A program made the position numbers and the translations under genes. Under the pieces are notes generated by a model, which was not told the DNA's origin, searched no databases, and worked only from the letters and a program-made list of their open reading frames with translations. From assembly GCA_031291845.1 (NCBI GenBank), contig JARLIH010000406.1:1-64000 (forward strand): 64,000 bases of DNA. The letters are read 5' to 3'. The DNA is from Isosphaeraceae bacterium (lineage in GTDB: Bacteria > Planctomycetota > Planctomycetia > Isosphaerales > Isosphaeraceae). This document shows, piece after piece, positions 1-64,000 of this stretch (position 1 is the stretch's first letter; each line of letters begins with the position of its first letter).

Positions 1-288
1 GATCTTCAGCCTGCGCGGACCGGTCGCCTGCTCCCGAAGCCGCCTGGTTGCCTCCAGACCATCCATCTCGGGCATTCGGATATCCATGAGGACGACGTCA
101 TATTGCTGGCGGGTTGCCGCTTCCAGGGCCTTCTTCCCGTCCGAGACGACATCCACACAATGTCCCAGGCGCATGAGCATTCCCTGCGTCGCCACGCGAA
201 ACGTCAAACTGTCGTCGGCCAGGAGGATCCGCAGGGTGGGACGGAATGCGGAGGGACCAGGCCGTTGAGGTGTTGAGGCCTCGTTCAT
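1..288 (-). CDS. Response regulator receiver domain, C-terminus cut by window edge
   Basis: The first 96 residues of a protein running off the left edge. After a 20-residue leader comes a CheY-like receiver fold: acidic pair in LLADD (about residues 25-26), phosphoacceptor Asp69 in DVVLMDIRMPEMDG, then GLEATRRLRE typical of receivers in hybrid histidine kinases or stand-alone CheY-like proteins. A GAGGG ribosome-binding site lies just upstream of ATG 288. Whether an output domain follows cannot be seen, so the regulated process is unknown. Receiver identity is clear; architecture is open. Confidence 0.85.
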   Translation of the reverse strand, partial: MNEASTPQRPGPSAFRPTLRILLADDSLTFRVATQGMLMRLGHCVDVVSDGKKALEAATRQQYDVVLMDIRMPEMDGLEATRRLREQATGPRRLKI

Positions 289-1008
289 CGAATCACCCTC
301 GCCTTTCAGGCAACATTGCCGCCGTTCGCCGCTGCGAATTCGATGCGATCCGACCCGCAAGAGCTTTGCCTCGCCCGGGGAACCACGGCAGAGGGCATCA
401 GGGACGTTAAACGCCCACAATCTGGGGAACGGATTGCTTGGATGTCCCGTAGGGGACAACCCTCACACGCTTCACACCGACCCGGCAGCGAGCGACCGGC
501 CTCCGCGCAGAAACTCGCGCTTCCCCCCCAGCGCTGACCGAACCGGGGAGGATTACCGGTCCGAGCCGCCTGGGGTGGGACACCGTGTCCCTCCTACGTG
601 GAGCTTATGCCGCCACACGCCGCGTCGCGTGGGCTGGTGGAAAAAAGGCAACGGAACGTGCTCTCGCCAGGCACCAAAGACCGAGCTTCATGAATATTGT
701 GACCCTACTTTTGGCATGAGGAGAGCTCTTTGGTCAGAAAAAAGCGGGTGTAAGGCAAATCCTGGTTCAATCGGGGTTTTTCCTAATATACAGAACCACA
801 CTATTGAGCCCCCGACGCCGCGCGCGTGGGACGGCCCAGTGGAAGCTGTGGTCCTTATGCCGCCTTGCCGACAAGCCTTGACCCCGCACGCACGCCTGGG
901 GACCATTTCGCTAGCGGTCGGCCGCATGTTTGCGCGGGGTTGCGTGAGTCCGGCCGGTCGTTCACGTGCCGATACCGCAGTCTACGACACTTACGCGAGG
1001 TTCAAGCG
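289..1008. other. 720-bp divergent intergenic region
   Basis: Lies between the minus-strand response regulator and the plus-strand cytochrome, so it should hold both promoters. It contains a perfect 7-bp inverted repeat with a one-base centre at 577-591 and an AT-rich patch at about 655-810 unlike the GC-rich surroundings. The open frames crossing it have no convincing start site or protein-like composition. No RNA gene recognised. Confidence 0.5.
577..591. promoter_or_regulatory. Short perfect palindrome, possible operator
   Basis: GGGACAC and GTGTCCC are separated by one base. It sits in the divergent spacer about 430 bp from the cytochrome start and 290 bp from the response-regulator start. 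The symmetry suits a dimeric regulator, but there is no second copy in the window and no assignable partner. Confidence 0.25.
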
Positions 1009-2598
1009 ATGTCGAGCAGAGGCCGGATCAGTGGGGGTCCGCTGGCCGTGCCGTTGGGGCTGGGACTGCTTCTGCTTGCGCTCACGGCCCCGGGGCAGGA
1101 CGAACGGCCGAGGCCCGCCGGTGTGCCGGCAAAGGTCGAGAAGCTTACGGTCTCGGCCAAGGAGTGCGGGGTCTGCCACGCGTCGCCCGAGAAATATGCA
1201 GACGACCGGGGAAAGCTGATCTGCGAGATGAACGAGGCGTCGGTCTGGGAGCGCGAGGACAAGCACAAAGACGCGTACAACGTCCTGCTCGGCCCGCGGG
1301 GCCAGGCGATCGGCCGGGCACTGGGCGGGCTCAGTGGGATGACGTTCGACGTCACCAAGGAGCGGGCCTGCCTCAACTGTCACGCGACGCCCGTCTATGG
1401 CATCGAGCCCTCGCAGTTCGACCAGAAGGAGAACGGCGTAAGCTGCATCGTCTGCCATGGTGCGGGGCAGGAGTGGATCGCGCTCCACCCCTACTACAAG
1501 CGCAAGCAATGGCGGCAGCACCCGCGCAAGGTTCGGGAAGAGGCGTACGGGATGACCGACCTCTGGGACCCGGTCAGGCGCGCCGAGACGTGCGCAGCGT
1601 GTCATATCGGCAAGGCGGACCTCGAGCATCCCGAGGAGGGGAAAGTCCTCACGCACGCGATGTACGCGGCGGGGCACCCGCCGCTGCCCGGGTTTGAAGC
1701 GGCGACCTTCTGCGAGGCCCAGCCGAGGCACTGGCGCTTCCTCCGGGAGAAGACATCCGAGGTCCAGGCGTTTCAGGGATACAACCCGGCCAAGCGGGAG
1801 CGCACCGAGCTCGTGGCGGCGGGGGGCGTGGTGGCATTGCGCACGATGTCAGCGCTCTTCGCCGCCCAGACGAGGTCGGAAGGGGCCGCCAAGCCGATCG
1901 GAAGCGCGTGGCCCGACTTCGCGCGATATGACTGCTATAATTGCCACCATGACCTGCGCCGGCCAAGCTGGCGACAGGCAAGGGGCTACGAGGCCCCTCC
2001 CGGCCGCCCGCTGGAGCCGTCGTGGACGAACCCGCTGGTGCGGCTCGGGGTCGCGCTGGCCGACCCGGCCCGAGCGGGCGAGCGTATGACCCAGTACCGG
2101 GCGAAGCTCAAGCGGTTCCACGGCGCGCTCGGGGCTCGTCCTTTCGGCGACCGCGCCGAGGCCGGTGCAGCGGCTCAGGATCTGGCCGACTGGACTGATG
2201 CCCTCCTGTCTGACCTGCGCCGGGGGACCGCCGACCCGCGCCACGTGGGCGTCGACGGTCCGGGGGCGCTTGGATTGCTCCACCTGCTTTGCCGCGAGGC
2301 CCGCGATACCTGGGACTACGACGCCGCGCGCGAGGTCGCCTGGGCATTCAGGACGATCTTCGAGGAGGCCCAGGCGTTCGACCCGAAGGCCGTGCCTGAT
2401 CCGAAGGTCCCGGAGATCCTGAAGCAACTCGACGCCGCGCTCGGATTGACCCTTCGGCCCGACGGCCCCCGGGGGCCACTGGAAAACACACTGGCGGGGC
2501 GGCTGAAGGTGATCGCGGACTACGACCCGCGAGCGTTCCACGCACTGTTCGCCGAGCTGGCGCAGCGCCTGCCCCCCGACCCAGCGCCTGCGCGTTGA
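1009..2598 (+). CDS. Pentahaem c-type cytochrome (cytochrome c554-like)
   Basis: A 529-residue exported electron carrier. It starts at ATG 1009, giving a signal peptide (hydrophobic about residues 11-29, cleavage near TAPGQ). Five CxxCH haem sites: CGVCH (C53), CLNCH (C121), CIVCH (C146), CAACH (C195) and CYNCH (C309); isolated His residues such as those in THAMYAAGHP could be distal ligands. The arrangement resembles the cytochrome c554/c-prime family. The last 200 residues carry no haem motif and look helical. Redox partner and substrate are unknown. It runs convergently into the next gene with a 45-bp gap. Confidence 0.8.
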   Translation: MSSRGRISGGPLAVPLGLGLLLLALTAPGQDERPRPAGVPAKVEKLTVSAKECGVCHASPEKYADDRGKLICEMNEASVWEREDKHKDAYNVLLGPRGQAIGRALGGLSGMTFDVTKERACLNCHATPVYGIEPSQFDQKENGVSCIVCHGAGQEWIALHPYYKRKQWRQHPRKVREEAYGMTDLWDPVRRAETCAACHIGKADLEHPEEGKVLTHAMYAAGHPPLPGFEAATFCEAQPRHWRFLREKTSEVQAFQGYNPAKRERTELVAAGGVVALRTMSALFAAQTRSEGAAKPIGSAWPDFARYDCYNCHHDLRRPSWRQARGYEAPPGRPLEPSWTNPLVRLGVALADPARAGERMTQYRAKLKRFHGALGARPFGDRAEAGAAAQDLADWTDALLSDLRRGTADPRHVGVDGPGALGLLHLLCREARDTWDYDAAREVAWAFRTIFEEAQAFDPKAVPDPKVPEILKQLDAALGLTLRPDGPRGPLENTLAGRLKVIADYDPRAFHALFAELAQRLPPDPAPAR

Positions 2599-2643
2599 GA
2601 CGACGTCGAGGCGATCGCCTGGTCGATCAACCCGCCGAACCGA

Positions 2644-3717
2644 CTACGGCGCGCCTGCCAAAACAACGTGCTCGAACTCGCCCGTCGCAGCGCTATCGTA
2701 GCCCGGGAGCTCCCCGAGCACTCGACGGTAGGCCGGGGAGCGGACAGCGGACACGAGGGCCCGTAGCCGGTCATCGCCCTTCCACGAGTCGGGGAGGCAA
2801 ATGTCGTAGACCTCCCGGCGCACCGGCAGGAAGTCGAGCCCGGCCTCTTCGCTGACGAGCCTCAGGCAGACGCCGGCATCGGCCCAACCGCTCCGGACCG
2901 CCTCGGCGACCCCCCGATGGTCGGACGCCACCCGGCGGAGCGTGCGGCCGCCAAGCAGTTCGTCGAGGCACTCCCTCGCCGCCGAGCCGCGCTCGCGGCC
3001 GACCCAGCGCAGCTCCGAGTGCACGGCCGCGCGCACCGTCGACATCGCGCGGGCCGGGGAGAACGTGATCCCCTCCTCCCACTCCGCAGCGCGCAGCAAC
3101 GCGTAGCCCGCCCCCAGGTCATCCTTCACAGCCTCCAGGTTGCCGCCGGGCTGGCCGGCGGGGCTCAGGTGGACGCCGGCCGCATGAACCAAGCCTTGGC
3201 GCAACAACGCAAGCGCCGAGCGGCTCGACCGCGGCAGCACTACCAGGCGCACTCCCGCCGCCTGCGCCAGGGCACCGGCCAGTAGGCCAACAGCCGGGTC
3301 GCAGCACGCGAGGACCAACGTGCGCTCCGGCTCGGCACCGGCGTGGCCGAGTGGCGAGCCTGCCTCATAAACCCCGTCGTGCGGCACAAGCCCAAGGGGC
3401 GAGGCCTCGACGGGGAACAGGCGCACCCCCTCACGGAACGCGGCCGACCAGTACCGGCAAGGGGTGCGCACCGGAGCCCACGCCCACGCCAGATCTGCGG
3501 ATTTCGTACCAGGAAGCCGGAAGAGGTCCTCAACCCGACAGCCGAACGCCGCGGCCAACGCCAGGGAGGCCGATGTTGACGGGACCAGCCGCCCGTTCTC
3601 AATCGCGCTGACGCCGGCGCGCGAAAGCCCCGATCGGCGCGCTAGCTCATCCTGCGACCAGCCCCGTCCGACTCGCCGAACGCGCACGAAGTTTTCCAAG
3701 TCAGGTCGGTCCGCCAT
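2644..3717 (-). CDS. XRE-type HTH regulator with C-terminal periplasmic-binding-protein-like domain
   Basis: 357 residues. Residues about 7-60 form a Cro/CI helix-turn-helix (WSQDELARRSGLSRAGVSAIENGR); the remainder resembles the PBP-like substrate-binding domain found in putative molybdate-type sensors. The family is expected to be a cytoplasmic repressor or activator responding to a small ligand, which is unidentified here. I chose ATG 3717 because it begins immediately before the HTH; ATG 3738 is also in frame and neither has a strong ribosome-binding site. The start codon overlaps a 9-bp operator half-site that recurs upstream as an inverted pair, suggesting autoregulation. Transcribed divergently from the DUF1559 gene. 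Confidence 0.75.
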   Translation of the reverse strand: MADRPDLENFVRVRRVGRGWSQDELARRSGLSRAGVSAIENGRLVPSTSASLALAAAFGCRVEDLFRLPGTKSADLAWAWAPVRTPCRYWSAAFREGVRLFPVEASPLGLVPHDGVYEAGSPLGHAGAEPERTLVLACCDPAVGLLAGALAQAAGVRLVVLPRSSRSALALLRQGLVHAAGVHLSPAGQPGGNLEAVKDDLGAGYALLRAAEWEEGITFSPARAMSTVRAAVHSELRWVGRERGSAARECLDELLGGRTLRRVASDHRGVAEAVRSGWADAGVCLRLVSEEAGLDFLPVRREVYDICLPDSWKGDDRLRALVSAVRSPAYRRVLGELPGYDSAATGEFEHVVLAGAP

Positions 3718-3724
3718 GATCGTG
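3716..3724. promoter_or_regulatory. Operator half-site ATGATCGTG over regulator start codon
   Basis: An exact copy of the 9-mer forming each arm of the 3781-3811 inverted repeat, overlapping the start codon of the XRE/PBP regulator. A bound dimer here could block its translation or transcription. Assignment to this regulator rests on position only. Confidence 0.45.
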
Positions 3725-3780
3725 CCAGCGTACGCCATGCTTGTAACGGCGCCAAGGAGACGATCTAATAGCCGCTTGAC

Positions 3781-3811
3781 ATGATCGTGGCGCCGATAAT
3801 GACACGATCAT
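3781..3811. promoter_or_regulatory. Inverted-repeat operator in divergent spacer
   Basis: Perfect 9-bp arms ATGATCGTG (3781-3789) and CACGATCAT (3803-3811) with a 13-bp spacer, so arm centres are 22 bp apart, about two helical turns. A TTGACA hexamer at 3776-3781 abuts the left arm. It lies between the XRE/PBP regulator and the DUF1559 gene and is the best candidate binding site for that regulator. Confidence 0.55.
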
Positions 3812-3850
3812 AGCACCCCCCCGTTTCCTTCCCCGAAAGGCAGGATCTCC

Positions 3851-4936
3851 ATGCGGGCGGCCGCGAGACGCCGGGCTTTTACGTTGATCGAGTTGCTGGT
3901 CGTGATCGCGATCATCGCCGTGTTGATCGCCCTGCTGCTGCCGGCGGTGCAGGCTGCGCGCGAGGCCGCGCGGCGGGCACAGTGCGTGAACAACCTGAAG
4001 CAGATCGGCCTGGCGCTCCACAATTACGTCTCGGCCATGAACGTGTTGCCGCCCGGGCGCGTCAACACCCACATCGCGGGACAGGGGGACTGTTGGGGCG
4101 CATACGCCGAGCTCCTCCCACAGATGGAGCAGCAGCAAATCTTCAACGCGTTCAACTTCATCCTACCCCCGGATACCGACCCGACCACCACGCTGGCCGC
4201 GGCGAACTCGACCGGCTTCATGGCCAACTTGAACTCGCTGATTTGCCCCTCTGACCCGGGGCCGACGACGCTCGTACAGATCAACGGCGGCTTTTATGGC
4301 GTACATAATTACAATATGTGTACAGGATCAAACTACTCCGCCGTCCAGGTCCCCGCGGGGAACCTGGCGGGGATCTTGCCAAATGGCGTGTTGTTCGAGA
4401 ACTCGGCAGTCTCGATTGCGGCGATCACCGACGGGACGTCGGGGACCGTCGCCGTCGCCGACACGTTGCGGTCGACCGGCGGCTCGCCCCCGGGCGTGAA
4501 CTCGCTGACGTTCTTCCAGCAGAACCCGCTCAGTGGATTCGTGATCACGGGAGACAACAAGACGACGGGGCCGCCGATCACGTCGGATGCCGACTACCAA
4601 TCGATGTGCCTGACGAGCTCGCCCCCCGGGTTCCAGGCGACCCGCGGGGTGCGCTGGCACTACGGAGCGCCGGGGCACAGCCTGTTCAACACACGGCGGG
4701 CTCCAAACGATCCGGGGTACGACTGCCGGGGCGGGCTGCCGCACAGCGACAAGTCGGACCCGAACTGGAGCTATCTTTCGCTCAACATCGCCGCGCGCAG
4801 CCAGCACTCCGGCGGCGCCAATGCGCTGCTGTGCGACGGTCACGTCCAGTTCATCAAGAACACGATCAACGTCCTGGTGTGGCAGGCCCTCGGCAGTCGC
4901 AACGGGGGTGAGGTCGTCAGCGCCGACGCGCTCTGA
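3851..4936 (+). CDS. DUF1559 type II pseudopilin-like protein
   Basis: 361 residues. N-terminal prepilin signal: basic leader then A9/F10[21 protein letters not shown], with the conserved Glu at +5 of the mature protein, followed by [24 protein letters not shown] typical of the DUF1559 (SBP_bac_10) family that is greatly expanded in planctomycetes. The C-terminal part has the family hallmark [11 protein letters not shown]. Expected to be cleaved by a prepilin peptidase and assembled in or attached to the cell envelope; exact role unknown. An AAGGCAGGA ribosome-binding site precedes ATG 3851. Its promoter region contains the XRE operator. Confidence 0.88.
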
Positions 4937-5304
4937 GGCCGGTCTGTCGGACATCGGCATCCGGAACAGTTGCACCTGTCGTAATTCCCCTGGGGCCGGG
5001 TTGGAACGGCCGGCCCTAGCGGATTTTGGAAGTCAGGCCGGATCGTACCCAGGTCGGGATGGCCGAAGATTCGTCAGGCCGACGACGACGGGAGGCATTG
5101 ACTTCGACCGAATTGTAACTAAGATAGTTCCAATTGAAGGGATGGGCGTACCGGGCATGAAACCACGGCCCGGGGCCTGACCTCGAACGTGCCGGTCCGG
5201 GCAAGGACCGGCGGGTGTTGGTGCGATCGGCGCTTCGAGCCGGGGCAGACGAGACTCCGGGGCGGGGGTCGGTGTGCGCCTTGATTTTCGGGAGCATTCG
5301 AGTC
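4937..5304. other. 368-bp intergenic region
   Basis: Between the DUF1559 gene and the RND adaptor. It contains a GGCCGGCCCTA string resembling the arm of palindromes near 41217 and 50598, and an AT-richer stretch at about 5105-5140 that could hold the efflux promoter. No gene or hairpin terminator is convincing. Confidence 0.4.
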
Positions 5305-6654
5305 ATGAGAAGGTTCGACCCGGTTCCGTTGGGTGTGGCTCGTCGCGTCGTGGTGGCGCTGGCCGTGTTGAGCCTGCCGGGCTGTCAGAAGGCGGCCGAC
5401 AAGGCCCTCCCGCCAGCGCCGACGGTTGGCGTGGTCGAGTCGCGACGGATGAGCGTGCCGATCGAGGTGACGCCCAACGGGACGACCCGCGCGCTGGAAA
5501 ATGTGACGATTCGGGCGCGCGTCCGCGGCTTCCTTACCGAGCGCCACTTCGTGGAGGGGGCATTGGTCAAGAAGGGACAGCTCCTGCTGGTGATCGACGA
5601 GGAGCCGTACCAGATCGCCCTCCAGTCAGCGCGGGCCCGGCAGGCCGAGGTCGAGGCTGCGCTCAAGAAGGCACAGGAATCGAAAGGGCCGGAGGTCTCA
5701 GCGTCGCAACTGGAGCTCGACCGGGCCCAACTGGTACTCGCCCAGATTCAAGAGAAGCGCAACCGGGCGCTCGTGTCGCGGAACGCCGGGTCGGCCGAGG
5801 ACGTCGACAAGACCGAGTCCGACCGCAAGCGCTGGGAAGCGCAGGTCGAGGCCGACCGCGCGCACCTCGCCCAGGCGAAGGCCGACTACTCCGTGGGGAT
5901 CGCCACGGCCCACGCGCAGGTCTCGGCCGCCAAGGCCGCCGTCCGTGACGCCGAGCTGAACCTGGGCTACTGCCGGATGTATGCCCCGCTCGAAGGCCGG
6001 ATCGGCGAGGCCCGGGTCAAGGTCGGCAACCTGGTCGGGCCGGATCAGGCCGGTGGGGGCGCATTCACCGACCTGGCCACGATTCAACAGCTCGACCCGA
6101 TGGGCGTCGACCTCCGGCTCAGCTCGCGCGACCTCGACCGCATCACCACCCTGATCGAGAAGGGGCTGGCCGTCCGCATCCTCCGCCCCGGGCCGGACGG
6201 CCCGCTGGAGCATCCCCATAGCGGACAGGGCTTCTTCATCGACAACACGGTCGACGAGACCACCTCCACGTTCCTGGTCAAGGCCCAGGTTCCCAACCCC
6301 GGCGGCAAGCTCCTCCCAGGCGAGTATGTCAAGGTCCGGATGGTGATCGACCGGCTGGAGAACGCCGTGGTGGTTCCCGCTCCCTCGGTCGTCGAGTCCG
6401 AATCGGGGACCATCGTCCACATCGTCGACGCGGAAGGAAAGGTGGCCGTCCGGCAGGTCGTCGCGGGCCAGGCCCACGAAGGGCTGCGGGTGATCACCAA
6501 GGGCCTCGACGCCGGTGCCTCCGTGATCGTCGACGGGTTGCAGATGATCCGGCCGGGTCTGCCGGTCAAGGCCGAGCCGGCCGTGCTCACCCAGCGCGAA
6601 ACCGGCAGGACCAAGGTGACGAGGGCCGACGCCGCGACAGCGCCCAACTTGTAA
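5305..6654 (+). CDS. RND efflux periplasmic adaptor (membrane fusion protein), lipoprotein
   Basis: 449 residues. ATG 5305 (GGGAG upstream) gives a lipoprotein signal peptide ending in the lipobox LPGC (Cys about residue 28). A barrel-sandwich half motif (VRGFLTERHFVEGALVKKGQ) is followed by a long coiled-coil hairpin (about residues 100-220), the second lipoyl half (YAPLEGRIGEARVKVGNLV), then beta-barrel and membrane-proximal domains. MexA/AcrA-type adaptors couple an inner-membrane RND pump to an outer-membrane channel. It lies 53 bp upstream of the pump gene and surely forms an operon with it; no TolC-like gene is nearby. Confidence 0.9.
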   Translation: MRRFDPVPLGVARRVVVALAVLSLPGCQKAADKALPPAPTVGVVESRRMSVPIEVTPNGTTRALENVTIRARVRGFLTERHFVEGALVKKGQLLLVIDEEPYQIALQSARARQAEVEAALKKAQESKGPEVSASQLELDRAQLVLAQIQEKRNRALVSRNAGSAEDVDKTESDRKRWEAQVEADRAHLAQAKADYSVGIATAHAQVSAAKAAVRDAELNLGYCRMYAPLEGRIGEARVKVGNLVGPDQAGGGAFTDLATIQQLDPMGVDLRLSSRDLDRITTLIEKGLAVRILRPGPDGPLEHPHSGQGFFIDNTVDETTSTFLVKAQVPNPGGKLLPGEYVKVRMVIDRLENAVVVPAPSVVESESGTIVHIVDAEGKVAVRQVVAGQAHEGLRVITKGLDAGASVIVDGLQMIRPGLPVKAEPAVLTQRETGRTKVTRADAATAPNL

Positions 6655-6707
6655 CCCGTAGCAGACACACCCATTCCCATCCGATCCTCCCTGGGAAACC
6701 GACGGTC

Positions 6708-9700
6708 ATGGTCGACTTCTTCATCCGCCGGCCGATCTTCGCGACGGTCTCAGCGCTCTTGATGCTCCTGATCGGCGGGATCTGCGCGTTCGGGCTGCCG
6801 ATCGCGCAGTATCCCCCGGTTGCGCCCCCTCAGGTCCAGGTGACGACCACCTATACCGGGGCGGACGCCCTGAGCGTCGCACGGACAGTGACCACGCCGA
6901 TCGAGCAGCAGATCAACGGCACCAAGGGGATGATCTATTACAACTCCGACAGCACCAGCAACGGCGTGTCGAACATCGTGGCCACGTTCGACGTCGGCTA
7001 CTCGCAGGACATGGCCGCCGTCGATATCCAGAACCGCGTGCAGACCGCACAGGCGCAGCTTCCGCCCGAAGTCAAGCAGTACGGTGTCTCGATCAAGAAG
7101 ACGTCGACCGATATGGTCTGCGTCGTCAACCTGATCTCGCCCGACGGCCGGTTCGACGCCAACTTCCTGGACAATTACGGGCAGATCTACGTCGCCGACG
7201 TTCTGAAACGGATCAACGGGGTCAGCGACGCCACCGTGCTCGGGCGCAAGTATGCAATGCGGATCTGGATCGACCCCGACCGCCTGGCCAACATGAAGAT
7301 CGCCCCGACCGAGGTGATCCAGGCGATCCAGCAGGAGAACGTGCAGGCGGCCGCCGGCAAGATCGGTAGCCGGCCGGTCCCCACCGGGCAGGATTTCGAG
7401 CTGCCGATCACGCTCAAGGGGCGGCTGGAGAAGGCGGCCGAGTTCGAGGAGATCATCGTGCGACGGGGCGACGACGGCTCGATCGTCCGCATCAAGGACA
7501 TCGCCCGCGTCGAGCTGTCGTCAGAGAACTACGAGTCGGCCAGCTACATCGACGGTAAGCCGGCCGGCGGCATCCTGATTTACCAGTATGCCGACGCCAA
7601 CGCGCTGGCGATCATCCACACGGTCCGCCAGGAGATGGACCACCTCAAGGCGAGCTTCCCGGAAGGGCTCGACTACACGATCGTGTACAACACGACCGAC
7701 TATGTAGACGAGAACATCAAGGAGGTTCAGCACACGCTGGTCGAATCGTTCATCCTGGTCATGATCGTCGTGTTCGTGTTCCTCCAGGGCTTCCGCGCCA
7801 CGATCATCCCGATGTTGGCGATCCCGGTCTCGCTGGTCGCCACGTTCGCGGTGATGGCGGCGTTCGGCTTCTCGATCAATTCGTTGACGCTGTGCGGGCT
7901 GGTGCTGGCGATCGGCCTGGTGGTCGACGACGCGATCATCGTGGTCGAGAACGTCGAGAAATACCTGCACCGAGGCCTGCCCCCCCTGGAAGCCACCCGC
8001 GCGGCGATGGCCGAGATCACCACGCCGATCGTGACGATTACCCTAGTCCTGGCCGCCGTGTTCGTTCCCGTGGCGTTCATGCCAGGGATGACCGGGAAGC
8101 TATACAACCAGTTCGCGATGGCCATCGTCTTCTCGTTCATGTTCTCGGCGTTCAACTCACTCTCGTTCAGCCCGGCAATGTCGCGGCTGTTCCTCCGCCC
8201 GAAGCGCGGCGAGACCCGGTTCTTCCTGTTTCGCTGGTTCAACGCCGGGCTGAGCTGGATCGAGAATTCCTACGACGCAGTGCTCGAATGGACGGCCCAC
8301 CACTGGTGGACGATCGTCGCGCCGTCGGTGGTCCTGCTGGGGCTCACCGGCTGGATGATCGCCAACCGGCCCAAGGCGTTTATCCCGACCGAGGACCAGG
8401 GTTACGTGATCTGCGTGGTCCAGACCCCCGACGGCACCAGCGGCGAGAAGACGGCAGCGGTTCTCCAGCGCGTTGAGGGGCTGATCCGGGGCGAAGAGGG
8501 GGTCGAGCACACAGTCATGCTCGAGGGCCTGAACGTGATCACCTCGACCAACCAGACCAACTGCGGCGTCGTCTTCGCGAGACTGGCGGACTGGGACAAG
8601 CGGAGGACGCCCGGGCTCAGGGCCACCGGTCTTGTCCAGAAGCTCCAGGCGAAGGTTTCGTCAGTCCGCGACGCCATGGTGATGGTCCTTCAGCCGCCCC
8701 CCATCCGCGGCTTGAGCCAGACCGGGGGCTTCGAGCTGATGATCGAGGACCGTTCGGGCAAGGGAGTCGAGGCGATCCAGAGAGTCGTCGACCGGTTCCA
8801 GGACGAGGCGCGCAAGCGGCCCGAGTTGGCGGGGGTCTTCTCGACCTTCTCGGCCCGGGTGCCCCAGCTCAAGTTCGACGTCGATCGCACCAAGGCCCGG
8901 CGGTTGGACGTGCCGATCGCCGACCTGTTCGCAACGCTCCAGGCCAACCTCGGCGGTTACTACGTCAACGACTTCGACCTCTACGGCAAAGTCTGGAAGG
9001 TCATGGTCCAGGCCGAGGGGAGCGTGCGCACGAAGCCCCAGGATATCCAGAACCTGTACGTCCTGAACCGCAAGGGGGAGCGCGTCCCGCTCAGCTCTCT
9101 GGGCGAGGTCCGCTACGCCCTGGGGCCGATCGATGTGCCCCACTATAATCTCTACGCCGCCGCCAAGATGAACGGCGGCCCTGCTCCGGGCTACAGCTCG
9201 GGCCAGGCGCTCGTCGCGATGCAGGAGGTCGCCGCCGAGGTCCTGCCCGAGGGATTCGGCACGGAGTGGACCGGCACGACCTTCCAGGAGCAGAAGACTG
9301 GCAATCAGGCGACCTACATCTTCGCCCTCTCGGTCATCTGCGTCTTCCTGTTCATGGCGGCCCTCTACGAGAGCTGGATCCGGCCCACGGTCATCATCCT
9401 CACGGTCCCCTTGGCCATGTTCGGCGCAATCGTGGGCCTTTGGCTCTACGACATGCCGCTGGACGTGTTCGGGCAGATCGGCCTGGTGATGCTGATCGGG
9501 CTGGAGACCAAGAACGCGATCCTGATCGTCGAGTTCGGCGTCGAAATGCGCAGGGACCGGGGGTTGAGCATCCTGGAATCCGCCAAGGCGGCCTCACGCG
9601 AGCGCCTACGGCCGATTTTGATGACGTCGTTCGCCTTCGTCATGGGCGTGCTACCAATGGCCCGCGCCACGGGGGCGGGGGCTTACAGCCGAAACTCGCT

Positions 9701-9905
9701 CGGCATCGTGATTGCTTTCGGGATCGCCGTCAGCACGGTCCTCGGCCGGTTCGTCATCCCGATCTATTATGTGCTGGGAGAGCGGCTCATCGACTACTTC
9801 GTCCGAGGTCGCGACGAGTCGCACCATCCGCACCCTCCGGTCGTAGAAGAACGGGTCGGGCACGCTGTGCCGTCCCACGAGCAGGTGCCGGTGTCGGTCC
9901 ACTAA
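6708..9905 (+). CDS. RND multidrug efflux pump, AcrB/MexB-type (HAE1)
   Basis: 1065 residues, the usual length for hydrophobe/amphiphile efflux RND permeases. Starts MVDFFIRRPIFATVSALLMLL (TM1). The two large periplasmic loops and twelve-TM layout are visible. The proton-relay Asp pair of TM4 is in IGLVVDDAIIVVENVEK and the TM10 Lys in IGLETKNAILIVEF, so it should be an active H+ antiporter. Substrates cannot be read from sequence, but the HAE1 type exports drugs, dyes or detergents. Partner adaptor is directly upstream; an Rrf2 regulator follows 99 bp downstream. Confidence 0.93.
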   Translation: MVDFFIRRPIFATVSALLMLLIGGICAFGLPIAQYPPVAPPQVQVTTTYTGADALSVARTVTTPIEQQINGTKGMIYYNSDSTSNGVSNIVATFDVGYSQDMAAVDIQNRVQTAQAQLPPEVKQYGVSIKKTSTDMVCVVNLISPDGRFDANFLDNYGQIYVADVLKRINGVSDATVLGRKYAMRIWIDPDRLANMKIAPTEVIQAIQQENVQAAAGKIGSRPVPTGQDFELPITLKGRLEKAAEFEEIIVRRGDDGSIVRIKDIARVELSSENYESASYIDGKPAGGILIYQYADANALAIIHTVRQEMDHLKASFPEGLDYTIVYNTTDYVDENIKEVQHTLVESFILVMIVVFVFLQGFRATIIPMLAIPVSLVATFAVMAAFGFSINSLTLCGLVLAIGLVVDDAIIVVENVEKYLHRGLPPLEATRAAMAEITTPIVTITLVLAAVFVPVAFMPGMTGKLYNQFAMAIVFSFMFSAFNSLSFSPAMSRLFLRPKRGETRFFLFRWFNAGLSWIENSYDAVLEWTAHHWWTIVAPSVVLLGLTGWMIANRPKAFIPTEDQGYVICVVQTPDGTSGEKTAAVLQRVEGLIRGEEGVEHTVMLEGLNVITSTNQTNCGVVFARLADWDKRRTPGLRATGLVQKLQAKVSSVRDAMVMVLQPPPIRGLSQTGGFELMIEDRSGKGVEAIQRVVDRFQDEARKRPELAGVFSTFSARVPQLKFDVDRTKARRLDVPIADLFATLQANLGGYYVNDFDLYGKVWKVMVQAEGSVRTKPQDIQNLYVLNRKGERVPLSSLGEVRYALGPIDVPHYNLYAAAKMNGGPAPGYSSGQALVAMQEVAAEVLPEGFGTEWTGTTFQEQKTGNQATYIFALSVICVFLFMAALYESWIRPTVIILTVPLAMFGAIVGLWLYDMPLDVFGQIGLVMLIGLETKNAILIVEFGVEMRRDRGLSILESAKAASRERLRPILMTSFAFVMGVLPMARATGAGAYSRNSLGIVIAFGIAVSTVLGRFVIPIYYVLGERLIDYFVRGRDESHHPHPPVVEERVGHAVPSHEQVPVSVH

Positions 9906-9959
9906 GTTTCGCGGATGCTGTTGAAGGCCGGGTCTCCCGGCGCTAAGCTCTGAGGACGA

Positions 9960-9980
9960 GGGGCGCGCTCGACTCGCCCC
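9960..9980 (+). terminator. GC-rich hairpin after RND pump gene
   Basis: GGGGCG (9960-9965) pairs with CGCCCC (9975-9980) around a 9-base loop, 55 bp past the pump stop. There is no following T-run, so it is only a possible terminator or attenuator upstream of the Rrf2 gene. Confidence 0.3.
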
Positions 9981-10004
9981 CATCCTTGCGAATGGGGTGA
10001 TGCC

Positions 10005-10433
10005 GTGCTGAGTTCGAAGTTGAGCGTCGGCATCCACATGATGACGATCTTCGCCCTGAAGCCGGGCGAATCCCTGACTTCGGAGTTCATCGCCAGCAGC
10101 GTGAACACTAACCCCGTGGTGATCCGCCGCTTGCTCGGCTCCCTCCGCGCTGCCGGCATCGTCGATTCCAAGCCGGGTGTCGGCGGCGGCTGGTCGCTCC
10201 TGATCGATCCCGCGCGGCTCACGCTCCTCGATATCCTCCGTGCCGTCGAACCTCAGAACGAGATGTTCGCCCTCCACCGTAGCGAGCCCAACCCCGAATG
10301 CCCGTGCGGGTTGCACATCCAGGGCGTCTTGACCGAAGTCTACGACAAGGTTCAGGACGGCATGACCCGGCAGCTTGCCGATACCACAATCGCCTGCATC
10401 ACCGGCAAGATCAGGGAACGCCTGGAAGGATAA
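10005..10433 (+). CDS. Rrf2 family transcriptional regulator
   Basis: 142 residues, starting GTG 10005 with GGGGTGA upstream. Winged helix-turn-helix of the Rrf2/IscR/YwnA type: LSVGIHMMTIFAL, then recognition helix region NTNPVVIRRLLGSLRAAGIV and the wing GVGGGWSL. Family members sense iron-sulfur status, nitric oxide, cysteine metabolism or redox stress. Only a pair of cysteines is present (ECPCG, about residue 100) rather than the three-Cys [2Fe-2S] set of IscR, so it may be a thiol switch or a cluster-free YwnA-like member. Likely regulates the upstream efflux genes; it also lies 820 bp ahead of the hydrogenase locus, a weaker possibility. Confidence 0.85.
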   Translation: MLSSKLSVGIHMMTIFALKPGESLTSEFIASSVNTNPVVIRRLLGSLRAAGIVDSKPGVGGGWSLLIDPARLTLLDILRAVEPQNEMFALHRSEPNPECPCGLHIQGVLTEVYDKVQDGMTRQLADTTIACITGKIRERLEG

Positions 10434-11253
10434 GACGCAGGATCATACATGTCGCCATCTACAAACATAAAGCACAAGTGAATGTTTTCGGTTTCCCTAT
10501 ACGGCGGCACCAGACGGTCTTGAGTTAGCCAGCAAACCTCGGGGCCTGTCGAAAACATCGACATCGCCGCGGGTTGGCGCGCCGCGTGTCGAGACGACGG
10601 TCGAATCAGGAAGGACAGTCCGGGGCGGTCCTTACATCGGCGCTAACACTCCGGACCTTGCGAAGGCACGCTTCATCCGGGAACAATCCGTGGATGCGCT
10701 GGAGGCGGTGGATGAAGATCGCTGTTTGCCAGTCTCGAGCCAGGATTGTCCCAAGAATGATCTCGGGGCGATCGAAAGGCACTATTTGGAAAGCATTCAG
10801 CAAAGGCAAATTTGATGCGTTAGCAGACATGACGCTTACCTCTCAACGTATTGCCTTTAGGTAGTCGAACTTGTCGATCTGTGAGGACTCTACAAAAAAG
10901 ATAAGTCCTGATCAAGATCCTAGAAAGGCCGATGACGCCTTCGGGTGACCGAGCTCCACCGGTTTCCAGTCTTTTTCTCTTGACTTCCGAGCAATAGAGG
11001 AACAGTGTTGATAGCAGGAACGCTTTCCGGAGCGAGTTTGCCGAGCGAGCGATGGCGACACCTCGCCCCCGGAATCAGAGGTTGGCGAAAAGGCCGAAGC
11101 CGAGCGAGGAGCCAGTCCCGCAGCATCATCCTCCCCGCGCGTGTCAGGTCGTGTGCGCCTTTTCGCTGAGACCGACATGGTGGTCTCGATCGTCGTCTCA
11201 CGGACTGAGGGGCAAGTGCTCGGCGCCCGAGTGCGCGGGGAGGAAGCCACCTC
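10434..11253. other. 820-bp intergenic region upstream of the hydrogenase locus
   Basis: The longest gene-free stretch before hypF. It must contain the hydrogenase promoter unless transcription starts further upstream. Visible structure is limited to a weak 6-bp inverted repeat (10884-10889 with 10904-10909) around an A-rich loop. Short open frames at 10574-10864 (+) and 10606-10830 (-) have no strong ribosome-binding site or recognisable motif, though the area could be a decayed gene. Confidence 0.4.
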
Positions 11254-13554
11254 ATGAACCGGCGATGGATCTCAATCACTGGGGTCGTGCAGGGCGTGGG
11301 CTTTCGTCCGTTCGTCTACGATCTCGCAACCCGGCATGGGCTTCGCGGGTTCGTGAGGAACGACACCGGCGCCGTCTGGATCGAGGTGGAGGGGGAGCCA
11401 CACGCGCTCGAACGCTTTCAGGGCGAGCTGACGAACCGGCCGCCCCCCCTGGCCCGGATCGACCGTGTGCACTGGGCGCCGCGGCAGCCTCGGGGCGATC
11501 GCGATTTCCGGATCGAGTCGAGCCAGCTTGAATCGGCCGGGGCGATCTTTGTGTCGCCCGACGTGGCCACATGCGCTGAGTGCGTGCGCGAGCTGTTCGA
11601 CCCGGCCGACCGCCGTTATCGCTACCCGTTTCTCAACTGCACGAATTGCGGCCCTCGGCTCACGATCATCCGAGGGGCGCCGTACGACCGCGAGCGCACG
11701 ACGATGGCGGCCTTCGTCATGTGCGACGCATGTCGCGCCGAGTACGAAGACCCGCGCGACCGGCGGTTCCACGCCCAGCCCACGGCCTGCCCGCGCTGTG
11801 GACCAACTCTTCAAGTGTTGGACGAGCACGGACAAGAGATTGCGACGAGCGACCCGTTGGGCCGGGCGATCGAGGCGCTGCGGCAAGGGCGGATCGTCGC
11901 GGTCAAAGGGCTCGGCGGCTACCATCTCACGTGCCTCGCCGCCTCCGGGCCCGTCGTCGCGGAGCTGCGCCGGCGTAAACAGCGCGAGGAGAAACCGTTT
12001 GCGGTCATGGTCCGCGACGTCGCCGCAGCACGGGAGCTTGGGACGGTGACCCAGGACGAGGAGGAGCTGCTCGTCTCGCCGCGGCGGCCGATCGTGCTGT
12101 TGGAGCGAAGCCCTGCGGCGGCGGTGGCCATGACTGTTGCGCCGGGAAATCCGTGCCTTGGCGTGATGCTGCCGTATACCCCGCTCCACCACCTGCTCCT
12201 CAATGGGCTGGGCGGAGCGCCGCTCGTCGTGACCAGCGGCAACGCGTCCGACGAGCCGATCGCTTACGAGGACCGCGACGCCAACGCGCGGCTGTCCGGC
12301 ATTGCCGACCTGTTCCTCACACACGATCGGCCGATTCACCTACGGTGCGACGACTCGGTGACGCGGGTCGTGGCTGGTATCGAGCTGCCGGTCCGCCGCT
12401 CGCGAGGGGACGCCCCCTGCCCGCTCGATCTCCCGAGAGCCTGCCCGCGCCCTACCCTCGCGCTGGGGGGGCAGTTGAAGGCGACTTTCGCCCTCGGCCG
12501 GGGGCGCCATGCGTTCGTGAGCCACCACATCGGCGACCTCGATCACTTCGAGGCGTATCGCGCGTACACCGAGGCCATTCGCCACTACGAGCGTCTCTTT
12601 TCGTTCCGGCCGGAACAGATTGTGCATGATCTGCATCCTGATTACGCCTCGACACGCTACGCCTGGCAACGCGACGACGCAGTCCCCCAACTCGCGGTTC
12701 AGCACCACCAGGCTCATATTGCCAGTTGCCTGGCCGATAACGGCGTGGACGAGCCGGTCATCGGTGTGGCCTTCGACGGCACCGGCTTCGGGACCGACGG
12801 CGCAATCTGGGGAGGCGAGTTCTTCGTGGGAGACTGCCGAGGCTTCCGCCGGGCGGCCCACCTGCGCTACGTCGCCATGCCCGGCGGCGAGCGGGCCATC
12901 CGGGAACCGTGGCGCATGGCCGCGGCCTATCTTGCCGACGCAGGCTTGGACGATGTCCTGCTGCGCGGCCGGGTGGCTGCGGCGGCGCTTGCGACCGTGC
13001 GGCAACTGATCGAGCGGCGTTTCAACGCCCCGCTCACGTCGAGCGCCGGCCGGCTCTTCGACGGTGTCGCCGCCCTGGCAGGCGGGCGCAGCAGCGTGAC
13101 GTTCGAAGGCCAGGCGGCGATGGAACTGGAGTGGCTGGCGGCGGGTTCGGTGGACGCGGGCGCTTACCCGTTCGAGATCGAGAGTGAGCCGGGGGCGGAG
13201 CTCCCGCTGGTAATCGACACCCGCCCCTTGATCGCCGCCGTCGCGGCTGAATCACTCCGCGGTGAAGCCCCGGCGCGCATCGCCCGCCGGTTCCATACGA
13301 CCGTGGTCGCGATCGTCGCGCGGGTCTGCGATCGTTTGCGTGCATCCAGCGGCTTGGGGACCGTTGCCGTGAGCGGCGGGGTGTTCCTGAACGCCGTGCT
13401 CACCCGCGAGGTTGTTGCGCGGTTGGGGGGGGACGGGTTCCGGGTCCTCCGTCACCGGCGCGTGCCGCCGAACGACGGCGGGCTCTGTCTGGGCCAGCTT
13501 GCCCTCGCGGCGGCCGTTCCCCTGGATATTCGTTCTTCCGTTTGTCCGGCATGA
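11254..13554 (+). CDS. hypF: [NiFe]-hydrogenase maturation carbamoyltransferase HypF
   Basis: 766 residues, full length. HypF uses carbamoyl phosphate and ATP to make a carbamoyl-adenylate and transfers the carbamoyl group to the HypE C-terminal Cys, the source of the active-site CN ligands. Domains in order: acylphosphatase (about 1-90, GVVQGVGFRPF with Arg18), two zinc fingers (CAECVRELF...CTNCG and CDACRAEYED...CPRCG), YrdC-like nucleotidyl-transfer domain (about 195-370) and Kae1-like domain with the metal-binding HHQAH (about residue 484). A GGGGAGGA ribosome-binding site precedes ATG 11254. First gene of the hydrogenase locus; 15 bp separate it from hypC. Confidence 0.95.
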   Translation: MNRRWISITGVVQGVGFRPFVYDLATRHGLRGFVRNDTGAVWIEVEGEPHALERFQGELTNRPPPLARIDRVHWAPRQPRGDRDFRIESSQLESAGAIFVSPDVATCAECVRELFDPADRRYRYPFLNCTNCGPRLTIIRGAPYDRERTTMAAFVMCDACRAEYEDPRDRRFHAQPTACPRCGPTLQVLDEHGQEIATSDPLGRAIEALRQGRIVAVKGLGGYHLTCLAASGPVVAELRRRKQREEKPFAVMVRDVAAARELGTVTQDEEELLVSPRRPIVLLERSPAAAVAMTVAPGNPCLGVMLPYTPLHHLLLNGLGGAPLVVTSGNASDEPIAYEDRDANARLSGIADLFLTHDRPIHLRCDDSVTRVVAGIELPVRRSRGDAPCPLDLPRACPRPTLALGGQLKATFALGRGRHAFVSHHIGDLDHFEAYRAYTEAIRHYERLFSFRPEQIVHDLHPDYASTRYAWQRDDAVPQLAVQHHQAHIASCLADNGVDEPVIGVAFDGTGFGTDGAIWGGEFFVGDCRGFRRAAHLRYVAMPGGERAIREPWRMAAAYLADAGLDDVLLRGRVAAAALATVRQLIERRFNAPLTSSAGRLFDGVAALAGGRSSVTFEGQAAMELEWLAAGSVDAGAYPFEIESEPGAELPLVIDTRPLIAAVAAESLRGEAPARIARRFHTTVVAIVARVCDRLRASSGLGTVAVSGGVFLNAVLTREVVARLGGDGFRVLRHRRVPPNDGGLCLGQLALAAAVPLDIRSSVCPA

Positions 13555-13569
13555 TTGAGGAACCGCCTC

Positions 13570-13821
13570 ATGTGTCTCGGAATCCCCGGCAAGGTGGTGG
13601 AGACGTACCGTGAGCACGACGTGCTGATGGGGAAAGTCGAGTTCGGCGGCATCTTCAAACGGGTCTGCCTGGAGCATGTCCCCGAGGTACAGGTTGATGA
13701 ATACGTGCTGGTCCACGTTGGCTTTGCCCTGTCCCGGATCGACGAGAATGAGGCCCAGCGCGTCTTCGAGTTCCTCGACCAGATGAATCAACTCGACGAG
13801 CTGGAGGCGCCTCCGTCATGA
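13570..13821 (+). CDS. hypC: Hydrogenase maturation chaperone HypC
   Basis: 83 residues. Begins MCLGIPGKV; the N-terminal Cys2 exposed after Met removal is the family's essential residue, so ATG 13570 (preceded by TTGAGGA) is right. HypC partners with HypD to carry the Fe(CN)2CO unit and escorts the immature large subunit. The rest is the OB-fold beta barrel ([20 protein letters not shown]). Overlaps hypD by four bases (ATGA), implying coupled translation. Confidence 0.95.
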
Positions 13822-14951
13822 GATACCTGGACGAATACCGCGACGGTCCGGCCGCCGAGAAGCTGGCCGCCGCGATCGCCCGTACGGTCACGCGCCCCTG
13901 GACGATCATGGAGGTCTGCGGCGGTCAGACACACACGATCGTCAAGTATGGCATCGACTCGCTGCTGCCGGCGGAGGTGGAGCTAGTCCACGGGCCGGGT
14001 TGTCCCGTGTGCGTCACGTCGCTGGAGATGATCGACCGCGCCCACGCGATCGCCTCGCGGCCGGATGTCACGTTCTGCTCGTTCGGCGACATGCTGCGCG
14101 TCCCTGGGTCGCGCGGCGACCTGCTCCAGCTCAAGTCACAGGGGAGTGATATCCGGGTCGTCTACTCGCCGCTCGACGCCGTGAACATCGCCGCGGCCCA
14201 TCCCGGGCGCAAGGTCGTCTTCTTCGCGATCGGCTTCGAGACCACCGCCCCCCCCAACGCCATGGCCGTCTGGATGGCACGGCAGCGCAAGGTCGCGAAT
14301 TTCAGCGTCCTGGTATCGCATGTGCTCGTCCCCCCCATGATGACCGCCCTTCTCGAGGCCCCCGGCAACCGCGTGCAGGGATTCCTGGGACCCGGTCACG
14401 TGTGCACGGTGATGGGCTGCGGCGAGTATGAACCGATCGCGCGGCGCTATGGCGTCCCGATCGTGGTCACGGGGTTCGAGCCGCTCGACCTGCTGGAAGG
14501 GATCTACCGGACGCTCTGCCAGCTCGAAGCGGGTCGCGGAGAGCTGGAAAACGCGTACGGACGGACCGTCCGGGCCGAGGGAAACCCGGCGGCGCAGCGG
14601 TTGATGGCGGAGGTCTTCGAGGTCTGCGACCGCAAGTGGCGGGGCATTGGCCTGATCCCGCAGAGCGGCTACAGGCTGCGCGACGCGTTTCGCGACCATG
14701 ATGCGGAGCGCCTGTTCGAGGTCGACGCCATCGAAACCGAGGAATCGGCCCTGTGCATCAGCGGCCAGATCCTCAAGGGGCTGAAGAAGCCGCACCATTG
14801 TCCCGAGTTCGGTACGACGTGCACTCCCCAGACGCCCCTGGGCGCCACGATGGTCTCCTCGGAGGGGGCTTGCGCGGCTTACTACGCCTACGGACGGCAC
14901 CTCGAACGAAGCCGCGCGGATGCCCTCGTTTTGTTCGGAGGCGGCCGCTGA
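13818..14951 (+). CDS. hypD: Hydrogenase maturation protein HypD
   Basis: 377 residues, the family length. HypD is the scaffold on which the Fe(CN)2CO cofactor precursor is assembled. Key Cys residues are all visible: Cys34 in [10 protein letters not shown], and Cys62/Cys65 in GPGCPVCV, which form the metal site and thiol redox relay. The [4Fe-4S] cysteines lie in the C-terminal third (CISGQILKG...[12 protein letters not shown]...GACAAYY). Start overlaps hypC by ATGA. Followed 117 bp later by hypE; no gene in between. Confidence 0.95.
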
Positions 14952-15068
14952 TGGCGATCGTAATCGGAGCGATGTTGCGAGCGATTGCGCACGAGGGAGC
15001 AGATTGTTGCCAAGGCCGAACCCGGGCCGGTGACGGCCGGCCCGACGGGAACCAGGAGGCCCACACGC

Positions 15069-16157
15069 ATGGTTAAGCCCGGCGCAGTGCTCAACGGCAC
15101 ACCGTTCGGGGCCTGCCCGCTCCCTCGGTCGTCGTACGACCGGATCCTGCTCGGGCATGGGAGCGGGGGCCTGCTCACGGCCGACTTGATCCAGCGGCTG
15201 TTCGTGCCGGCATTCGACAACGACGTGCTCGCCGCGCTCGAGGACCAGGCGACGGTGTCCTTGCCGGGCTTCGGCGGGCCGTCAGCGCCTCGGCTCGCCA
15301 TGACGACCGACTCGTTCGTGGTTCGCCCTTTGTTCTTCCCCGGCGGCGACATCGGCCGGCTCGCAGTCCACGGCACGGTGAACGACCTGGCGGTGGGGGG
15401 AGCCCGGCCCCTTTTTCTGTCCGCGGCCCTGATTCTGGAAGAGGGGCTCGCGATGACCGACCTTCAGCGCATCGTGACGTCGATGCGCGAGGCCTGTCGC
15501 GAGGCGGGGGTGCAGCTCGTCACGGGGGACACCAAGGTCGTCGACCGCGGCAAGGGGGACGGCGTCTTCATCACGACGACGGGAATCGGCGTGGTCCCTC
15601 CCGGGCGTACCCTATCGATCCATTCCGCCCGGCCCGGCGATTGCGTGCTGGTTTCGGGCACACTCGGTGACCATGGCATCGCGATCATGTCGGTGCGCGA
15701 AGGGCTGGAGTTCGAGACGGTGCTGGAAAGCGATACAGCGCCCTTGAACGGGCTGACCGAGGCCATCCTCACAGCCTGCCCGCAGACCCGCTGCATGCGC
15801 GACCCGACGCGCGGCGGCGTTTCGAGCGCGCTCAATGAACTGGCGGACGCCTCGCGCGTCGGCGTGGTGCTGGATGAGGCGGCGTTGCCGCTGCGCCCCG
15901 AGGTGCGAGGCGCCTGCGAGATGCTCGGCTTCGACCCGCTCTATGTAGCCAACGAGGGGAAGCTGATCGCCGTCGTGCCGCCTGGGGACGCCGAGCACGC
16001 GCTGGAGGCAATGCGGGCGCACCCGCTCGGAAAGCACGCCGCGCTGATCGGCAGGGTAGTCGGCGATCATCCGGGCATGGTGCTCCAGCGGTCGCGGGTG
16101 GGTGGGGAACGCGTCGTCACACTGCTTGCCGGGGAACAATTGCCGAGGATCTGTTAA
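15069..16157 (+). CDS. hypE: Hydrogenase maturation protein HypE (carbamoyl dehydratase)
   Basis: 362 residues. HypE accepts the carbamoyl group from HypF on its C-terminal Cys and dehydrates it with ATP to a thiocyanate, donating CN to iron on HypD. The protein ends in the diagnostic PRIC, and the ATP-binding PurM-like core shows LLGHGSGG, TTDSFVV, GTVNDLAVGGA and GDTKVV. ATG 15069 is chosen over an upstream in-frame start because AGGAGG lies at 15054-15059. The stop codon overlaps the start of the FNT gene (TAATG). Confidence 0.95.
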   Translation: MVKPGAVLNGTPFGACPLPRSSYDRILLGHGSGGLLTADLIQRLFVPAFDNDVLAALEDQATVSLPGFGGPSAPRLAMTTDSFVVRPLFFPGGDIGRLAVHGTVNDLAVGGARPLFLSAALILEEGLAMTDLQRIVTSMREACREAGVQLVTGDTKVVDRGKGDGVFITTTGIGVVPPGRTLSIHSARPGDCVLVSGTLGDHGIAIMSVREGLEFETVLESDTAPLNGLTEAILTACPQTRCMRDPTRGGVSSALNELADASRVGVVLDEAALPLRPEVRGACEMLGFDPLYVANEGKLIAVVPPGDAEHALEAMRAHPLGKHAALIGRVVGDHPGMVLQRSRVGGERVVTLLAGEQLPRIC

Positions 16158-17011
16158 TGGCCACCGCGGCGCCCGATCGACTGGCCGGCCCCTCCGACTT
16201 GCAACCGCCGGTCGCTGAGGAGCAAGCGCCCAAGAAGGCGTCGCGGCTGATTCTCTTGCACGAGATCGAGGAAGGGCTCGACGCCATCGAGCGGCCCTTG
16301 GCCGGCCTGTTCGTCTCGGGGCTGTCGGCCGGGCTCGACGTGGGCTTCAGCCTGTTCCTGATGGCCGTCGTGCTGACTCGCGTCGAGGGGACGATGCCGC
16401 CCGCCGTGGTGTCGTTGCTGCTCGCCAACATGTATGCGGTCGGGTTCATCTTCGTCGTGCTCGGCCGGTCGGAACTGTTCACGGAGCAGACCACGCTCGC
16501 GGTCCTGCCCGTCCTGGGAGGGCGGGCCTCGATCCGCGCGCTACTGCGGCTCTGGGTGATTGTTTTCGCCGCCAACACGCTCGGGGCCGCCGTGTTCGCG
16601 GCGCTTGCCACGCTGATCGGCCCGGAGCTCGGCGTGATCAACCCCAAAGTCTTCGGCACGATTGCCCACCGCATGACGGACCACTCGGCCTGGGCGATGT
16701 TCCTCAGCGGCCTGCTGGCCGGCTGGCTGATGGGCCTGCTCTCGTGGCTGGTGGCCGCCTCGCGCGACACGATCAGCCAAATCGTCCTGGTCTGGCTGGT
16801 CACGACCGTGATCGGCTTTGCCAACTTGCACCACGCGATCGTCGGGACCGTCGAGGTCCTGGCCGGCGCCTTCTCGGGGCAAGGGATCGGGCCGAGGGAC
16901 ATCGGCCGTTTCCTGGTCTGGGTCACGGCCGGCAACATCGTGGGCGGCGTCGTCTTCGTGGCATTTCTCAAGTACGGGCACGCCCGGCCGGAGGCCCAAA
17001 CCGCCCCGTAA
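16157..17011 (+). CDS. Formate/nitrite transporter (FNT) family channel
   Basis: 284 residues with a hydrophilic 35-residue N-terminus then about six transmembrane segments (for example VGFSLFLMAVVL, MYAVGFIFVVL, LWVIVFAANTLGAAVF, MFLSGLLAGWLMGLLSWLVA, IVLVWLVTTVIGFANLHH, VWVTAGNIVGGVVFVAFLKYG). The pattern fits FNT pentameric anion channels (formate, nitrite, hydrosulfide); it looks like the YfdC-type branch rather than classical FocA. It overlaps hypE by one base and sits 36 bp before the hydrogenase small subunit, so it is co-transcribed. Its link to H2 metabolism is unexplained; the substrate is not readable from sequence. Confidence 0.85.
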   Translation: MATAAPDRLAGPSDLQPPVAEEQAPKKASRLILLHEIEEGLDAIERPLAGLFVSGLSAGLDVGFSLFLMAVVLTRVEGTMPPAVVSLLLANMYAVGFIFVVLGRSELFTEQTTLAVLPVLGGRASIRALLRLWVIVFAANTLGAAVFAALATLIGPELGVINPKVFGTIAHRMTDHSAWAMFLSGLLAGWLMGLLSWLVAASRDTISQIVLVWLVTTVIGFANLHHAIVGTVEVLAGAFSGQGIGPRDIGRFLVWVTAGNIVGGVVFVAFLKYGHARPEAQTAP

Positions 17012-17047
17012 AGACCACTTACTTGCCCCCCCAGAAAGGAACCGCAG

Positions 17048-18121
17048 ATGGTCGCAAGCACGAACGGCGTCCCTTACGGACGCAAGACCCAGCGGGAACC
17101 GGCAGTCAAGGAGGTTCACGTCCTCTGGATCACCGCCGGCTTGAGCTGCGACGGCGACTCGGTGTCGGTCACCGCCGCCACGCAGCCCAGCATCGAGGAC
17201 ATCATTCTGGGGGCCATTCCGGGCCTGCCCAAGGTCCACCTGCACAACCCCGTACTGGCCTACGAGGTCGGCGATGAGTTCATGAACTACTGGCACCTCG
17301 CCGACGAAGGCCGGCTGGGTGCTCCGTTCGTCCTGGTCATCGAAGGGTCGATCCCCAACGAGACGATCAAGAGCGAGGGGTACTGGGCGGCCCTGGGGAC
17401 CGACAAGAAGACCGGTCAGCCGATCACCACGTGTGAGTGGATCGACCGCCTGGCACCCAAGGCGGTGGCCGTCGTGGCCGCCGGCACCTGCGCGACCTAT
17501 GGCGGCATTCACGCGATGGCCGGTAACCCGACCGGCGCCATGGGCTTGGCCGACTACCTGGGCTGGAACTGGCGGTCGGCCGCCGGCATCCCGATCGTCA
17601 ACGTGCCCGGCTGCCCGGTGCAGCCGGACAACATGACCGAAACCCTGCTCTACCTGCTCTACCAGGTCGCCGGCCTCGCCCCCATGATTCCGCTCGACCA
17701 GGAGCTGCGGCCCACCTGGCTGTTCGGCAAGACAGTCCACGAAGGGTGCGACCGGGGCAGCTACTACGAGCAGGCCGACTTCGCTCACGAATATGGCTCG
17801 CCCAAGTGCCTCGTGCGGCTCGGCTGCTGGGGCCCGGTGGTCAACTGCAACGTCACCAAGCGCGGTTGGATGGCAGGCATCGGCGGCTGCCCCAATGTCG
17901 GCGGCATTTGCATCGGCTGCACGATGCCGGGCTTCCCCGACAAGTTCATGCCCTTCATGGACGAGCCCCCGGGGGGGGTCCTGTCGTCCACGCTCATCGG
18001 CATGTACGGCAAGATCATTCGCCGGCTCCGCGGAATCACCAACACGGCCGTGAACAAGGAACCGAAGTGGCGGCACGCCGGCCCCGAGCTGACGACGGGC
18101 TACCACCCCACAACCTACTGA
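17048..18121 (+). CDS. hhyS: [NiFe]-hydrogenase small subunit, group 1h-like
   Basis: 357 residues. The small subunit carries the iron-sulfur relay taking electrons from the active site. Cysteine blocks: LSCDGD (Cys34, Asp35, Asp37), AAGTCATYGG, VPGCPVQPDN, then LGCWGPVVNCN and GGCPNVGGICIGC for the medial and distal clusters. Instead of the classical CxxC at the first block there is a single Cys followed by Asp residues, matching the Asp-ligated proximal cluster reported for the Ralstonia actinobacterial-type enzyme. The N-terminus has no twin-arginine signal, so the enzyme should stay in the cytoplasm. AAAGGA precedes ATG 17048. 26 bp from hhyL. Confidence 0.92.
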   Translation: MVASTNGVPYGRKTQREPAVKEVHVLWITAGLSCDGDSVSVTAATQPSIEDIILGAIPGLPKVHLHNPVLAYEVGDEFMNYWHLADEGRLGAPFVLVIEGSIPNETIKSEGYWAALGTDKKTGQPITTCEWIDRLAPKAVAVVAAGTCATYGGIHAMAGNPTGAMGLADYLGWNWRSAAGIPIVNVPGCPVQPDNMTETLLYLLYQVAGLAPMIPLDQELRPTWLFGKTVHEGCDRGSYYEQADFAHEYGSPKCLVRLGCWGPVVNCNVTKRGWMAGIGGCPNVGGICIGCTMPGFPDKFMPFMDEPPGGVLSSTLIGMYGKIIRRLRGITNTAVNKEPKWRHAGPELTTGYHPTTY

Positions 18122-18147
18122 CCCCGCCCCAAGGGAGGAACGAACTG

Positions 18148-19947
18148 ATGGCCACCGTCACCCAGCCCACGCGCGAGACCCCGGGCGAGGCGCGCAAGCT
18201 CGTCGAGATGTCCTGGGACCCGATCACACGGATCGTCGGCAGCCTGGGAATCTACACCAAGATCGACTTCGCCAACCGCCAGGTCGTCGAGTGCCACAGC
18301 ACCTCGTCGATCTTCCGCGGCTACAGCATCTTCATGCAAGGCAAGGACCCGCGCGACGCTCACTTCATCACCAGCCGGATCTGCGGGATCTGCGGCGACA
18401 ACCACGCCACCTGCGCCTGCTACGCCCAGAACATGGCCTTCGGCGTCCGCCCCCCCGACATGGGGGAGTGGATCGTCAACCTGGGCGAGGCCGCTGAATA
18501 CATGTTTGACCATAATATTTACCAGGATAACCTGGTCGGCGTCGACTTCTGCGAGCAGATGGTCAAGGAGACCAACCCAGGGGTCTGGGACAAGGCCCAG
18601 CGCACCAACTCGCCGCACTTCGGCGAACATCCCTACCGCACCATCGCCGACATCATGCGGTCGCTGAACCCGTTCACGGGCGAATTCTACCGCGAAGCGC
18701 TCCAGATGAGCCGCATGACGCGGGAGATGTTCTGCCTGATGGAAGGGCGGCACGTCCACCCCTCGACCCTGTACCCAGGGGGGGTCGGCACCGTCCCCAC
18801 GCAGCAGCTCTTCACCGACTACATTGTCCGGCTGATGAAGTACGTCGAGTTCATGAAGAAGGTCGTGCCGATGCATGACGACCTCTTCGACTTCTTCTAC
18901 GAGGCCCTGCCCGGCTACGAGGAAGTCGGCAGGCGCAGGATCTTGCTCGGCTGCTGGGGCTCGTGGAACGACCCCAAGGTGTGCGACTATACCTACAAGA
19001 ACATGAACGAGTGGGGCAAGGCAATGTACGTCACGCCGGGCGTCATCGTCGACGGCAAGGCCGTGACCAACAACCTGGTCGACATCAACCTCGGCATCCG
19101 CATCCTGCTTGGCCACTCCTATTATGATGACTGGGCCGACGACGGCGAGATGTTCGTCTCGCACGACCCACTGGGCAATCCGGTCGACCGACGGCACCCG
19201 TGGAACCAGACGACGCTCCCACGGCCGCAGAAGCGCGACTTCAACGGCAAGTACTCGTGGGTCATGTGCCCGCGCTGGCTCGACCTCAAGACGGGCGATC
19301 ACCTGGCGCTCGACACCGGTGGCGGGCCGATCGCCCGGCTCTGGGCCACGGCGCTGGCAGGCTTGGTCGACTTCGGCTACGTCAAGGCGACCGGCCAGAG
19401 CGTGAAGATCTACCTGCCCAAGACGATGTCGAAGCCCGAGGTCGAGTTCGAGTGGAAGATCCCCAAGTGGAGCAATGCCATCGAGCGCGATCGGGCCCGC
19501 ACCTATTTCCAGGCCTACGCCGCGGCGGCGGCCCTGTACTTCGCCGAGCGGGCGATGGAGGAGCTCCACGCCGGCCGGACCCGGACCTGGACCGACTTCA
19601 AGGTCCCCGAGAACGCCATCGGCTGCGGCTTCCACGAAGCAGTGCGCGGCGTGCTCTCGCACCACGTCGTCATCCGCGACGGCAAGATCGCCAATTACCA
19701 CCCGTACCCGCCGACCCCGTGGAACGCCACCCCGCGCGACATCTACGGTACCCCGGGCCCGTACGAGGACGCGATCCAGAACACGCCGATCTTCGAGGAG
19801 AACGGGCCCGACAAGTTCAAGGGGATCGACATCATGCGGGCCGTGCGCAGCTTCGACCCTTGCCTTCCCTGCGGCGTCCACATGTATACGGGCGAGGGCA
19901 AGCTGCTCGACGTGAAGCACGCGCCGATGTTCGGCATGCAGAAGTAA
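18148..19947 (+). CDS. hhyL: [NiFe]-hydrogenase large subunit, group 1h-like
   Basis: 599 residues, holding the NiFe active site that splits H2. The L1 motif is RICGICGDNHATC (Cys79, Cys82, His86) and the L5 motif is DPCLPCGVH (Cys572, Cys575, His578). A 21-residue tail (579-599) follows His578 and should be removed by the endopeptidase encoded at 24123. ATG 18148 is preceded by AGGGAGGAA and starts MATVTQPTRETPGE. The sequence immediately around L1 and the 600-residue length fit the high-affinity group 1h type used by actinobacteria, acidobacteria and others to scavenge atmospheric H2; group assignment is by recognition and not by alignment. Confidence 0.94.
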   Translation: MATVTQPTRETPGEARKLVEMSWDPITRIVGSLGIYTKIDFANRQVVECHSTSSIFRGYSIFMQGKDPRDAHFITSRICGICGDNHATCACYAQNMAFGVRPPDMGEWIVNLGEAAEYMFDHNIYQDNLVGVDFCEQMVKETNPGVWDKAQRTNSPHFGEHPYRTIADIMRSLNPFTGEFYREALQMSRMTREMFCLMEGRHVHPSTLYPGGVGTVPTQQLFTDYIVRLMKYVEFMKKVVPMHDDLFDFFYEALPGYEEVGRRRILLGCWGSWNDPKVCDYTYKNMNEWGKAMYVTPGVIVDGKAVTNNLVDINLGIRILLGHSYYDDWADDGEMFVSHDPLGNPVDRRHPWNQTTLPRPQKRDFNGKYSWVMCPRWLDLKTGDHLALDTGGGPIARLWATALAGLVDFGYVKATGQSVKIYLPKTMSKPEVEFEWKIPKWSNAIERDRARTYFQAYAAAAALYFAERAMEELHAGRTRTWTDFKVPENAIGCGFHEAVRGVLSHHVVIRDGKIANYHPYPPTPWNATPRDIYGTPGPYEDAIQNTPIFEENGPDKFKGIDIMRAVRSFDPCLPCGVHMYTGEGKLLDVKHAPMFGMQK

Positions 19948-20008
19948 CGACTCATTGCGGAAGCGAGCTTCCCGCAGAGGATTAGTGACGGCTCACCCTC
20001 CTCCCTCA

Positions 20009-20032
20009 CCCTCCCCCGCAAGGGGGGAGGGG
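20009..20032. repeat. C/G-rich hairpin between hhyL and the NifU-like gene
   Basis: CCCTCCCCC (20009-20017) faces GGGGGGAGGGG (20022-20032) around GCAA-type loop bases. More C-rich tracts follow at about 20041-20065. It resembles intergenic palindromes of high-GC bacteria and may stabilise or attenuate the operon mRNA downstream of the structural genes; there is no T-run. Confidence 0.5.
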
Positions 20033-20123
20033 ACAATGATCCCTCCCTCCCCGCTGCAGGGGATGGCCGGGATCGGGGGTACCGCCCAATAAATATACAT
20101 GACAATAGACTCGGGAGGCATTG

Positions 20124-20678
20124 ATGACGGACCCCCTCGACGCGCGTGAGTTCCAGGCGCGGCTCCAGCGGCTCGACGCGCTCCTGCAGGGCATCGAGCG
20201 CCATGCTGACCCCGCGGTCCGGTCGCGGACCCGGGAGATCGTGCAGGCGATCCTCGAGCTACAGGGCGCTGGGCTGGAGCGGGTCCTGGGCCACATGGCC
20301 GAGGCCGGCGAGACCGGCGCTACGATCCTTGACGCCTGCGCCCGCGACGAGGTCGCCGGGGGCCTGCTCCTGCTCCATGGGCTCCACCCGCTGGACGTGG
20401 AACAACGCGTGCAACTGGCGCTCGAACAGGTGCGGCCCTACCTCAAGTCGCACGGCGGCAACGTCGAGCTGCTCGGCATCCATGACGGCGTCGCGCGGCT
20501 GCGGCTGGAGGGGAGCTGCCACGGCTGCCCGTCGTCGGCGTTGACCATGAAGCAAACCATCGAAGAGGCGATCCTCGGCCGGGCCCCCGACGTGGTCGCC
20601 GTGGAAGTCGAGGGAGAGACGGCAGCCCCGATGGCCACCCCGGACGGACGCCCCCTGGTCGTGCTCTCCATGTCCTGA
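20124..20678 (+). CDS. NifU-like iron-sulfur protein of the hydrogenase locus
   Basis: 184 residues. Residues about 1-90 are helical with no known motif; about 95-165 is a NifU C-terminal domain (VRPYLKSHGGNVELLGI then GSCHGCPSSALTMKQTIE), with Cys132 and Cys135 as the pair that binds a [4Fe-4S] cluster across a dimer. It could deliver clusters to the hydrogenase or act as an electron carrier: an iron-sulfur protein gene next to the structural genes is a recurring feature of high-affinity hydrogenase loci. ATG 20124 follows GGGAGG; a TTG three bases earlier is also in frame. Confidence 0.85.
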   Translation: MTDPLDAREFQARLQRLDALLQGIERHADPAVRSRTREIVQAILELQGAGLERVLGHMAEAGETGATILDACARDEVAGGLLLLHGLHPLDVEQRVQLALEQVRPYLKSHGGNVELLGIHDGVARLRLEGSCHGCPSSALTMKQTIEEAILGRAPDVVAVEVEGETAAPMATPDGRPLVVLSMS

Positions 20679-20713
20679 ACCCCGAACCAACATCCAACCC
20701 AGGAGCATCGCAC

Positions 20714-20917
20714 ATGGACAGACGACACGACTCGCGATCCGAACTCCCGTCGCACACCCCGGGCACCCCGAGGGGTGAGGAGCTCGTCCGGAAGCACGGT
20801 CGAGAGCCCGGGCGCGACGGACGCGACGGTCATCGGACAGCGCGGGACGCGACGAGCGTCAACCCCGAAGCGCGAGAGCCGATCGACCCCGCGATGCCGA
20901 ACCTCCCGCCGGCTTGA
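20714..20917 (+). CDS. Small hydrophilic hydrogenase-locus protein
   Basis: 67 residues, very rich in Arg, Asp, Glu and Pro, with no membrane segment or metal motif; it is probably disordered. AGGAG lies at 20701-20705, correctly spaced before ATG 20714. It ends PIDPAMPNLPPA, a tail I associate with short proteins in group 1h hydrogenase loci. It fits tightly between the NifU-like gene (35 bp) and the DUF5947 gene (8 bp), so it is probably translated. Function unknown. Confidence 0.65.
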   Translation: MDRRHDSRSELPSHTPGTPRGEELVRKHGREPGRDGRDGHRTARDATSVNPEAREPIDPAMPNLPPA

Positions 20918-20925
20918 GGCTCGCC

Positions 20926-21558
20926 ATGATTCCCGACAACACGCGTAACGCCGGCCCCGCGCCGACGGCCCTGGCCTCGATCCAACGGTTCCTGCGCCCG
21001 AAGGCCGTGCGCGAGCATTGCGCGCTGTGCCACGTGGCGCTGGCCGACGAGCACCCGCACCTCGTCGAGCTGGCCACCCACCGCCTGGCCTGCGCATGCG
21101 ATGGCTGTGCCCTGCTCTTCGACGGCCCGAACGCCGGGCGCTATCGCCGGATCCCCCGGCGCATCCGGGCATTGCCCGACCTCCGGATGTCTGACGAGGC
21201 GTGGGACGCGCTCCAGCTTCCCATCAACCTCGCCTTCTTCGTGCAAAGCACGCCGGCCGAGCGCGTGGTCGCGCTCTACCCGAGCCCCGCGGGGGCCACC
21301 GAGTCGCTCGTCGCGGCCTCGGCCTGGGACGCCCTGGCCAACGAGAACCCGGTGCTCCGCGACTTCGAGCCCGACGTCGAGGGACTGCTCGTGAACCGGA
21401 TCGGCGACTCGCGCGACTACTACCGCGTCGGAATCGACGAGTGTTACAAGCTGGTCGGCCTGATCCGTACGCACTGGCGCGGGCTGTCCGGCGGGGCGAT
21501 GGTCTGGGGTGAGATCGCCGGCTTCTTCGAGGGGCTGCGGGAGCGGGCTCATGCCTGA
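20926..21558 (+). CDS. DUF5947-like hydrogenase-associated protein
   Basis: 210 residues, soluble. An N-terminal cysteine/histidine cluster CALCHVALADEHPHLVEL followed by CACDGCALLF (about residues 33-65) looks like a zinc or iron-sulfur site. The rest is mixed alpha/beta ending in DECYKLVGLIRTHWRGLSGG. I recognise it as the DUF5947 type seen beside group 1h hydrogenase genes. GAGG precedes ATG 20926. The next gene starts 8 bp before its stop, so translation is coupled. Role unknown: assembly, cluster insertion or electron transfer are all possible. Confidence 0.75.
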   Translation: MIPDNTRNAGPAPTALASIQRFLRPKAVREHCALCHVALADEHPHLVELATHRLACACDGCALLFDGPNAGRYRRIPRRIRALPDLRMSDEAWDALQLPINLAFFVQSTPAERVVALYPSPAGATESLVAASAWDALANENPVLRDFEPDVEGLLVNRIGDSRDYYRVGIDECYKLVGLIRTHWRGLSGGAMVWGEIAGFFEGLRERAHA

Positions 21559-22213
21559 CCTCAACTACCGGGTCGAGGGAGCCGAGCCGCAGCGTTTCGC
21601 GGCGGCGCCGACTTTGCTCTTCAAGCTACACGTGTCGGAGGCCGTCGCCCCAGGGGGCGCGCCGACGCCGATTCATTCGGTCGTGCTGCGTTGCCAGTTG
21701 CGGATCGAGCCGGCCAAGCGGGCCTACACCCCGGCCGAGAAGGAGCGCCTGAGCGACCTGTTCGGCACGCCCGAGCGGTGGGGACAGACACTGCGCCCGA
21801 TGCTCTGGACACACGTCAGCGCCGTCGTCCCGCCATTCGAGGGGCAGACTGTCGCCGACCTGCTCGTACCTTGCACCTACGACTTCAGCCTGGCCGCCAC
21901 GAAGTACTTCGCCGCCCTGGACGGGGGGGACCTGCCTCTCTGCGTCCTGTTCAGCGGCACGATCTTCTACGAAGCGCCCGACAGCGCCTTGCAGGTCGCG
22001 CAGATTTCGTGGGAGAAGGAGGCCGATTTCCGCCTCCCCGGGGCGACCTGGCGCGACTTGATGGAGCACTACTACCCCAATAGCGCCTGGCTCTGCCTGC
22101 GCAAAGACGTGTTCGACCGCCTCGACCGCTACCGCAGGGACCATGGCCTGGCAAGCTGGGAACAGACCCTGGAGCGGCTGCTGGCCGCAGCCGAGGAGCC
22201 CACAATGCTATGA
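21551..22213 (+). CDS. DUF6084-like hydrogenase-associated protein
   Basis: 220 residues, soluble. Features are PDLNYRVEGAEP at the N-terminus, LLFKLHVSEA, a central PFEGQTVADLLVPCTYDFSLAATKYFAAL and IFYEAPDSALQVAQISWEKEADF near residue 160. The pattern matches DUF6084 family proteins found with actinobacterial-type hydrogenases. Predominantly beta with a C-terminal helix. Start ATG 21551 overlaps the preceding gene by 8 bp and its own stop overlaps the next gene's start by 4 bp. No catalytic motif is visible. Confidence 0.72.
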   Translation: MPDLNYRVEGAEPQRFAAAPTLLFKLHVSEAVAPGGAPTPIHSVVLRCQLRIEPAKRAYTPAEKERLSDLFGTPERWGQTLRPMLWTHVSAVVPPFEGQTVADLLVPCTYDFSLAATKYFAALDGGDLPLCVLFSGTIFYEAPDSALQVAQISWEKEADFRLPGATWRDLMEHYYPNSAWLCLRKDVFDRLDRYRRDHGLASWEQTLERLLAAAEEPTML

Positions 22214-23274
22214 ACCGATCACTCGTCGACCCCATCGCGAACGCCGTGCTGTATGAGGGGTATATCCTCTACCCCTACCGGCCGTCGACCAAGAACCAGC
22301 AGCGCTGGACGTTCGGCGGCCTGTACCCGGAGTCGTACTGCCGGGCGCTCGGGGGCGAGGCCTGGTGCCAGCAGACTGAGTGCCTCGTCCACGGCACCCC
22401 TGAGACGACCTTCGAGGCCGTTGCCCGCTTCCTGCACCTGACGAGCCGCCAGGTTGGACAGGTCGAGCCTCCGCTCGCGGAACTGTTTGCCAGCACAGAG
22501 CCTACCTTCCGGCCGGTCGAGTCGCTCCAGGTCGGGGACAAGACGTTTCAGAGCTGGCAGGAAGCGGAGGAACGAGAGGTCCCGTTCGGCGGCGTGCCGC
22601 TCGGCGCGCTCTGCGCTCGACCGCGCCATGAGTCGTTCGCTTTCCCCGGCGGCCGGGTGTGGGAGCCGTTGGTCGCGCCGGACGGGCACATGGCTGGGGT
22701 CCTGGTGCGCGCGCGCCAGGCCCTCCAGGGGACGATCGACGTGAGCGCCCTGGAAGTCGATGACCGGCTGTTCCGCGTCACGTTTCGCGTCGCGAACCAA
22801 ACCCCGCCGGAGGAGGCTGGGACGCCGCGACGCGACCAGGCTCAGTTGCGGTCCCTTGCCTCGACGCACGCGATCCTGGGCGTGCGCGCCGGTGCTTTCG
22901 TCTCGCTGATGGACCCGCCCGATCGCTGGCGCGAGGCCGCCTCGGGGTGCCGCAATATCGGCGCCTGGCCCGTCCTGGTCGGCGAGGAGGGGCAGGCCGA
23001 CACCATGCTCGCGTCGCCCATCATCCTGTACGATTACCCGCAGGTGGCTCCCGAAAGCCCAGGGAACTACTTCGACGGCACCGAGATGGACGAGATGCTC
23101 ACCCTGCGCATCATGACGCTGACCGACGACGAGAAGAGCGCGATGGCGTCGGTCGACGAACGCGCCGGCGCCTTGCTCGCGCGCACCGAGACGCTCGCCC
23201 GCGAGCAACTGGCCGGCCTGCACGGCGCCGTGCGCGCGCTCCGGCCGATGCCCGAGGAGAACCTGCATGTTTAG
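22210..23274 (+). CDS. Uncharacterised hydrogenase-locus protein, 354 aa
   Basis: I do not recognise a domain. Soluble, without a signal peptide. The N-terminus NAVLYEGYILYPYRPSTKNQQRWTFGGLYP is strikingly aromatic. There are few cysteines (CRALGGEAWCQQTECLVHG around residue 50 could bind metal). The C-terminal third contains ASPIILYDYPQVAPESPGNYFDGTEMDEML, an acidic conserved-looking stretch, then a helical end. It overlaps both neighbours by 4-8 bases, so it is an integral operon member. Proteins of this kind accompany group 1h loci, but no biochemical role is established to my knowledge. Confidence 0.7.
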   Translation: MNRSLVDPIANAVLYEGYILYPYRPSTKNQQRWTFGGLYPESYCRALGGEAWCQQTECLVHGTPETTFEAVARFLHLTSRQVGQVEPPLAELFASTEPTFRPVESLQVGDKTFQSWQEAEEREVPFGGVPLGALCARPRHESFAFPGGRVWEPLVAPDGHMAGVLVRARQALQGTIDVSALEVDDRLFRVTFRVANQTPPEEAGTPRRDQAQLRSLASTHAILGVRAGAFVSLMDPPDRWREAASGCRNIGAWPVLVGEEGQADTMLASPIILYDYPQVAPESPGNYFDGTEMDEMLTLRIMTLTDDEKSAMASVDERAGALLARTETLAREQLAGLHGAVRALRPMPEENLHV

Positions 23275-23572
23275 CTGGGGTCCTGAATTCGACCGTCGCC
23301 GCGTCGAGTGTCTCCAGATCGGTCCCGCCGAGGTCCGCGCAGGGGACCGCGTCCGGCTCAACCCGCAAGGGCGCTCTGATATCATGGACCTGGCCCTTGC
23401 CGGTAAGACCGCGACCATCGAGTCCATCGAGCAGGACTTCGAGGGACGGCTCTTCCTGGCCGTGACGGTCGACGACGATCCCGGCAAGGACCTCGGCTCG
23501 TTGCGCCAGCCCGGCCACCGCTTCTTCTTCCAGCCCGAGGACGTCGAGCCCCTCATCGAGACGCCATCATGA
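23267..23572 (+). CDS. Uncharacterised small hydrogenase-locus protein, 101 aa
   Basis: Soluble, 101 residues, predicted mostly beta: VRAGDRVRLNPQGRSDIMDLALAGKTATIESI followed by LFLAVTVDDD and HRFFFQPEDVEPL, consistent with a small barrel such as an SH3-like or OB fold. No cysteines beyond one at position 15. Start overlaps the 354-aa gene by 8 bp and the stop overlaps the YceI gene by 4 bp. A chaperone- or adaptor-like role is only a guess. Confidence 0.7.
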   Translation: MFSWGPEFDRRRVECLQIGPAEVRAGDRVRLNPQGRSDIMDLALAGKTATIESIEQDFEGRLFLAVTVDDDPGKDLGSLRQPGHRFFFQPEDVEPLIETPS

Positions 23573-24126
23573 CCACCCGCTACACGTTCGCCGCAGGCAG
23601 GAGCCGCTTCACGGTGCAAGCCTTTGCGACCGGAATGCTCTCGTTCCTCGGCCACAGCCCCACGTTCACGGTCCGCGAGTACTCCGGCACACTCCGCTTC
23701 GACCCGGCCAACCTCCAGAGCACAGCGCTCGACCTGACCGTGAGCGCACCTTCACTCACGCTGCTCGACCAGGTCAGCGCGGCCGACCGCGCTGAGGTCG
23801 AGCGCCGGATGTTCCACGAGGTGCTGGAGACACCGGTGTTTCCCACAATTACGTTCCGGGCCGACGACGTGAATGCCCAGCCCCGCGGCACGGGGCGCTT
23901 CCGTCTCGACATAGGCGGCCGGCTAACGCTGCACGGCGTGACCCAACCCTACCGGATCGACGCCGAGCTGGTTCTGGGGGGCAGTGATGTCCATCTGCGC
24001 GGCGAGGACATACTGTCCATGGCCGATTTCCGCATCAAGCCGGTCAGCGCGGTCGGGGGAACAATCAAGCTCAAGGATGAAGTCAAGATTTCCTTCGACC
24101 TCCTCGGTCTCCCGGAGGCGACATGA
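23569..24126 (+). CDS. YceI-like lipocalin-fold protein, cytoplasmic form
   Basis: 185 residues. Typical YceI pattern: RYTFAAGRSRFTVQAFATGMLSFLGHSPTF at the start, FRADDV mid-protein, a LTLHGVT strand and DEVKISFDLLG at the end. YceI proteins form an eight-stranded barrel that binds long isoprenoid chains such as quinone-like lipids. Most are periplasmic; this one begins directly with the barrel and has no signal peptide, so it should be cytosolic. Being locked in the operon by ATGA overlaps on both sides suggests it works with the hydrogenase, perhaps handling quinone (inference). Confidence 0.85.
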   Translation: MTTRYTFAAGRSRFTVQAFATGMLSFLGHSPTFTVREYSGTLRFDPANLQSTALDLTVSAPSLTLLDQVSAADRAEVERRMFHEVLETPVFPTITFRADDVNAQPRGTGRFRLDIGGRLTLHGVTQPYRIDAELVLGGSDVHLRGEDILSMADFRIKPVSAVGGTIKLKDEVKISFDLLGLPEAT

Positions 24127-24668
24127 AACCACCGCGCATCCTGGTCGCCTGCATCGGCAACATCTTTTTGGGCGACGACGCATTCGGCGTCGAGGTCGCC
24201 CAGCGCCTGGCGCAGACCGGCCTCCCCGAGGGGGTCCGCGTCGTCGACTTCGGCATCCGAGGCCTCGACCTGGCCTATGCCCTGCTCGACGACCACGACG
24301 CCGTTGTCCTGGTCGACGCGACCCCGCGCGGTGGGACCCCCGGCACGCTCTACGTCCTCGAGCCGACCCTGGACGGCCTCCCCGAAGACGAGCCCGCAGC
24401 ACCGGCCGTTGAGGGGCACGGCATGGACCCAGTCAAGGTCCTGCGCCTCGCGGCCTCAATGGGGGCAAAGCTCGAGCGCTTACGGCTCGTCGGCTGCGAG
24501 CCCGTTCCGCCGGCCAGCGAGCACGACATGAGCATGGAGCTGAGCGCGCCCGTCCGGGCCGCGGTCGATCCGGCGGTTGTTGTCATCAAGGAAGTCGTCG
24601 CGGACCTTCTCGCCAACGGGGCGAGCGCGGTGAGCAATCACCACGTCACTCACGCAAAGGGGGTTTGA
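24123..24668 (+). CDS. Hydrogenase maturation endopeptidase (HyaD/HybD/HupD family)
   Basis: 181 residues. Nickel-dependent protease that trims the large-subunit C-terminus after Ni insertion. Motifs: IGNIFLGDDAFGVEV (Asp18/Asp19 at the Ni-ligand position), a second acidic ligand in VVLVDATPRGG and His in GHGMDP (about residue 100). Its likely substrate is the 21-residue tail of HhyL after His578. It overlaps the YceI gene by 4 bp. The C-terminus extends a little beyond the usual family end with a poorly conserved tail (SNHHVTHAKGV). Confidence 0.9.
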   Translation: MKPPRILVACIGNIFLGDDAFGVEVAQRLAQTGLPEGVRVVDFGIRGLDLAYALLDDHDAVVLVDATPRGGTPGTLYVLEPTLDGLPEDEPAAPAVEGHGMDPVKVLRLAASMGAKLERLRLVGCEPVPPASEHDMSMELSAPVRAAVDPAVVVIKEVVADLLANGASAVSNHHVTHAKGV

Positions 24669-24670
24669 TC

Positions 24671-24883
24671 ATGCCGCGCATCACCAGCGAGCATTGGCCG
24701 GCGCTCTCCCACTCTCGAGGCCACCTGTGGGGCGACCGGCCTTCGGTCCCCAGGCGAGCCGGCCTGGGCAGGTCGGAAACGGCCTGGCTCATCGCGGGCC
24801 TCGTTGCCGTCGGGGTTGGATACCTGGCCTGGTCCTACCTTGGGCCGGATATTCGGCGCTATCAAAAACTCCATAGCATGTAA
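24671..24883 (+). CDS. Small single-pass membrane protein, DUF6893-like
   Basis: 70 residues. A basic N-terminal half is followed by a transmembrane helix WLIAGLVAVGVGYLAW and a short tail YLGPDIRRYQKLHSM. This tail pattern resembles DUF6893 proteins of actinobacterial high-affinity hydrogenase loci. With N-in topology it could anchor or dock the otherwise soluble hydrogenase at the membrane (inference). A GGGGG tract precedes ATG 24671, 2 bp after the protease stop. The last gene before the palindromic repeat that separates it from hypA. Confidence 0.7.
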   Translation: MPRITSEHWPALSHSRGHLWGDRPSVPRRAGLGRSETAWLIAGLVAVGVGYLAWSYLGPDIRRYQKLHSM

Positions 24884-24893
24884 GCCAGCGCCG

Positions 24894-24970
24894 TTCTTTG
24901 TCGGGTGCATGAAATGCACCATTCCTATTCGTGTCCGCAAGATGGCGCATTTCAAGCACCCTACGAAGAA
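24894..24970. repeat. Inverted-repeat element of the GGTGCATGAAATGCACC family
   Basis: Two 29-bp arms (24894-24922 and 24942-24970) match at 25 of 29 positions with a 19-bp spacer. Each arm contains a core related to GGGTGCATGAAATGCACC, itself nearly palindromic. The same core occurs at 61425-61466 and 61555-61575. The right arm ends on the A of the hypA start codon, so the only ribosome-binding-site-like bases (GAAGA) of hypA belong to the repeat. Confidence 0.8.
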
Positions 24971-25314
24971 TGCACGAGCTCTCGATCGCCCTCAGTATCC
25001 TGGACCTGGCCGCGGAGGAGGCGGAGCGTCACGGTGGTCGCGTGGTCGCGATCCACCTGAAGCTCGGCCCCCTTTCAGGCGTGATCAAGCCGGCGCTCGT
25101 GTCGGCCTACGACCTGGCGCGCGAGGGAACCCCCTTGGCCGGCGCTGAGCTCTTGGTAGAAGAGGTTCCGCTGGTCGCCTACTGCCCGGCCTGCGCGGTC
25201 GAGCAGACGCTCGAATCGGTACAGGCGCTCTGCTGCCCCGAGTGTGGTGGCCCGACGGCCGAAGTTGTACAGGGCCGGGAACTGGACGTTGTTGCCCTGG
25301 AGATCGAATCATGA
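24970..25314 (+). CDS. hypA: Hydrogenase nickel incorporation protein HypA
   Basis: 114 residues. Begins MHELSIALSIL; His2 is the nickel ligand, which fixes the start at ATG 24970 rather than the in-frame codon 39 bp earlier. Zinc site: CPAC (about residue 74) and CPECGG (about residue 98). HypA hands Ni to the large subunit together with HypB. Separated from the preceding gene by a palindromic repeat, and it overlaps hypB by ATGA. Confidence 0.93.
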   Translation: MHELSIALSILDLAAEEAERHGGRVVAIHLKLGPLSGVIKPALVSAYDLAREGTPLAGAELLVEEVPLVAYCPACAVEQTLESVQALCCPECGGPTAEVVQGRELDVVALEIES

Positions 25315-26015
25315 GCGAGCCACCGCGGCTGGTACAGGTCCGTCAGCGCGTGTTGAAGGAGAATGATGTCGCCGCACGTGCGCTACGGACGCGGTTCCAC
25401 GAGGCGGGCACCTATGTCGTGAGCCTCGTCTCGAGCCCGGGAGCCGGCAAGACCGCGTGGCTCGAACGGGTGCTCACCGCGCTCCACGGGCGCTACCATG
25501 TCGCCGCGCTTGTGGGTGACCTGGCAACCGACAACGACGCCGTACGGCTCGCCCGCAGCCGGGTGCCGGTCAAGCAGATCACGACCGGCACGGTCTGTCA
25601 CCTCGAAGCGGCGATGGTGGCAACCGCCCTTGAAGGGTGGCCCAGTAAATCGCTCGACTACCTGTTCATCGAAAACGTCGGCAACCTTGTCTGCCCATCG
25701 AGTTTCGACCTGGGTGAAGACCTGCGTCTGGTCCTCCTCTCCGTCACCGAGGGAGAGGACAAGCCGCTCAAATACCCCACGATCTTCAACACCGCGGACG
25801 TTGCACTCGTCACCAAGATCGACCTGGCCGAAGCCGTGGAGTTTGATGCCGAGGCCATGCGCAGGGCCATCGAATCGGTCCGCCCCGGGATGGAAGTCTT
25901 CGAGGTCTCGGCGAAGACCGGCGCTGGAATGGAGCCATGGCTCCGCTTCCTCGAAGCCCGCCGCCTCGCGGCCTGCCCTACCTCCTCTGTTCCTCCCTTT
26001 GCGGCACGTATTTAG
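25311..26015 (+). CDS. hypB: Hydrogenase nickel incorporation GTPase HypB
   Basis: 234 residues. P-loop SSPGAGKT (about 42-49), GDLATDNDA, the metal-binding region TGTVCHLEAAMV, ENVGNLVCP and the guanine-specificity motif TKIDLAE. GTP hydrolysis drives Ni delivery to the hydrogenase. It lacks the N-terminal His-rich nickel store and the CxxCGC motif of some HypBs. The C-terminus runs past the usual end with a low-complexity tail (ACPTSSVPPFAARI). Last gene of the locus; a palindromic repeat follows 48 bp downstream. Confidence 0.93.
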   Translation: MSEPPRLVQVRQRVLKENDVAARALRTRFHEAGTYVVSLVSSPGAGKTAWLERVLTALHGRYHVAALVGDLATDNDAVRLARSRVPVKQITTGTVCHLEAAMVATALEGWPSKSLDYLFIENVGNLVCPSSFDLGEDLRLVLLSVTEGEDKPLKYPTIFNTADVALVTKIDLAEAVEFDAEAMRRAIESVRPGMEVFEVSAKTGAGMEPWLRFLEARRLAACPTSSVPPFAARI

Positions 26016-26578
26016 CGACTCCCAGGGCCTGGTTCGTGACGTGGCGAGCCGCACCCCTGTAAGGGCGGGTGTCAAGCCCGCCACCTCCAACTCCCCCGCG
26101 CACCTCGGACACGATGCGCTGAACACGCACCCTTTGCGGCGGCGGCCCGTTGCCGGGCCCTGCCTTCGTCCGCATCAATCCCGTATTTTGGGGAGGGCGA
26201 GGACCGGACGAGGCTTCTTCATCTCCGTCGAACGCGCTCCCAAAAGACGACGAGCGTCGGGGGGTTGGCCGACGTACAATCCTCGCGTGGAACTCACTCG
26301 GCGTGGTGAGTGAACTTTTGCCATTTGCTCGTTTGCGCCCTAGAGTTGCGACAGTCTGCCTTTCGCAATCCTACCGTCTTTGGGGATAATCTCCGATTTT
26401 CCGGTCGCCGTGTGAGGTAGGACGACGACGAAGAGACGGCCAAAAGCCTTGTGCGGGGTCAGCGCGAAGGGCGTCGCGGCATTACTCCAAATGCTTTCGC
26501 TCAACGGATTTGAGTACGACATTTCCCGCGTCGTTAGGTGTTGACGGACAACAACCTACTCCTCAAAGGAGTGAGACC
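26016..26578. other. 563-bp intergenic region after the hydrogenase locus
   Basis: Opens with a CDS-free tail containing the 26064-26082 hairpin. It also has a short inverted repeat around 26290-26312 (ACTCAC...GTGAGT) and a comparatively AT-rich stretch 26305-26560. No RNA gene or convincing reading frame until the strong ribosome-binding site before 26579. Confidence 0.4.
26064..26082. repeat. GGCGGG-TGTCAAG-CCCGCC hairpin (dispersed element)
   Basis: Six-bp perfect arms around a 7-base loop, 48 bp beyond hypB. A relative with 7-base loop CTTCAAA sits after the DUF1501 gene at 52249-52271. Both fall just past the last gene of an operon, so they may act as transcription stops or mRNA-protecting REP elements. 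Confidence 0.5.
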
Positions 26579-26812
26579 ATGCGCCCTCACGACAAGCAAG
26601 CCGGATCCGTCCGGTCAGGCCGGAGACCAGCAACACCCCAGGCCGAAGGCCCCATGCGAATCGAGATCCTGATCGGCTCCGCCCTGTGCGACCTACGCGT
26701 GTGGACCGAGGAAGAGTGGGCCGCCCTGCCCGAACACGAGCGTCCACTGCAGTTCGTCCACGCGCCTGGCCTCGGCTGGGTGGGCGGAGTGCCCACAATC
26801 AGGCTTAATTAA
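26579..26812 (+). CDS. Small hypothetical protein, 77 aa
   Basis: Preceded by an excellent ribosome-binding site (AAAGGAGTGA) that fixes ATG 26579. The N-terminal 25 residues are basic and disordered-looking; the core MRIEILIGSALCDLRVWTEEEWAALPE...HAPGLGWVGGVP suggests a small alpha/beta fold with several aromatic residues. No signal peptide or TM segment. Stand-alone gene with its own 5' region. I do not recognise a family. Confidence 0.65.
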   Translation: MRPHDKQAGSVRSGRRPATPQAEGPMRIEILIGSALCDLRVWTEEEWAALPEHERPLQFVHAPGLGWVGGVPTIRLN

Positions 26813-26927
26813 ATGATCTGTCGAGAGGAACAGGCCTTAAATAGCCTAAGATCGCGGCGTTTTTGCCTCATTTCTTGACGTGCTTGGGGTTTTCCGGCGA
26901 ATTTTTGAGGAATTTGTAGTCCGTCTA

Positions 26928-26957
26928 TTGCCTAAGAAGGCTTGCAGGGCCTATAGT
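26928..26957 (+). promoter_or_regulatory. Sigma-70-like promoter candidate
   Basis: TTGCCT (26928-26933) and TATAGT (26952-26957) are separated by 18 bp in an AT-rich stretch, about 130 bp ahead of the small gene at 27086. Sequence match only. Confidence 0.35.
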
Positions 26958-27085
26958 CTCCAACGGTTGGCGCGATGGAACCCGCCGACGATTGATGAAT
27001 GGACGCATTCGAGGAGGACGCGAGCCCCCGTTCGAAAGTGTGGCGAGGCCGCCACCCGGGAACGCCCCATGAAGGAGCCGCTTCG

Positions 27086-27355
27086 ATGAGCCAGCGCCCT
27101 ACCGCCCGGCGGACTGTCACGTCGCCCCCATCCCCCGCCGAGCCGAAGTCCAGCACTCGCCGCACCGGGTCGGGCCGATCGCCCGGAAATCGGCGACCCG
27201 CCGAGCCGAAGCCCGCCGAGCCCGGCTACAGCCGTGCCGAGCTTGAGTTCATGCAAGCCATGCAGGACTACAAGCAGAGCAGCGGCCGCATGTTTCCCAC
27301 CTGGAGCGAGGTGCTTGAGGTGCTCAAGGCACTCGGCTATGCCAAGAACGCCTGA
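27086..27355 (+). CDS. Small conserved planctomycete-type protein, 89 aa
   Basis: AAGGAG precedes ATG 27086. Residues 1-48 are Pro/Arg/Ser-rich and probably disordered; residues about 50-89 form a compact helical module, [20 protein letters not shown] then [18 protein letters not shown]. This C-terminal module is familiar from short uncharacterised planctomycete proteins and resembles a small DNA- or protein-binding helical domain, but its function is unknown. It stands alone with a promoter-like sequence upstream. Confidence 0.7.
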
Positions 27356-27482
27356 GCCGCCCGGACCAAAATCGTCACGGGCCAACACAGAACGGCACGC
27401 GTCGGAATCCGCTTGAGGACTCCTCGGCGTGCCGGTCGGCGTTCGACCCGTGGGTCGCATTACGCGTTCCGCCCCGTGCGGG

Positions 27483-28187
27483 TCAAGCCGCCTGTCGGCG
27501 GCGGCGGTAGAGGAAAAGTCCGCAACCACCCAGGCCGAGCAGGACCACGCTCGACGGTTCGGGAACGGCGGGGTGGGGAGTGTACGTGTAGGAGATGGTC
27601 ACCTTCGCGCCGGCCTCGGTCGTCACCCTGGCGCCACAGTTAGCGTTGTTCGTCGACTGGCCTGCCAGCGACGACGCCAGCACCGGGATCGAGATCGTAC
27701 CGGAGCCCGTGAACAGTGCCAGATCGGTCGATGAGGTCAGCGACACCGGCCCGAGCGATCCCATGTCAGTCTTGGGAGCGAGAGTGATCGACTTATTGAG
27801 TGACATCGTCGACGGGTCGAACTTCGTCGAGCTGGAATAGTCTGGCGCGGTGCCCGAGGCGATCGTCTGCCCGTTCGGCAGGGTCACCGAGATCGTGTTT
27901 TCGGTCGCGGAAGTGCCAATCGTGCCGGGCGTGTAGAAGGTGATGGTCGACGTGTGGATGAAGTCGTACGACACCGACACCGACACCGAAGTCAGCGTCC
28001 CCAGCGAGGGGTTGAACTGGTTGAAGACCATCGGGTCGTTGAGCGCTGTGCCGGGCCCGAAGTTCGTATCGGTCGCACCGATCGAGACGGTCTGGGGCGC
28101 CGTGACATCAGCCCGTGCCTGGACGGGGAGCAGGCCCAATGCAGCCGCTCCTAAGACGAAACTCAAGGTACCGAGTTTACGAAGCAT
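27483..28187 (-). CDS. PEP-CTERM anchored extracellular protein (choice-of-anchor E-like)
   Basis: 234 residues. ATG 28187 with GAGGAGGG upstream gives a Sec signal peptide (MLRKLGTLSFVLGAAALGLLPVQARA). The mature part is Ser/Thr-rich beta structure with FNQFNPSLGTLTSVSVSVSYDF, typical of the family sometimes called choice-of-anchor E. The C-terminus is a textbook PEP-CTERM signal: VPEPSS, hydrophobic helix VVLLGLGGCGLFLY, basic RRRRQAA. Expected to be sorted by an exosortase to the envelope. A paralogue lies at 33142-33915. Confidence 0.85.
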   Translation of the reverse strand: MLRKLGTLSFVLGAAALGLLPVQARADVTAPQTVSIGATDTNFGPGTALNDPMVFNQFNPSLGTLTSVSVSVSYDFIHTSTITFYTPGTIGTSATENTISVTLPNGQTIASGTAPDYSSSTKFDPSTMSLNKSITLAPKTDMGSLGPVSLTSSTDLALFTGSGTISIPVLASSLAGQSTNNANCGARVTTEAGAKVTISYTYTPHPAVPEPSSVVLLGLGGCGLFLYRRRRQAA

Positions 28188-28501
28188 AAGTAAGGCCCTC
28201 CTCGTCGTTCCTTTGTCCCCGTCCGTGGGCAAAAACGCGCTTGCATGTCCTTTCTTCGCCGAGATGGGCCGAGTGTAGTTCACGGTCTGGACGTATCAAA
28301 GGAAAGTTGGGTCCATGCTGCGTGCTTTCAACGCTGTGTTGCGAATGGTCAACGTGGCGCAGTGAAAACCGCACAGTTTCCGCCCGTACCGGCCGTGGGA
28401 AGTGTCTGGTATGATCGCCGCGAGCCGGGCAAGAGCCGGCCGGAACGGAGGAGGCCGGGCCGGACCAGCATGCCGGCGCGACCCGCGAGAGGCTGGAAGC
28501 C
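28188..28501. other. 314-bp divergent spacer
   Basis: Between the PEP-CTERM gene (-) and the methyltransferase gene (+); it must carry both start regions. The only clear signals are the minus-strand GAGGAGGG ribosome-binding site at about 28190-28200 and GAGAGG ahead of 28502. No repeat or RNA gene seen. Confidence 0.4.
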
Positions 28502-29272
28502 ATGTTCGATGCCAACGTGCCGCGCGTGCTCGATCGTATCCGTCCCGGTGACGTCGTCCTGGACGTCGGCGGCTGGGCAAGGCCGTTCAACCGGGCCGAC
28601 CACGTGCTCGACAGCGGCCCCTACGAAACGCGAGGGCGCTGGTACGCCGAGCATTTCGGCCTGGAGCCGCAAGCGGGTGACGTCGAGCATTTCACCCGCG
28701 CGTCGTGGGTCACGCGCGACATCTGCGACCGCGCCCCCTGGCCCTACGCCGACAAGTCGATCGACTACTGCACGTGCTCGCACACGCTGGAAGATATCCG
28801 CGACCCGCTCTGGGTTTGCAGCGAGATCGTCCGTGTCGCGAAGGCGGGCTACATCGAGGTACCGTCCCGTCTGTTCGAGCAGTGCCGCGGGCACGAGCCG
28901 GGAATCGTGGGCCTGTCGCACCACCGCTGGCTCGTCGAGATCGACGGCGCGCACCTGAAGTTCTTCCAGAAGTACCACAGCATCCACGCCGACTACCGCC
29001 TTAGCTTCCCGGCGGCCTTCGCCCGGGCGATGAGCCCCGAACAGGAGGTCTCGTGGCTCTTCTGGGAGGGATCGTTCACGTTCGAGGAGGTGACGATCCA
29101 CGGCGTCGACGCCCAGCACGAGGAGCTCGCGCGGTTCGTCCAGACGCACTACCGCCACCCCCCTTCCCAGGTCGCGTTGGAGGCTACGCGACGAGGTGCC
29201 GCCTGGGCCGTGCGGCTCCCCCGCCGGGTCGTGCGGAAGCTCGCGCGGGGCGTCAGGCGGGGGGTTCGTTGA
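28502..29272 (+). CDS. Class I SAM-dependent methyltransferase
   Basis: 256 residues. SAM-binding motif I VVLDVGGWARPF (about 18-29); the motif II/III region WPYADKSIDYCTCSHTLEDIRDPLWVCSEIVRVAKAGYIEVPS matches methyltransferase domain 11-type enzymes. The C-terminal 60 residues are Arg-rich. Substrate not evident; the neighbouring glycosyltransferases and flippase suggest modification of a surface glycan or its carrier. The 3' end overlaps the convergent flippase gene by 20 bp. Confidence 0.8.
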   Translation: MFDANVPRVLDRIRPGDVVLDVGGWARPFNRADHVLDSGPYETRGRWYAEHFGLEPQAGDVEHFTRASWVTRDICDRAPWPYADKSIDYCTCSHTLEDIRDPLWVCSEIVRVAKAGYIEVPSRLFEQCRGHEPGIVGLSHHRWLVEIDGAHLKFFQKYHSIHADYRLSFPAAFARAMSPEQEVSWLFWEGSFTFEEVTIHGVDAQHEELARFVQTHYRHPPSQVALEATRRGAAWAVRLPRRVVRKLARGVRRGVR

Positions 29273-30788
29273 CGGACGGACGACGCGACGAGAACAGGCG
29301 AGCCCGCCAGAGAGCACGGTCCGCGGGGCCCAGGATCGCGCAGATGCTGAAAGTGAGGAAGACCAGGGCCCCCAGCCCCATGGCGACGATCAAGCCGGCC
29401 CAGCCGCGCGGGGGGTGTGCGACGGCGAACAGGCGGAGCAAGTAGGCGTACGGCAAGCCCCAGGCCAGCGGCACGGCCAACGCCTTGACCAGCCCCGAGA
29501 TGGGTGTGCCGAAGACGCGCGCGAGCTGCCAGGGAAGATACCACCCGCTCACCGCCAGCGTCGCCACCGTCGTCCCCAGGAGCGGGCCCACCGGCCCCAG
29601 GGCCCGCGAGAGGGCCACGCTCGCCAGCAGGTTGACGACCGCCCCCACGGCCGCGGGGGCTGCCACGAGCCGCACCCGGCCGGTGCTCACGAAGGCGACC
29701 GAGAAGAGCATCGCCAGCGTCAGCAGCACGCCGTTGACCGCGGCGGTGACCGCGATTGCGAGGCCACCGTCACGCGCGGGACCGACCCAGAGGGCCACGA
29801 AATGGTGATTGTAGGCCACCACGGGTGCCATTCCCGCGACGCCCAGCAGCACGATCAGCCGGGTCAGCTCGATCAGGCGCCGGTTGAACGCGCCGTGCTC
29901 GCCCCGGACGTGCAGCTCGGCCAGGCCCGGCCAGATCGCGTTGGTGATCGCGTTCAGGACCGTCTGGCCCAGGCTCGGCAGCCGCTGCGTGACGGCCAAC
30001 ACCGTCGCGGCGACCGGTCCGAGTACACCGTTCAGCACGATCGAGTCGGAGAGCAGCCCGATCCGCTCGCTAAACATAGCCACGAACGTCGGGCCCGAGA
30101 GACCGAGCACTGCATGCCAGTCGCCGCGCTCGGGCTTCGCCCCGGCAACGCGCCCGGCCAGGCCCGGGTCAAGGGCCGCCGCCAACACCACCAGCAGCCC
30201 GTGAAAGAGCAGGCTGGCGGCCAGGGTGGCGAGCAAGATCCCGGCCACCCCCCACCCCGCCCGCGCCAGGAGGACCGACAGAACGGCCGTCAGCGCCCCC
30301 TGCACCGTCATGAGGAGGTTCACGAGGTAGCCCCGGTGGTTCACCTCGATCAGGACCTTGAGCGGGGTGAGCGTCATCAGCGGCAGGCCCGCTAGCCCTA
30401 CGAGCCAGGCCACGCGCAGCTCGCCACGGAGCCCGGGGCCGACCCGCAGCAGCCACGACAGGGCCGGCAACGCCGCCAGCCCCAGCGCGACCGCCCCGAA
30501 TGCGGTAAGGCCGAAGAGCCGTACGGCTGCGGCCAGGGTCCGATGTAGCGCACCATCGTCGCCTCGCGCCTTGGCCGAAGACAGCACCGGGACCAAGGCC
30601 ACGGTGATCCCCTGCCCCACCAGGGCAAGGTAGCCGAACGCCTCGGTGAGCGCCCGGACGACCCCGAAACGGGCGTCGCCCAGCGCGTCGATGATGAGCG
30701 GCGTCGCGACGAGGCCGGTCGCCATCGTCACAGCCGTGAAGACGAGGAAGGCGCCCCAGGTCATGATCGCCGATCGGCTACGGCTCAT
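29253..30788 (-). CDS. Polysaccharide flippase (MOP superfamily, Wzx-like)
   Basis: 511 residues with about 12-14 transmembrane helices, beginning MTWGAFLVFTAVTMATGLVATPLIIDALGDARFG, the characteristic first helix pair of MOP/Wzx flippases. It should move lipid-linked oligosaccharide across the inner membrane. Last gene of a minus-strand run: PEP-CTERM protein, two glycosyltransferases, flippase. 76 bp downstream of the second glycosyltransferase gene. Confidence 0.85.
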   Translation of the reverse strand: MSRSRSAIMTWGAFLVFTAVTMATGLVATPLIIDALGDARFGVVRALTEAFGYLALVGQGITVALVPVLSSAKARGDDGALHRTLAAAVRLFGLTAFGAVALGLAALPALSWLLRVGPGLRGELRVAWLVGLAGLPLMTLTPLKVLIEVNHRGYLVNLLMTVQGALTAVLSVLLARAGWGVAGILLATLAASLLFHGLLVVLAAALDPGLAGRVAGAKPERGDWHAVLGLSGPTFVAMFSERIGLLSDSIVLNGVLGPVAATVLAVTQRLPSLGQTVLNAITNAIWPGLAELHVRGEHGAFNRRLIELTRLIVLLGVAGMAPVVAYNHHFVALWVGPARDGGLAIAVTAAVNGVLLTLAMLFSVAFVSTGRVRLVAAPAAVGAVVNLLASVALSRALGPVGPLLGTTVATLAVSGWYLPWQLARVFGTPISGLVKALAVPLAWGLPYAYLLRLFAVAHPPRGWAGLIVAMGLGALVFLTFSICAILGPADRALWRARLFSSRRPSVNEPPA

Positions 30789-30864
30789 CGACGGTCACCG
30801 AGGGGCCGAACGGCCTTGTAGAACCAACGGCATGCGCGAGCACATTCGCTGAACCCCGTTCCCA

Positions 30865-32001
30865 TCATCGCTCGTCGCCCCGATAAACGCGTTCCAGCTC
30901 CGCCAGGTGCCGCTCCAGCGAGAACGTCTCCGCAGCCAGGGCGTGCCCCGCAGCGCCCAAACGGGCGGCGAGCTCCCAATCATCAGCGAGCCTTGTCAAA
31001 GCGTCAGCCAACCCTAGGTCGTCGTTCGGGTCAACGAGCAGGGCGTTCTGTCCCTCGATCGCGTACTCGGGCAAGCCGCCGCAACGGCTGCCGATGACCG
31101 CGCGGCCGCGTGCCGACCCATCCAGGGCGGCGAGACCGGCCGGCTCGTGCCAGACTGCTGGGAAGACGACCCCCCGAGCATTCGCAACGAGCCGGTCGAC
31201 CCCCGCCTCATCGACCCAGCCGTGGAACGTCGCCACGTCCGACAACCCGAGCCGGTCCGTCAACTGTTCGAGCTCGGCCCGGTACGGCCCTTCGCCCGCC
31301 ACGTCGAGCGCAATCGCCTGCCCGGCCCTCGCGAGCGCACGCAAGAGCCATTGCAGTCCCTTGTGGACCACCAGCCGGCCGATGAACACGAACCGTGGCG
31401 AACCGGTTCGCGGAGGCGGATCGTAAGGCCGTACGGGAGGGGCGGGGTTCGTGACAACGTGGATCCGTCCGCCGTCATACCCCGAACGGATCATCTGCTC
31501 CTTCACGAACCGGCTGATCGCGATGGATGGGACCGCCGCGAGCACGCGCTGGTCGTCCCACGTCGCGGTGAAGTTCTCCACCATCTTCGCCGGGCGTACG
31601 CTGCCGCAACGGTCGACGACGTGGCCCCAGAAGCACCCGAATGCGCTATAGGCGCGGTCGCACGGGGTATCCGTCCGCTTGAGGTAACGCCCGCCGCTGG
31701 GGCAGTACGGCCGGTGGTCGTGCACGGTGCGAACGACGCGAGGTCCCCCGGCCGGCGGCTCCGGCACGCCGGCATGCAGGTGGAGCACGTCGAGGCCCAG
31801 CGCCTTCGCACGTGCGCCCAGTGCCCGGGGCTCGACCACGACGGGACGCTCGCCCGGATCGCCGACCTCGGCGTAACGGTCAAGGCTATCGAGGAAGGTC
31901 ACCTTATGCCCCGACGCCCGCTGCGCCCGGCCCACGCGCAAGAGATAGGCGCCGACGCCGCCGCGGTCCCAGATACCGGGCATGTAGTGGCCGATGTTCA
32001 T
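30865..32001 (-). CDS. Family 4 glycosyltransferase (GT-B)
   Basis: 378 residues. GT-B fold: N-terminal MNIGHYMPGIWDRGGVGAYLLRVGRA (acceptor domain), C-terminal PRFVFIGRLVVHKGLQWLLRAL and VFPAVWHEPAGLAALDGSARGRAVIGSRCGGLPEYAIEG with the E(x7)E-type donor site region. Transfers a sugar from a nucleotide donor onto a lipid-linked or other acceptor at the cytoplasmic face. An unusual internal cysteine-containing segment (RAYSAFGCFWGHVVDRCGSV) resembles those seen in some EPS transferases. Overlaps the preceding glycosyltransferase gene by 4 bp. Confidence 0.85.
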   Translation of the reverse strand: MNIGHYMPGIWDRGGVGAYLLRVGRAQRASGHKVTFLDSLDRYAEVGDPGERPVVVEPRALGARAKALGLDVLHLHAGVPEPPAGGPRVVRTVHDHRPYCPSGGRYLKRTDTPCDRAYSAFGCFWGHVVDRCGSVRPAKMVENFTATWDDQRVLAAVPSIAISRFVKEQMIRSGYDGGRIHVVTNPAPPVRPYDPPPRTGSPRFVFIGRLVVHKGLQWLLRALARAGQAIALDVAGEGPYRAELEQLTDRLGLSDVATFHGWVDEAGVDRLVANARGVVFPAVWHEPAGLAALDGSARGRAVIGSRCGGLPEYAIEGQNALLVDPNDDLGLADALTRLADDWELAARLGAAGHALAAETFSLERHLAELERVYRGDER

Positions 32002-33122
32002 GGGACAGCCGAACGCTCGGCCTGTGCGCTCCAGACGCCGCCGGTATAGGCATCAAGGCAGCGGTCCACGACGCGGTCCCAGGTGAAGTGCTCCAAGACC
32101 CGGCGCCGGGCCGCCTCGCCCATCCGCGACGCTTCCTCGGCATGGGCGTGCAGCCAGCGGAGTTTCGCACCTAGGGCGGGCGGGTCGTTCGGGGGCACGA
32201 TGAAGCCGGTGACGCCGTCTTCGACGACCTCGGGCATGCTCGCCACGTCCGTGCAGATGGCGGGTGCGCCACAGGCCATGCCTTCGAGCAACGTCTGGCC
32301 GAGCAGCTCGGGCACCAGGGTCTTGCCGCCGTAGCGGTCCTCGTAAACGCTGGGGAGCACGACGACCCGCGCCCGGCGGTAGGCGTCCACCAGGGCGGCG
32401 TCGTCGCAGTCGTGCCGGAACGTCACGCGCTTGCCGGCCGCCGCGGCCTTCAGGTCCCCGGAATAACGGGCGTCGTACGGCTGGCCGATCAACTCCAGCG
32501 GCGTTTCAGTATCGAGCCCCTCAATCAGGTCGATGACCCCTTTGTGGGGCAAAAGCCGGCCAACGAACAGCACGCCGTCGCCGCGCGGTACGGCAGGGTC
32601 GGGCGCAAATTTTTCCGTATCGACGCCCCCCAGGATGACGGCGTGACGCGGGTCATCGCCCCGCTCGATCAGGCGGCGGGAATACTGCGAGATGTGCAGG
32701 TGGCCGTGGTACCAGCGTTCCGTCGGCACGTAGGCCGAGAGATCCCATGCCCCGCCGCCCAAGTCGGAGACGAACACCCGGCGGCCGAACAGGCGGCCGG
32801 CGGCGGCCGACAGCGAGCTGAAGATCATCCTGCGCTGGTGGCAGTGGATCACGTCGAAGCGGCCGAGATGCGCGAGCATGCTGGGGGCGAGCGGGTTGCC
32901 CGCGCGCGACCGTACGTGCAACGACGTGCGGAAAATCCGCACGTCGAGCCGGTCGATCGTGTAGCGGTCGGCGGTCGGGCCGAAGCTGTAGAGCGTGGTG
33001 GGTACGCACTCGGCCATCGCCCGGGCCAGCTCGAGCGCGTACCGTTCGGCCCCCCCCAGCACTCCCCCTTCCTTGCGGAAGAAGGACGGAACGATATGCA
33101 CCACGCGCGGGCGGGGGATCAA
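31998..33122 (-). CDS. Family 4 glycosyltransferase (GT-B)
   Basis: About 374 residues. Conserved GT4 elements: VVHIVPSFFRKEGGVLGGAERYALELARAM at the N-terminus, LLFVGRLLPHKGVIDLIEGL-like donor-domain strand, and TLLEGMACGAPAICTDVASMPEVVEDGVTGF. The start is uncertain: no ATG fits, and I prefer TTG 33122 with GGAG 10 bp upstream; GTG 33104 is an alternative. It begins 20 bp after the stop of the upstream PEP-CTERM gene and overlaps the next glycosyltransferase by 4 bp, so the four genes form one unit. Confidence 0.82.
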   Translation of the reverse strand: MIPRPRVVHIVPSFFRKEGGVLGGAERYALELARAMAECVPTTLYSFGPTADRYTIDRLDVRIFRTSLHVRSRAGNPLAPSMLAHLGRFDVIHCHQRRMIFSSLSAAAGRLFGRRVFVSDLGGGAWDLSAYVPTERWYHGHLHISQYSRRLIERGDDPRHAVILGGVDTEKFAPDPAVPRGDGVLFVGRLLPHKGVIDLIEGLDTETPLELIGQPYDARYSGDLKAAAAGKRVTFRHDCDDAALVDAYRRARVVVLPSVYEDRYGGKTLVPELLGQTLLEGMACGAPAICTDVASMPEVVEDGVTGFIVPPNDPPALGAKLRWLHAHAEEASRMGEAARRRVLEHFTWDRVVDRCLDAYTGGVWSAQAERSAVP

Positions 33123-33141
33123 AGGGAGAAACGCTCCGTGG

Positions 33142-33915
33142 TCAGGCAGCCTTTCGCGACGACCGCCACCGCCGCGCCAGGAAGGCGCCACCCGCGCCGA
33201 GGCCCAGCAGCAAGGCACTTGCAGGCTCAGGGACGATCTGCTTCTGGGCCGTGATGTAATTGACCGTCATCGTCACCCCGGCCTGGGTCGTCACCGACCC
33301 CGAGCCGTTCCCCGAACTGCTCAAGAACGTCGAGGTCCCCTGCGCCAGGAACGGGAAGGAGATCGTGCCGGAGCCGACAAACTTCGAGAAATCGGCGCTG
33401 CTGGGGAGAAACGCGGTCGGGAACGTCGACGAAAAGTTCACAGGCCCCCCCAGCGCGGTCGAATCGAACGTGTGCGGGAACGTCCCGCCCCCACTGACTG
33501 TCTCGGTTTTGGTGAGCAGCCCGTTCGGATCCTGCACGTGCAGCGACGGGATGAACGACGTCAGCGGCCAGTTCGCAGTATCCGCCGAGACCGTCGGCGC
33601 GAATACGCCGTTCGACGTGTTCGGGTCGATCGCGGAAACCGAGATGGTCGACGGACTGATGAACGTCATCGAGTACGTGTTTTTGGTGCCCATCGTGACC
33701 GTGACGTCTACCTCTTTGAGCGTCAGCGTCGGGTGCGCGCTCGGGTCAAACTGCTGGAACACGAGCGGTTCCGTTCCCGTCGTGGACGAGTTCCAGTCCG
33801 TGTCGGTCGGCGCGATGGATTGAGTCTGCGTAATGTCCGCGCGGGCGGGGCGAGCAAGTCCCCACGCGCCGAGGACGATTGCGGCCACAAGTACGAAACG
33901 CCATGAACGAGTCAC
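33142..33915 (-). CDS. PEP-CTERM anchored extracellular protein
   Basis: 257 residues. GTG 33915 (AAGGGGG upstream) gives a signal peptide VTRSWRFVLVAAIVLGAWGLARPARA. The mature region is Ser/Thr/Pro-rich beta structure with VFQQFDPSAHPTLTLKEVDVTV, paralogous to the protein at 27483-28187. The C-terminus carries the PEP-CTERM signal: VPEPAS, helix ALLLGLGAGGAFLA, basic RRWRSSRKAA. Co-occurrence with glycosyltransferases and a flippase fits the known link between PEP-CTERM sorting and exopolysaccharide production. First gene of the minus-strand glycan operon. Confidence 0.85.
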   Translation of the reverse strand: MTRSWRFVLVAAIVLGAWGLARPARADITQTQSIAPTDTDWNSSTTGTEPLVFQQFDPSAHPTLTLKEVDVTVTMGTKNTYSMTFISPSTISVSAIDPNTSNGVFAPTVSADTANWPLTSFIPSLHVQDPNGLLTKTETVSGGGTFPHTFDSTALGGPVNFSSTFPTAFLPSSADFSKFVGSGTISFPFLAQGTSTFLSSSGNGSGSVTTQAGVTMTVNYITAQKQIVPEPASALLLGLGAGGAFLARRWRSSRKAA

Positions 33916-34303
33916 TGGTCGGGCCCCCTTGCCAATCCCTGAACGAGCCAACCCGGTCGCATCTTTCCGTATACACACATCACTGATCGGCCATGGTGGC
34001 TTCCACCCGCGAAAAGATTTGAGCGCGGGATGCAACTTTCGGACCAGAGCGGCCGCGAGACTATCACTGCGCGTCATGAACCACTCCTGGACTATAATCC
34101 GCGCGAACGGCAGAAACAACCCTATCACCAATATCTCCCAGAGGTTTTGCACGTTGCTACAAGCCGTGCTATCCGATTCGCTCGACCTTGCAAGGCGTTT
34201 TCCTACCGGCGTCGTGGTGTATAATCGCGGCCTCGCTCCCAAACGAGTCCCGGCTCCGTCGTGCGGGGATCCGGACATTGGGATAGCGGTCCAGGAAGGT
34301 GCG
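33916..34303. other. 388-bp divergent spacer with TATAAT boxes
   Basis: Between the glycan operon (-) and the Hsp70 island (+). TATAAT occurs at 34220-34225 about 80 bp ahead of the TPR gene and again near 34092-34097, but neither has a good -35 hexamer at 16-18 bp. Frames crossing it are run-through of the flanking genes. Confidence 0.4.
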
Positions 34304-36754
34304 ATGGCCTCGAAGAACAAAAAGAAGTCTGACCGCAGTCCAACCCCTGGAACAGACGGGGCGCGCCAGGAGGTTGAGCGCCTCATGGCCAAGGAGCGGC
34401 TCAAGGACGCGGTCAAGCAGGCCAAGCTCTACCACCGCGACGAGCCATCTCCCGAGAGCCATCGGCTGCTTGAGCGCGCCTACCTGCTCCGGGCCGACGA
34501 GCTCCGGCGTAACGCGATGCCCACGGCGGCTCGAGAGGTTGCCCAACACCTGGTCGACTTCGGCATCACCGACCCCGGCCTGGTCGAGCCGGCTACCAAG
34601 CTCTTCTTGACCGTCGGGATGAGCCGGCGCGCCCAGGAGCTGGCGGAACGAATCGAATCACCCGGCGTGCGCTCGCGGCTCATGCTGGAGGTGGCCGACC
34701 AGGCCGTGCTCCACCCCGAGCTCGCGTTGGAGGCGCCGGCCGACGTACGGGAGGGCGCCGCGGCGGTCCGCCAGGCGCTCGAAGCGCTCCAGGCCGGCGA
34801 CGAATCGCGAGGGTTGGACACGCTGCGGGACGTGTCGCGGAACTCGCCCTTCGCGGACTGGAAGCTCTTCGCACGCGGCCTCGCCGCGCACCACCGGGGC
34901 GACGCTGCCGAGGCCCGCGCGAATTGGGACCGGCTCGACCCCGAACGCACCGCCGCACGAGTCGCACACGCGCTCAGCGCACTTGGCGGGATGGAAGGTG
35001 CCACGGGCGCCATCAACCTTGAGATCCTGGAAAAACAATGTTTCGGCGACCCGATTCTCGAGCCGCTCGGCCAACTGCGCGAGCTCGTGGCCGATGGCCA
35101 GTGGGACGAGGCGCTGCGGCGCATCACGCCGCTACGCCTCCGCTTGCGGCGTATCGACCCCAAGTTGGCCGAGTGGCTGGCACGGGCCCTGTACGACGAG
35201 GTGCTCCGCGACGCGGTCGAGCTCCCCGAATTCGAGGCCATGAGCCTCATCAAGGACTTCATGCGGATCTCGGAGCCGTTGCCGATCGACCCGCACTGGC
35301 ACCGCTTTCAGGCCTTGCTCTGGCAGGGGCCGCACGGGGCGCTCGATGAAGCCGAGGACCTCTGGCGCAAATACGCTGAGGACCTCAAGTCCCTCCCCAT
35401 CCTGCCGCCCGAGGAGCGGACGCTGGCCCAGGCCTTGGTCCTCGCGCACGTCGGCGCCATGTACGTCGACGCGGCCGATGACGCCGACGCGCCCCCGAGC
35501 CCGTTCGCGCGCCCAAGCCCGTTCGCGCCCCCGCCGGCCGACTTTCAGTACGAGCGCGACCGTGCAGTGGCGTGTCTTGAGGAAAGCCTCCGGCTTGCCC
35601 CCGACCGTCGCGAAACGTACCACACGTTGCTTGACGCTTACGAAGGCTGGAATCAGCCCGAAGACGCCATCGCCGTTGGCCATCGCCTGCTGGCGCGGTT
35701 TCCCGACGATGTTGACGCACTCGAATCGTTCACTGCGTACCACCTGGGGCGCGGCGAGCCTGCACAGGCGCTCGACTACATCCAGCGCAGTCGGGCGCTC
35801 AAGCCGCTGGATCCGACGTACGCTCAGGAGGAATGGAGTGCGAGGGCGATCCTCTCACGCCATCTCGGCCTTGCGGGGCGCATCGAGGAGGCGCGGGCCG
35901 AGCTTGATCGGGCCGAACGCGCCTGTCCTGAATGGAGCCGCAAACCCGGCTTCACTGCGCGCCACGTGGCCCTCGAGCTGAAGGCCGGAGAGCCCGAGCG
36001 CGCCCAGGAACGGCTCCACGAACTTCTCGACCGAACCACCGACCCCGCCCCGCTCTGGCTCGCGCTGCTGATCGAGGCGATCCGGCACCAGCTACCCAAA
36101 GCCGAGCGCGACCGGTTCGAAGCGCATTGGCTCACCGCGCTTTCGAAGAAGGTCCGGGGCGAGACCGCCGCTGAGCTCACAGACCTAGTCGGCAACTTCG
36201 TCGCCGAACGGGTCGACTACGCGGGCAAAGACGTCCACGTGAAGCAAGTGCTCGAGTACGTCCGCCGCGCCTCGCGGGTGAAGTACGCCCGGGCCGACGA
36301 CCTGGCGCGGGTGTGCGCTTTCCTTGCCTTGCTACCCCAGGAGCAAGCCCTCTTCAAGAAGATGGCCGTGCGCGGGCTGAAGCTGTTCCCGAAGTCGGCG
36401 ACCTTCTTATCGATGGCCGGAGCGCTCGAGATGGAAAAAGGGCCGTCCCGGGGCAACATCGAGCGTGCCCGCCACCACTTCGAGAAAGCCCTGGAATACG
36501 CGCGGGCGTCTAACAATCCGACGGAGACCGACCTTATACCGGGCATTCAGGAGACCCTCGCGCGGCTCGACGCCATCGGTGAGATGCTGCCGCCCGGCGG
36601 TTTTGGAGGTGCGCCGCGGAGCTTTCAGGCAATGATGGAGGCGCTGGCCGAGCAGCTCGATTTCGAGTCGGACGATTTCGATGATGATGACGACGACATG
36701 CCGCGGACAGCCCTACCCCAGCCGCGATCAGGCCGCAAGAACAAGAAAGGCTAA
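34304..36754 (+). CDS. Large TPR-like repeat protein of an Hsp70 island
   Basis: 816 residues. Starts MASKNKKKSDRSP (basic, disordered), AGGAAGG upstream of ATG 34304. The body is helical, with tetratricopeptide-type repeats from about residue 45 to 760: VERLMAKERLKDAVKQAKLYHRD, ACLEESLRLAPDRRETYHTLLDAYEG, ARHHFEKALEYARASNNPTETD. The C-terminus is highly acidic (FESDDFDDDDDDM) then basic. No signal peptide or TM. It leads a chaperone operon (6 bp from the J-like gene), so it may be a client adaptor or co-chaperone scaffold; the client is unknown. Confidence 0.75.
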   Translation: MASKNKKKSDRSPTPGTDGARQEVERLMAKERLKDAVKQAKLYHRDEPSPESHRLLERAYLLRADELRRNAMPTAAREVAQHLVDFGITDPGLVEPATKLFLTVGMSRRAQELAERIESPGVRSRLMLEVADQAVLHPELALEAPADVREGAAAVRQALEALQAGDESRGLDTLRDVSRNSPFADWKLFARGLAAHHRGDAAEARANWDRLDPERTAARVAHALSALGGMEGATGAINLEILEKQCFGDPILEPLGQLRELVADGQWDEALRRITPLRLRLRRIDPKLAEWLARALYDEVLRDAVELPEFEAMSLIKDFMRISEPLPIDPHWHRFQALLWQGPHGALDEAEDLWRKYAEDLKSLPILPPEERTLAQALVLAHVGAMYVDAADDADAPPSPFARPSPFAPPPADFQYERDRAVACLEESLRLAPDRRETYHTLLDAYEGWNQPEDAIAVGHRLLARFPDDVDALESFTAYHLGRGEPAQALDYIQRSRALKPLDPTYAQEEWSARAILSRHLGLAGRIEEARAELDRAERACPEWSRKPGFTARHVALELKAGEPERAQERLHELLDRTTDPAPLWLALLIEAIRHQLPKAERDRFEAHWLTALSKKVRGETAAELTDLVGNFVAERVDYAGKDVHVKQVLEYVRRASRVKYARADDLARVCAFLALLPQEQALFKKMAVRGLKLFPKSATFLSMAGALEMEKGPSRGNIERARHHFEKALEYARASNNPTETDLIPGIQETLARLDAIGEMLPPGGFGGAPRSFQAMMEALAEQLDFESDDFDDDDDDMPRTALPQPRSGRKNKKG

Positions 36755-36760
36755 CGCAAC

Positions 36761-37054
36761 ATGAGCAACCCTTTCGACGTACTGGGCGTGCCCGCCGACG
36801 CCGGCGAGGTGGAGATCCGCCAGCGCTATCTGGCGTTGGTGCGCGAGTTTCCCCCCGACCGCGCACCTGAGCGGTTCGCCGCCGTACGTGCGGCGTACGA
36901 GGAGGTGCGCGACCCCGCCCGCCGTCTCGAGACCCAGCTCTTTTCCCCGGGCAAGGAAGACTCGCTCGAGGCGATTATGGCCGAGCTGCGCGCCCGCCTT
37001 GCCGCGGCGCGCCCGACCGTCGACACTCTCCTCGCGCTGGCCGACATTCCATGA
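36761..37054 (+). CDS. J-domain-like protein with degenerate HPD motif
   Basis: 97 residues. Helix I/II MSNPFDVLGVPADAGEVEIRQRYLALVREF, then PPDRAPERF and AAVRAAYEEVRDPARR fit the DnaJ J-domain, but the catalytic HPD is PPD: His is replaced by Pro. In canonical J-proteins that His is essential for stimulating Hsp70 ATPase. The C-terminal 35 residues are helical. It overlaps the GrpE-like gene by 4 bp, so it works with the adjacent Hsp70, possibly as a docking rather than an activating partner. Confidence 0.75.
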   Translation: MSNPFDVLGVPADAGEVEIRQRYLALVREFPPDRAPERFAAVRAAYEEVRDPARRLETQLFSPGKEDSLEAIMAELRARLAAARPTVDTLLALADIP

Positions 37055-37854
37055 GCTTCTCCGTACAAGACGAAGCACTCCTGGACCGGTTCCGCCAATG
37101 GCTCCACGAGGCCCGTGCCGGGGACAACACCCCGGCGCCCAGCGCGGTCGATGACCAGGACGTCGGCCTATTTCGCCTGGTCGAGGAGTTCACAGCGCTC
37201 CGGCACGAGGTGAAGCTGCAGACCAAGAGTGCGCGGGGCCTTCAGGAGCAAGCTGAGTCCCTCCTGCCCGCGTTGCGCCAGGCGATCGAGGCCTTCCAGG
37301 CGGTCGAGCCCCGCGAAGCCCAGGCCGCCTGGTCGGCGGGCAAACCACTGGCTGAAGCCTTGGCCGACCTCGATGAGGCTCTCGACCGCGGCCGGGCTGA
37401 GCTCGAGAAGGCGCGGAGACGCGTGGCTGACGACGGTGCCGGTGCCCTCGAGGCGGCCCTCAACGACGCGTTTGGCCGCCGGTCCTGGTTCGGCCGGCGC
37501 AGGGTGCGCGCCTACCACGAGCAAGTCATTGAGGTCGTTCAACGGCTCGGCCCGGGAGCACACGGGCCTCTGTTCGACGCCCTGCGCGAAGGCTATGGCC
37601 TGATCCAGGCCCGCCTCCGCCGCGCGATGAGCGCCGAGCAACTCCAGCGGATCGATACCGTCGGCCGGCCCGTTGACTCCGCACTCATGACGGTCGTCGA
37701 GGTCGTCGATGATCCCGATCAGCCCGCAGGGTACGTGGTCGAGGAATTCCGCCGCGGTTACGTCTGGCGCGGGCGCATGCTACGCTACGCCGAGGTCAGC
37801 GCCTCGCGCGGTGCGCCTGCACAAAATCACGAAATCAACGGCGAATCCAGCTAG
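37051..37854 (+). CDS. GrpE-like nucleotide exchange factor
   Basis: 267 residues, longer than E. coli GrpE (197). A long helical stretch (about residues 45-130, EFTALRHEVKLQTKSARGLQEQAESLLPALRQAI) corresponds to the GrpE dimer coiled coil, followed by a C-terminal beta segment VVEVVDDPDQPAGYVVEEFRRGYVWRGRMLRYAEV, which closely follows the GrpE beta-domain signature that contacts the Hsp70 nucleotide-binding domain. An insert with RSWFGRRRVRAYHEQV lies between. Position before the Hsp70 gene supports the call. Confidence 0.8.
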   Translation: MSFSVQDEALLDRFRQWLHEARAGDNTPAPSAVDDQDVGLFRLVEEFTALRHEVKLQTKSARGLQEQAESLLPALRQAIEAFQAVEPREAQAAWSAGKPLAEALADLDEALDRGRAELEKARRRVADDGAGALEAALNDAFGRRSWFGRRRVRAYHEQVIEVVQRLGPGAHGPLFDALREGYGLIQARLRRAMSAEQLQRIDTVGRPVDSALMTVVEVVDDPDQPAGYVVEEFRRGYVWRGRMLRYAEVSASRGAPAQNHEINGESS

Positions 37855-37896
37855 CGCCGGCTGGAACCTGCGCGACGACCGAATGGAGTGAAACCC

Positions 37897-39687
37897 GTGG
37901 ACATCATTCTCGGCATCGACCTGGGAACGACCAACAGCGAAGTGGCGGTCATTCGCGACGGCCGTCCCGTCGTACTCCCAGATGACAACGGGGATCCGAT
38001 CCTCCCGTCGGTCGTCGGCCTCGACCCCCAGGGAAAGCTCCTGGTCGGCCACGCGGCCCGGAACCAGTTTGTACTCGCCCCAGAGCGTACCGTCCGGTCG
38101 ATCAAGCGGCGGATGGGAGAGGAGACGACCGTCGCCCTCGGTGGGCAGAACTACACGCCCCAGGAAATCTCCGCGATCATCCTCCGCACACTCAAGCAGC
38201 GCGCCGAGAAGGCACTGGGACAACCGGTGCGAAAGGCCGTGATCACCGTGCCCGCCTTCTTCAACGAGGGCCAGCGCGACGCGACCCGCGAGGCGGGGGA
38301 GCTCGCCGGGCTGGAGGTGGTCCGGATCATCAACGAGCCGACCGCGGCCGTTTTGACGTACGACCCGCACCCTGCCGAGATGGAGCGCCTCCTCGTCTAC
38401 GACCTGGGCGGCGGCACGTTCGACGTCTCGGTCGCCCAGGTCGAGGACGGCGTCGTCGAGATCCTTGCCAGCCACGGCGATACCCACCTTGGCGGCGACG
38501 ATTTCGACCAACGCTTGCTCGACTTCGTCTGCGACCGCTTTCTCTCCCAGCATGGCATCGACCTGCGCGACTCGCTCGCCGCCAGGAGCCGCGTCCTGCG
38601 CGCGGTCGAGGACGCAAAGAAGACGCTCTCGTCCGACGCGATCGCCCGCATCGAGGAGGAGTTCATCGCCGAGAAGAAGGGGCTGCCGCTCCACTTGAAC
38701 GTGGAGGTCGAGCGCACCGACTACGAGGAGCTGATCGAGCCCTTGCTGGCGAAGACGCTTACCTGCCTCGACCAGTCGCTGTCGGATGCGCGCCTCCAGG
38801 CCAACCAGATCGACAAGGTCGTGCTGGTCGGGGGAGCAACCCGGACGCCCTTGGTCCACCGGCTGATCCAGGAACGGCTGGGGCGCCCGGTGCACGCCGA
38901 GGTTGAACCCGACCTAGCCGTGGCGATGGGGGCCGCCGTGCAGGCGGGTCTGATCGCCGGCGTGGAAGTCGGCCCGATCCTCGTCGACATCACGCCGCAC
39001 ACCCTCGGCATCTCGGCCCTCGGCGAGCTGCACGGGCTCTCCTCGGTCCACGCGTTCGCCCCGATCATCGAGCGCAACACCCCCCTGCCCGCTACGCGGA
39101 CCGAAATCTTCTCGACGGTCGCCGACGGCCAGGAAGGAGCTGAAATTCGCGTGTTCCAGGGGGAAAACGCCGACACGCGGTACAACACGCTGGTGGGAGA
39201 GTTCGTGATTGAAGGGCTGGCCGACGTGAGCGCGGGGAACCAGATCGTCGTGCGGCTCGACCTCGACCTGAGCGGCATCCTCCACGTCACGGCGACCGAG
39301 CGTCTTACCGGGCTGGCCCGCCGGGTAACGATCGACAACGCCATGGAACGGTTCCGCGCCAAGCAGCGCACCGACGCTGTCGACCGGCTGGAGGCGATCT
39401 TCGAGACCGACGAAGCAGAAGGCGCCGACGAAGAGGAGGCGCCCGCGATCGCCCTTGAGAATCTGGATGGGCTCTCGCCGGCCCAGAGGGAGGCGGCTGG
39501 ACGCGCCTCTGCGCTCATCGCAAAGGCCGAGCGCCTGCTCCAGGCGGGAGCGAACGCCGAAGACGCCGCGGAGCTGTCTGCGCTGCTCACCGACCTGCGC
39601 GCGGCGCTGGAGCGCCGGTCGGAGGACGAGCTCCGCCGGATCGCGACGGAGGTCGAGGACCTCGTGTTCTACCTGGAAGACCGCTGA
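37897..39687 (+). CDS. Hsp70-family chaperone (DnaK-like)
   Basis: 596 residues against 638 for E. coli DnaK. Nucleotide-binding domain: IILGIDLGTTNSEVAV (phosphate 1), PAFFNEGQRDATREAG, INEPTAAVL, DLGGGTFDVSVA (phosphate 2) and VVLVGGATRTPLVHRL (adenosine). A linker-like ILVDITPHTLGIS precedes a shortened substrate-binding domain. GTG 37897 is preferred because GGAG lies 8 bp upstream; GTG 37888 is also in frame. Part of an operon with TPR, J-like and GrpE-like genes, so it is probably a dedicated second Hsp70 system rather than the housekeeping DnaK. Confidence 0.9.
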   Translation: MDIILGIDLGTTNSEVAVIRDGRPVVLPDDNGDPILPSVVGLDPQGKLLVGHAARNQFVLAPERTVRSIKRRMGEETTVALGGQNYTPQEISAIILRTLKQRAEKALGQPVRKAVITVPAFFNEGQRDATREAGELAGLEVVRIINEPTAAVLTYDPHPAEMERLLVYDLGGGTFDVSVAQVEDGVVEILASHGDTHLGGDDFDQRLLDFVCDRFLSQHGIDLRDSLAARSRVLRAVEDAKKTLSSDAIARIEEEFIAEKKGLPLHLNVEVERTDYEELIEPLLAKTLTCLDQSLSDARLQANQIDKVVLVGGATRTPLVHRLIQERLGRPVHAEVEPDLAVAMGAAVQAGLIAGVEVGPILVDITPHTLGISALGELHGLSSVHAFAPIIERNTPLPATRTEIFSTVADGQEGAEIRVFQGENADTRYNTLVGEFVIEGLADVSAGNQIVVRLDLDLSGILHVTATERLTGLARRVTIDNAMERFRAKQRTDAVDRLEAIFETDEAEGADEEEAPAIALENLDGLSPAQREAAGRASALIAKAERLLQAGANAEDAAELSALLTDLRAALERRSEDELRRIATEVEDLVFYLEDR

Positions 39688-39688
39688 A

Positions 39689-40012
39689 ATGGTCGACGAT
39701 CCAAGGCTGAGCGGTACGGTCCGGTGCCCGACGTGCCGGGCCGTGCAGGAGTGGGCCGACACCTGCCGCCGCTGCAAGAGCGACCTGCGCCTCTTGTACG
39801 CCTTCGCCGCGGCCTACGAGCGCAACCGCCACGCCTGCCTGGAGCAGCTGCGGGCCGGCAACGCCTGCGCAGCCTGGGAAGCGGCTGGGCGGTGCTACGC
39901 CGTGCGTCCCGGCATGGAGTCGCGCCGGCTGCTGGCCCTGGCCGCTCTCGCCCGAGGTGATTGGGTAACCGCGGCAGCCTTTGCGCGAGCATCCTCCGCC
40001 GGGGAGCCGTGA
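39689..40012 (+). CDS. Small zinc-ribbon protein of the Hsp70 island
   Basis: 107 residues. Two CxxC pairs near the N-terminus, VRCPTCRAVQEWADTCRRCKSD, should bind one zinc; the rest is helical and Ala/Arg-rich (AAAYERNRHACLEQLRAGNACAAWEAAGRCYAVRPG), resembling a single TPR-like hairpin. ATG 39689 is one base past the Hsp70 stop with GGAAGA upstream, so it is co-translated. Probably an accessory factor of the chaperone; the exact role is unknown. Confidence 0.75.
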   Translation: MVDDPRLSGTVRCPTCRAVQEWADTCRRCKSDLRLLYAFAAAYERNRHACLEQLRAGNACAAWEAAGRCYAVRPGMESRRLLALAALARGDWVTAAAFARASSAGEP

Positions 40013-40352
40013 AGCAGGATGGTCGAGACTGTTCGCCTATTATAACCGGATATGCCCGTGCAGAGCCGGCGAATTGGGTGCCATGCCCACGCTTCGTAGG
40101 CATGCGCCGAGGGCCCGCCGAGCGCATCTCTTCTGCCGTTCCACGGAATCGCGAACCACTCTCGGCGGCGATCGGAGCCGAAAACGCCAAACATGGCGGT
40201 GCTTACCGAGAAGTCTTCGCCGTCCCTTTTGGCTTCAATCCGCTTGTGTCCTAAGCTTCCATGTGCCTGAAGACACGATTGTTCCCAGCCGAGGCGCGTT
40301 GGTGTCGCGTGCGAGTTGATCGACGCGGCGCAAGAGTTCGGACGGAACGGAG
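40013..40352. other. 340-bp intergenic region
   Basis: Between the zinc-ribbon gene and the membrane protein. Slightly AT-richer at about 40030-40060 (TTATAACC). A minus-strand frame at 40235-40373 would encode a short hydrophilic peptide but has no start signals. No hairpin terminator recognised. Confidence 0.4.
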
Positions 40353-41156
40353 ATGAGATTGGGCTCATACATGGCTGGTTTCGCTCTTGTGGTCGGAACC
40401 ACCGGGCTCGCACTCTTCGCGCAGGCCCTGGTCCGCCGGAGGATCAACCCTGATACACTCCGGGCGTGCCACGAGGTCGGCGGCTACCTGCTGTCGGTCG
40501 TCGGGACCCTCTACGCCGTCCTGCTGGGCCTGATCGTGGTCGATGCGATGGCCATCTTCCAGGAGGCCCACCAGACGACCGTGCAGGAGGCGAACGCCCT
40601 GACCGACGTGATCCTGCTCGCCAAGCGGATGCCGGAGGAGCCTCGCGCACGCGTGCTGCAACTGGCGACGCGCTACGCCGACCTCGTCGTCAACCGCGAG
40701 TGGGACACCATGGACCACGGGCGCCACTTGCCGGAAGCCCGGGAAACGGCGATCGAGTTACTCGACGCCGTGGTCGCCTTCGAGCCCAAGACCGAGTCGG
40801 AAAAAACGCTCCACGACGCCCAGGTCGACGCGACGATTCAGCTCTGGAACAGCCGGCGCAACCGGACCGTCCTCGCCGCCCAGACGATCCCGATGCTGAA
40901 ATGGCTCGTCCTCGTGCTCGGGGGCGTGATCACGGTCTTCTTCACCTTCTTCTTCACGGTCGAGAACGGCATGCTCCAGGGCCTGATGACCGCCCTGATT
41001 ACCGTGATCATCGTGCTCAATATTTTTCTCGTGCTGATGTTCGGATATCCGTTCTCGGGCGACCTCAGGGTCGACCCTACGACGTATCGCGCGGCCCACG
41101 AGCTCGCCAACCTTCCCTCGCCGGCGCTGCGCCCAACGGCGACTGCGACTCCGTGA
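40353..41156 (+). CDS. DUF4239-like integral membrane protein
   Basis: 267 residues. TM helices at about residues 7-27 (MAGFALVVGTTGLALFAQAL), 45-65 (YLLSVVGTLYAVLLGLIVVDAM), 185-205 (MLKWLVLVLGGVITVFFTFFF) and 212-235 (LMTALITVIIVLNIFLVLMFGYPF), with a cytoplasmic helical domain between the second and third. The two-plus-two layout with GTLYAVLLGLIVVDA matches DUF4239 (bestrophin-like) proteins. Possibly an ion-channel-like or lipid-associated protein; function unproven. A GGAACGGAG sequence lies directly before ATG 40353, and ATG 40371 is an alternative start. Confidence 0.7.
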   Translation: MRLGSYMAGFALVVGTTGLALFAQALVRRRINPDTLRACHEVGGYLLSVVGTLYAVLLGLIVVDAMAIFQEAHQTTVQEANALTDVILLAKRMPEEPRARVLQLATRYADLVVNREWDTMDHGRHLPEARETAIELLDAVVAFEPKTESEKTLHDAQVDATIQLWNSRRNRTVLAAQTIPMLKWLVLVLGGVITVFFTFFFTVENGMLQGLMTALITVIIVLNIFLVLMFGYPFSGDLRVDPTTYRAAHELANLPSPALRPTATATP

Positions 41157-41267
41157 TTGCGCGACACCTTTCCCGACTGCGGCGCGCCCCGTACGGCGCG
41201 ACCACTCCTGTGGTGGGGCCGGCCCTACAGAAACCGGTCGCGCACGACCGTCACATCAAGGCAACGA

Positions 41268-42206
41268 TCACGCCGCCGCCTGGCCGTCCTGAACCTCGGC
41301 TTCGAGCCGCGCCGTGGCCTCACGCAGGGCCGCGAGAACCTCAGCGTCGCTGGCGGTCTTACGGAACTCGACGGTCACCTTCGCGGCCGAGGTGCGGACC
41401 ACACGTACGGTAGGCCGCTTCGCCTTCGGCCCCCCGCCCTTCGCGCCGCCCCGCGGCGCAGACCGGCGGACGGCCTCGATGGTCTCGGAGCGGGTCAGGC
41501 CCGATTCAACGACGAGCTCGGCCAGGGCCTGCTGGTGGGCGCTGTCGGCCACCTTCGAGATCTCGTAGGCCGTGGCCGGGGCGAGGGTCCCCTGCTCCAC
41601 CTTTTCCTGCACGGGCGCGGGGAGGTCGAGCAATGCCAAAGCCCGGACAACGCTCGGCTGGGGAATACCCAGGGCCTTGGCGAGCTGGTTGCCCGACCAG
41701 CCGTTCTGGTCCATCAAGGTCCGAAACGCGCGGGCCTGCTCGACGGGCTTCAGATCCTCGCGCACGCAGTTCTCGATCAGTTGCAGCGCGAGGAGCTCGC
41801 CCGGCGCGATCGGCCCCTCGTGGATGACGCAGGCGAGAGTCGGCAGACCCGCGAGCGTCGCGGCGCGCCAGCGCCGTTCGCCGCAGACGAGCACGTACAC
41901 CCCCCCGCTCTCGTCCCAGCGCACCCGGATCGGCTGGAGCTGGCCGCGGGTGCGAAGCGACTCGGCCAGGCGTTCCAGCCCTGCCTCGTCAAACTCCTCG
42001 CGCGGTTGATCGGGGTCGGGAATGATCTTCGACACCGGGATCTCGGCCGCGTTCTGGCTCCGCACCAGGCCCTGGAGCCGGGCGGGGACCGAGCGGACCG
42101 CGGGGGCCGATACACCGTGCATAGCGCCCGGCGCCGGGCGGCCGGCGCCCATGCTCTCGTCGATATTGCCCACTGCCTTCCGGCGCAGGTCGTCGAGCTT
42201 GCCCAT
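41268..42206 (-). CDS. parB: ParB-family partition protein
   Basis: 312 residues. N-terminal ParB/Sulfiredoxin-like nuclease/CTPase domain: IPVSKIIPDPDQPREEFDEAGLERLAESLRTRGQLQPIRV and YVLVCGERRWRAATLAGL, then an HTH region NGWSGNQLAKALGIPQPSVVRALALL. ParB loads onto parS and, with ParA, segregates the replicon. The order parA-parB with 1 bp spacing and a nearby rep gene makes this plasmid-type partitioning. The C-terminal quarter (RGGAKGGGPKAKRP) is basic. No parS site could be assigned. Confidence 0.92.
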   Translation of the reverse strand: MGKLDDLRRKAVGNIDESMGAGRPAPGAMHGVSAPAVRSVPARLQGLVRSQNAAEIPVSKIIPDPDQPREEFDEAGLERLAESLRTRGQLQPIRVRWDESGGVYVLVCGERRWRAATLAGLPTLACVIHEGPIAPGELLALQLIENCVREDLKPVEQARAFRTLMDQNGWSGNQLAKALGIPQPSVVRALALLDLPAPVQEKVEQGTLAPATAYEISKVADSAHQQALAELVVESGLTRSETIEAVRRSAPRGGAKGGGPKAKRPTVRVVRTSAAKVTVEFRKTASDAEVLAALREATARLEAEVQDGQAAA

Positions 42207-42207
42207 G

Positions 42208-43023
42208 TCAGGCGGCCTCCGTCCGGGGCGCGTGTGCCTTTGCCTTCAGCCGCGCTTCCAGCTCTTCGGCCAGGGCGCGGATCGCCTTCGCCGCCGCGCT
42301 CTTCGGCTTGTACTGGGCGATCGGCTGGCGGCGGGCTATCGCCTCGACGTAATCGACGGCCTCCGGCACCTTCGCCTCGAACACGTCCGTGCCGTAGAGC
42401 GCCCGCAAGCGCTCCTCATAAAGCTGGTGGATCGTCTTCCGCGGGGCGGCCATCGTGATCAGGTAGCCGAGTAGCGCCAGGTCGGGGTTCGGCCCCCCCT
42501 GCACCAGCGCGACCGACTCCTGCACGTCGACGATCCCCTGCGCTCCGTAGTCCTCGGGCTGAAGCGGCACGATCAGGTGGTCGCTCGCCACCAGCGCGGC
42601 CCACGAGCAAAGGTGGAGGTTCGGCGGGCAGTCGATCAGCACGAGGTCGTACTGGCCGCTCACTTCGGCGAGGAAGGTCCGCAGGCAGGTCTGCACCTCG
42701 AAGTCGGCCTCGAACGGGCGCGGGACGTTGTAGTCGGTCGCGTGCCGAGAGCCGGCGACCAGGTCGATGCCGTCGATGCCGGTCGGCTTGATGACCTGCT
42801 CCGGAAACGGCCGGTCGCCCGCGTAGAGGGCCGCGATCGTCTCGGCCGGGTCGATCCGACGCGCTGCGACCGGGCCCCAGAAGCCTTGCGAGAGCGACGC
42901 CTGCGGGTCGTTGTCGAGGAGGAGCACTTTCCGGCCCAACTGAGCCAGCGTGCCCGCCAGGTGGTGCGTGCAGCTTGTCTTCCCCACGCCCCCCTTCTGA
43001 TTCAGCATCGTCACGACGGCCAC
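42208..43023 (-). CDS. parA: ParA-family partition ATPase
   Basis: 271 residues. Deviant Walker A near the N-terminus, NQKGGVGKTSCTHHLAG (Lys10, Lys15), Walker A' LLLDNDPQASLSQGFWG and Walker B YDLVLIDCPPNLHLCSWAAL. It begins directly with the ATPase domain, without an N-terminal HTH, as in type Ib or chromosomal ParA; some of these still act on plasmids. The upstream 43024-43206 gap contains a GGGTATACCC palindrome that may be its control site. Transcribed with parB. Confidence 0.93.
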   Translation of the reverse strand: MAVVTMLNQKGGVGKTSCTHHLAGTLAQLGRKVLLLDNDPQASLSQGFWGPVAARRIDPAETIAALYAGDRPFPEQVIKPTGIDGIDLVAGSRHATDYNVPRPFEADFEVQTCLRTFLAEVSGQYDLVLIDCPPNLHLCSWAALVASDHLIVPLQPEDYGAQGIVDVQESVALVQGGPNPDLALLGYLITMAAPRKTIHQLYEERLRALYGTDVFEAKVPEAVDYVEAIARRQPIAQYKPKSAAAKAIRALAEELEARLKAKAHAPRTEAA

Positions 43024-43117
43024 GACGGTCCTCCCTCCCTGCGTTTGTGCGTGCGTCCCTCGTTTTCTCTATCGGCGGGGCGCAACGCGGGGGTTGAGGA
43101 ACTCCATGCGCCGAGGT

Positions 43118-43127
43118 GGGTATACCC
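43118..43127. promoter_or_regulatory. GGGTATACCC palindrome upstream of parA
   Basis: A perfect 10-bp palindrome followed by a GTATA-containing partial copy (CGCGTATAGCAC, 43129-43140), in the 183-bp gap between rep and parA. It could be a par promoter/operator or partition site. The canonical parS sequence TGTTTCACGTGAAACA is not present here. Confidence 0.35.
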
Positions 43128-43206
43128 CGCGTATAGCACGGCTGGGCGGCGCGCCGGGCGGTGGTTAGTCGGGCCAACCCTTGCCGCCCGAATTACTAAT
43201 GCAGCC

Positions 43207-44619
43207 TCAGCGCAGCTTCAGCCGCTTGCGGATGAGGTCGTGCCGCAGGCTGCGGCGGTACATCCGGGCGAGCGCGGGGTTGTGGCGGCAGCTCTCCCAC
43301 GACTCGGGGTCGGCCTCCGCCAGTGCGGCAGCGTCGAGGCGGTCCTGTTCGCGGGGGCTCAGAGTGCACCAATATTCCTCGATCGCCTCTAGCTCGCCCA
43401 GGAGCCGGGCGTCGTCGTCGAGCTTCTGATGGCGCGACTTCACGGCGCTCCGTTCGGCCGCGCGTTCGGTCTCGAGCCGACGGTCGCGTTCGGCCCGCGA
43501 CTCGAAGCCCTTGGGCGAAGCGTAGTCCTTGCGGATCGAGTCGACGAGATAGCCCGCGGCGTTGATCCGGATGCGCGTGTCCTTGCGTTCGGTCAGCCAG
43601 TCGAACACCTCGACCTTCGCGGCAATCGCATCGGTCGGGAAGTGCCGGGCCAGATCGACCGCCGTGGCCTCGGTGACGCCCCGGGCCACGAGCGCGACGG
43701 CAGAGGCAGAGCGTTCGCCCGCGGGAACCTCCGGAGGAGCAGGGGGGGCCGTGGCGCCGTGGCGGCAGAGGCGGATGATCCACTCGCGGCCGTTCTTGCG
43801 GTAACGCTCGTCGCGCGGCAGCGGTTCCAGGAAATCGATCCCTTCCAGCTCGTCGAGCGCGGGCTGGAGCTTTTCCTTGATCTTGCCCGCGTTGCTCGCG
43901 TAGTTGCGGCTGAGCCCGACGTGCTCGAAGGCGAACTCCTTGAGGTCGAACTCCCAGTCGGAACGGAGGTAGAACCGCTTGTCGAGGAACCGGTAGACCC
44001 GCTTGGAAATGGCGCTCCGGAACGCGAAGTAGCGGTCGAGGTCGAGCCGTTTCAGGTTGTCGGCCTGGCAGCTCTGGATGAACGTCGTGTTCCAGGTGAA
44101 TGACGAGAAGGGGAGACCCGCCCGCCTTGGCCGCCCAGCGCGCTCGTCGTCGATAATGACCGACTCGATGATGTGCAGCTTGGCCGACAGGTAGCGCTTC
44201 GTCTTGTTGTCCCACCAGGTGTTGTTGTAGTGGAGCGACACCCCGACCCAGCGGTTCAGTGACTCGTCGACCCGTTTGTAATATTTACTCTCGTCGGGCC
44301 AGCCTAGCACCTTCAGCAGCTCGTAGCGCGTGAAGTTCACCTTCGGCTCGGTGAAATTGTTGCGCAGGCGCGTGAGCTGAATCAGGCCGACAAGCACGTC
44401 GGTGTCGGCCGCCGTGGGAAGGCCGTAGGCGTCGCTGCCGGTGATCGTGAGCGTGCCGTGCGGGCTGGCGTAGTGGAGCGTCTTCTGTCCCTTCGGAGCG
44501 CGATCCGCCAAGAGGGCGAGCGGGAACTCCGCCAGGTTCATCTCGTCGCGCCCGGCGCGGGGATTCGCCGGGCGAGCGGGCTCATCCTCAACGGGGAACA
44601 GGGTACGCTCGATCAACAT
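43207..44619 (-). CDS. Plasmid replication initiator protein (RepA/RPA type)
   Basis: 470 residues. Conserved block DEMNLAEFPLALLADRAPKGQKTLHYAS then TITGSDAYGLPTAADTDVLVGLIQLTR, FTRYELLKVLGW and SLNRWVGVSLHYNNTWWDN identify the replication initiator protein A (RPA) family that binds iterons to start plasmid replication. The C-terminal half has further helical DNA-binding-like regions (RLDAAALAEADPESWE near the end). ATG 44619 is chosen; a TTG two codons earlier is also possible, and the ribosome-binding site is weak. Twelve iterons lie upstream at 44747-45107. Confidence 0.92.
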   Translation of the reverse strand: MLIERTLFPVEDEPARPANPRAGRDEMNLAEFPLALLADRAPKGQKTLHYASPHGTLTITGSDAYGLPTAADTDVLVGLIQLTRLRNNFTEPKVNFTRYELLKVLGWPDESKYYKRVDESLNRWVGVSLHYNNTWWDNKTKRYLSAKLHIIESVIIDDERAGRPRRAGLPFSSFTWNTTFIQSCQADNLKRLDLDRYFAFRSAISKRVYRFLDKRFYLRSDWEFDLKEFAFEHVGLSRNYASNAGKIKEKLQPALDELEGIDFLEPLPRDERYRKNGREWIIRLCRHGATAPPAPPEVPAGERSASAVALVARGVTEATAVDLARHFPTDAIAAKVEVFDWLTERKDTRIRINAAGYLVDSIRKDYASPKGFESRAERDRRLETERAAERSAVKSRHQKLDDDARLLGELEAIEEYWCTLSPREQDRLDAAALAEADPESWESCRHNPALARMYRRSLRHDLIRKRLKLR

Positions 44620-44746
44620 GGGCAAAGTTTATCACAAAATGCAACAACACGGGTCGCTCAGGTTGTTGCCAGTTTATCAGTGGTACACACGGTAAACAAG
44701 GTTAAGGGGTGAAAAAGCTCAAGCCCACTAACGACTTACGTCGCGG

Positions 44747-45107
44747 TTTATCCCTCGAATCCCGGTAGAGCGCCCCTCGGTTCCCGGCATTTGTCCCCCG
44801 AGTTCCGGTAGGGCATCCCCGAGCTCCCGGTGCCTTTATCCCCGGGCTCCCGGTGTGCCTATCCCTCACATTCCGGTGATTATCCTCCATTTCCCGGTAT
44901 GGCCATACTCCGCCAGGTGGGAAATGTCCCCCAGATCCCAGTATGGTCGACGTGCGCCATCTGGCCGGGTGTCCCTGGAATCCCAGTACCGGCTGGCGAG
45001 GGACAGCCACGTGGTTTGTCCCCCGGATCCCGGTATTGGATGGGCGGGGACAACCAGGTGGTTTGTCCCCCGGATCCCGGTAGGCGGGTGTCCCCCGGAT
45101 CCCGGTA
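44747..45107 (+). repeat. Array of twelve 21-bp iterons
   Basis: Direct repeats with consensus TTTGTCCCCCGGATCCCGGT + A; the 3' CCCGGTA half is best conserved. Starts: 44747, 44770 (20 bp), 44790, 44812, 44835, 44858, 44879, 44923, 44968, 45015, 45062, 45087. The first seven begin every 20-23 bp, about two helical turns; copies 8-11 begin every 44-47 bp. Copies 10 and 11 are identical. CCAGGTGG or CCACGTGG directly precedes copies 8, 10 and 11. These are candidate Rep binding sites. Confidence 0.85.
45046..45071. repeat. Imperfect palindrome overlapping an iteron
   Basis: GGGGACAACCA faces TGGTTTGTCCCC around the central GG, one base short of perfect. The right arm is the head of iteron 11 and the left arm is an inverted iteron head. 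A degenerate copy sits before iteron 10 (GGACAGCCACGTGGTTTGTCC, 45001-45021 approximately). Such opposed half-sites could bind Rep dimers in autoregulation. Confidence 0.55.
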
Positions 45108-45457
45108 GCCGCACGTCGACCGTGGCAATGGCGGGTCGTTTGGGTCGCGCGCCCAGAAACCTTCGGTGGGCGTGGATGCGCGGTCAACACGGATCCGCCA
45201 TGCCCATTGAAGACCCTCGGCGCGCCACCCGGCGGTTCAAAAAAAATCCAATTTCCGGCTGAATTCTTGGCGGCGCGGACGTCGAAATCGGTTAACATCC
45301 CCAATAGTCCTCTGACATCTAAAGTACTCGCCACCCAACGCCCTGAGCGGATCGGGGCCTGCTTCTGGGGAGTCCCGCCGCGCTTTCATCCCCGATAGCA
45401 ACGGCCCGCCATCCCGCCGGGATTGAGCGACATCCCACCGCCGAGGAGCACGACGCA

Positions 45458-48400
45458 ATGTCAACGACGACCAAGTGCTGGGGCCCGCTCGCGGCTGCCT
45501 TTTTGCTCGTCGCCGGACCCGGCGCCCGGAGCCACGCGGCCGAGAAGCCGGCCGACCCCGCGCAGAAGGTCAGCTACGACAAGCAGGTCCGCCCGATCCT
45601 CCAGGCCCGTTGCCAGGGATGCCACCAGCCCGCCAAGCCCGGCGGCGGCTACGTAATGACGGCCTTCGACCGGCTCGTGGCCGGCGGCGAGTCGAAGACC
45701 GCGGCCGTCGTTCCCAGCAAGCCCGCCGACAGCAACCTCGTCGAGCTGATCACGCCGCACGACGGCAAAGCGGAGATGCCCAAGGATAAGCCGCCGCTCT
45801 CCGCGGGCGAGATCGAGCTGATCGGCCGCTGGATCACACAGGGGGCCGTCGACGATACACCGGCCAACGCCCAGCAGCGCTTCGACAAGGACCACCCGCC
45901 GGTCTACTCCCGCCTGCCGGTGATCACCGCGCTCGACTACTCGCCGGACGGGCAGTTCCTCGCCGTCGCCGGGTTCCACGAGGTGCTCCTCTGGAAGGCC
46001 GACGGCTCCGAGCTCGTCGCGCGCCTGATCGGCCTGGCTGAGCGGATCGAGTCGCTCCGCTTCTCACCCGACGGCGCCCGGCTCGCCGTGACCGGCGGGT
46101 TGCCCGCCCGCATGGGCGAGATCCAGATCTGGGACGTCGCCCAGCGCAAGCTCGTGCTCTCCGTCCCCACCACGTTCGATACCGTGTACGGGGCGAGCTG
46201 GTCCCCCGACGGCACGAAGATCTCCTACGGCTGCGCGGACAAGAGCGTGCGTGCGATCGACGCCAAGACCGGCGAGCAGGTCCTGTTCATGGGCTCGCAC
46301 GACGACTGGGCGCTCGATACCGCGTTCTCGCAGGACGGCTCGCACGTCGTCTCCGTCGGACGCGACCGCACCGCCAAGCTGACCGAGCTCGCCACCCAGC
46401 GCTTCATCGACAACATCACCTCGATCACCCCCGGCGCTCTCAAGGGGGGCATCGCCGCCGTCGCCCTCTTGCCGAAGCACGACCAGGTGCTCGTGGGGGG
46501 CTCGGACGGCGAGCCGAAGCTCTACCGCCTCTTCCGCCAGTCGGCCCGCCAGATCGGCGACGATGCGAACCTCGTCCGGGCATTCCCGGCCATGAAGGGG
46601 CGCGTCTACGACGTCGCGATCAGCCGCGACGGCAAGCGCCTCGCCGCCGGCAGCAGCTCCGACAACACGGGTGAGGTCGACGTCTACACGTTCGTCGACG
46701 AGGCCAAGGTCCCCGACAACATCAAGGCCATCGCCGACAAACCGCTCGCCCAGCGCAAGCCCGAGGAAATCGTCGCGCTCGACAAGTACGAGGCCGACCG
46801 CTTCCAGCCGACGGGCAAGGTCGACGTCTCGAAGGGGGCGGTCTACGCCGTCGCCCTGAGCGCGGACGGCCAGCACCTCGCCGCCGGCGGCGCGGACGGG
46901 GTCATCCGCCTGATTGACCCGGCCAAGGGGACGATCACCAAGGAGTTCGCCCCTGCGCCGCTGGGGCCGCAGACGTCGCTGGGGCAGGGGGCTCTGACCG
47001 CCATCGCCCCGCCCCCGGCCGAGCCGGCCGAGACCGAGACCCTGCCGCCGGGGGCCAAGGTCGTCGGGCTCGAGGTCCAGCCCGCAGCGGTCAACCTGAT
47101 CCAGTCGTTCGATTACGCGCAAATCCTCGTCACCGCGAAGCTCGACTCGGGCGACCGGGTCGACGTCACCCGCATGGTGAAGGCCGAAGCGCCCGCAAAC
47201 CTCGTCGACTTCTCACTCACGGGCGTCATCTGGCCGAAGGCCGATGGCAAGGGGGCCATCACCCTGAGCCTCGGCGGCCAGACCCTCAGCCTGCCGGTCG
47301 AGGTCTCGGGCGTGAGCGCGGGCTCGCACTCGGACTTCGTTCGCGACGTCAACCCGGTCATGTCCAAGCTCGGCTGTAATGCCGGCACCTGCCACGGCTC
47401 GGCCCAGGGCAAGAACGGGTTCAAGCTGTCGCTCCGCGGCTATGACCCGATCTTCGACGTCCGCGCCCTGACCGACGACCACGCCTCCCGTCGCGTGAAC
47501 ATCGCCTCCCCCGAAGACAGCCTGATGCTCGACAAGCCGACCGGCGCAGCGCCCCACGTGGGCGGGCAGCTCTTCAAGCCGGGCGAGCCCTATCACCAGG
47601 TGCTCCGCGCCTGGATCGCCGACGGCGCGAAGCTCGACCTCACCACGCCACGCGTCACCAAGATCGAGGTGCTGCCGTCCAACCCAGTCGTCCAGCGCAT
47701 CGGTTCGAAGCAGCAGGTGCGCGTGCTCGCCACCTACGCCGACGGCCGCGTTCGCGACGTGACCCGCGAGGCGTTCGTCGAGAGCGGCAACACCGAAGTC
47801 GCCACCCACAACCGCACCGGCTTGATGACCGCCATCCGCCGCGGCGAGGCCCCGCTCCTAGCCCGCTACGAAGGGTCGTACGCCGCCACCACGCTCACCG
47901 TGATGGGGGACCGCACCGGGTTCGTCTGGGAGCAGCCGCCGGCCAACAACAAGATCGACGAGCTCGCCGCCGCCAAGTGGCAGCGCCTCAAGATCAAGCC
48001 GTCGGGCCTCTGCAGCGATGCCGACTTCATCCGCCGCAGCTATCTCGACCTGACCGGCCTGCCGCCGTCGGCCGACGACGTGCGCAAGTTCCTGGCCGAC
48101 ACGCGCGACACCCGTGTCAAGCGCGACGAGCTGATCGACCGCCTGGTCGGCAGCCCTGAATATGTCGAATACTGGACGAACAAGTGGGCCGACCTGCTGC
48201 AGGTCAACCGCAAGTTCCTGGGCCCCGAGGCCTCGGTCGCGTTCCGCAAGTGGATCCACGACCAGCTCGAGAAGAACACGCCGTACGATCAGTTCGCCAA
48301 GCAAGTGCTGACCGCGAGCGGCTCGAACCTGGCGAACCCGCCGGCGTCGTACTTCAAGATCCTGCGCGACCCGGCCAACACGATGGAGAACACGACCCAC

Positions 48401-50566
48401 CTGTTCCTGGCGATCCGCTTCAACTGCAACAAGTGCCACGACCACCCGTTCGAGCGGTGGACCCAGGACCAGTACTACCAGACCGCCGCCTTCTTCGCGC
48501 AGGTAGGCCTGAAGGCCGACCCGGCCGGGAAGGGGCAGCAGATCGGCGGAACGGCCGTTGAGGGGGGGAAGCCCCTCTACGAGATGGTTGAGGATGTTCC
48601 CAGCGGTGAGGTCAAGCACGAGCGGACCGGTAAGGTGACCGAGCCCAAGTTCCCGTTCCCGGCCCCGGTCGACGCCCCCGAGAACGCCCCGAGGCGCACC
48701 AAGCTCGCCTCGTGGGTCACGGGGAAGGGGAACCCCTACTTCGCCCGCAGCTACGTCAACCGTCTCTGGGGCTACCTGTTCGGCGCTGGGATCATGGAGC
48801 CGATCGACGACATCCGCGCGGGGAACCCCCCGACGAATCCCGAGCTGCTCGACTACCTGACGCAAGAGTTCGTCAGCCACAATTTCGACGTCCGGCACGT
48901 CATGCGCCTGATCTGCAAGTCGCGGACGTACCAGCTCTCGGTCGAGTCGAACAAGTGGAACGAGGACGACAAGCTGAACTACTCGCACGCCACCGCCCGG
49001 CGCCTGCCGGCGGAGGTCTTGTACGACACGGTGTACAAGACCATGGGCTCCGTCTCGAAGATCCCAGGGGTTCCGCCCGGCACGCGTGCCGCGCAGTTGC
49101 CCGACTCGGGCGTCGAGCTCCCCAGCGGCTTCCTCACCACGTTCGGCCGCCCGGCCCGTGAGAGCGCCTGCGAGTGCGAACGCTCCAGCGGCTTGCAGCT
49201 CGGCCCGGTCATGGCCTTGATCAGCGGCCCGACCGTCGGCGACGCCATCTCCGACGGGGCCAACGAGATTGCCAAGCTCGTCGCCGCCCAGAAGGACGAC
49301 ACCAAGCTCGTCGACGAGTTGTTCCTCCGCATCCTCAACCGACCGGCGACACCCAAGGAAGTGGAAGCGGCCACGTCCGACTTCCGCGCGATCGACGAGG
49401 ACCAGCAGAAGCTCATCGCCGCCTTCGCCCAGCGCGAGAAGGAATGGGTCGGCCTGCGGGCCCAGAAGGAAAAGGAGCGCGAAGCGGCGATCAAGGAGGC
49501 GAAGGAGGAGCTGGCGAAGTACGAAAAAGAGCTGGCCCCCAAGATCGCCGAGACCGAGCGGCAGAAGGCCGAGAAGGTCGCCCAGCTCGAGAAGGAGATG
49601 CAGGCGTTCGAGGCGGCCTACCCCACGCGCGTCGACGCCTGGGAGAAGCGGCAGAAGCCGGACGTCGAGTGGATCCCGCTGGCCGCGAAGACCCTCCAAG
49701 CCGATGGCGGGGCGAAGCTGACACTCGACCCCGATCGCTCGATCGTGGCCGGGGGCGCGAACGCCAAGTCGACCTACACGGTCGTCACCGAGACCGCCCT
49801 GCGCGGAATCACGGCGATCCGCCTCGAAGCCCTGGCCGATCCGAAGCTCCCCAACGGGAGCGCGGGGCGTGCGCCGGACGGTAACTTCGTGCTGACAGAG
49901 TTCGTGGTGACGGCCACTTCGAAGGCCGACCCGAAGCAAGCGAAGCCGGTTGGCCTTCAGAACGCCCTGGCCGACTTCAGCCAGGCCGGCCTTCCGATCA
50001 CCCTGACCATCGACAACCGCCCGAACGATGGCGGTAAAGGCTGGGCCATTTCCCCGAGCTACGGCGTGACTCACTGGGCCACGTTCGAGACCAAGGAGCC
50101 GATCGGCTTCGAGGGGGGCACGGTCCTGACCTTCGCGCTGCACAACAAGTTCAACACCAACCAGCACCAGCTCGGCCGCTTCCGGATCTCGGTGACCACC
50201 GCGCCGAAGCCGGGCCTCGGCCTGCCGGAGGAGCTGCGGGCCATCCTGGTTTCCGCGGCCGCCGACCGGACCGACGCCCAGAAGGCCGCACTCGTCAAGT
50301 ATGTCCGGGCCACCGATGAGGATCTGCGGAACCGTCAAACCGTGCTGGCCCAGGCTAAGGCGCCCCTGCCGACCGACCCGAAGCTGCTCACTCTGCGCAG
50401 CGACGTCGAGGTCGTCAGCCGGCCCGTGCCGGAAGATGCTAAGCTCGTACAGCTCCGCAACGACGTGAAGACGAGCACCGAGCAGCTTACCAACAAACGC
50501 CTTACCGCGGCCCAGGACATTGCTTGGGCCTTGATCAACAGCCCGGCGTTCCTGTTTAATCATTGA
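45458..50566 (+). CDS. Giant PSC1 cytochrome-WD40-DUF1549-DUF1553 protein
   Basis: 1702 residues. Signal peptide (1-28), planctomycete cytochrome c domain PSC1 with CQGCH (C52), a WD40-type beta propeller (about 150-520), an Ig-like segment, a second haem-like CNAGTCH (about 645), DUF1549/PSCyt2 (about 830-1040, including CNKCHDHPFERW) and DUF1553/PSD1 (about 1080-1310, PYFARSYVNRLWGYLFGAGI). A charged coiled coil follows at 1324-1390 inside the DUF1553 region, splitting it from the C-terminal part. These exported proteins are numerous in planctomycetes and are thought to act in envelope electron transfer or polysaccharide metabolism. GAGGAG precedes ATG 45458; paired with a DUF1501 gene. Confidence 0.9.
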   Translation: MSTTTKCWGPLAAAFLLVAGPGARSHAAEKPADPAQKVSYDKQVRPILQARCQGCHQPAKPGGGYVMTAFDRLVAGGESKTAAVVPSKPADSNLVELITPHDGKAEMPKDKPPLSAGEIELIGRWITQGAVDDTPANAQQRFDKDHPPVYSRLPVITALDYSPDGQFLAVAGFHEVLLWKADGSELVARLIGLAERIESLRFSPDGARLAVTGGLPARMGEIQIWDVAQRKLVLSVPTTFDTVYGASWSPDGTKISYGCADKSVRAIDAKTGEQVLFMGSHDDWALDTAFSQDGSHVVSVGRDRTAKLTELATQRFIDNITSITPGALKGGIAAVALLPKHDQVLVGGSDGEPKLYRLFRQSARQIGDDANLVRAFPAMKGRVYDVAISRDGKRLAAGSSSDNTGEVDVYTFVDEAKVPDNIKAIADKPLAQRKPEEIVALDKYEADRFQPTGKVDVSKGAVYAVALSADGQHLAAGGADGVIRLIDPAKGTITKEFAPAPLGPQTSLGQGALTAIAPPPAEPAETETLPPGAKVVGLEVQPAAVNLIQSFDYAQILVTAKLDSGDRVDVTRMVKAEAPANLVDFSLTGVIWPKADGKGAITLSLGGQTLSLPVEVSGVSAGSHSDFVRDVNPVMSKLGCNAGTCHGSAQGKNGFKLSLRGYDPIFDVRALTDDHASRRVNIASPEDSLMLDKPTGAAPHVGGQLFKPGEPYHQVLRAWIADGAKLDLTTPRVTKIEVLPSNPVVQRIGSKQQVRVLATYADGRVRDVTREAFVESGNTEVATHNRTGLMTAIRRGEAPLLARYEGSYAATTLTVMGDRTGFVWEQPPANNKIDELAAAKWQRLKIKPSGLCSDADFIRRSYLDLTGLPPSADDVRKFLADTRDTRVKRDELIDRLVGSPEYVEYWTNKWADLLQVNRKFLGPEASVAFRKWIHDQLEKNTPYDQFAKQVLTASGSNLANPPASYFKILRDPANTMENTTHLFLAIRFNCNKCHDHPFERWTQDQYYQTAAFFAQVGLKADPAGKGQQIGGTAVEGGKPLYEMVEDVPSGEVKHERTGKVTEPKFPFPAPVDAPENAPRRTKLASWVTGKGNPYFARSYVNRLWGYLFGAGIMEPIDDIRAGNPPTNPELLDYLTQEFVSHNFDVRHVMRLICKSRTYQLSVESNKWNEDDKLNYSHATARRLPAEVLYDTVYKTMGSVSKIPGVPPGTRAAQLPDSGVELPSGFLTTFGRPARESACECERSSGLQLGPVMALISGPTVGDAISDGANEIAKLVAAQKDDTKLVDELFLRILNRPATPKEVEAATSDFRAIDEDQQKLIAAFAQREKEWVGLRAQKEKEREAAIKEAKEELAKYEKELAPKIAETERQKAEKVAQLEKEMQAFEAAYPTRVDAWEKRQKPDVEWIPLAAKTLQADGGAKLTLDPDRSIVAGGANAKSTYTVVTETALRGITAIRLEALADPKLPNGSAGRAPDGNFVLTEFVVTATSKADPKQAKPVGLQNALADFSQAGLPITLTIDNRPNDGGKGWAISPSYGVTHWATFETKEPIGFEGGTVLTFALHNKFNTNQHQLGRFRISVTTAPKPGLGLPEELRAILVSAAADRTDAQKAALVKYVRATDEDLRNRQTVLAQAKAPLPTDPKLLTLRSDVEVVSRPVPEDAKLVQLRNDVKTSTEQLTNKRLTAAQDIAWALINSPAFLFNH

Positions 50567-50581
50567 TTAACGGCCAATGAA

Positions 50582-50609
50582 TGTAGGGCTGGCCATTGCC
50601 GGCCCTACA
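50582..50609. repeat. TGTAGGGCTGGC palindrome within the cytochrome/DUF1501 gap
   Basis: TGTAGGGCTGGC (50582-50593) faces GCCGGCCCTACA (50598-50609) around a 4-base loop with one G-U pair. The right arm recurs as GGCCGGCCCTACA at 41217-41229 downstream of parB. A REP-like element sitting in the 103-bp gap of a two-gene operon. Confidence 0.65.
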
Positions 50610-50669
50610 AATGTGCTCTTACGAAACGCCTCGACCGTTCGAGACCTCTAACGTCAACGGAGACGCGCG

Positions 50670-52142
<1,473 letters not shown>

Positions 52143-52248
52143 GCGATCGCAAGCGACGGCGGCGCGGGTCCTTCGATCCGTTGCCGCCGTATTCGTTGCT
52201 GATAGGCTCTGCGCGGTGACCTCGCTGTTGCGCGGATGCAAAGATGTC

Positions 52249-52271
52249 GGGGCGGGCTTCAAACCTGCCCC
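52249..52271. terminator. GGGGCGGG hairpin downstream of DUF1501 gene
   Basis: GGGGCGGG (52249-52256) pairs with CCTGCCCC (52264-52271) with one G-U pair and loop CTTCAAA. It is related to the 26064-26082 element after hypB. Lies between the convergent DUF1501 and histidine kinase genes, where it could stop transcription from both sides, although no T-run follows. Confidence 0.45.
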
Positions 52272-52313
52272 TTCAGCATTGCCGCTTGCAGACCGCACAT
52301 GAACCGTCCTCGA

Positions 52314-53816
52314 TCATCTCTCCGCGACCGAGACCCTTTCTTCTCCAACTCCCGTTCCGTTTCCTTCCCGCCCCGCCGGCGCACTCGCTTCCGGAAACCG
52401 GACCGTGAACCGGCAGCCGCGCCCTGAAATGCTTTCGACCGCCACCTTCCCGCCGAGCGCGTCGGCGATGCGCTGGACGACCGCCAGGCCCAATCCGAAC
52501 CCCGGGGTCCCGCGGGGGTAGCCGCGCGTCGAGCGGAAGAAGGGCTCGAAGATGTGCGGCAAATCCGCCGGGTCGATCCCCTGTCCGCGGTCCTCGACGA
52601 CGAGCGAGACGTTCCCCCCAGCGCGCTCCACGCGGATCATCACCGGGGACCCCGGCGCACTGTATTTGCACGCGTTGTCCACGAGGTTGTCGAGTAACTG
52701 GCTCAGCAGCGAGGCGTGAACCCGGGCCCAGGCGGGGCTGTGGGAGGCCGTCTCGAGTCGTAGGTCGCACGCGCGTTCGTGGTGCGACCAATGGCGGAGG
52801 TGGTCGGACAGCCAGGCCACGAGGTCGACCGTTTCGAGCGCGGGGCGCTCGGCCTCGGCGTCGGCCCGGGCAAGGAACAAGAGCGATTCGACGATCTGGC
52901 GCAAGCGAACGGCATCGCCGTGGACCCGGTCGAGCACGCGCCGGTAGTCCTCGGGCGAGCGCTCCCTGCGACGGGCGAGCTCGACCTCGCTGATGAGCGC
53001 GGTGAGCGGCGTGCGGAGCTGGTGCGAGGCGTCGCCCGTGAACCGCCGCTGGCGTTCGAGCGCTTCGTGCAGCCGGCCGAGCAGGCCGTTGAACGAGCGC
53101 GCAAGGTCTTCCAGCTCGTCCCCCGTGCCGGGGCTGGGGAGGCGCTGCTCCTTGTGTTCGGCAGTCATCTCCCGCGCAGTCTGCGCCATGCGCGTCACCG
53201 GCAAAAGGGCGCGCTGGGTCAGCAGACGGCCGGCCGCCCCGGCCAGGAGCCACAGTCCGGTGGACAGACCTGCCATCGTCAAGGCCGCGTTACGGAGGCT
53301 TGCCTCCATAGGTGCCAGCGGCGTGCCGGCCACAAGCGTCAGTGAAGAATGGATGGAATGCCCCTTGCCGTTTCGCTGCTCCCCAGGGTCCTTACGCTCG
53401 GCGGGTGGCCGAGCCGGGACGAGCCGGCGCACCACGACACGCCACCGCCTGGCGTCGAGATCGACAAACGTGATGTGCACGTGCCCGACTTCGGGCCCCA
53501 TACGTAGGGCCCCCGTAAAATCACCGTCGCCGCAACGGTTCAGGAGATCGCCCTGCGCGTCGAACGCCGCCCAGCTTACGGGGGCGTCATCCAGGTGGGT
53601 CACCTCGGGGGGCCGGTGCAGGCCGGGGCGCCACTCGATCCCGTCCGGCTCGATCTCGGCCGCGGCGGCGAGCGCGTCGAGGCTGATGCTCAAGCGCTCG
53701 TCCAGGTCGCGCTGGAGGTGCGTGCGCGCCAGCAGGTAGAGGGCGGTAGAGAACCCGCCGAGCAGCAGGGCCAAGGCCGTCAGGAAAAAGGCGCCAAGAC
53801 GGAACGCAAGCGTCAT
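52314..53816 (-). CDS. Sensor histidine kinase
   Basis: 500 residues. TM helices at about 10-30 and 175-199 enclose a 145-residue periplasmic sensor; a HAMP region (about 200-250) leads to the H-box FTGDASHQLRTPLTALI with phosphoacceptor His265, the N-box LLDNLVDNACKYS (about 374-386), and G boxes VEDRGQGID and GFGLGLAVV. Pairs with the response regulator encoded just upstream (4-bp overlap). The periplasmic sensor has no recognisable ligand motif. The closest style is the QseC/TctE-like EnvZ/OmpR group. Confidence 0.92.
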   Translation of the reverse strand: MTLAFRLGAFFLTALALLLGGFSTALYLLARTHLQRDLDERLSISLDALAAAAEIEPDGIEWRPGLHRPPEVTHLDDAPVSWAAFDAQGDLLNRCGDGDFTGALRMGPEVGHVHITFVDLDARRWRVVVRRLVPARPPAERKDPGEQRNGKGHSIHSSLTLVAGTPLAPMEASLRNAALTMAGLSTGLWLLAGAAGRLLTQRALLPVTRMAQTAREMTAEHKEQRLPSPGTGDELEDLARSFNGLLGRLHEALERQRRFTGDASHQLRTPLTALISEVELARRRERSPEDYRRVLDRVHGDAVRLRQIVESLLFLARADAEAERPALETVDLVAWLSDHLRHWSHHERACDLRLETASHSPAWARVHASLLSQLLDNLVDNACKYSAPGSPVMIRVERAGGNVSLVVEDRGQGIDPADLPHIFEPFFRSTRGYPRGTPGFGLGLAVVQRIADALGGKVAVESISGRGCRFTVRFPEASAPAGREGNGTGVGEERVSVAER

Positions 53817-54511
53817 GGCTCGTCCCCGTGTGGGGCAGGGGGGTCGCCCAGCAGGTAGCCCCGCCCGCGCAGAGTATGGATAAGCCGTGGGCCGTGGGCC
53901 TCCAGTTTCCGTCGCAATTCTTTGATATGGACCTCCAGTGTGTTCGACATCCCCTCGGGCCCCTCGTCCCAGAGGTGGGCGTAGATGCGCGTGCGCGACA
54001 GCACCTGGCCGGGGTGCCGGAGGAAGAAGACGAGCAGGCCGAACTCCTTGGCGGTGAGGCCGAGCGGGTGCCCCGCGCGCTCAACGCGCTGAGCCGCGAG
54101 GTCCGCCTTCACGTCGTGGTAGGCCACTACGGTGCCGTCGGAGGCGTCGCGCCGGCGGACGAGTGCGCGCACCCGGGCCAGCAGCTCTTCGAAGGCAAAC
54201 GGCTTCCCCAGGTAGTCGTCTGCCCCCGCGTCGAGCCCCCGCACGCGGTCGCTCACGGCGTCGCGCGCGGTCAGGAACAGTACAGGCGTCGCGCGATCGT
54301 TCTGACGGAACCGTTTCAAGATCACCAGGCCGTCCTCGCCCGGCAGCCACCCGTCGAGCACGACGAGGTCCCAGCCCCCCGCCTTGAGAGCGTGCCATCC
54401 CTGCTCGCTATCAGGCGCGTGCTCGACGGCGTACCCCTCCTCGCGCAGCCCGCGCACGATCACGCCGGAAATCCTCTCGTCGTCTTCGATCACCAAAACG
54501 CGGATGCTCAT
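53813..54511 (-). CDS. OmpR-family response regulator
   Basis: 232 residues. Receiver domain with phosphoacceptor Asp53 in VVLDGWLPGEDG and Lys near 104 in GKPFAFEELLARVRALVRR; C-terminal winged helix (about 130-225) with LTAKEFGLLVFFLRHPGQVLSRTRIYAHLWDEG and HIKELRRKLEAHGPRLIHTLRGRGYLL. First gene of the two-component operon, overlapping the kinase gene by 4 bp and divergent from the 54-residue membrane protein and oxalate decarboxylase-like genes, which are plausible targets. Confidence 0.93.
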   Translation of the reverse strand: MSIRVLVIEDDERISGVIVRGLREEGYAVEHAPDSEQGWHALKAGGWDLVVLDGWLPGEDGLVILKRFRQNDRATPVLFLTARDAVSDRVRGLDAGADDYLGKPFAFEELLARVRALVRRRDASDGTVVAYHDVKADLAAQRVERAGHPLGLTAKEFGLLVFFLRHPGQVLSRTRIYAHLWDEGPEGMSNTLEVHIKELRRKLEAHGPRLIHTLRGRGYLLGDPPAPHGDEP

Positions 54512-54702
54512 GACGCCCCGACCCTCCCATCCTCATTCCAGCAAAGCCCGGCCGTGCGCGAAAGCCCGCTGACGGAGATGAAGCCGATTTCATCCTCGGC
54601 TCAGGTCGGCTTCAGCATGTTTGTCTAGGATACCTTCGCTGGAGCGACCGCCCCGGCACCACATGGCGGTCCGCACCGGTCGGGACGAAAGGAGCCCGAA
54701 CA

Positions 54703-54867
54703 ATGCTGGCTCAATTTGTGATTCAACTGCTGACGTTTTGCTCCATCCTCTTGCTGGCCGGCTGGGCCGTGGACTCGGTATCCCAGCGCGCGAACTGGTC
54801 GGAACCGGACGCCGAGGCCGAACCGTACGGGGCCGGTACCTGGTTCGCGCGTCACTTCCACCACTGA
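54703..54867 (+). CDS. 54-residue small membrane protein
   Basis: A short gene with a near-perfect ribosome-binding site (AAAGGAG, about 54688-54694, 8 bp before ATG). Sequence MLAQFVIQLLTFCSILLLAGWAV forms one TM helix, followed by an acidic then aromatic/histidine-rich tail (WSEPDAEAEPYG...RHFHH). The tail HFHH may bind metal. It sits 83 bp before the oxalate decarboxylase-like start, transcribed away from the response regulator. No family recognised; translation is inferred only from the ribosome-binding site and composition. Confidence 0.6.
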   Translation: MLAQFVIQLLTFCSILLLAGWAVDSVSQRANWSEPDAEAEPYGAGTWFARHFHH

Positions 54868-54950
54868 AGGGGCAGGGGAGCCCCCCGCAACAGGTAAGCA
54901 AATCCACACGCATGCGTAGTCGCCTGACCGCACTTGGGGAGACGAGGTCG

Positions 54951-56117
54951 ATGACGGATTTCACGCGTAGAGGGTTTCTCGGGACCGCCGCGCTGGTCGC
55001 GGGGGCGGTCGGAATCGAGGCCGCGGCCGCAGAAGACGATCCGAGGTCGTACAAGCACAAGGAAGACCTGGAGGCACTGCCCAATTTCCACTATGCCATG
55101 GAAGCATCGCACGCCCGGGTTACCGAGGGAGGTTCGGCCCGTGAGGCGACAATCAAACAATTGCCCATCTCCAAGGGCCTGGCCGGCGTTTCCATGCGGC
55201 TCAAGCCGGGGGGCATCCGCGAGCTGCATTGGCACGCCATCGCGGCCGAGTGGGCCTTCGTGATCAAGGGGCGCGTCCGCACCACCGTGATCGGCCCGGA
55301 CGGCGTGTCGGAGACCAACGACTTCAATCCTGGCGACGTCTGGTACTTCCCGCGCGGCCATGGTCACTTGCTGCAGAATATCAGCGCGGAGGAATGTCAC
55401 TTCATCCTCATCTTCGACGATGGAGCGTTCTCGGAGTTCGGCACGTTCAGCAGCACTGACTGGCTGGGCCACACCCCGCCGCATGTCCTGGCCAAGTCGC
55501 TTGGTATCCCGGCGTCGGCGTTTGCCCGCTTCCCGAAAGAGGAGCTCTACATCGTCAACGGACGCACGCCTTCCAAAGAGGTCCCGCCGAACCACGCGAA
55601 GATGCAAAAACTTGCGCCCAACACCCACCGATATCCCCTCATGGACCAGGAGCCGTACGAGACATTCCGCGGCGGCATCGAGCGCAGGGTGACCGTCAAG
55701 GAATTCCCGATCTCGACGACCATGTCCGGCGTCGTGCTCAACCTCGACCCGGGCGCGGTCCGCGAGCCACACTGGCACCCGAACGCCGACGAGTGGCAAT
55801 ACATCATCTCGGGCCACTGCCACATCGGCGTCTTTGGCTCCAGCGGCCGCTCGCGGATCGAGGAGTTCCACCAGGGGGATGCCGGCTACGTACCTCGCGG
55901 CTACGGCCACTATATCGAGAATGCCAGCGACCGGGAGCAATTGCAGATCTTGATCGGGTTCAATCACGGTCAGTACGAGGAAATCAGTCTCTCGACCTGG
56001 CTGGCTGCCAACCCCGAGGGGATCCTGGCCGACAACTTCAGGGCCTCGGACGACCTGGTCCAGCGGCTGCCGGACCACCGCGTATTCATCGCGTCGAAGG
56101 ACGGTCCCGGCGTGTAA
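54951..56117 (+). CDS. Bicupin, oxalate decarboxylase-like
   Basis: 388 residues. Twin-arginine signal TRRGFLGTAALVAGAVG, then two cupin domains. Cupin 1: ELHWHAIAAEWAFVIKG and GDVWYFPRGHGHLLQN. Cupin 2: EPHWHPNADEWQYIISG and GDAGYVPRGYGHYIEN. The His/Glu sets of both should bind manganese. The N-terminal active-site lid, SENST in Bacillus OxdC, reads SEFGT here (IFDDGAFSEFGTF), retaining the Glu proton donor but altering the flanking residues. Predicted reaction: oxalate to formate and CO2 outside the cytoplasm. ATG 54951 (GAGG upstream) is preferred over ATG 54912. Confidence 0.85.
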   Translation: MTDFTRRGFLGTAALVAGAVGIEAAAAEDDPRSYKHKEDLEALPNFHYAMEASHARVTEGGSAREATIKQLPISKGLAGVSMRLKPGGIRELHWHAIAAEWAFVIKGRVRTTVIGPDGVSETNDFNPGDVWYFPRGHGHLLQNISAEECHFILIFDDGAFSEFGTFSSTDWLGHTPPHVLAKSLGIPASAFARFPKEELYIVNGRTPSKEVPPNHAKMQKLAPNTHRYPLMDQEPYETFRGGIERRVTVKEFPISTTMSGVVLNLDPGAVREPHWHPNADEWQYIISGHCHIGVFGSSGRSRIEEFHQGDAGYVPRGYGHYIENASDREQLQILIGFNHGQYEEISLSTWLAANPEGILADNFRASDDLVQRLPDHRVFIASKDGPGV

Positions 56118-56221
56118 TTTTGACTTTCTTGTCCGGTGGACGAGCCCCGCAGGGGCGAATTCCACCACGCATCGCTACAGGGCTTTTGACGCAATCGTAT
56201 CAAACCGGAGAACCACGGATC

Positions 56222-57349
56222 ATGACGACCCGTAACGGCTGGCTGGCGAATGCCTCGCGCTTCCTGCACGAGAACTTGTTGTGGCTGCTGCTCGGCTCAT
56301 ATGGTGTCGCGGCCATATGGTCGGGGCCGGGCATGGCCGCGCGAGGGATATCGTTCGGCGAAGTTGCGCTGGCGGGGGAACACGTCAAGATGACGCTTCC
56401 CTTGCTCATGCTCTCACTGCTTCTCTTCAACGCTGGCCTCGGGGTTCCCCTGGACCGCCTGCGCGGCCTGGCGCGGCGGCCGGCAGTGCTGCTCGCGGGC
56501 TTGGCGGCCAACCTGATCGTGCCGATCGCGTTCATCCTCGGCGTCAGCCAGGTGATGCATTTCTGGCACAATAACGATGAGGTTCAAAACATCCTCCTCG
56601 GGCTGGCCCTCGTGGCGGCGATGCCGATCGCAGGGTCATCAACCGCCTGGTCGCAGAACGCCGACGGCGACCTCGCGCTCAGTCTCGGGCTCGTGCTGGG
56701 CTCGACCCTGATCAGCCCGCTGACGACCCCCCTGGCCCTCCGCGCAGTGGGTTGGATGGCGCAAGGCGACTACGCCGAAGCGCTCTTCGGCCTCGCCTCG
56801 GGCGGGGCCGGAGCGTTCCTGTTGCTCGGTGTGATCGTGCCGACACTGCTGGGAATCGCCGTGCGGTTGGTGCTGGGGCCGGATCGCCTGGCCCCGTGGA
56901 AGCCGGCCTTGAAGGTGGCGAACATGGCCGTACTACTGTTCTTGAACTATGCAAACGCCTCCGCCTCGCTGCCGCAGGCGATCGCCCAGCCCGATCCCGA
57001 CTTCCTCGCCGTGACGCTTGCGATCGTGATCGGCCTCTGCGCGACCACCTTCGCCGCGGGCTGGACCATCGCGCAGGCCCTTGGTGCCCCGCACGACCAG
57101 CGCACGGCGCTCATGTTCGGCCTCGGCATGAACAACAACGGCACGGGCCTGGTCATGGCTTCGCTCGCACTCGCGAATTACCCGCGGGTCATGCTCCCAA
57201 TCATCTTCTACAACCTCACCCAACACCTCGTCGCCGGCGCAGCCGACCGCCTTATCTGCCAGCGCGGCCCGGCGCGCGGTGAACCCACTACACACCCGCC
57301 GCACGGTATTGAGCTTCTCCCAGCCACGGGCACGACCGGCCTTGCCTGA
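56222..57349 (+). CDS. Bile acid:sodium symporter (BASS) family transporter
   Basis: 375 residues, about ten TM helices, with a soluble C-terminal tail of about 35 residues. Internal motifs VKMTLPLLMLSLLLFNAGLGVPLDRL, VAAMPIAGSSTAWSQNADGDLALSLGL and MFGLGMNNNGTGLVMASLALANYPRVM match BASS/SBF proteins, in which the discontinuous helices carry the Na+ and substrate sites. The substrate is likely an organic anion. Located 104 bp downstream of the bicupin gene, so it may import or export a carboxylate handled with it (inference). ATG 56222; GGAG lies about 14 bp upstream. Confidence 0.85.
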   Translation: MTTRNGWLANASRFLHENLLWLLLGSYGVAAIWSGPGMAARGISFGEVALAGEHVKMTLPLLMLSLLLFNAGLGVPLDRLRGLARRPAVLLAGLAANLIVPIAFILGVSQVMHFWHNNDEVQNILLGLALVAAMPIAGSSTAWSQNADGDLALSLGLVLGSTLISPLTTPLALRAVGWMAQGDYAEALFGLASGGAGAFLLLGVIVPTLLGIAVRLVLGPDRLAPWKPALKVANMAVLLFLNYANASASLPQAIAQPDPDFLAVTLAIVIGLCATTFAAGWTIAQALGAPHDQRTALMFGLGMNNNGTGLVMASLALANYPRVMLPIIFYNLTQHLVAGAADRLICQRGPARGEPTTHPPHGIELLPATGTTGLA

Positions 57350-57584
57350 ACCCCGCAGCCTCACGTACGTCAGAACCTGAGCAGCCGATCCTCCTCCATT
57401 TGCCCGGCGAGGCTCAATGGAGAAGGATCGGCCGCTTGAACAACGCGCTCCGGATCGCCATTCCACTCAACTTCAGTGGATTTCCCGTATCGCCCCGCTT
57501 CTCGCGACGCTTCATCGGACTCGTGTCCTGAGTTGCAACTTCGCTTACTGACTCAAAACCGTTTGGCGCTGTCGCGTTATGGAT

Positions 57585-57786
57585 TGGAGAACCACTCGCT
57601 CGCGCTTCGTGCTCGTGGTCACCGGCTTTTTATGAGGGTTCCGTCTTATAAGTTTGCCGCTAGACCCTCTCTACACGAACCCGAAGCGCAAGCGAGGTTT
57701 ATGTAAGACCTCGCTTGCGCTTCGGGTTACTGTCCTTGCGAAGGACTCGCGAAACGAACATCGAGCATGAAGCGCGAGCGAATGGT
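57585..57786. repeat. Outer inverted repeat enclosing the REP palindrome
   Basis: CACTCGCTCGCGCTTCGTGCTCG (left, ~57585-57611) is complementary to the right segment containing CGAGCATGAAGCGCGAGCGAATGG (~57759-57786) with a few mismatches. Together with the inner element this forms a nested, BIME-like arrangement. Confidence 0.5.
57678..57728. repeat. Perfect 21-bp inverted repeat, REP-like
   Basis: Arms AACCCGAAGCGCAAGCGAGG + T (57678-57698) and the exact complement (57708-57728) with a 9-base AT-rich loop. The core CCCGAAGCGCAAGCGAGG resembles palindromes common in planctomycete genomes. Could fold as a long RNA hairpin or cruciform; probably a REP-type mobile unit. Confidence 0.75.
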
Positions 57787-58418
57787 AGCGCGAGATCGTG
57801 CGGCAAAGGCCGCGGGGTCAGGAAGCGAACTTGCGACTCAGAGGACCAGGGTCTCCTCGTTCCGAGCGCCTTCGTAGCTCAACGGCGTGGGGAGGGCGAG
57901 AGACCTTGCGTGTCACTGGGAACCACGCTTCCCGCCGCGTATCGCCGCACGCTGCGCCTGCCGTACCGGCATACCGGTACGGCCCTTAGCCGCAAACAAG
58001 CAACATTGTTGGAGAAAATGATCTAGTCACACAGTACTATGTCAGCGTGTAAGTTAGTGAATTTTAGCCGCGGATCGTGCTCTCGGCACGGCGGCTGCTT
58101 GAATATGGCCAACTTCCTTGGCCGCAGGACTGCGGTTACAGCCGGAACAGGGGAGCGAAAGTCGGTCGCGGATCGGATAGGTGGGTTGGGGCACAGTTGA
58201 ACATAGGAGTCCCAAGGCAGGTGCCCCTCTTGGGCGCGGACGGGCCATTGCCGATGGTCCGCGGTGGGCACGGTGCGCGCCGCGTGGACGTTGGCAAGGA
58301 AGTTTTCCCTTCCGGACTAGGCCTGAGGCCGTGGGACGCGGGCTGCCTTTGGCAGACTCGACAGGGCATTCCGACCGATTTTCCGGGAACTTCGACTCTC
58401 ACCGTAGGAGCATCGAGA

Positions 58419-59732
58419 ATGGGCATCTTTGATTTTGTACCCCAGCGCGAGACCGGCCGGTCTGCGCGGGCCCGTCGCCGCAGGATGTCGCGTTGGCACC
58501 ACTCGGCTGTCGAAGGGCTCGAGGACCGCCTGGTCCTGTCGCAAGCCAGCGCCGCCGTCACCACGTCGAGCGACCTGCAAGCGTCGACCACACAAGGCGT
58601 CGATCAACTGATTCAGCAGCTTCAGAATGACGTGACCGCGGTCGAGGGGGCAGCGACCGTCCTTACGCCCTCCATCAACGAACAGATCGACGGCACGTTC
58701 GGCACGCTTCTCCAACCGCTCAGCAACATTCCCTATGATAACGGGGCCTCGGGCGGGGTGAACGCCCAGCTCGCGGTACAGGCGGGCACCGCGATCAACG
58801 CGACGCAACTGGGCGCCAACGAGATGCTCGGGGTCTACACCAAGACACTGCTCATCACCGGCGCCGCGACCGGATCATCCGACGGCACGATCACGCTCAG
58901 GAATGGGCAGTCCTACAACTTCCAGGCGGTGCAGAATCAACTCAACCAAGCGTTTGACACTTTCCGCACCAACTTCTTCACCGCGCAGAGCGCACTACTG
59001 GCCGGTGGTGGCACCGCCAACGGCACGGCCATCAACACGTCGAGCGACCTCAGCAACTACACGACCGCGAACATCCAGATCCTGATCACCCAGGTCGAGT
59101 CGGCGCTCTCGGCCGTACCAAATGCGTCGACCGCGTTGACCCCCTCAGTCGTCGACGAAATCAATGGCTCGCACCCCTACAGTGCCCTCCTTCCGGTCCT
59201 GAACGTAATTCCGTACGACACGGCAGCGTCCGCCGGCATCGACGCCGCGTATTTCGACGACGCGTCCGTCGCCATCAACACGACCCAACTCGCCGTCAAC
59301 GAGATGCTCACAGTCGGTACCCTGGCCGTGCTCGAGTCGGGCCACGCGCGCGGTACGTCCGATGGGACAATCCACCTCGCCGACGGACAGTCGTATAACT
59401 TCCAGACCGTGCAGAATCAGCTCAATCAAAACTTCGCCACGTTCAGCGTTAACTACTTCACCGATCAGAACGCGTTCTTTTCGAGCTCCGGCTCAACGAG
59501 CGGTAGTGGCTCGACCAGCGGCAGCGGCTCGACCAGCGGTTCCGGCTCAACGAGTGGCAGTGGCTCGACGAGCGGTTCCGGCTCGACGAGCGGCAGTGGC
59601 TCGACGAGCGGTTCCGGCTCAACGAGCGGCAGTGGCTCGACCAGCGGTAGCGGCTCGACGAGTGGCTCTGGCTCAACGAGCGGCAGTGGCTCGACGAGCG
59701 GTAGCGGCTCGACCAGCGGCACAGGGGCTTAA
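58419..59732 (+). CDS. Surface protein with duplicated domain and Gly-Ser-Thr repeat tail
   Basis: 437 residues. Begins with a basic leader and the planctomycete motif [11 protein letters not shown], which marks exported planctomycete surface proteins. Two about 130-residue repeats follow: [20 protein letters not shown]...[16 protein letters not shown] and [22 protein letters not shown]...[16 protein letters not shown], with shared [12 protein letters not shown]. The tail is 12 exact-length GSTSGS units (59490-59705) plus [13 protein letters not shown] precedes ATG 58419. The tail is probably a flexible, secreted or cell-wall spacer. No catalytic motif. Confidence 0.75.
59490..59705 (+). repeat. 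Tandem 18-bp repeats (coding GSTSGS)
   Basis: Twelve consecutive 18-bp units with synonymous third-base variation (GGT/GGC/TCC/TCT mixtures) encoding GSTSGS. Length polymorphism by slipped mispairing is expected, changing tail length in whole six-residue steps and preserving the reading frame. Confidence 0.85.
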
Positions 59733-60005
59733 CCCGATGAAATGACTACGGGCTGGCCACTTCAGCGAGGCCGGCGCCGAGCTTCGGATGGAAGCACGCC
59801 CCGTCGCCCCCCGCCTCGGCTTTCACTGCCGTGGTGGGGGGCGGGGAGTGCTGTGGGTCTGGCACACAATTCGCGAAATAATTGCTGCCAAAATCTTAGG
59901 CGCCGGCGATTTCCGCCGCCGCCTGAGTTTGCACACTGTCGATCGACCGGACAAAGGAACGTCCGTAACGCATTTTCTTCCACATGAGCGGGGGAGCCAC
60001 CTACC

Positions 60006-61418
60006 TTGATCACCCAGCTAACGATTGAAGACACGAGAGAGCAACGGACGCTTGATAATCCTCTCGAACGCCTGCGGCGGAAGTATCCCTGGCCTGATGA
60101 GCGGCCGGTCATCCAGGGGCCGATCGAGAGCTACGGCTGGTTTGGTGAGGGGACAGACGAGGTCCTGACCCGGAACTTGTCGGAAGAGACACGCCTGGTT
60201 GTGGAGCTTGGCTCGTGGCTCGGCATGTCCACGCGGTTCATCGCCGACATCGCCCCGCATGCCACGGTGGTCGCGGTCGACACGTGGGCGGGGAGCACGG
60301 AGCACCAGAATCAGTCCCGCTTCCAGTCGATGCTGCCGACGCTCTACAGCAACTTCCTGTCGCTGAGCTGGTCGTATCGCGACCGGATCGTCCCGCTACG
60401 AATGAATTCGTTGGAAGGTCTGCGCACCGTGGCCGAGTTCGGGCTCCAGCCCGACGTGATCTTCGTCGACGCGGAGCACAGCTTCGAGGCCGTGACGTCC
60501 GAGCTGAACCAGGCGTACAAGCTGTTCCCGCGAGCCACGCTGCTGGGAGATGACTACGATTGGGAAGGCGTTCACGAGGCGGTCGACGGGTTCGCAAAGT
60601 CCAGCGGAATGGAAGTCGAGCGGGTTGGGCTGCGCGGATGGAAACTAATCAGCCGGGTTGAGGCGCCGGTCAACGGGACCGTCGCCAACGGCGCTGCGCC
60701 GCACGTGAACGGGGCGCCGAGCAAGGCCCCAGCGCGCTCCCAATGCGTCGTGCTGGTGCCGTACATGAGCTCGATCGATAACCCGTGCGAGCAGGGCTTG
60801 CGAGGCCTCGAGGCTGCTGGCGTGCAGGTTCGCCGCCGCCCGGGTAGCTCGGGCATTGACGTCGCCCGCAACGAGATGTTCTCCGACGCGCTCCACGATG
60901 GGTTCGAGTCGATCATGTTCATTGACTCCGACCTTGGCTTCGACGCGGCCGACGCCCTGCGGATGCTCTTGCGGCCCGAGCCGGTCCTGTCGGGGGTCTA
61001 CGCCAAGAAGGGCCCGCGCGAGGTTACCAGCTCGTTTGCCGAGGGGGTCAAGAAGGTCGTCTTCGGCCCCGAAGCGCCCGGCCTCTATCCCTTACGGTAT
61101 GCCGCGACCGGCTTCCTGCGCGTGCGGTCGGAGGTGCTGCGACACATGATCGAGCGGCTGAAGCTGCCCCTCTGCAACACGGTCTGGGGCCGGGGTGTCT
61201 GGCCGTTCTTCCAGCCCATGATCGTGGCCCAGGGCGAAGGTAAGTTCCACTACCTGGGCGAAGACTGGGCGTTCAGCCAGCGCCTCAGCATGATCGGCGT
61301 CACTCCCCTCGCCGACACCTCGTTCCGGCTCTACCACTGGGGCCCCTATGGCTTCACGTGGGAAGATGCCGGCGCGGAGCACCCGAAATATCAAACATAT
61401 ACCCTCAACCTATCATGA
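60006..61418 (+). CDS. Methyltransferase-glycosyltransferase-like fusion protein
   Basis: 470 residues. Residues about 1-220: class I methyltransferase of the Methyltransf_24 type, with VVELGSWLGMSTRFIADIAPHATVVAVDTW (motif I) and VIFVDAEHSFEAV. A linker (PVNGTVANGAAPHVNGAPSK) joins a C-terminal domain (about 250-470) with FIDSDLGFDAADALRMLL (DxD-like) and GIDVARNEMF, similar to family 2-type glycosyltransferases. Starts TTG 60006 (GGGGGAG upstream). A near copy of its last 15 codons follows at 61489-61533. Confidence 0.75.
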   Translation: MITQLTIEDTREQRTLDNPLERLRRKYPWPDERPVIQGPIESYGWFGEGTDEVLTRNLSEETRLVVELGSWLGMSTRFIADIAPHATVVAVDTWAGSTEHQNQSRFQSMLPTLYSNFLSLSWSYRDRIVPLRMNSLEGLRTVAEFGLQPDVIFVDAEHSFEAVTSELNQAYKLFPRATLLGDDYDWEGVHEAVDGFAKSSGMEVERVGLRGWKLISRVEAPVNGTVANGAAPHVNGAPSKAPARSQCVVLVPYMSSIDNPCEQGLRGLEAAGVQVRRRPGSSGIDVARNEMFSDALHDGFESIMFIDSDLGFDAADALRMLLRPEPVLSGVYAKKGPREVTSSFAEGVKKVVFGPEAPGLYPLRYAATGFLRVRSEVLRHMIERLKLPLCNTVWGRGVWPFFQPMIVAQGEGKFHYLGEDWAFSQRLSMIGVTPLADTSFRLYHWGPYGFTWEDAGAEHPKYQTYTLNLS

Positions 61419-61424
61419 TCCTTG

Positions 61425-61466
61425 GTAGAGTGCATGAAATGCATCGGTCCATTTCATGCACCCTGC
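61425..61466. repeat. Inverted repeat of the GTGCATGAAATGCAC family
   Basis: Arms 61425-61441 and 61450-61466 are complementary in about 15 of 17 positions with an 8-base loop. The arm sequence matches the core at 24903-24961. Begins 7 bp after the fusion-gene stop. Confidence 0.75.
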
Positions 61467-61488
61467 GAGAATATCGGGGGAGCATCCG

Positions 61489-61533
61489 GCGGCGCACCCG
61501 AAATACGAGGCGTATGCCCTCAACCTGTCGTGA
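61489..61533 (+). repeat. Duplicated 3' tail of the upstream fusion gene
   Basis: A 45-bp segment encoding GAHPKYEAYALNLS-stop, a diverged copy of the gene's own end (AEHPKYQTYTLNLS-stop, 61374-61418). The two copies flank the 61425-61466 palindrome. Untranslated in its present position. Confidence 0.75.
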
Positions 61534-61554
61534 CTCTTTCGAGCACCGGTGCAC

Positions 61555-61575
61555 GGTGCATTTCATGCACCCTAC
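61555..61575. repeat. Single copy of GGTGCATTTCATGCACCCTAC
   Basis: A nearly palindromic core matching the arms of the elements at 24894-24970 and 61425-61466. Its end overlaps the stop codon region of the following minus-strand gene (stop at 61572). Confidence 0.7.
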
Positions 61576-63701
61576 TTGGCGTTCACGTAGATGTGGTCCG
61601 CGGTTGACAGCCGGCCCTCTCGCACCTCGACGAGGTCGCCATCTTCCTGGCCGACCTTGACGGGTCGAGCTTCGAAGGCCCCGACGCGGCCCAACGAGAC
61701 GGAAACATAAGTCCCCCTCTCTGCCTCTACGAACACCGATCGCCGCGGCACCAGCAGCGCTTTGCGCGGAGCGCTCGTCGTGACGCGAACGCGCGCGAAG
61801 AGCCCGGCGACCAAGCTGTGGTCTGGGTTCGGAAAGACCGCGCGCCAGCGAGTCGTGCCGGTCGACGGGTCAAACACGTTGTCGAAGGAAAGGAGCTTGC
61901 CGCGGTGTGGGAAGTCTGACTCGTCGGTGAGCGCCATCGCAACCGTCAGACCAGAACCGGCCGGGGTTGGAAGCTTGCCTTCGCGGAGCAGCCGGCCGAT
62001 CCGCAAGGCCGTCCGCTCATCGACCTGGAACGTCACGTACATGGGCTCGAGCGCGACAATCGTGGCGAGAAGCGTCTTGTCGGCGACCGCGACATTCCCC
62101 TCCGTCAGGATCGGCTCGCCGATCCGGCCGTCGATCGGAGCCGTGATGTGGGTCAACTCCAGGTTGAGCCGAGCGAGCTGAAGGGTCGCTTCCGCAGCAC
62201 TCACTTCGGCGTCCGCCTCCTCCGCGTCTGCCTGCGCATTGTTGGCTGTGTCCGATCCGACGACCCTGTTCTGTTCGAGATTCCGGGCATTCGCCAGGGC
62301 CGTGAGTCTCCGTTGCCTTCTTGCCTGAGCGCCGCGTCGCTTCGCGTTGGCCTTGTCGAGCTCGGCCTGGTAGGCGCGTGCGTCGATCTCGAACAGGACC
62401 TCGCCGCGCTTGACGATCCCGCCGACGGGAAAGGCGACCTTGGTGATCACCCCCGAAACACGGGGACGCAGCTCGACGGACTGCACGGGTTCAACTCGTC
62501 CGGTGAACTCCTCGAAGTCGGTGACCTCGCGCTCGATCGGATGCACAAGCTCCCCGGCCGCTAGCGCAGGTAGGCCGGGCTTCGGGGCGTCGGCCGGGCG
62601 CGGCGCAGCAGTCTTGGAGGGGGAGCCAGATGGCTGGGGAGTCTCCTTGGTCACATCATCGGCCTGGCCTGCCCAAACAGGAAGCAGCGGCAGCGACAGG
62701 GCCGCCAGCAGTAGCACCGCACTCGGAGCGCTGCGCGCCCAGGCCGTTGACGGCGAATCGGACAAGAGCATGATCAACCTCCTCTTGAGTAGACGTGCGC
62801 GCCCCGCGCCGCTGGCCCCGACGGGCCGGTAGGAACGCGCGCCGGCGAGAAATGCCGCCGTTGCCACCAGGGCCTCGGCGTAGTCGTGGGCCGAGCCGGG
62901 CAGGGCCCAGGTCACCCAGGCGTCACAGCACGGCTCCTCGGCGCGCTCGACCTCCCGCCGCGCCCACCAGGCGAGCGGGTTCCACCAGTGCAGGCTGAGC
63001 ACGAGCACTTCCAGCCAGCGCACCCAGTGGTCCCTGCGCTTCAGGTGCGCCAGCTCGTGGGCCAGGACCGTCTCCTGCTGCGCCGGGCTAAACTGCTCCC
63101 AGAGCGCTTCGGGGAGCAGCAGCCGAGGCCGGCCGAAGAGCGCCCAAAGCATGGGCGGCACTCGCGCCGGGACGACCCCCAGAACCGGGCAGCCGCGCAG
63201 ACCCAGCCGCGCAGCGAGCTGCTCCGCTCGTTCGCAGACCGCTGCCGGGGCCGGCTGCGCCGAACGCAGGAACCGCCGAAAGCGAACCGTGTACACCCCG
63301 ACGGCCAACCACCACGCGACCACTCCGGCGAGCCAGACCGTAGCGACGACCGGACGCCAGGGCAGGGGACCATGGGTGGCACGCCCGGGGCCGGCGACGG
63401 GCGTGGGCGGCGCTCCCACGTCCGTTGTCGGCCCTGGGCGTGCCACGCGAACCGATGGCTCGATGGAACGTTGTGGTACGAATTGCGCCCTGGGCGACGT
63501 GACAGGCTTCGAGGGAAGGGACGGCTCGGGCAACGGCACGGCCACCAGCGATGGCGTCACGAGCTTCAGCAACACCGCCAGCCAGAGCGCATGGATCAGC
63601 GCCGGTCTGCGCTGGCAGATGCGCGAGACGCACCATGCCAAGGCGGCGAGCGCGGTGGCCCAGGCGGTGTTGCTCAGGCCTAGCCGCAGGAGCGCATCCA
63701 C
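61572..63701 (-). CDS. BlaR1-type M56 metallopeptidase fused to an efflux adaptor domain
   Basis: 709 residues. N-terminal half: several TM helices and the zinc peptidase motif HELAHLKRRDHW (H215-E216-H219), then CCDAWV, as in BlaR1/MecR1 peptidases, ending in a TM helix at about 322-345. C-terminal half (about 385-709): HlyD/RND adaptor modules with FTGRVEPVQSVELRPRVSGVITKVAFPVGG, a coiled coil (ALANARNLEQNRVVGS) and LLVPRRSVFVEAERGTYVSVSLG. No penicillin-binding sensor domain follows the peptidase; the adaptor occupies its place. Upstream BlaI-like gene is 10 bp away; GGAGGG precedes ATG 63701. Confidence 0.85.
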   Translation of the reverse strand: MDALLRLGLSNTAWATALAALAWCVSRICQRRPALIHALWLAVLLKLVTPSLVAVPLPEPSLPSKPVTSPRAQFVPQRSIEPSVRVARPGPTTDVGAPPTPVAGPGRATHGPLPWRPVVATVWLAGVVAWWLAVGVYTVRFRRFLRSAQPAPAAVCERAEQLAARLGLRGCPVLGVVPARVPPMLWALFGRPRLLLPEALWEQFSPAQQETVLAHELAHLKRRDHWVRWLEVLVLSLHWWNPLAWWARREVERAEEPCCDAWVTWALPGSAHDYAEALVATAAFLAGARSYRPVGASGAGRARLLKRRLIMLLSDSPSTAWARSAPSAVLLLAALSLPLLPVWAGQADDVTKETPQPSGSPSKTAAPRPADAPKPGLPALAAGELVHPIEREVTDFEEFTGRVEPVQSVELRPRVSGVITKVAFPVGGIVKRGEVLFEIDARAYQAELDKANAKRRGAQARRQRRLTALANARNLEQNRVVGSDTANNAQADAEEADAEVSAAEATLQLARLNLELTHITAPIDGRIGEPILTEGNVAVADKTLLATIVALEPMYVTFQVDERTALRIGRLLREGKLPTPAGSGLTVAMALTDESDFPHRGKLLSFDNVFDPSTGTTRWRAVFPNPDHSLVAGLFARVRVTTSAPRKALLVPRRSVFVEAERGTYVSVSLGRVGAFEARPVKVGQEDGDLVEVREGRLSTADHIYVNAK

Positions 63702-63711
63702 GGTCCCTCCT

Positions 63712-64000
63712 TCAGCGCGTCTCGCCAGAGCGCTTTGCCCGGCGCTGCGCGCGCAGCAAGCCGGAAAGCTCGTCGATCTCCGCCGCCGAGAGCGGCTTCG
63801 ACCGCACCAGGTTCATGACGAGCGGGGCCACGGCCCCGCCGCAGAGTTTGTCGGCCAGCGTCTGGAGGCGCCGGCGAATCAGCTCGTCGCGCCCGACGGA
63901 CGCCGAGAAGACCAGGACCACCCCGCGCCGCTCGTGGCGAACGAATCCCTTCCGTTCGAGCCGGCCCAGCAGGTTCTGGACGGTCGCATAGTGCGCCTCG
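63712..64000 (-). CDS. BlaI/MecI/CopY-family repressor, N-terminus outside window
   Basis: The last 95 residues of a penicillinase-repressor-type protein; the start lies beyond the right edge. Visible: end of the winged helix YATVQNLLGRLERKGFVRHERRGVVLVFSASVGRDELI, then the dimerisation helices LVMNLVRSKPLSAAEIDELSGLL. Cleaved by a BlaR1-type peptidase in the classical system. First gene of an operon with the M56-adaptor fusion. Confidence 0.9.
   Translation of the reverse strand, partial: EAHYATVQNLLGRLERKGFVRHERRGVVLVFSASVGRDELIRRRLQTLADKLCGGAVAPLVMNLVRSKPLSAAEIDELSGLLRAQRRAKRSGETR

Follow-up and report, generated by a model that had tools for sequence, protein, structure and literature searches.

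A BlaR1-type M56 protease fused to an RND-type periplasmic adaptor in an Isosphaeraceae bacterium

BlaR1-type proteases are known chiefly as beta-lactam sensors. The stretch of DNA analyzed here (the window, i.e., the first 64,000 nucleotides of contig JARLIH010000406.1, which extends past it to 76507 bases) encodes an M56 peptidase that carries, on the same polypeptide, an adaptor of the type found in RND efflux systems, and the question is what such an adaptor does on a signalling protease. The reading that we favour, with a probability of roughly 0.6, is that of an autoregulated BlaR1-type transmembrane signalling protease which employs an RND-type periplasmic adaptor as its extracytoplasmic module. 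No description of M56-adaptor fusions, or of planctomycete M56 proteins, was found in a literature search that had most subscription journals outside its reach.

Architecture of the fusion protein

The fusion gene was read as one open frame, from a GTG start at position 63701 to a stop at 61572, with no internal stops. The features of the locus are as follows:

61572..63701, minus strand: M56-RND adaptor fusion gene, a single ORF of 709 aa with Pfam and NCBIfam domains and four orthologues that are monophyletic in both domain trees
62667..63701, minus strand: M56 gluzincin part, residues 1-345 (Pfam PF05569, hydropathy, conserved residues), with TM helices placed by hydropathy at ~7-25 (TM1), ~39-57 (TM2), ~118-136 (TM3) and ~327-345 (TM4), and active-site residues HELAH 215-219, D224, E256xxxD260, Y274 and R308
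62556..62666, minus strand: proline-rich linker, residues 346-382, of low confidence
61581..62543, minus strand: RND periplasmic adaptor domain, residues 387-707 (TIGR01730; AcrA/MexA by sequence and fold; model), comprising lipoyl halves, an alpha-hairpin (~442-516), a barrel and a membrane-proximal domain
62256..62291, minus strand: hairpin tip, at the position of the RxxxLxxxxxxS channel-docking motif, reading N-L-G (N471, L475, G482)
63712..64000, minus strand: 3' part of a BlaI-like repressor gene (Penicillinase_R), the whole gene reaching contig position 64116 and encoding 134 aa
Contig 64131-64143 and 64156-64168, outside the window: two candidate operators on the blaI promoter

The M56 and adaptor domains are both complete. 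Peptidase_M56 (PF05569) matches residues 15-312 with 113 bits, above its curated cut-off of 31, while the BlaR1 model NF000326 reaches 54 bits versus 400 and aligns with residues 118-322 alone, i.e., with the protease part only. On the adaptor side, Pfam returned HlyD_D23 (409-636) and HlyD_3 (519-626), and the NCBIfam model RND_mfp (TIGR01730) spans residues 390-704 with 211 bits against a cut-off of 94.9, covering positions 8-305 of its 322; the top-scoring NCBI model for this part is MexE, under its own cut-off. The AlphaFold model of the protein (47 rows) has a mean pLDDT of 85 and an adaptor block that is mostly above 90, with low-confidence stretches at residues 65-109 (the TM2-TM3 loop) and 338-379 (pLDDT below 50). 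The best PDB matches of this model in Foldseek are AcrA and MexA (E ~1e-28 to 1e-20), to which the adaptor domain is ~29-35% identical by structural alignment, and AcrA was also found by a sequence search (E 1e-45). The preliminary description of an M56 peptidase bearing an HlyD/AcrA-type adaptor is thus confirmed by the single ORF, by its Pfam and NCBIfam domains and by the AlphaFold/Foldseek result.

The hydropathy peaks and model helices are compatible with a predicted topology of four TM helices and a putatively external C-terminal domain. The protein possesses the HExxH and ExxxD gluzincin motifs and also the BlaR1-site Asp, Tyr and Arg. No variation was seen among 73 relatives at H215, E216, H219, D224, D260, Y274 and R308, and E256 is at least 90% conserved in them; all eight residues are invariant in the four fusions described below. 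Their counterparts among the described BlaR1 residues (H201, E202, H205, D210, D246, Y261, R294 and E242; PMC9834060) were assigned here by motif spacing. We infer from these residues and the fold that the M56 domain is a cytoplasmic-facing zinc protease.

The architecture resembles that of the BlaR1/MecR1-BlaI/MecI systems of S. aureus and B. licheniformis in its M56 gluzincin motifs, in where its TM helices are predicted to lie, in having a C-terminal domain beyond the final helix, and in the neighbouring gene for a BlaI-type repressor, whose promoter is overlapped by palindromes. Unlike BlaR1/MecR1, however, the fusion has an RND adaptor instead of a penicillin-binding sensor, and a BlaR1-like autocleavage site, with its bulky hydrophobic P1' residue, was not seen: the place of the BlaR1 S283-F284 bond reads S-G (position 10 before R308), in a loop whose alignment is uncertain. 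Further differences from these systems are an Asn-Leu rather than an Asn-Phe in the partner BlaI, and the absence of a resistance gene from the detected regulon. Similarly, the complete lipoyl, hairpin, barrel and membrane-proximal domains are shared with the RND adaptors AcrA, MexA, MexE and MexC (TIGR01730), from which the fusion differs in being anchored by an M56 protease, in the absence of a pump gene beside it and in the replacement of R-L-S by N-L-G.

Origin of the fusion and outer domains of its relatives

Full-length fusions are present in three other genomes, two of them from the same family, namely G024 (L041:8681-10963, 760 aa) and G033 (L042:8956-11268, 770 aa), both encoding proteins ~45% identical to that of the window. 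The third, G147 (L159:1168-3783, 871 aa), belongs to another family of the class and is a single-contig complete chromosome. Since full-length orthologues stand in other genomes, on other contigs and in one case on a complete chromosome, a frameshift or assembly join is ruled out, and the alternative of two separate genes, raised in the preliminary description, is excluded.

The four fusions form one clade both in a tree of 75 M56 domains (support 100/99) and in a tree of 38 adaptor domains (99/98), and the order of the fusions is identical in the two, i.e., WIN,(G147,(G024,G033)), where WIN is the window fusion. The branch uniting G147 with G024 and G033 is supported at 99/85 in the M56 tree versus only 87/39 in the adaptor tree, and the inner order is therefore less certain for the adaptor. 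The concordance of the trees rules out independent fusions, and because both group the four in the same order they point to a single fusion event; on this phylogenetic evidence, the M56-adaptor fusion arose once and has been retained across family-level distances. A wider search extended to 45 genomes from the family, 398 from the class, 91 from a second family and 392 from the phylum. In the large scans, which used strict thresholds, only two candidates were scored for each genome, and more distant fusions may therefore escape them.

Several partial or repetitive features were observed alongside these fusions. In G001, a genome of the same genus, tblastn matched the C-terminal stretch of the adaptor alone (query residues 565-706, 55-58% identical) and detected no M56 part joined to it; the stretch lies at L169:13647-14090, where it is 55% identical to the fusion. 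Where matches in C432 and G021 continue beyond the M56 part, the sequence is a coiled coil and not an adaptor, and a weak adaptor-profile match in L020 (18 bits, 70 residues) was likewise judged to be a coiled-coil match. The TM2-TM3 loops of the G024 and G033 proteins contain a repeat-like in-frame stretch, 'PALPLTKGELEGV...HPPVSPLGKGGS', which occurs twice in G033.

According to the preliminary description, M56 peptidases normally carry a penicillin-binding domain, which does not hold for the 73 M56 relatives, a sample drawn from relatives of the window protein: no penicillin-binding family is among the families matched by at least four of them, and beta-propellers are common instead (~13/73). 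Carboxypeptidase-regulatory repeats, HEAT repeats and coiled coils also occur after TM4 in related M56 proteins, paralogues included. In the fetched loci, BlaI-like frames are frequent (88 distinct). The fusion shares the M56 core with these other planctomycete M56 proteins but has an adaptor in the position of their WD40 propellers, coiled coils, HEAT repeats or carboxypeptidase-regulatory repeats. Given that the corresponding slot is filled by other outer domains in relatives, the adaptor appears to be one of many sensor swaps, and by this comparison one of several outer domains set on one protease core. Among the same-genome paralogues, a WD40 propeller is found in L004 and carboxypeptidase-regulatory repeats in L006 and L002. 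The M56 protein of L071:1547-4420 combines a polysaccharide-export domain with HEAT repeats, and L028:184-2517 holds two RND adaptor domains in a single 777-aa frame adjoining RND-like genes.

The BlaI repressor and its predicted operators

The repressor frame, whose partial sequence in the window matches Penicillinase_R (PF03965) with 65.7 bits, ends at position 63712, 10 bp ahead of the GTG of the fusion gene, with a GGAGG in between. The BlaI gene adjoins the fusion gene in the window, G033 and G147, and lies ~1.1 kb upstream of it in G024, in which a broken transposase-like frame (L041:10963-12068) stands between the two. BlaR1 is known to cut BlaI between Asn101 and Phe102; aligned with the S. 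aureus protein, the window BlaI reads Asn-Leu at this position, as do the BlaI proteins of all four fusion loci, while His-Leu is the commonest reading among the 88 BlaI-like frames.

The window blaI promoter consists of TTGACA, 17 bp and TACCAT, with AGGCAGACCGCCT located within the spacer and AGGCAATTTGCCT immediately downstream. This layout recurs, slightly altered, in the promoters of G033 and G024, and the G147 promoter has two perfect TAGGCAACTTGCCT sites. Pairs of such AGGCA-N4-GCCT-like sites are thus found on the blaI promoter in all four fusion genomes, their starts being 25, 25, 25 and 26 bp apart. The proposed operon with a BlaI-like repressor is accordingly upheld by the Penicillinase_R gene 10 bp away and by this site pair. 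Exact AGGCAANTTGCCT has one copy in the genome of the window, at the blaI promoter. When one or two mismatches were allowed in scans for a wider BlaI regulon, sites were fewer than those of the reversed control in each of the genomes, and operator pairs were found at the blaI promoter alone in the four genomes scanned, although such a scan is blind to diverged sites. Because the pairs occur only at this promoter and looser sites are fewer than in the control, we see the blaI-M56 operon as autoregulated, with no further target by operator scan and with the sites as predicted operators.

As regards the neighbourhood, a sulfatase frame runs divergently from approximately contig position 64305; a conserved divergent target was considered and rejected, since the divergent gene is not conserved among the four genomes (a sulfatase, a TIM-barrel protein, none clear). 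Past the 3' end of the fusion gene, a methyltransferase-like gene occupies 60006-61418 on the opposite strand. Also on the plus strand, positions 58077-59732 hold a 551-aa frame without Pfam match and with a Gly-Ser-Thr repeat tail, in which a tandem repeat (59489-59722) has a period of 18/36/54.

Sensor domain or pump component

None of the four fusion genes (window, G024, G033, G147) has an RND pump gene as its immediate neighbour. A reading of two tables gave ~22 full-length or near-full-length RND genes in the genome of the window, each with an adaptor match nearby (tandem RND genes share one), and a half-length RND frame on C225 without such a match. The window also contains, at ~5452-9776 (plus strand), another adaptor gene with a full-length RND pump gene downstream of it. 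At E 1e-8, two RND genes in G147 and four in G024 were without an adjacent adaptor match, and an orphan partner pump is therefore possible there.

Residues of the RLS motif are needed for binding to TolC (PMC3391258). The motif is intact (R-L-S) in the G147 fusion and reads N-L-G in that of the window, and N-L-S and Y-L-S in the other two; in an alignment with 34 standalone adaptor domains, the docking Arg is present in 31 of the 32 readable ones versus one of the four fusions, with at least two losses indicated by the tree order. The loss of this residue in three of four fusions points away from a pump role and toward a sensor role, but is suggestive only, because some known efflux adaptors lack the motif (PMC4446572). 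Identity in the hairpin is 35.5% among the fusions versus 28.7% among matched standalone pairs, with corresponding values of 33.9 versus 37.9 for the barrel and 29.4 versus 34.8 for the membrane-proximal part, these being small differences over few pairs. In the trees, the fusion proteins have longer branches for the adaptor than for M56.

The coupling to efflux that had been proposed for this locus was consequently not borne out, given the absence of an adjacent RND gene in all four genomes, the adaptors near the full-length RND genes of the window's genome and the docking Arg lost in three of four fusions; nor did the operator scan yield the BlaI-regulated RND pump that was sought, the operator pair being solely at the blaI promoter. 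That the protease reads the assembly or occupancy of an RND pump via its built-in adaptor, and so links efflux directly to transcription through repressor proteolysis, is quite improbable. A more specific version, in which the adaptor docks on an RND pump and feels drug or pump occupancy while the protease releases BlaI to raise pump expression, would draw on the parts for sensing and repressor cleavage that are present, and on the proposal that a membrane-proximal residue of AcrA senses AcrB substrate occupancy (PMC8934357); it is nevertheless very doubtful in view of the missing adjacent pump, the confinement of paired operators to the blaI promoter, single sites no commoner than in the reversed control, and divergent neighbours that are not conserved.

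The fused domain could alternatively be a working RND adaptor for a pump encoded elsewhere, anchored by the M56 part and tuning its own level via BlaI. The complete adaptor fold and length, the R-L-S of G147, the conserved hairpin and the unpartnered RND genes of G147 and G024 are consistent with such a role, which we yet consider unlikely, as the full-length RND genes of the window's genome already have adaptors nearby, no pump gene adjoins the fusion in any of the four genomes, the docking Arg was lost at least twice by the tree, conservation of the barrel and membrane-proximal parts falls slightly below that of matched standalone adaptors, and the adaptor branches exceed those of M56. Those long branches, and the C-terminal remnant detected alone in G001, could also be read as signs of a tolerated tail with no function of its own; this is highly improbable for a frame that is open and full length in four genomes across a family-level distance and whose lipoyl and hairpin parts are conserved as in standalone adaptors.

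A signalling protease is favoured by the complete domains, the one retained fusion event, the kept protease residues, and the BlaI gene, Asn-Leu and operator pair found in all four genomes. Most likely, its adaptor portion senses a protein or ligand rather than serving a dedicated pump, as suggested by the lack of an adjacent RND gene in all four genomes, the adaptors near the full-length RND genes of the window's genome, the docking position reading N, N and Y in three fusions, and the other outer domains of relatives. Counting against a sensor are the full R-L-S of G147 and a hairpin body no less conserved than that of standalone adaptors, which would not be required of a freed sensor domain; the S-G at the autocleavage place and the unpartnered RND genes, which make a distant partner pump possible, also weigh against the signalling reading.

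By its predicted topology, the adaptor of such a signalling protease would hang from TM4 across the membrane, where BlaR1 has its penicillin sensor. By binding something, or by shifting its oligomeric state, it may switch the protease onto the partner BlaI, which, by alignment with the Asn101-Phe102 site, would be cleaved at Asn-Leu; BlaI would then leave the two promoter-overlapping sites, and the blaI-M56 operon would be induced. Both sensing by the adaptor and the release of repression are putative steps. Since BlaR1 is a domain-swapped dimer (PMC9834060) and two AcrA copies fused in tandem are functional, it is a natural idea, and an idea only, that an adaptor dimer or ring could alter the protease dimer.

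These findings indicate that the M56/BlaI relay can be fitted with very different outer domains, here probably a whole efflux adaptor in the sensor position, kept together with repressor and predicted operators. The fusion may thus offer a clean case for two questions: by what means an M56 protease is switched by its outer domain, and whether an adaptor is capable of sensing.
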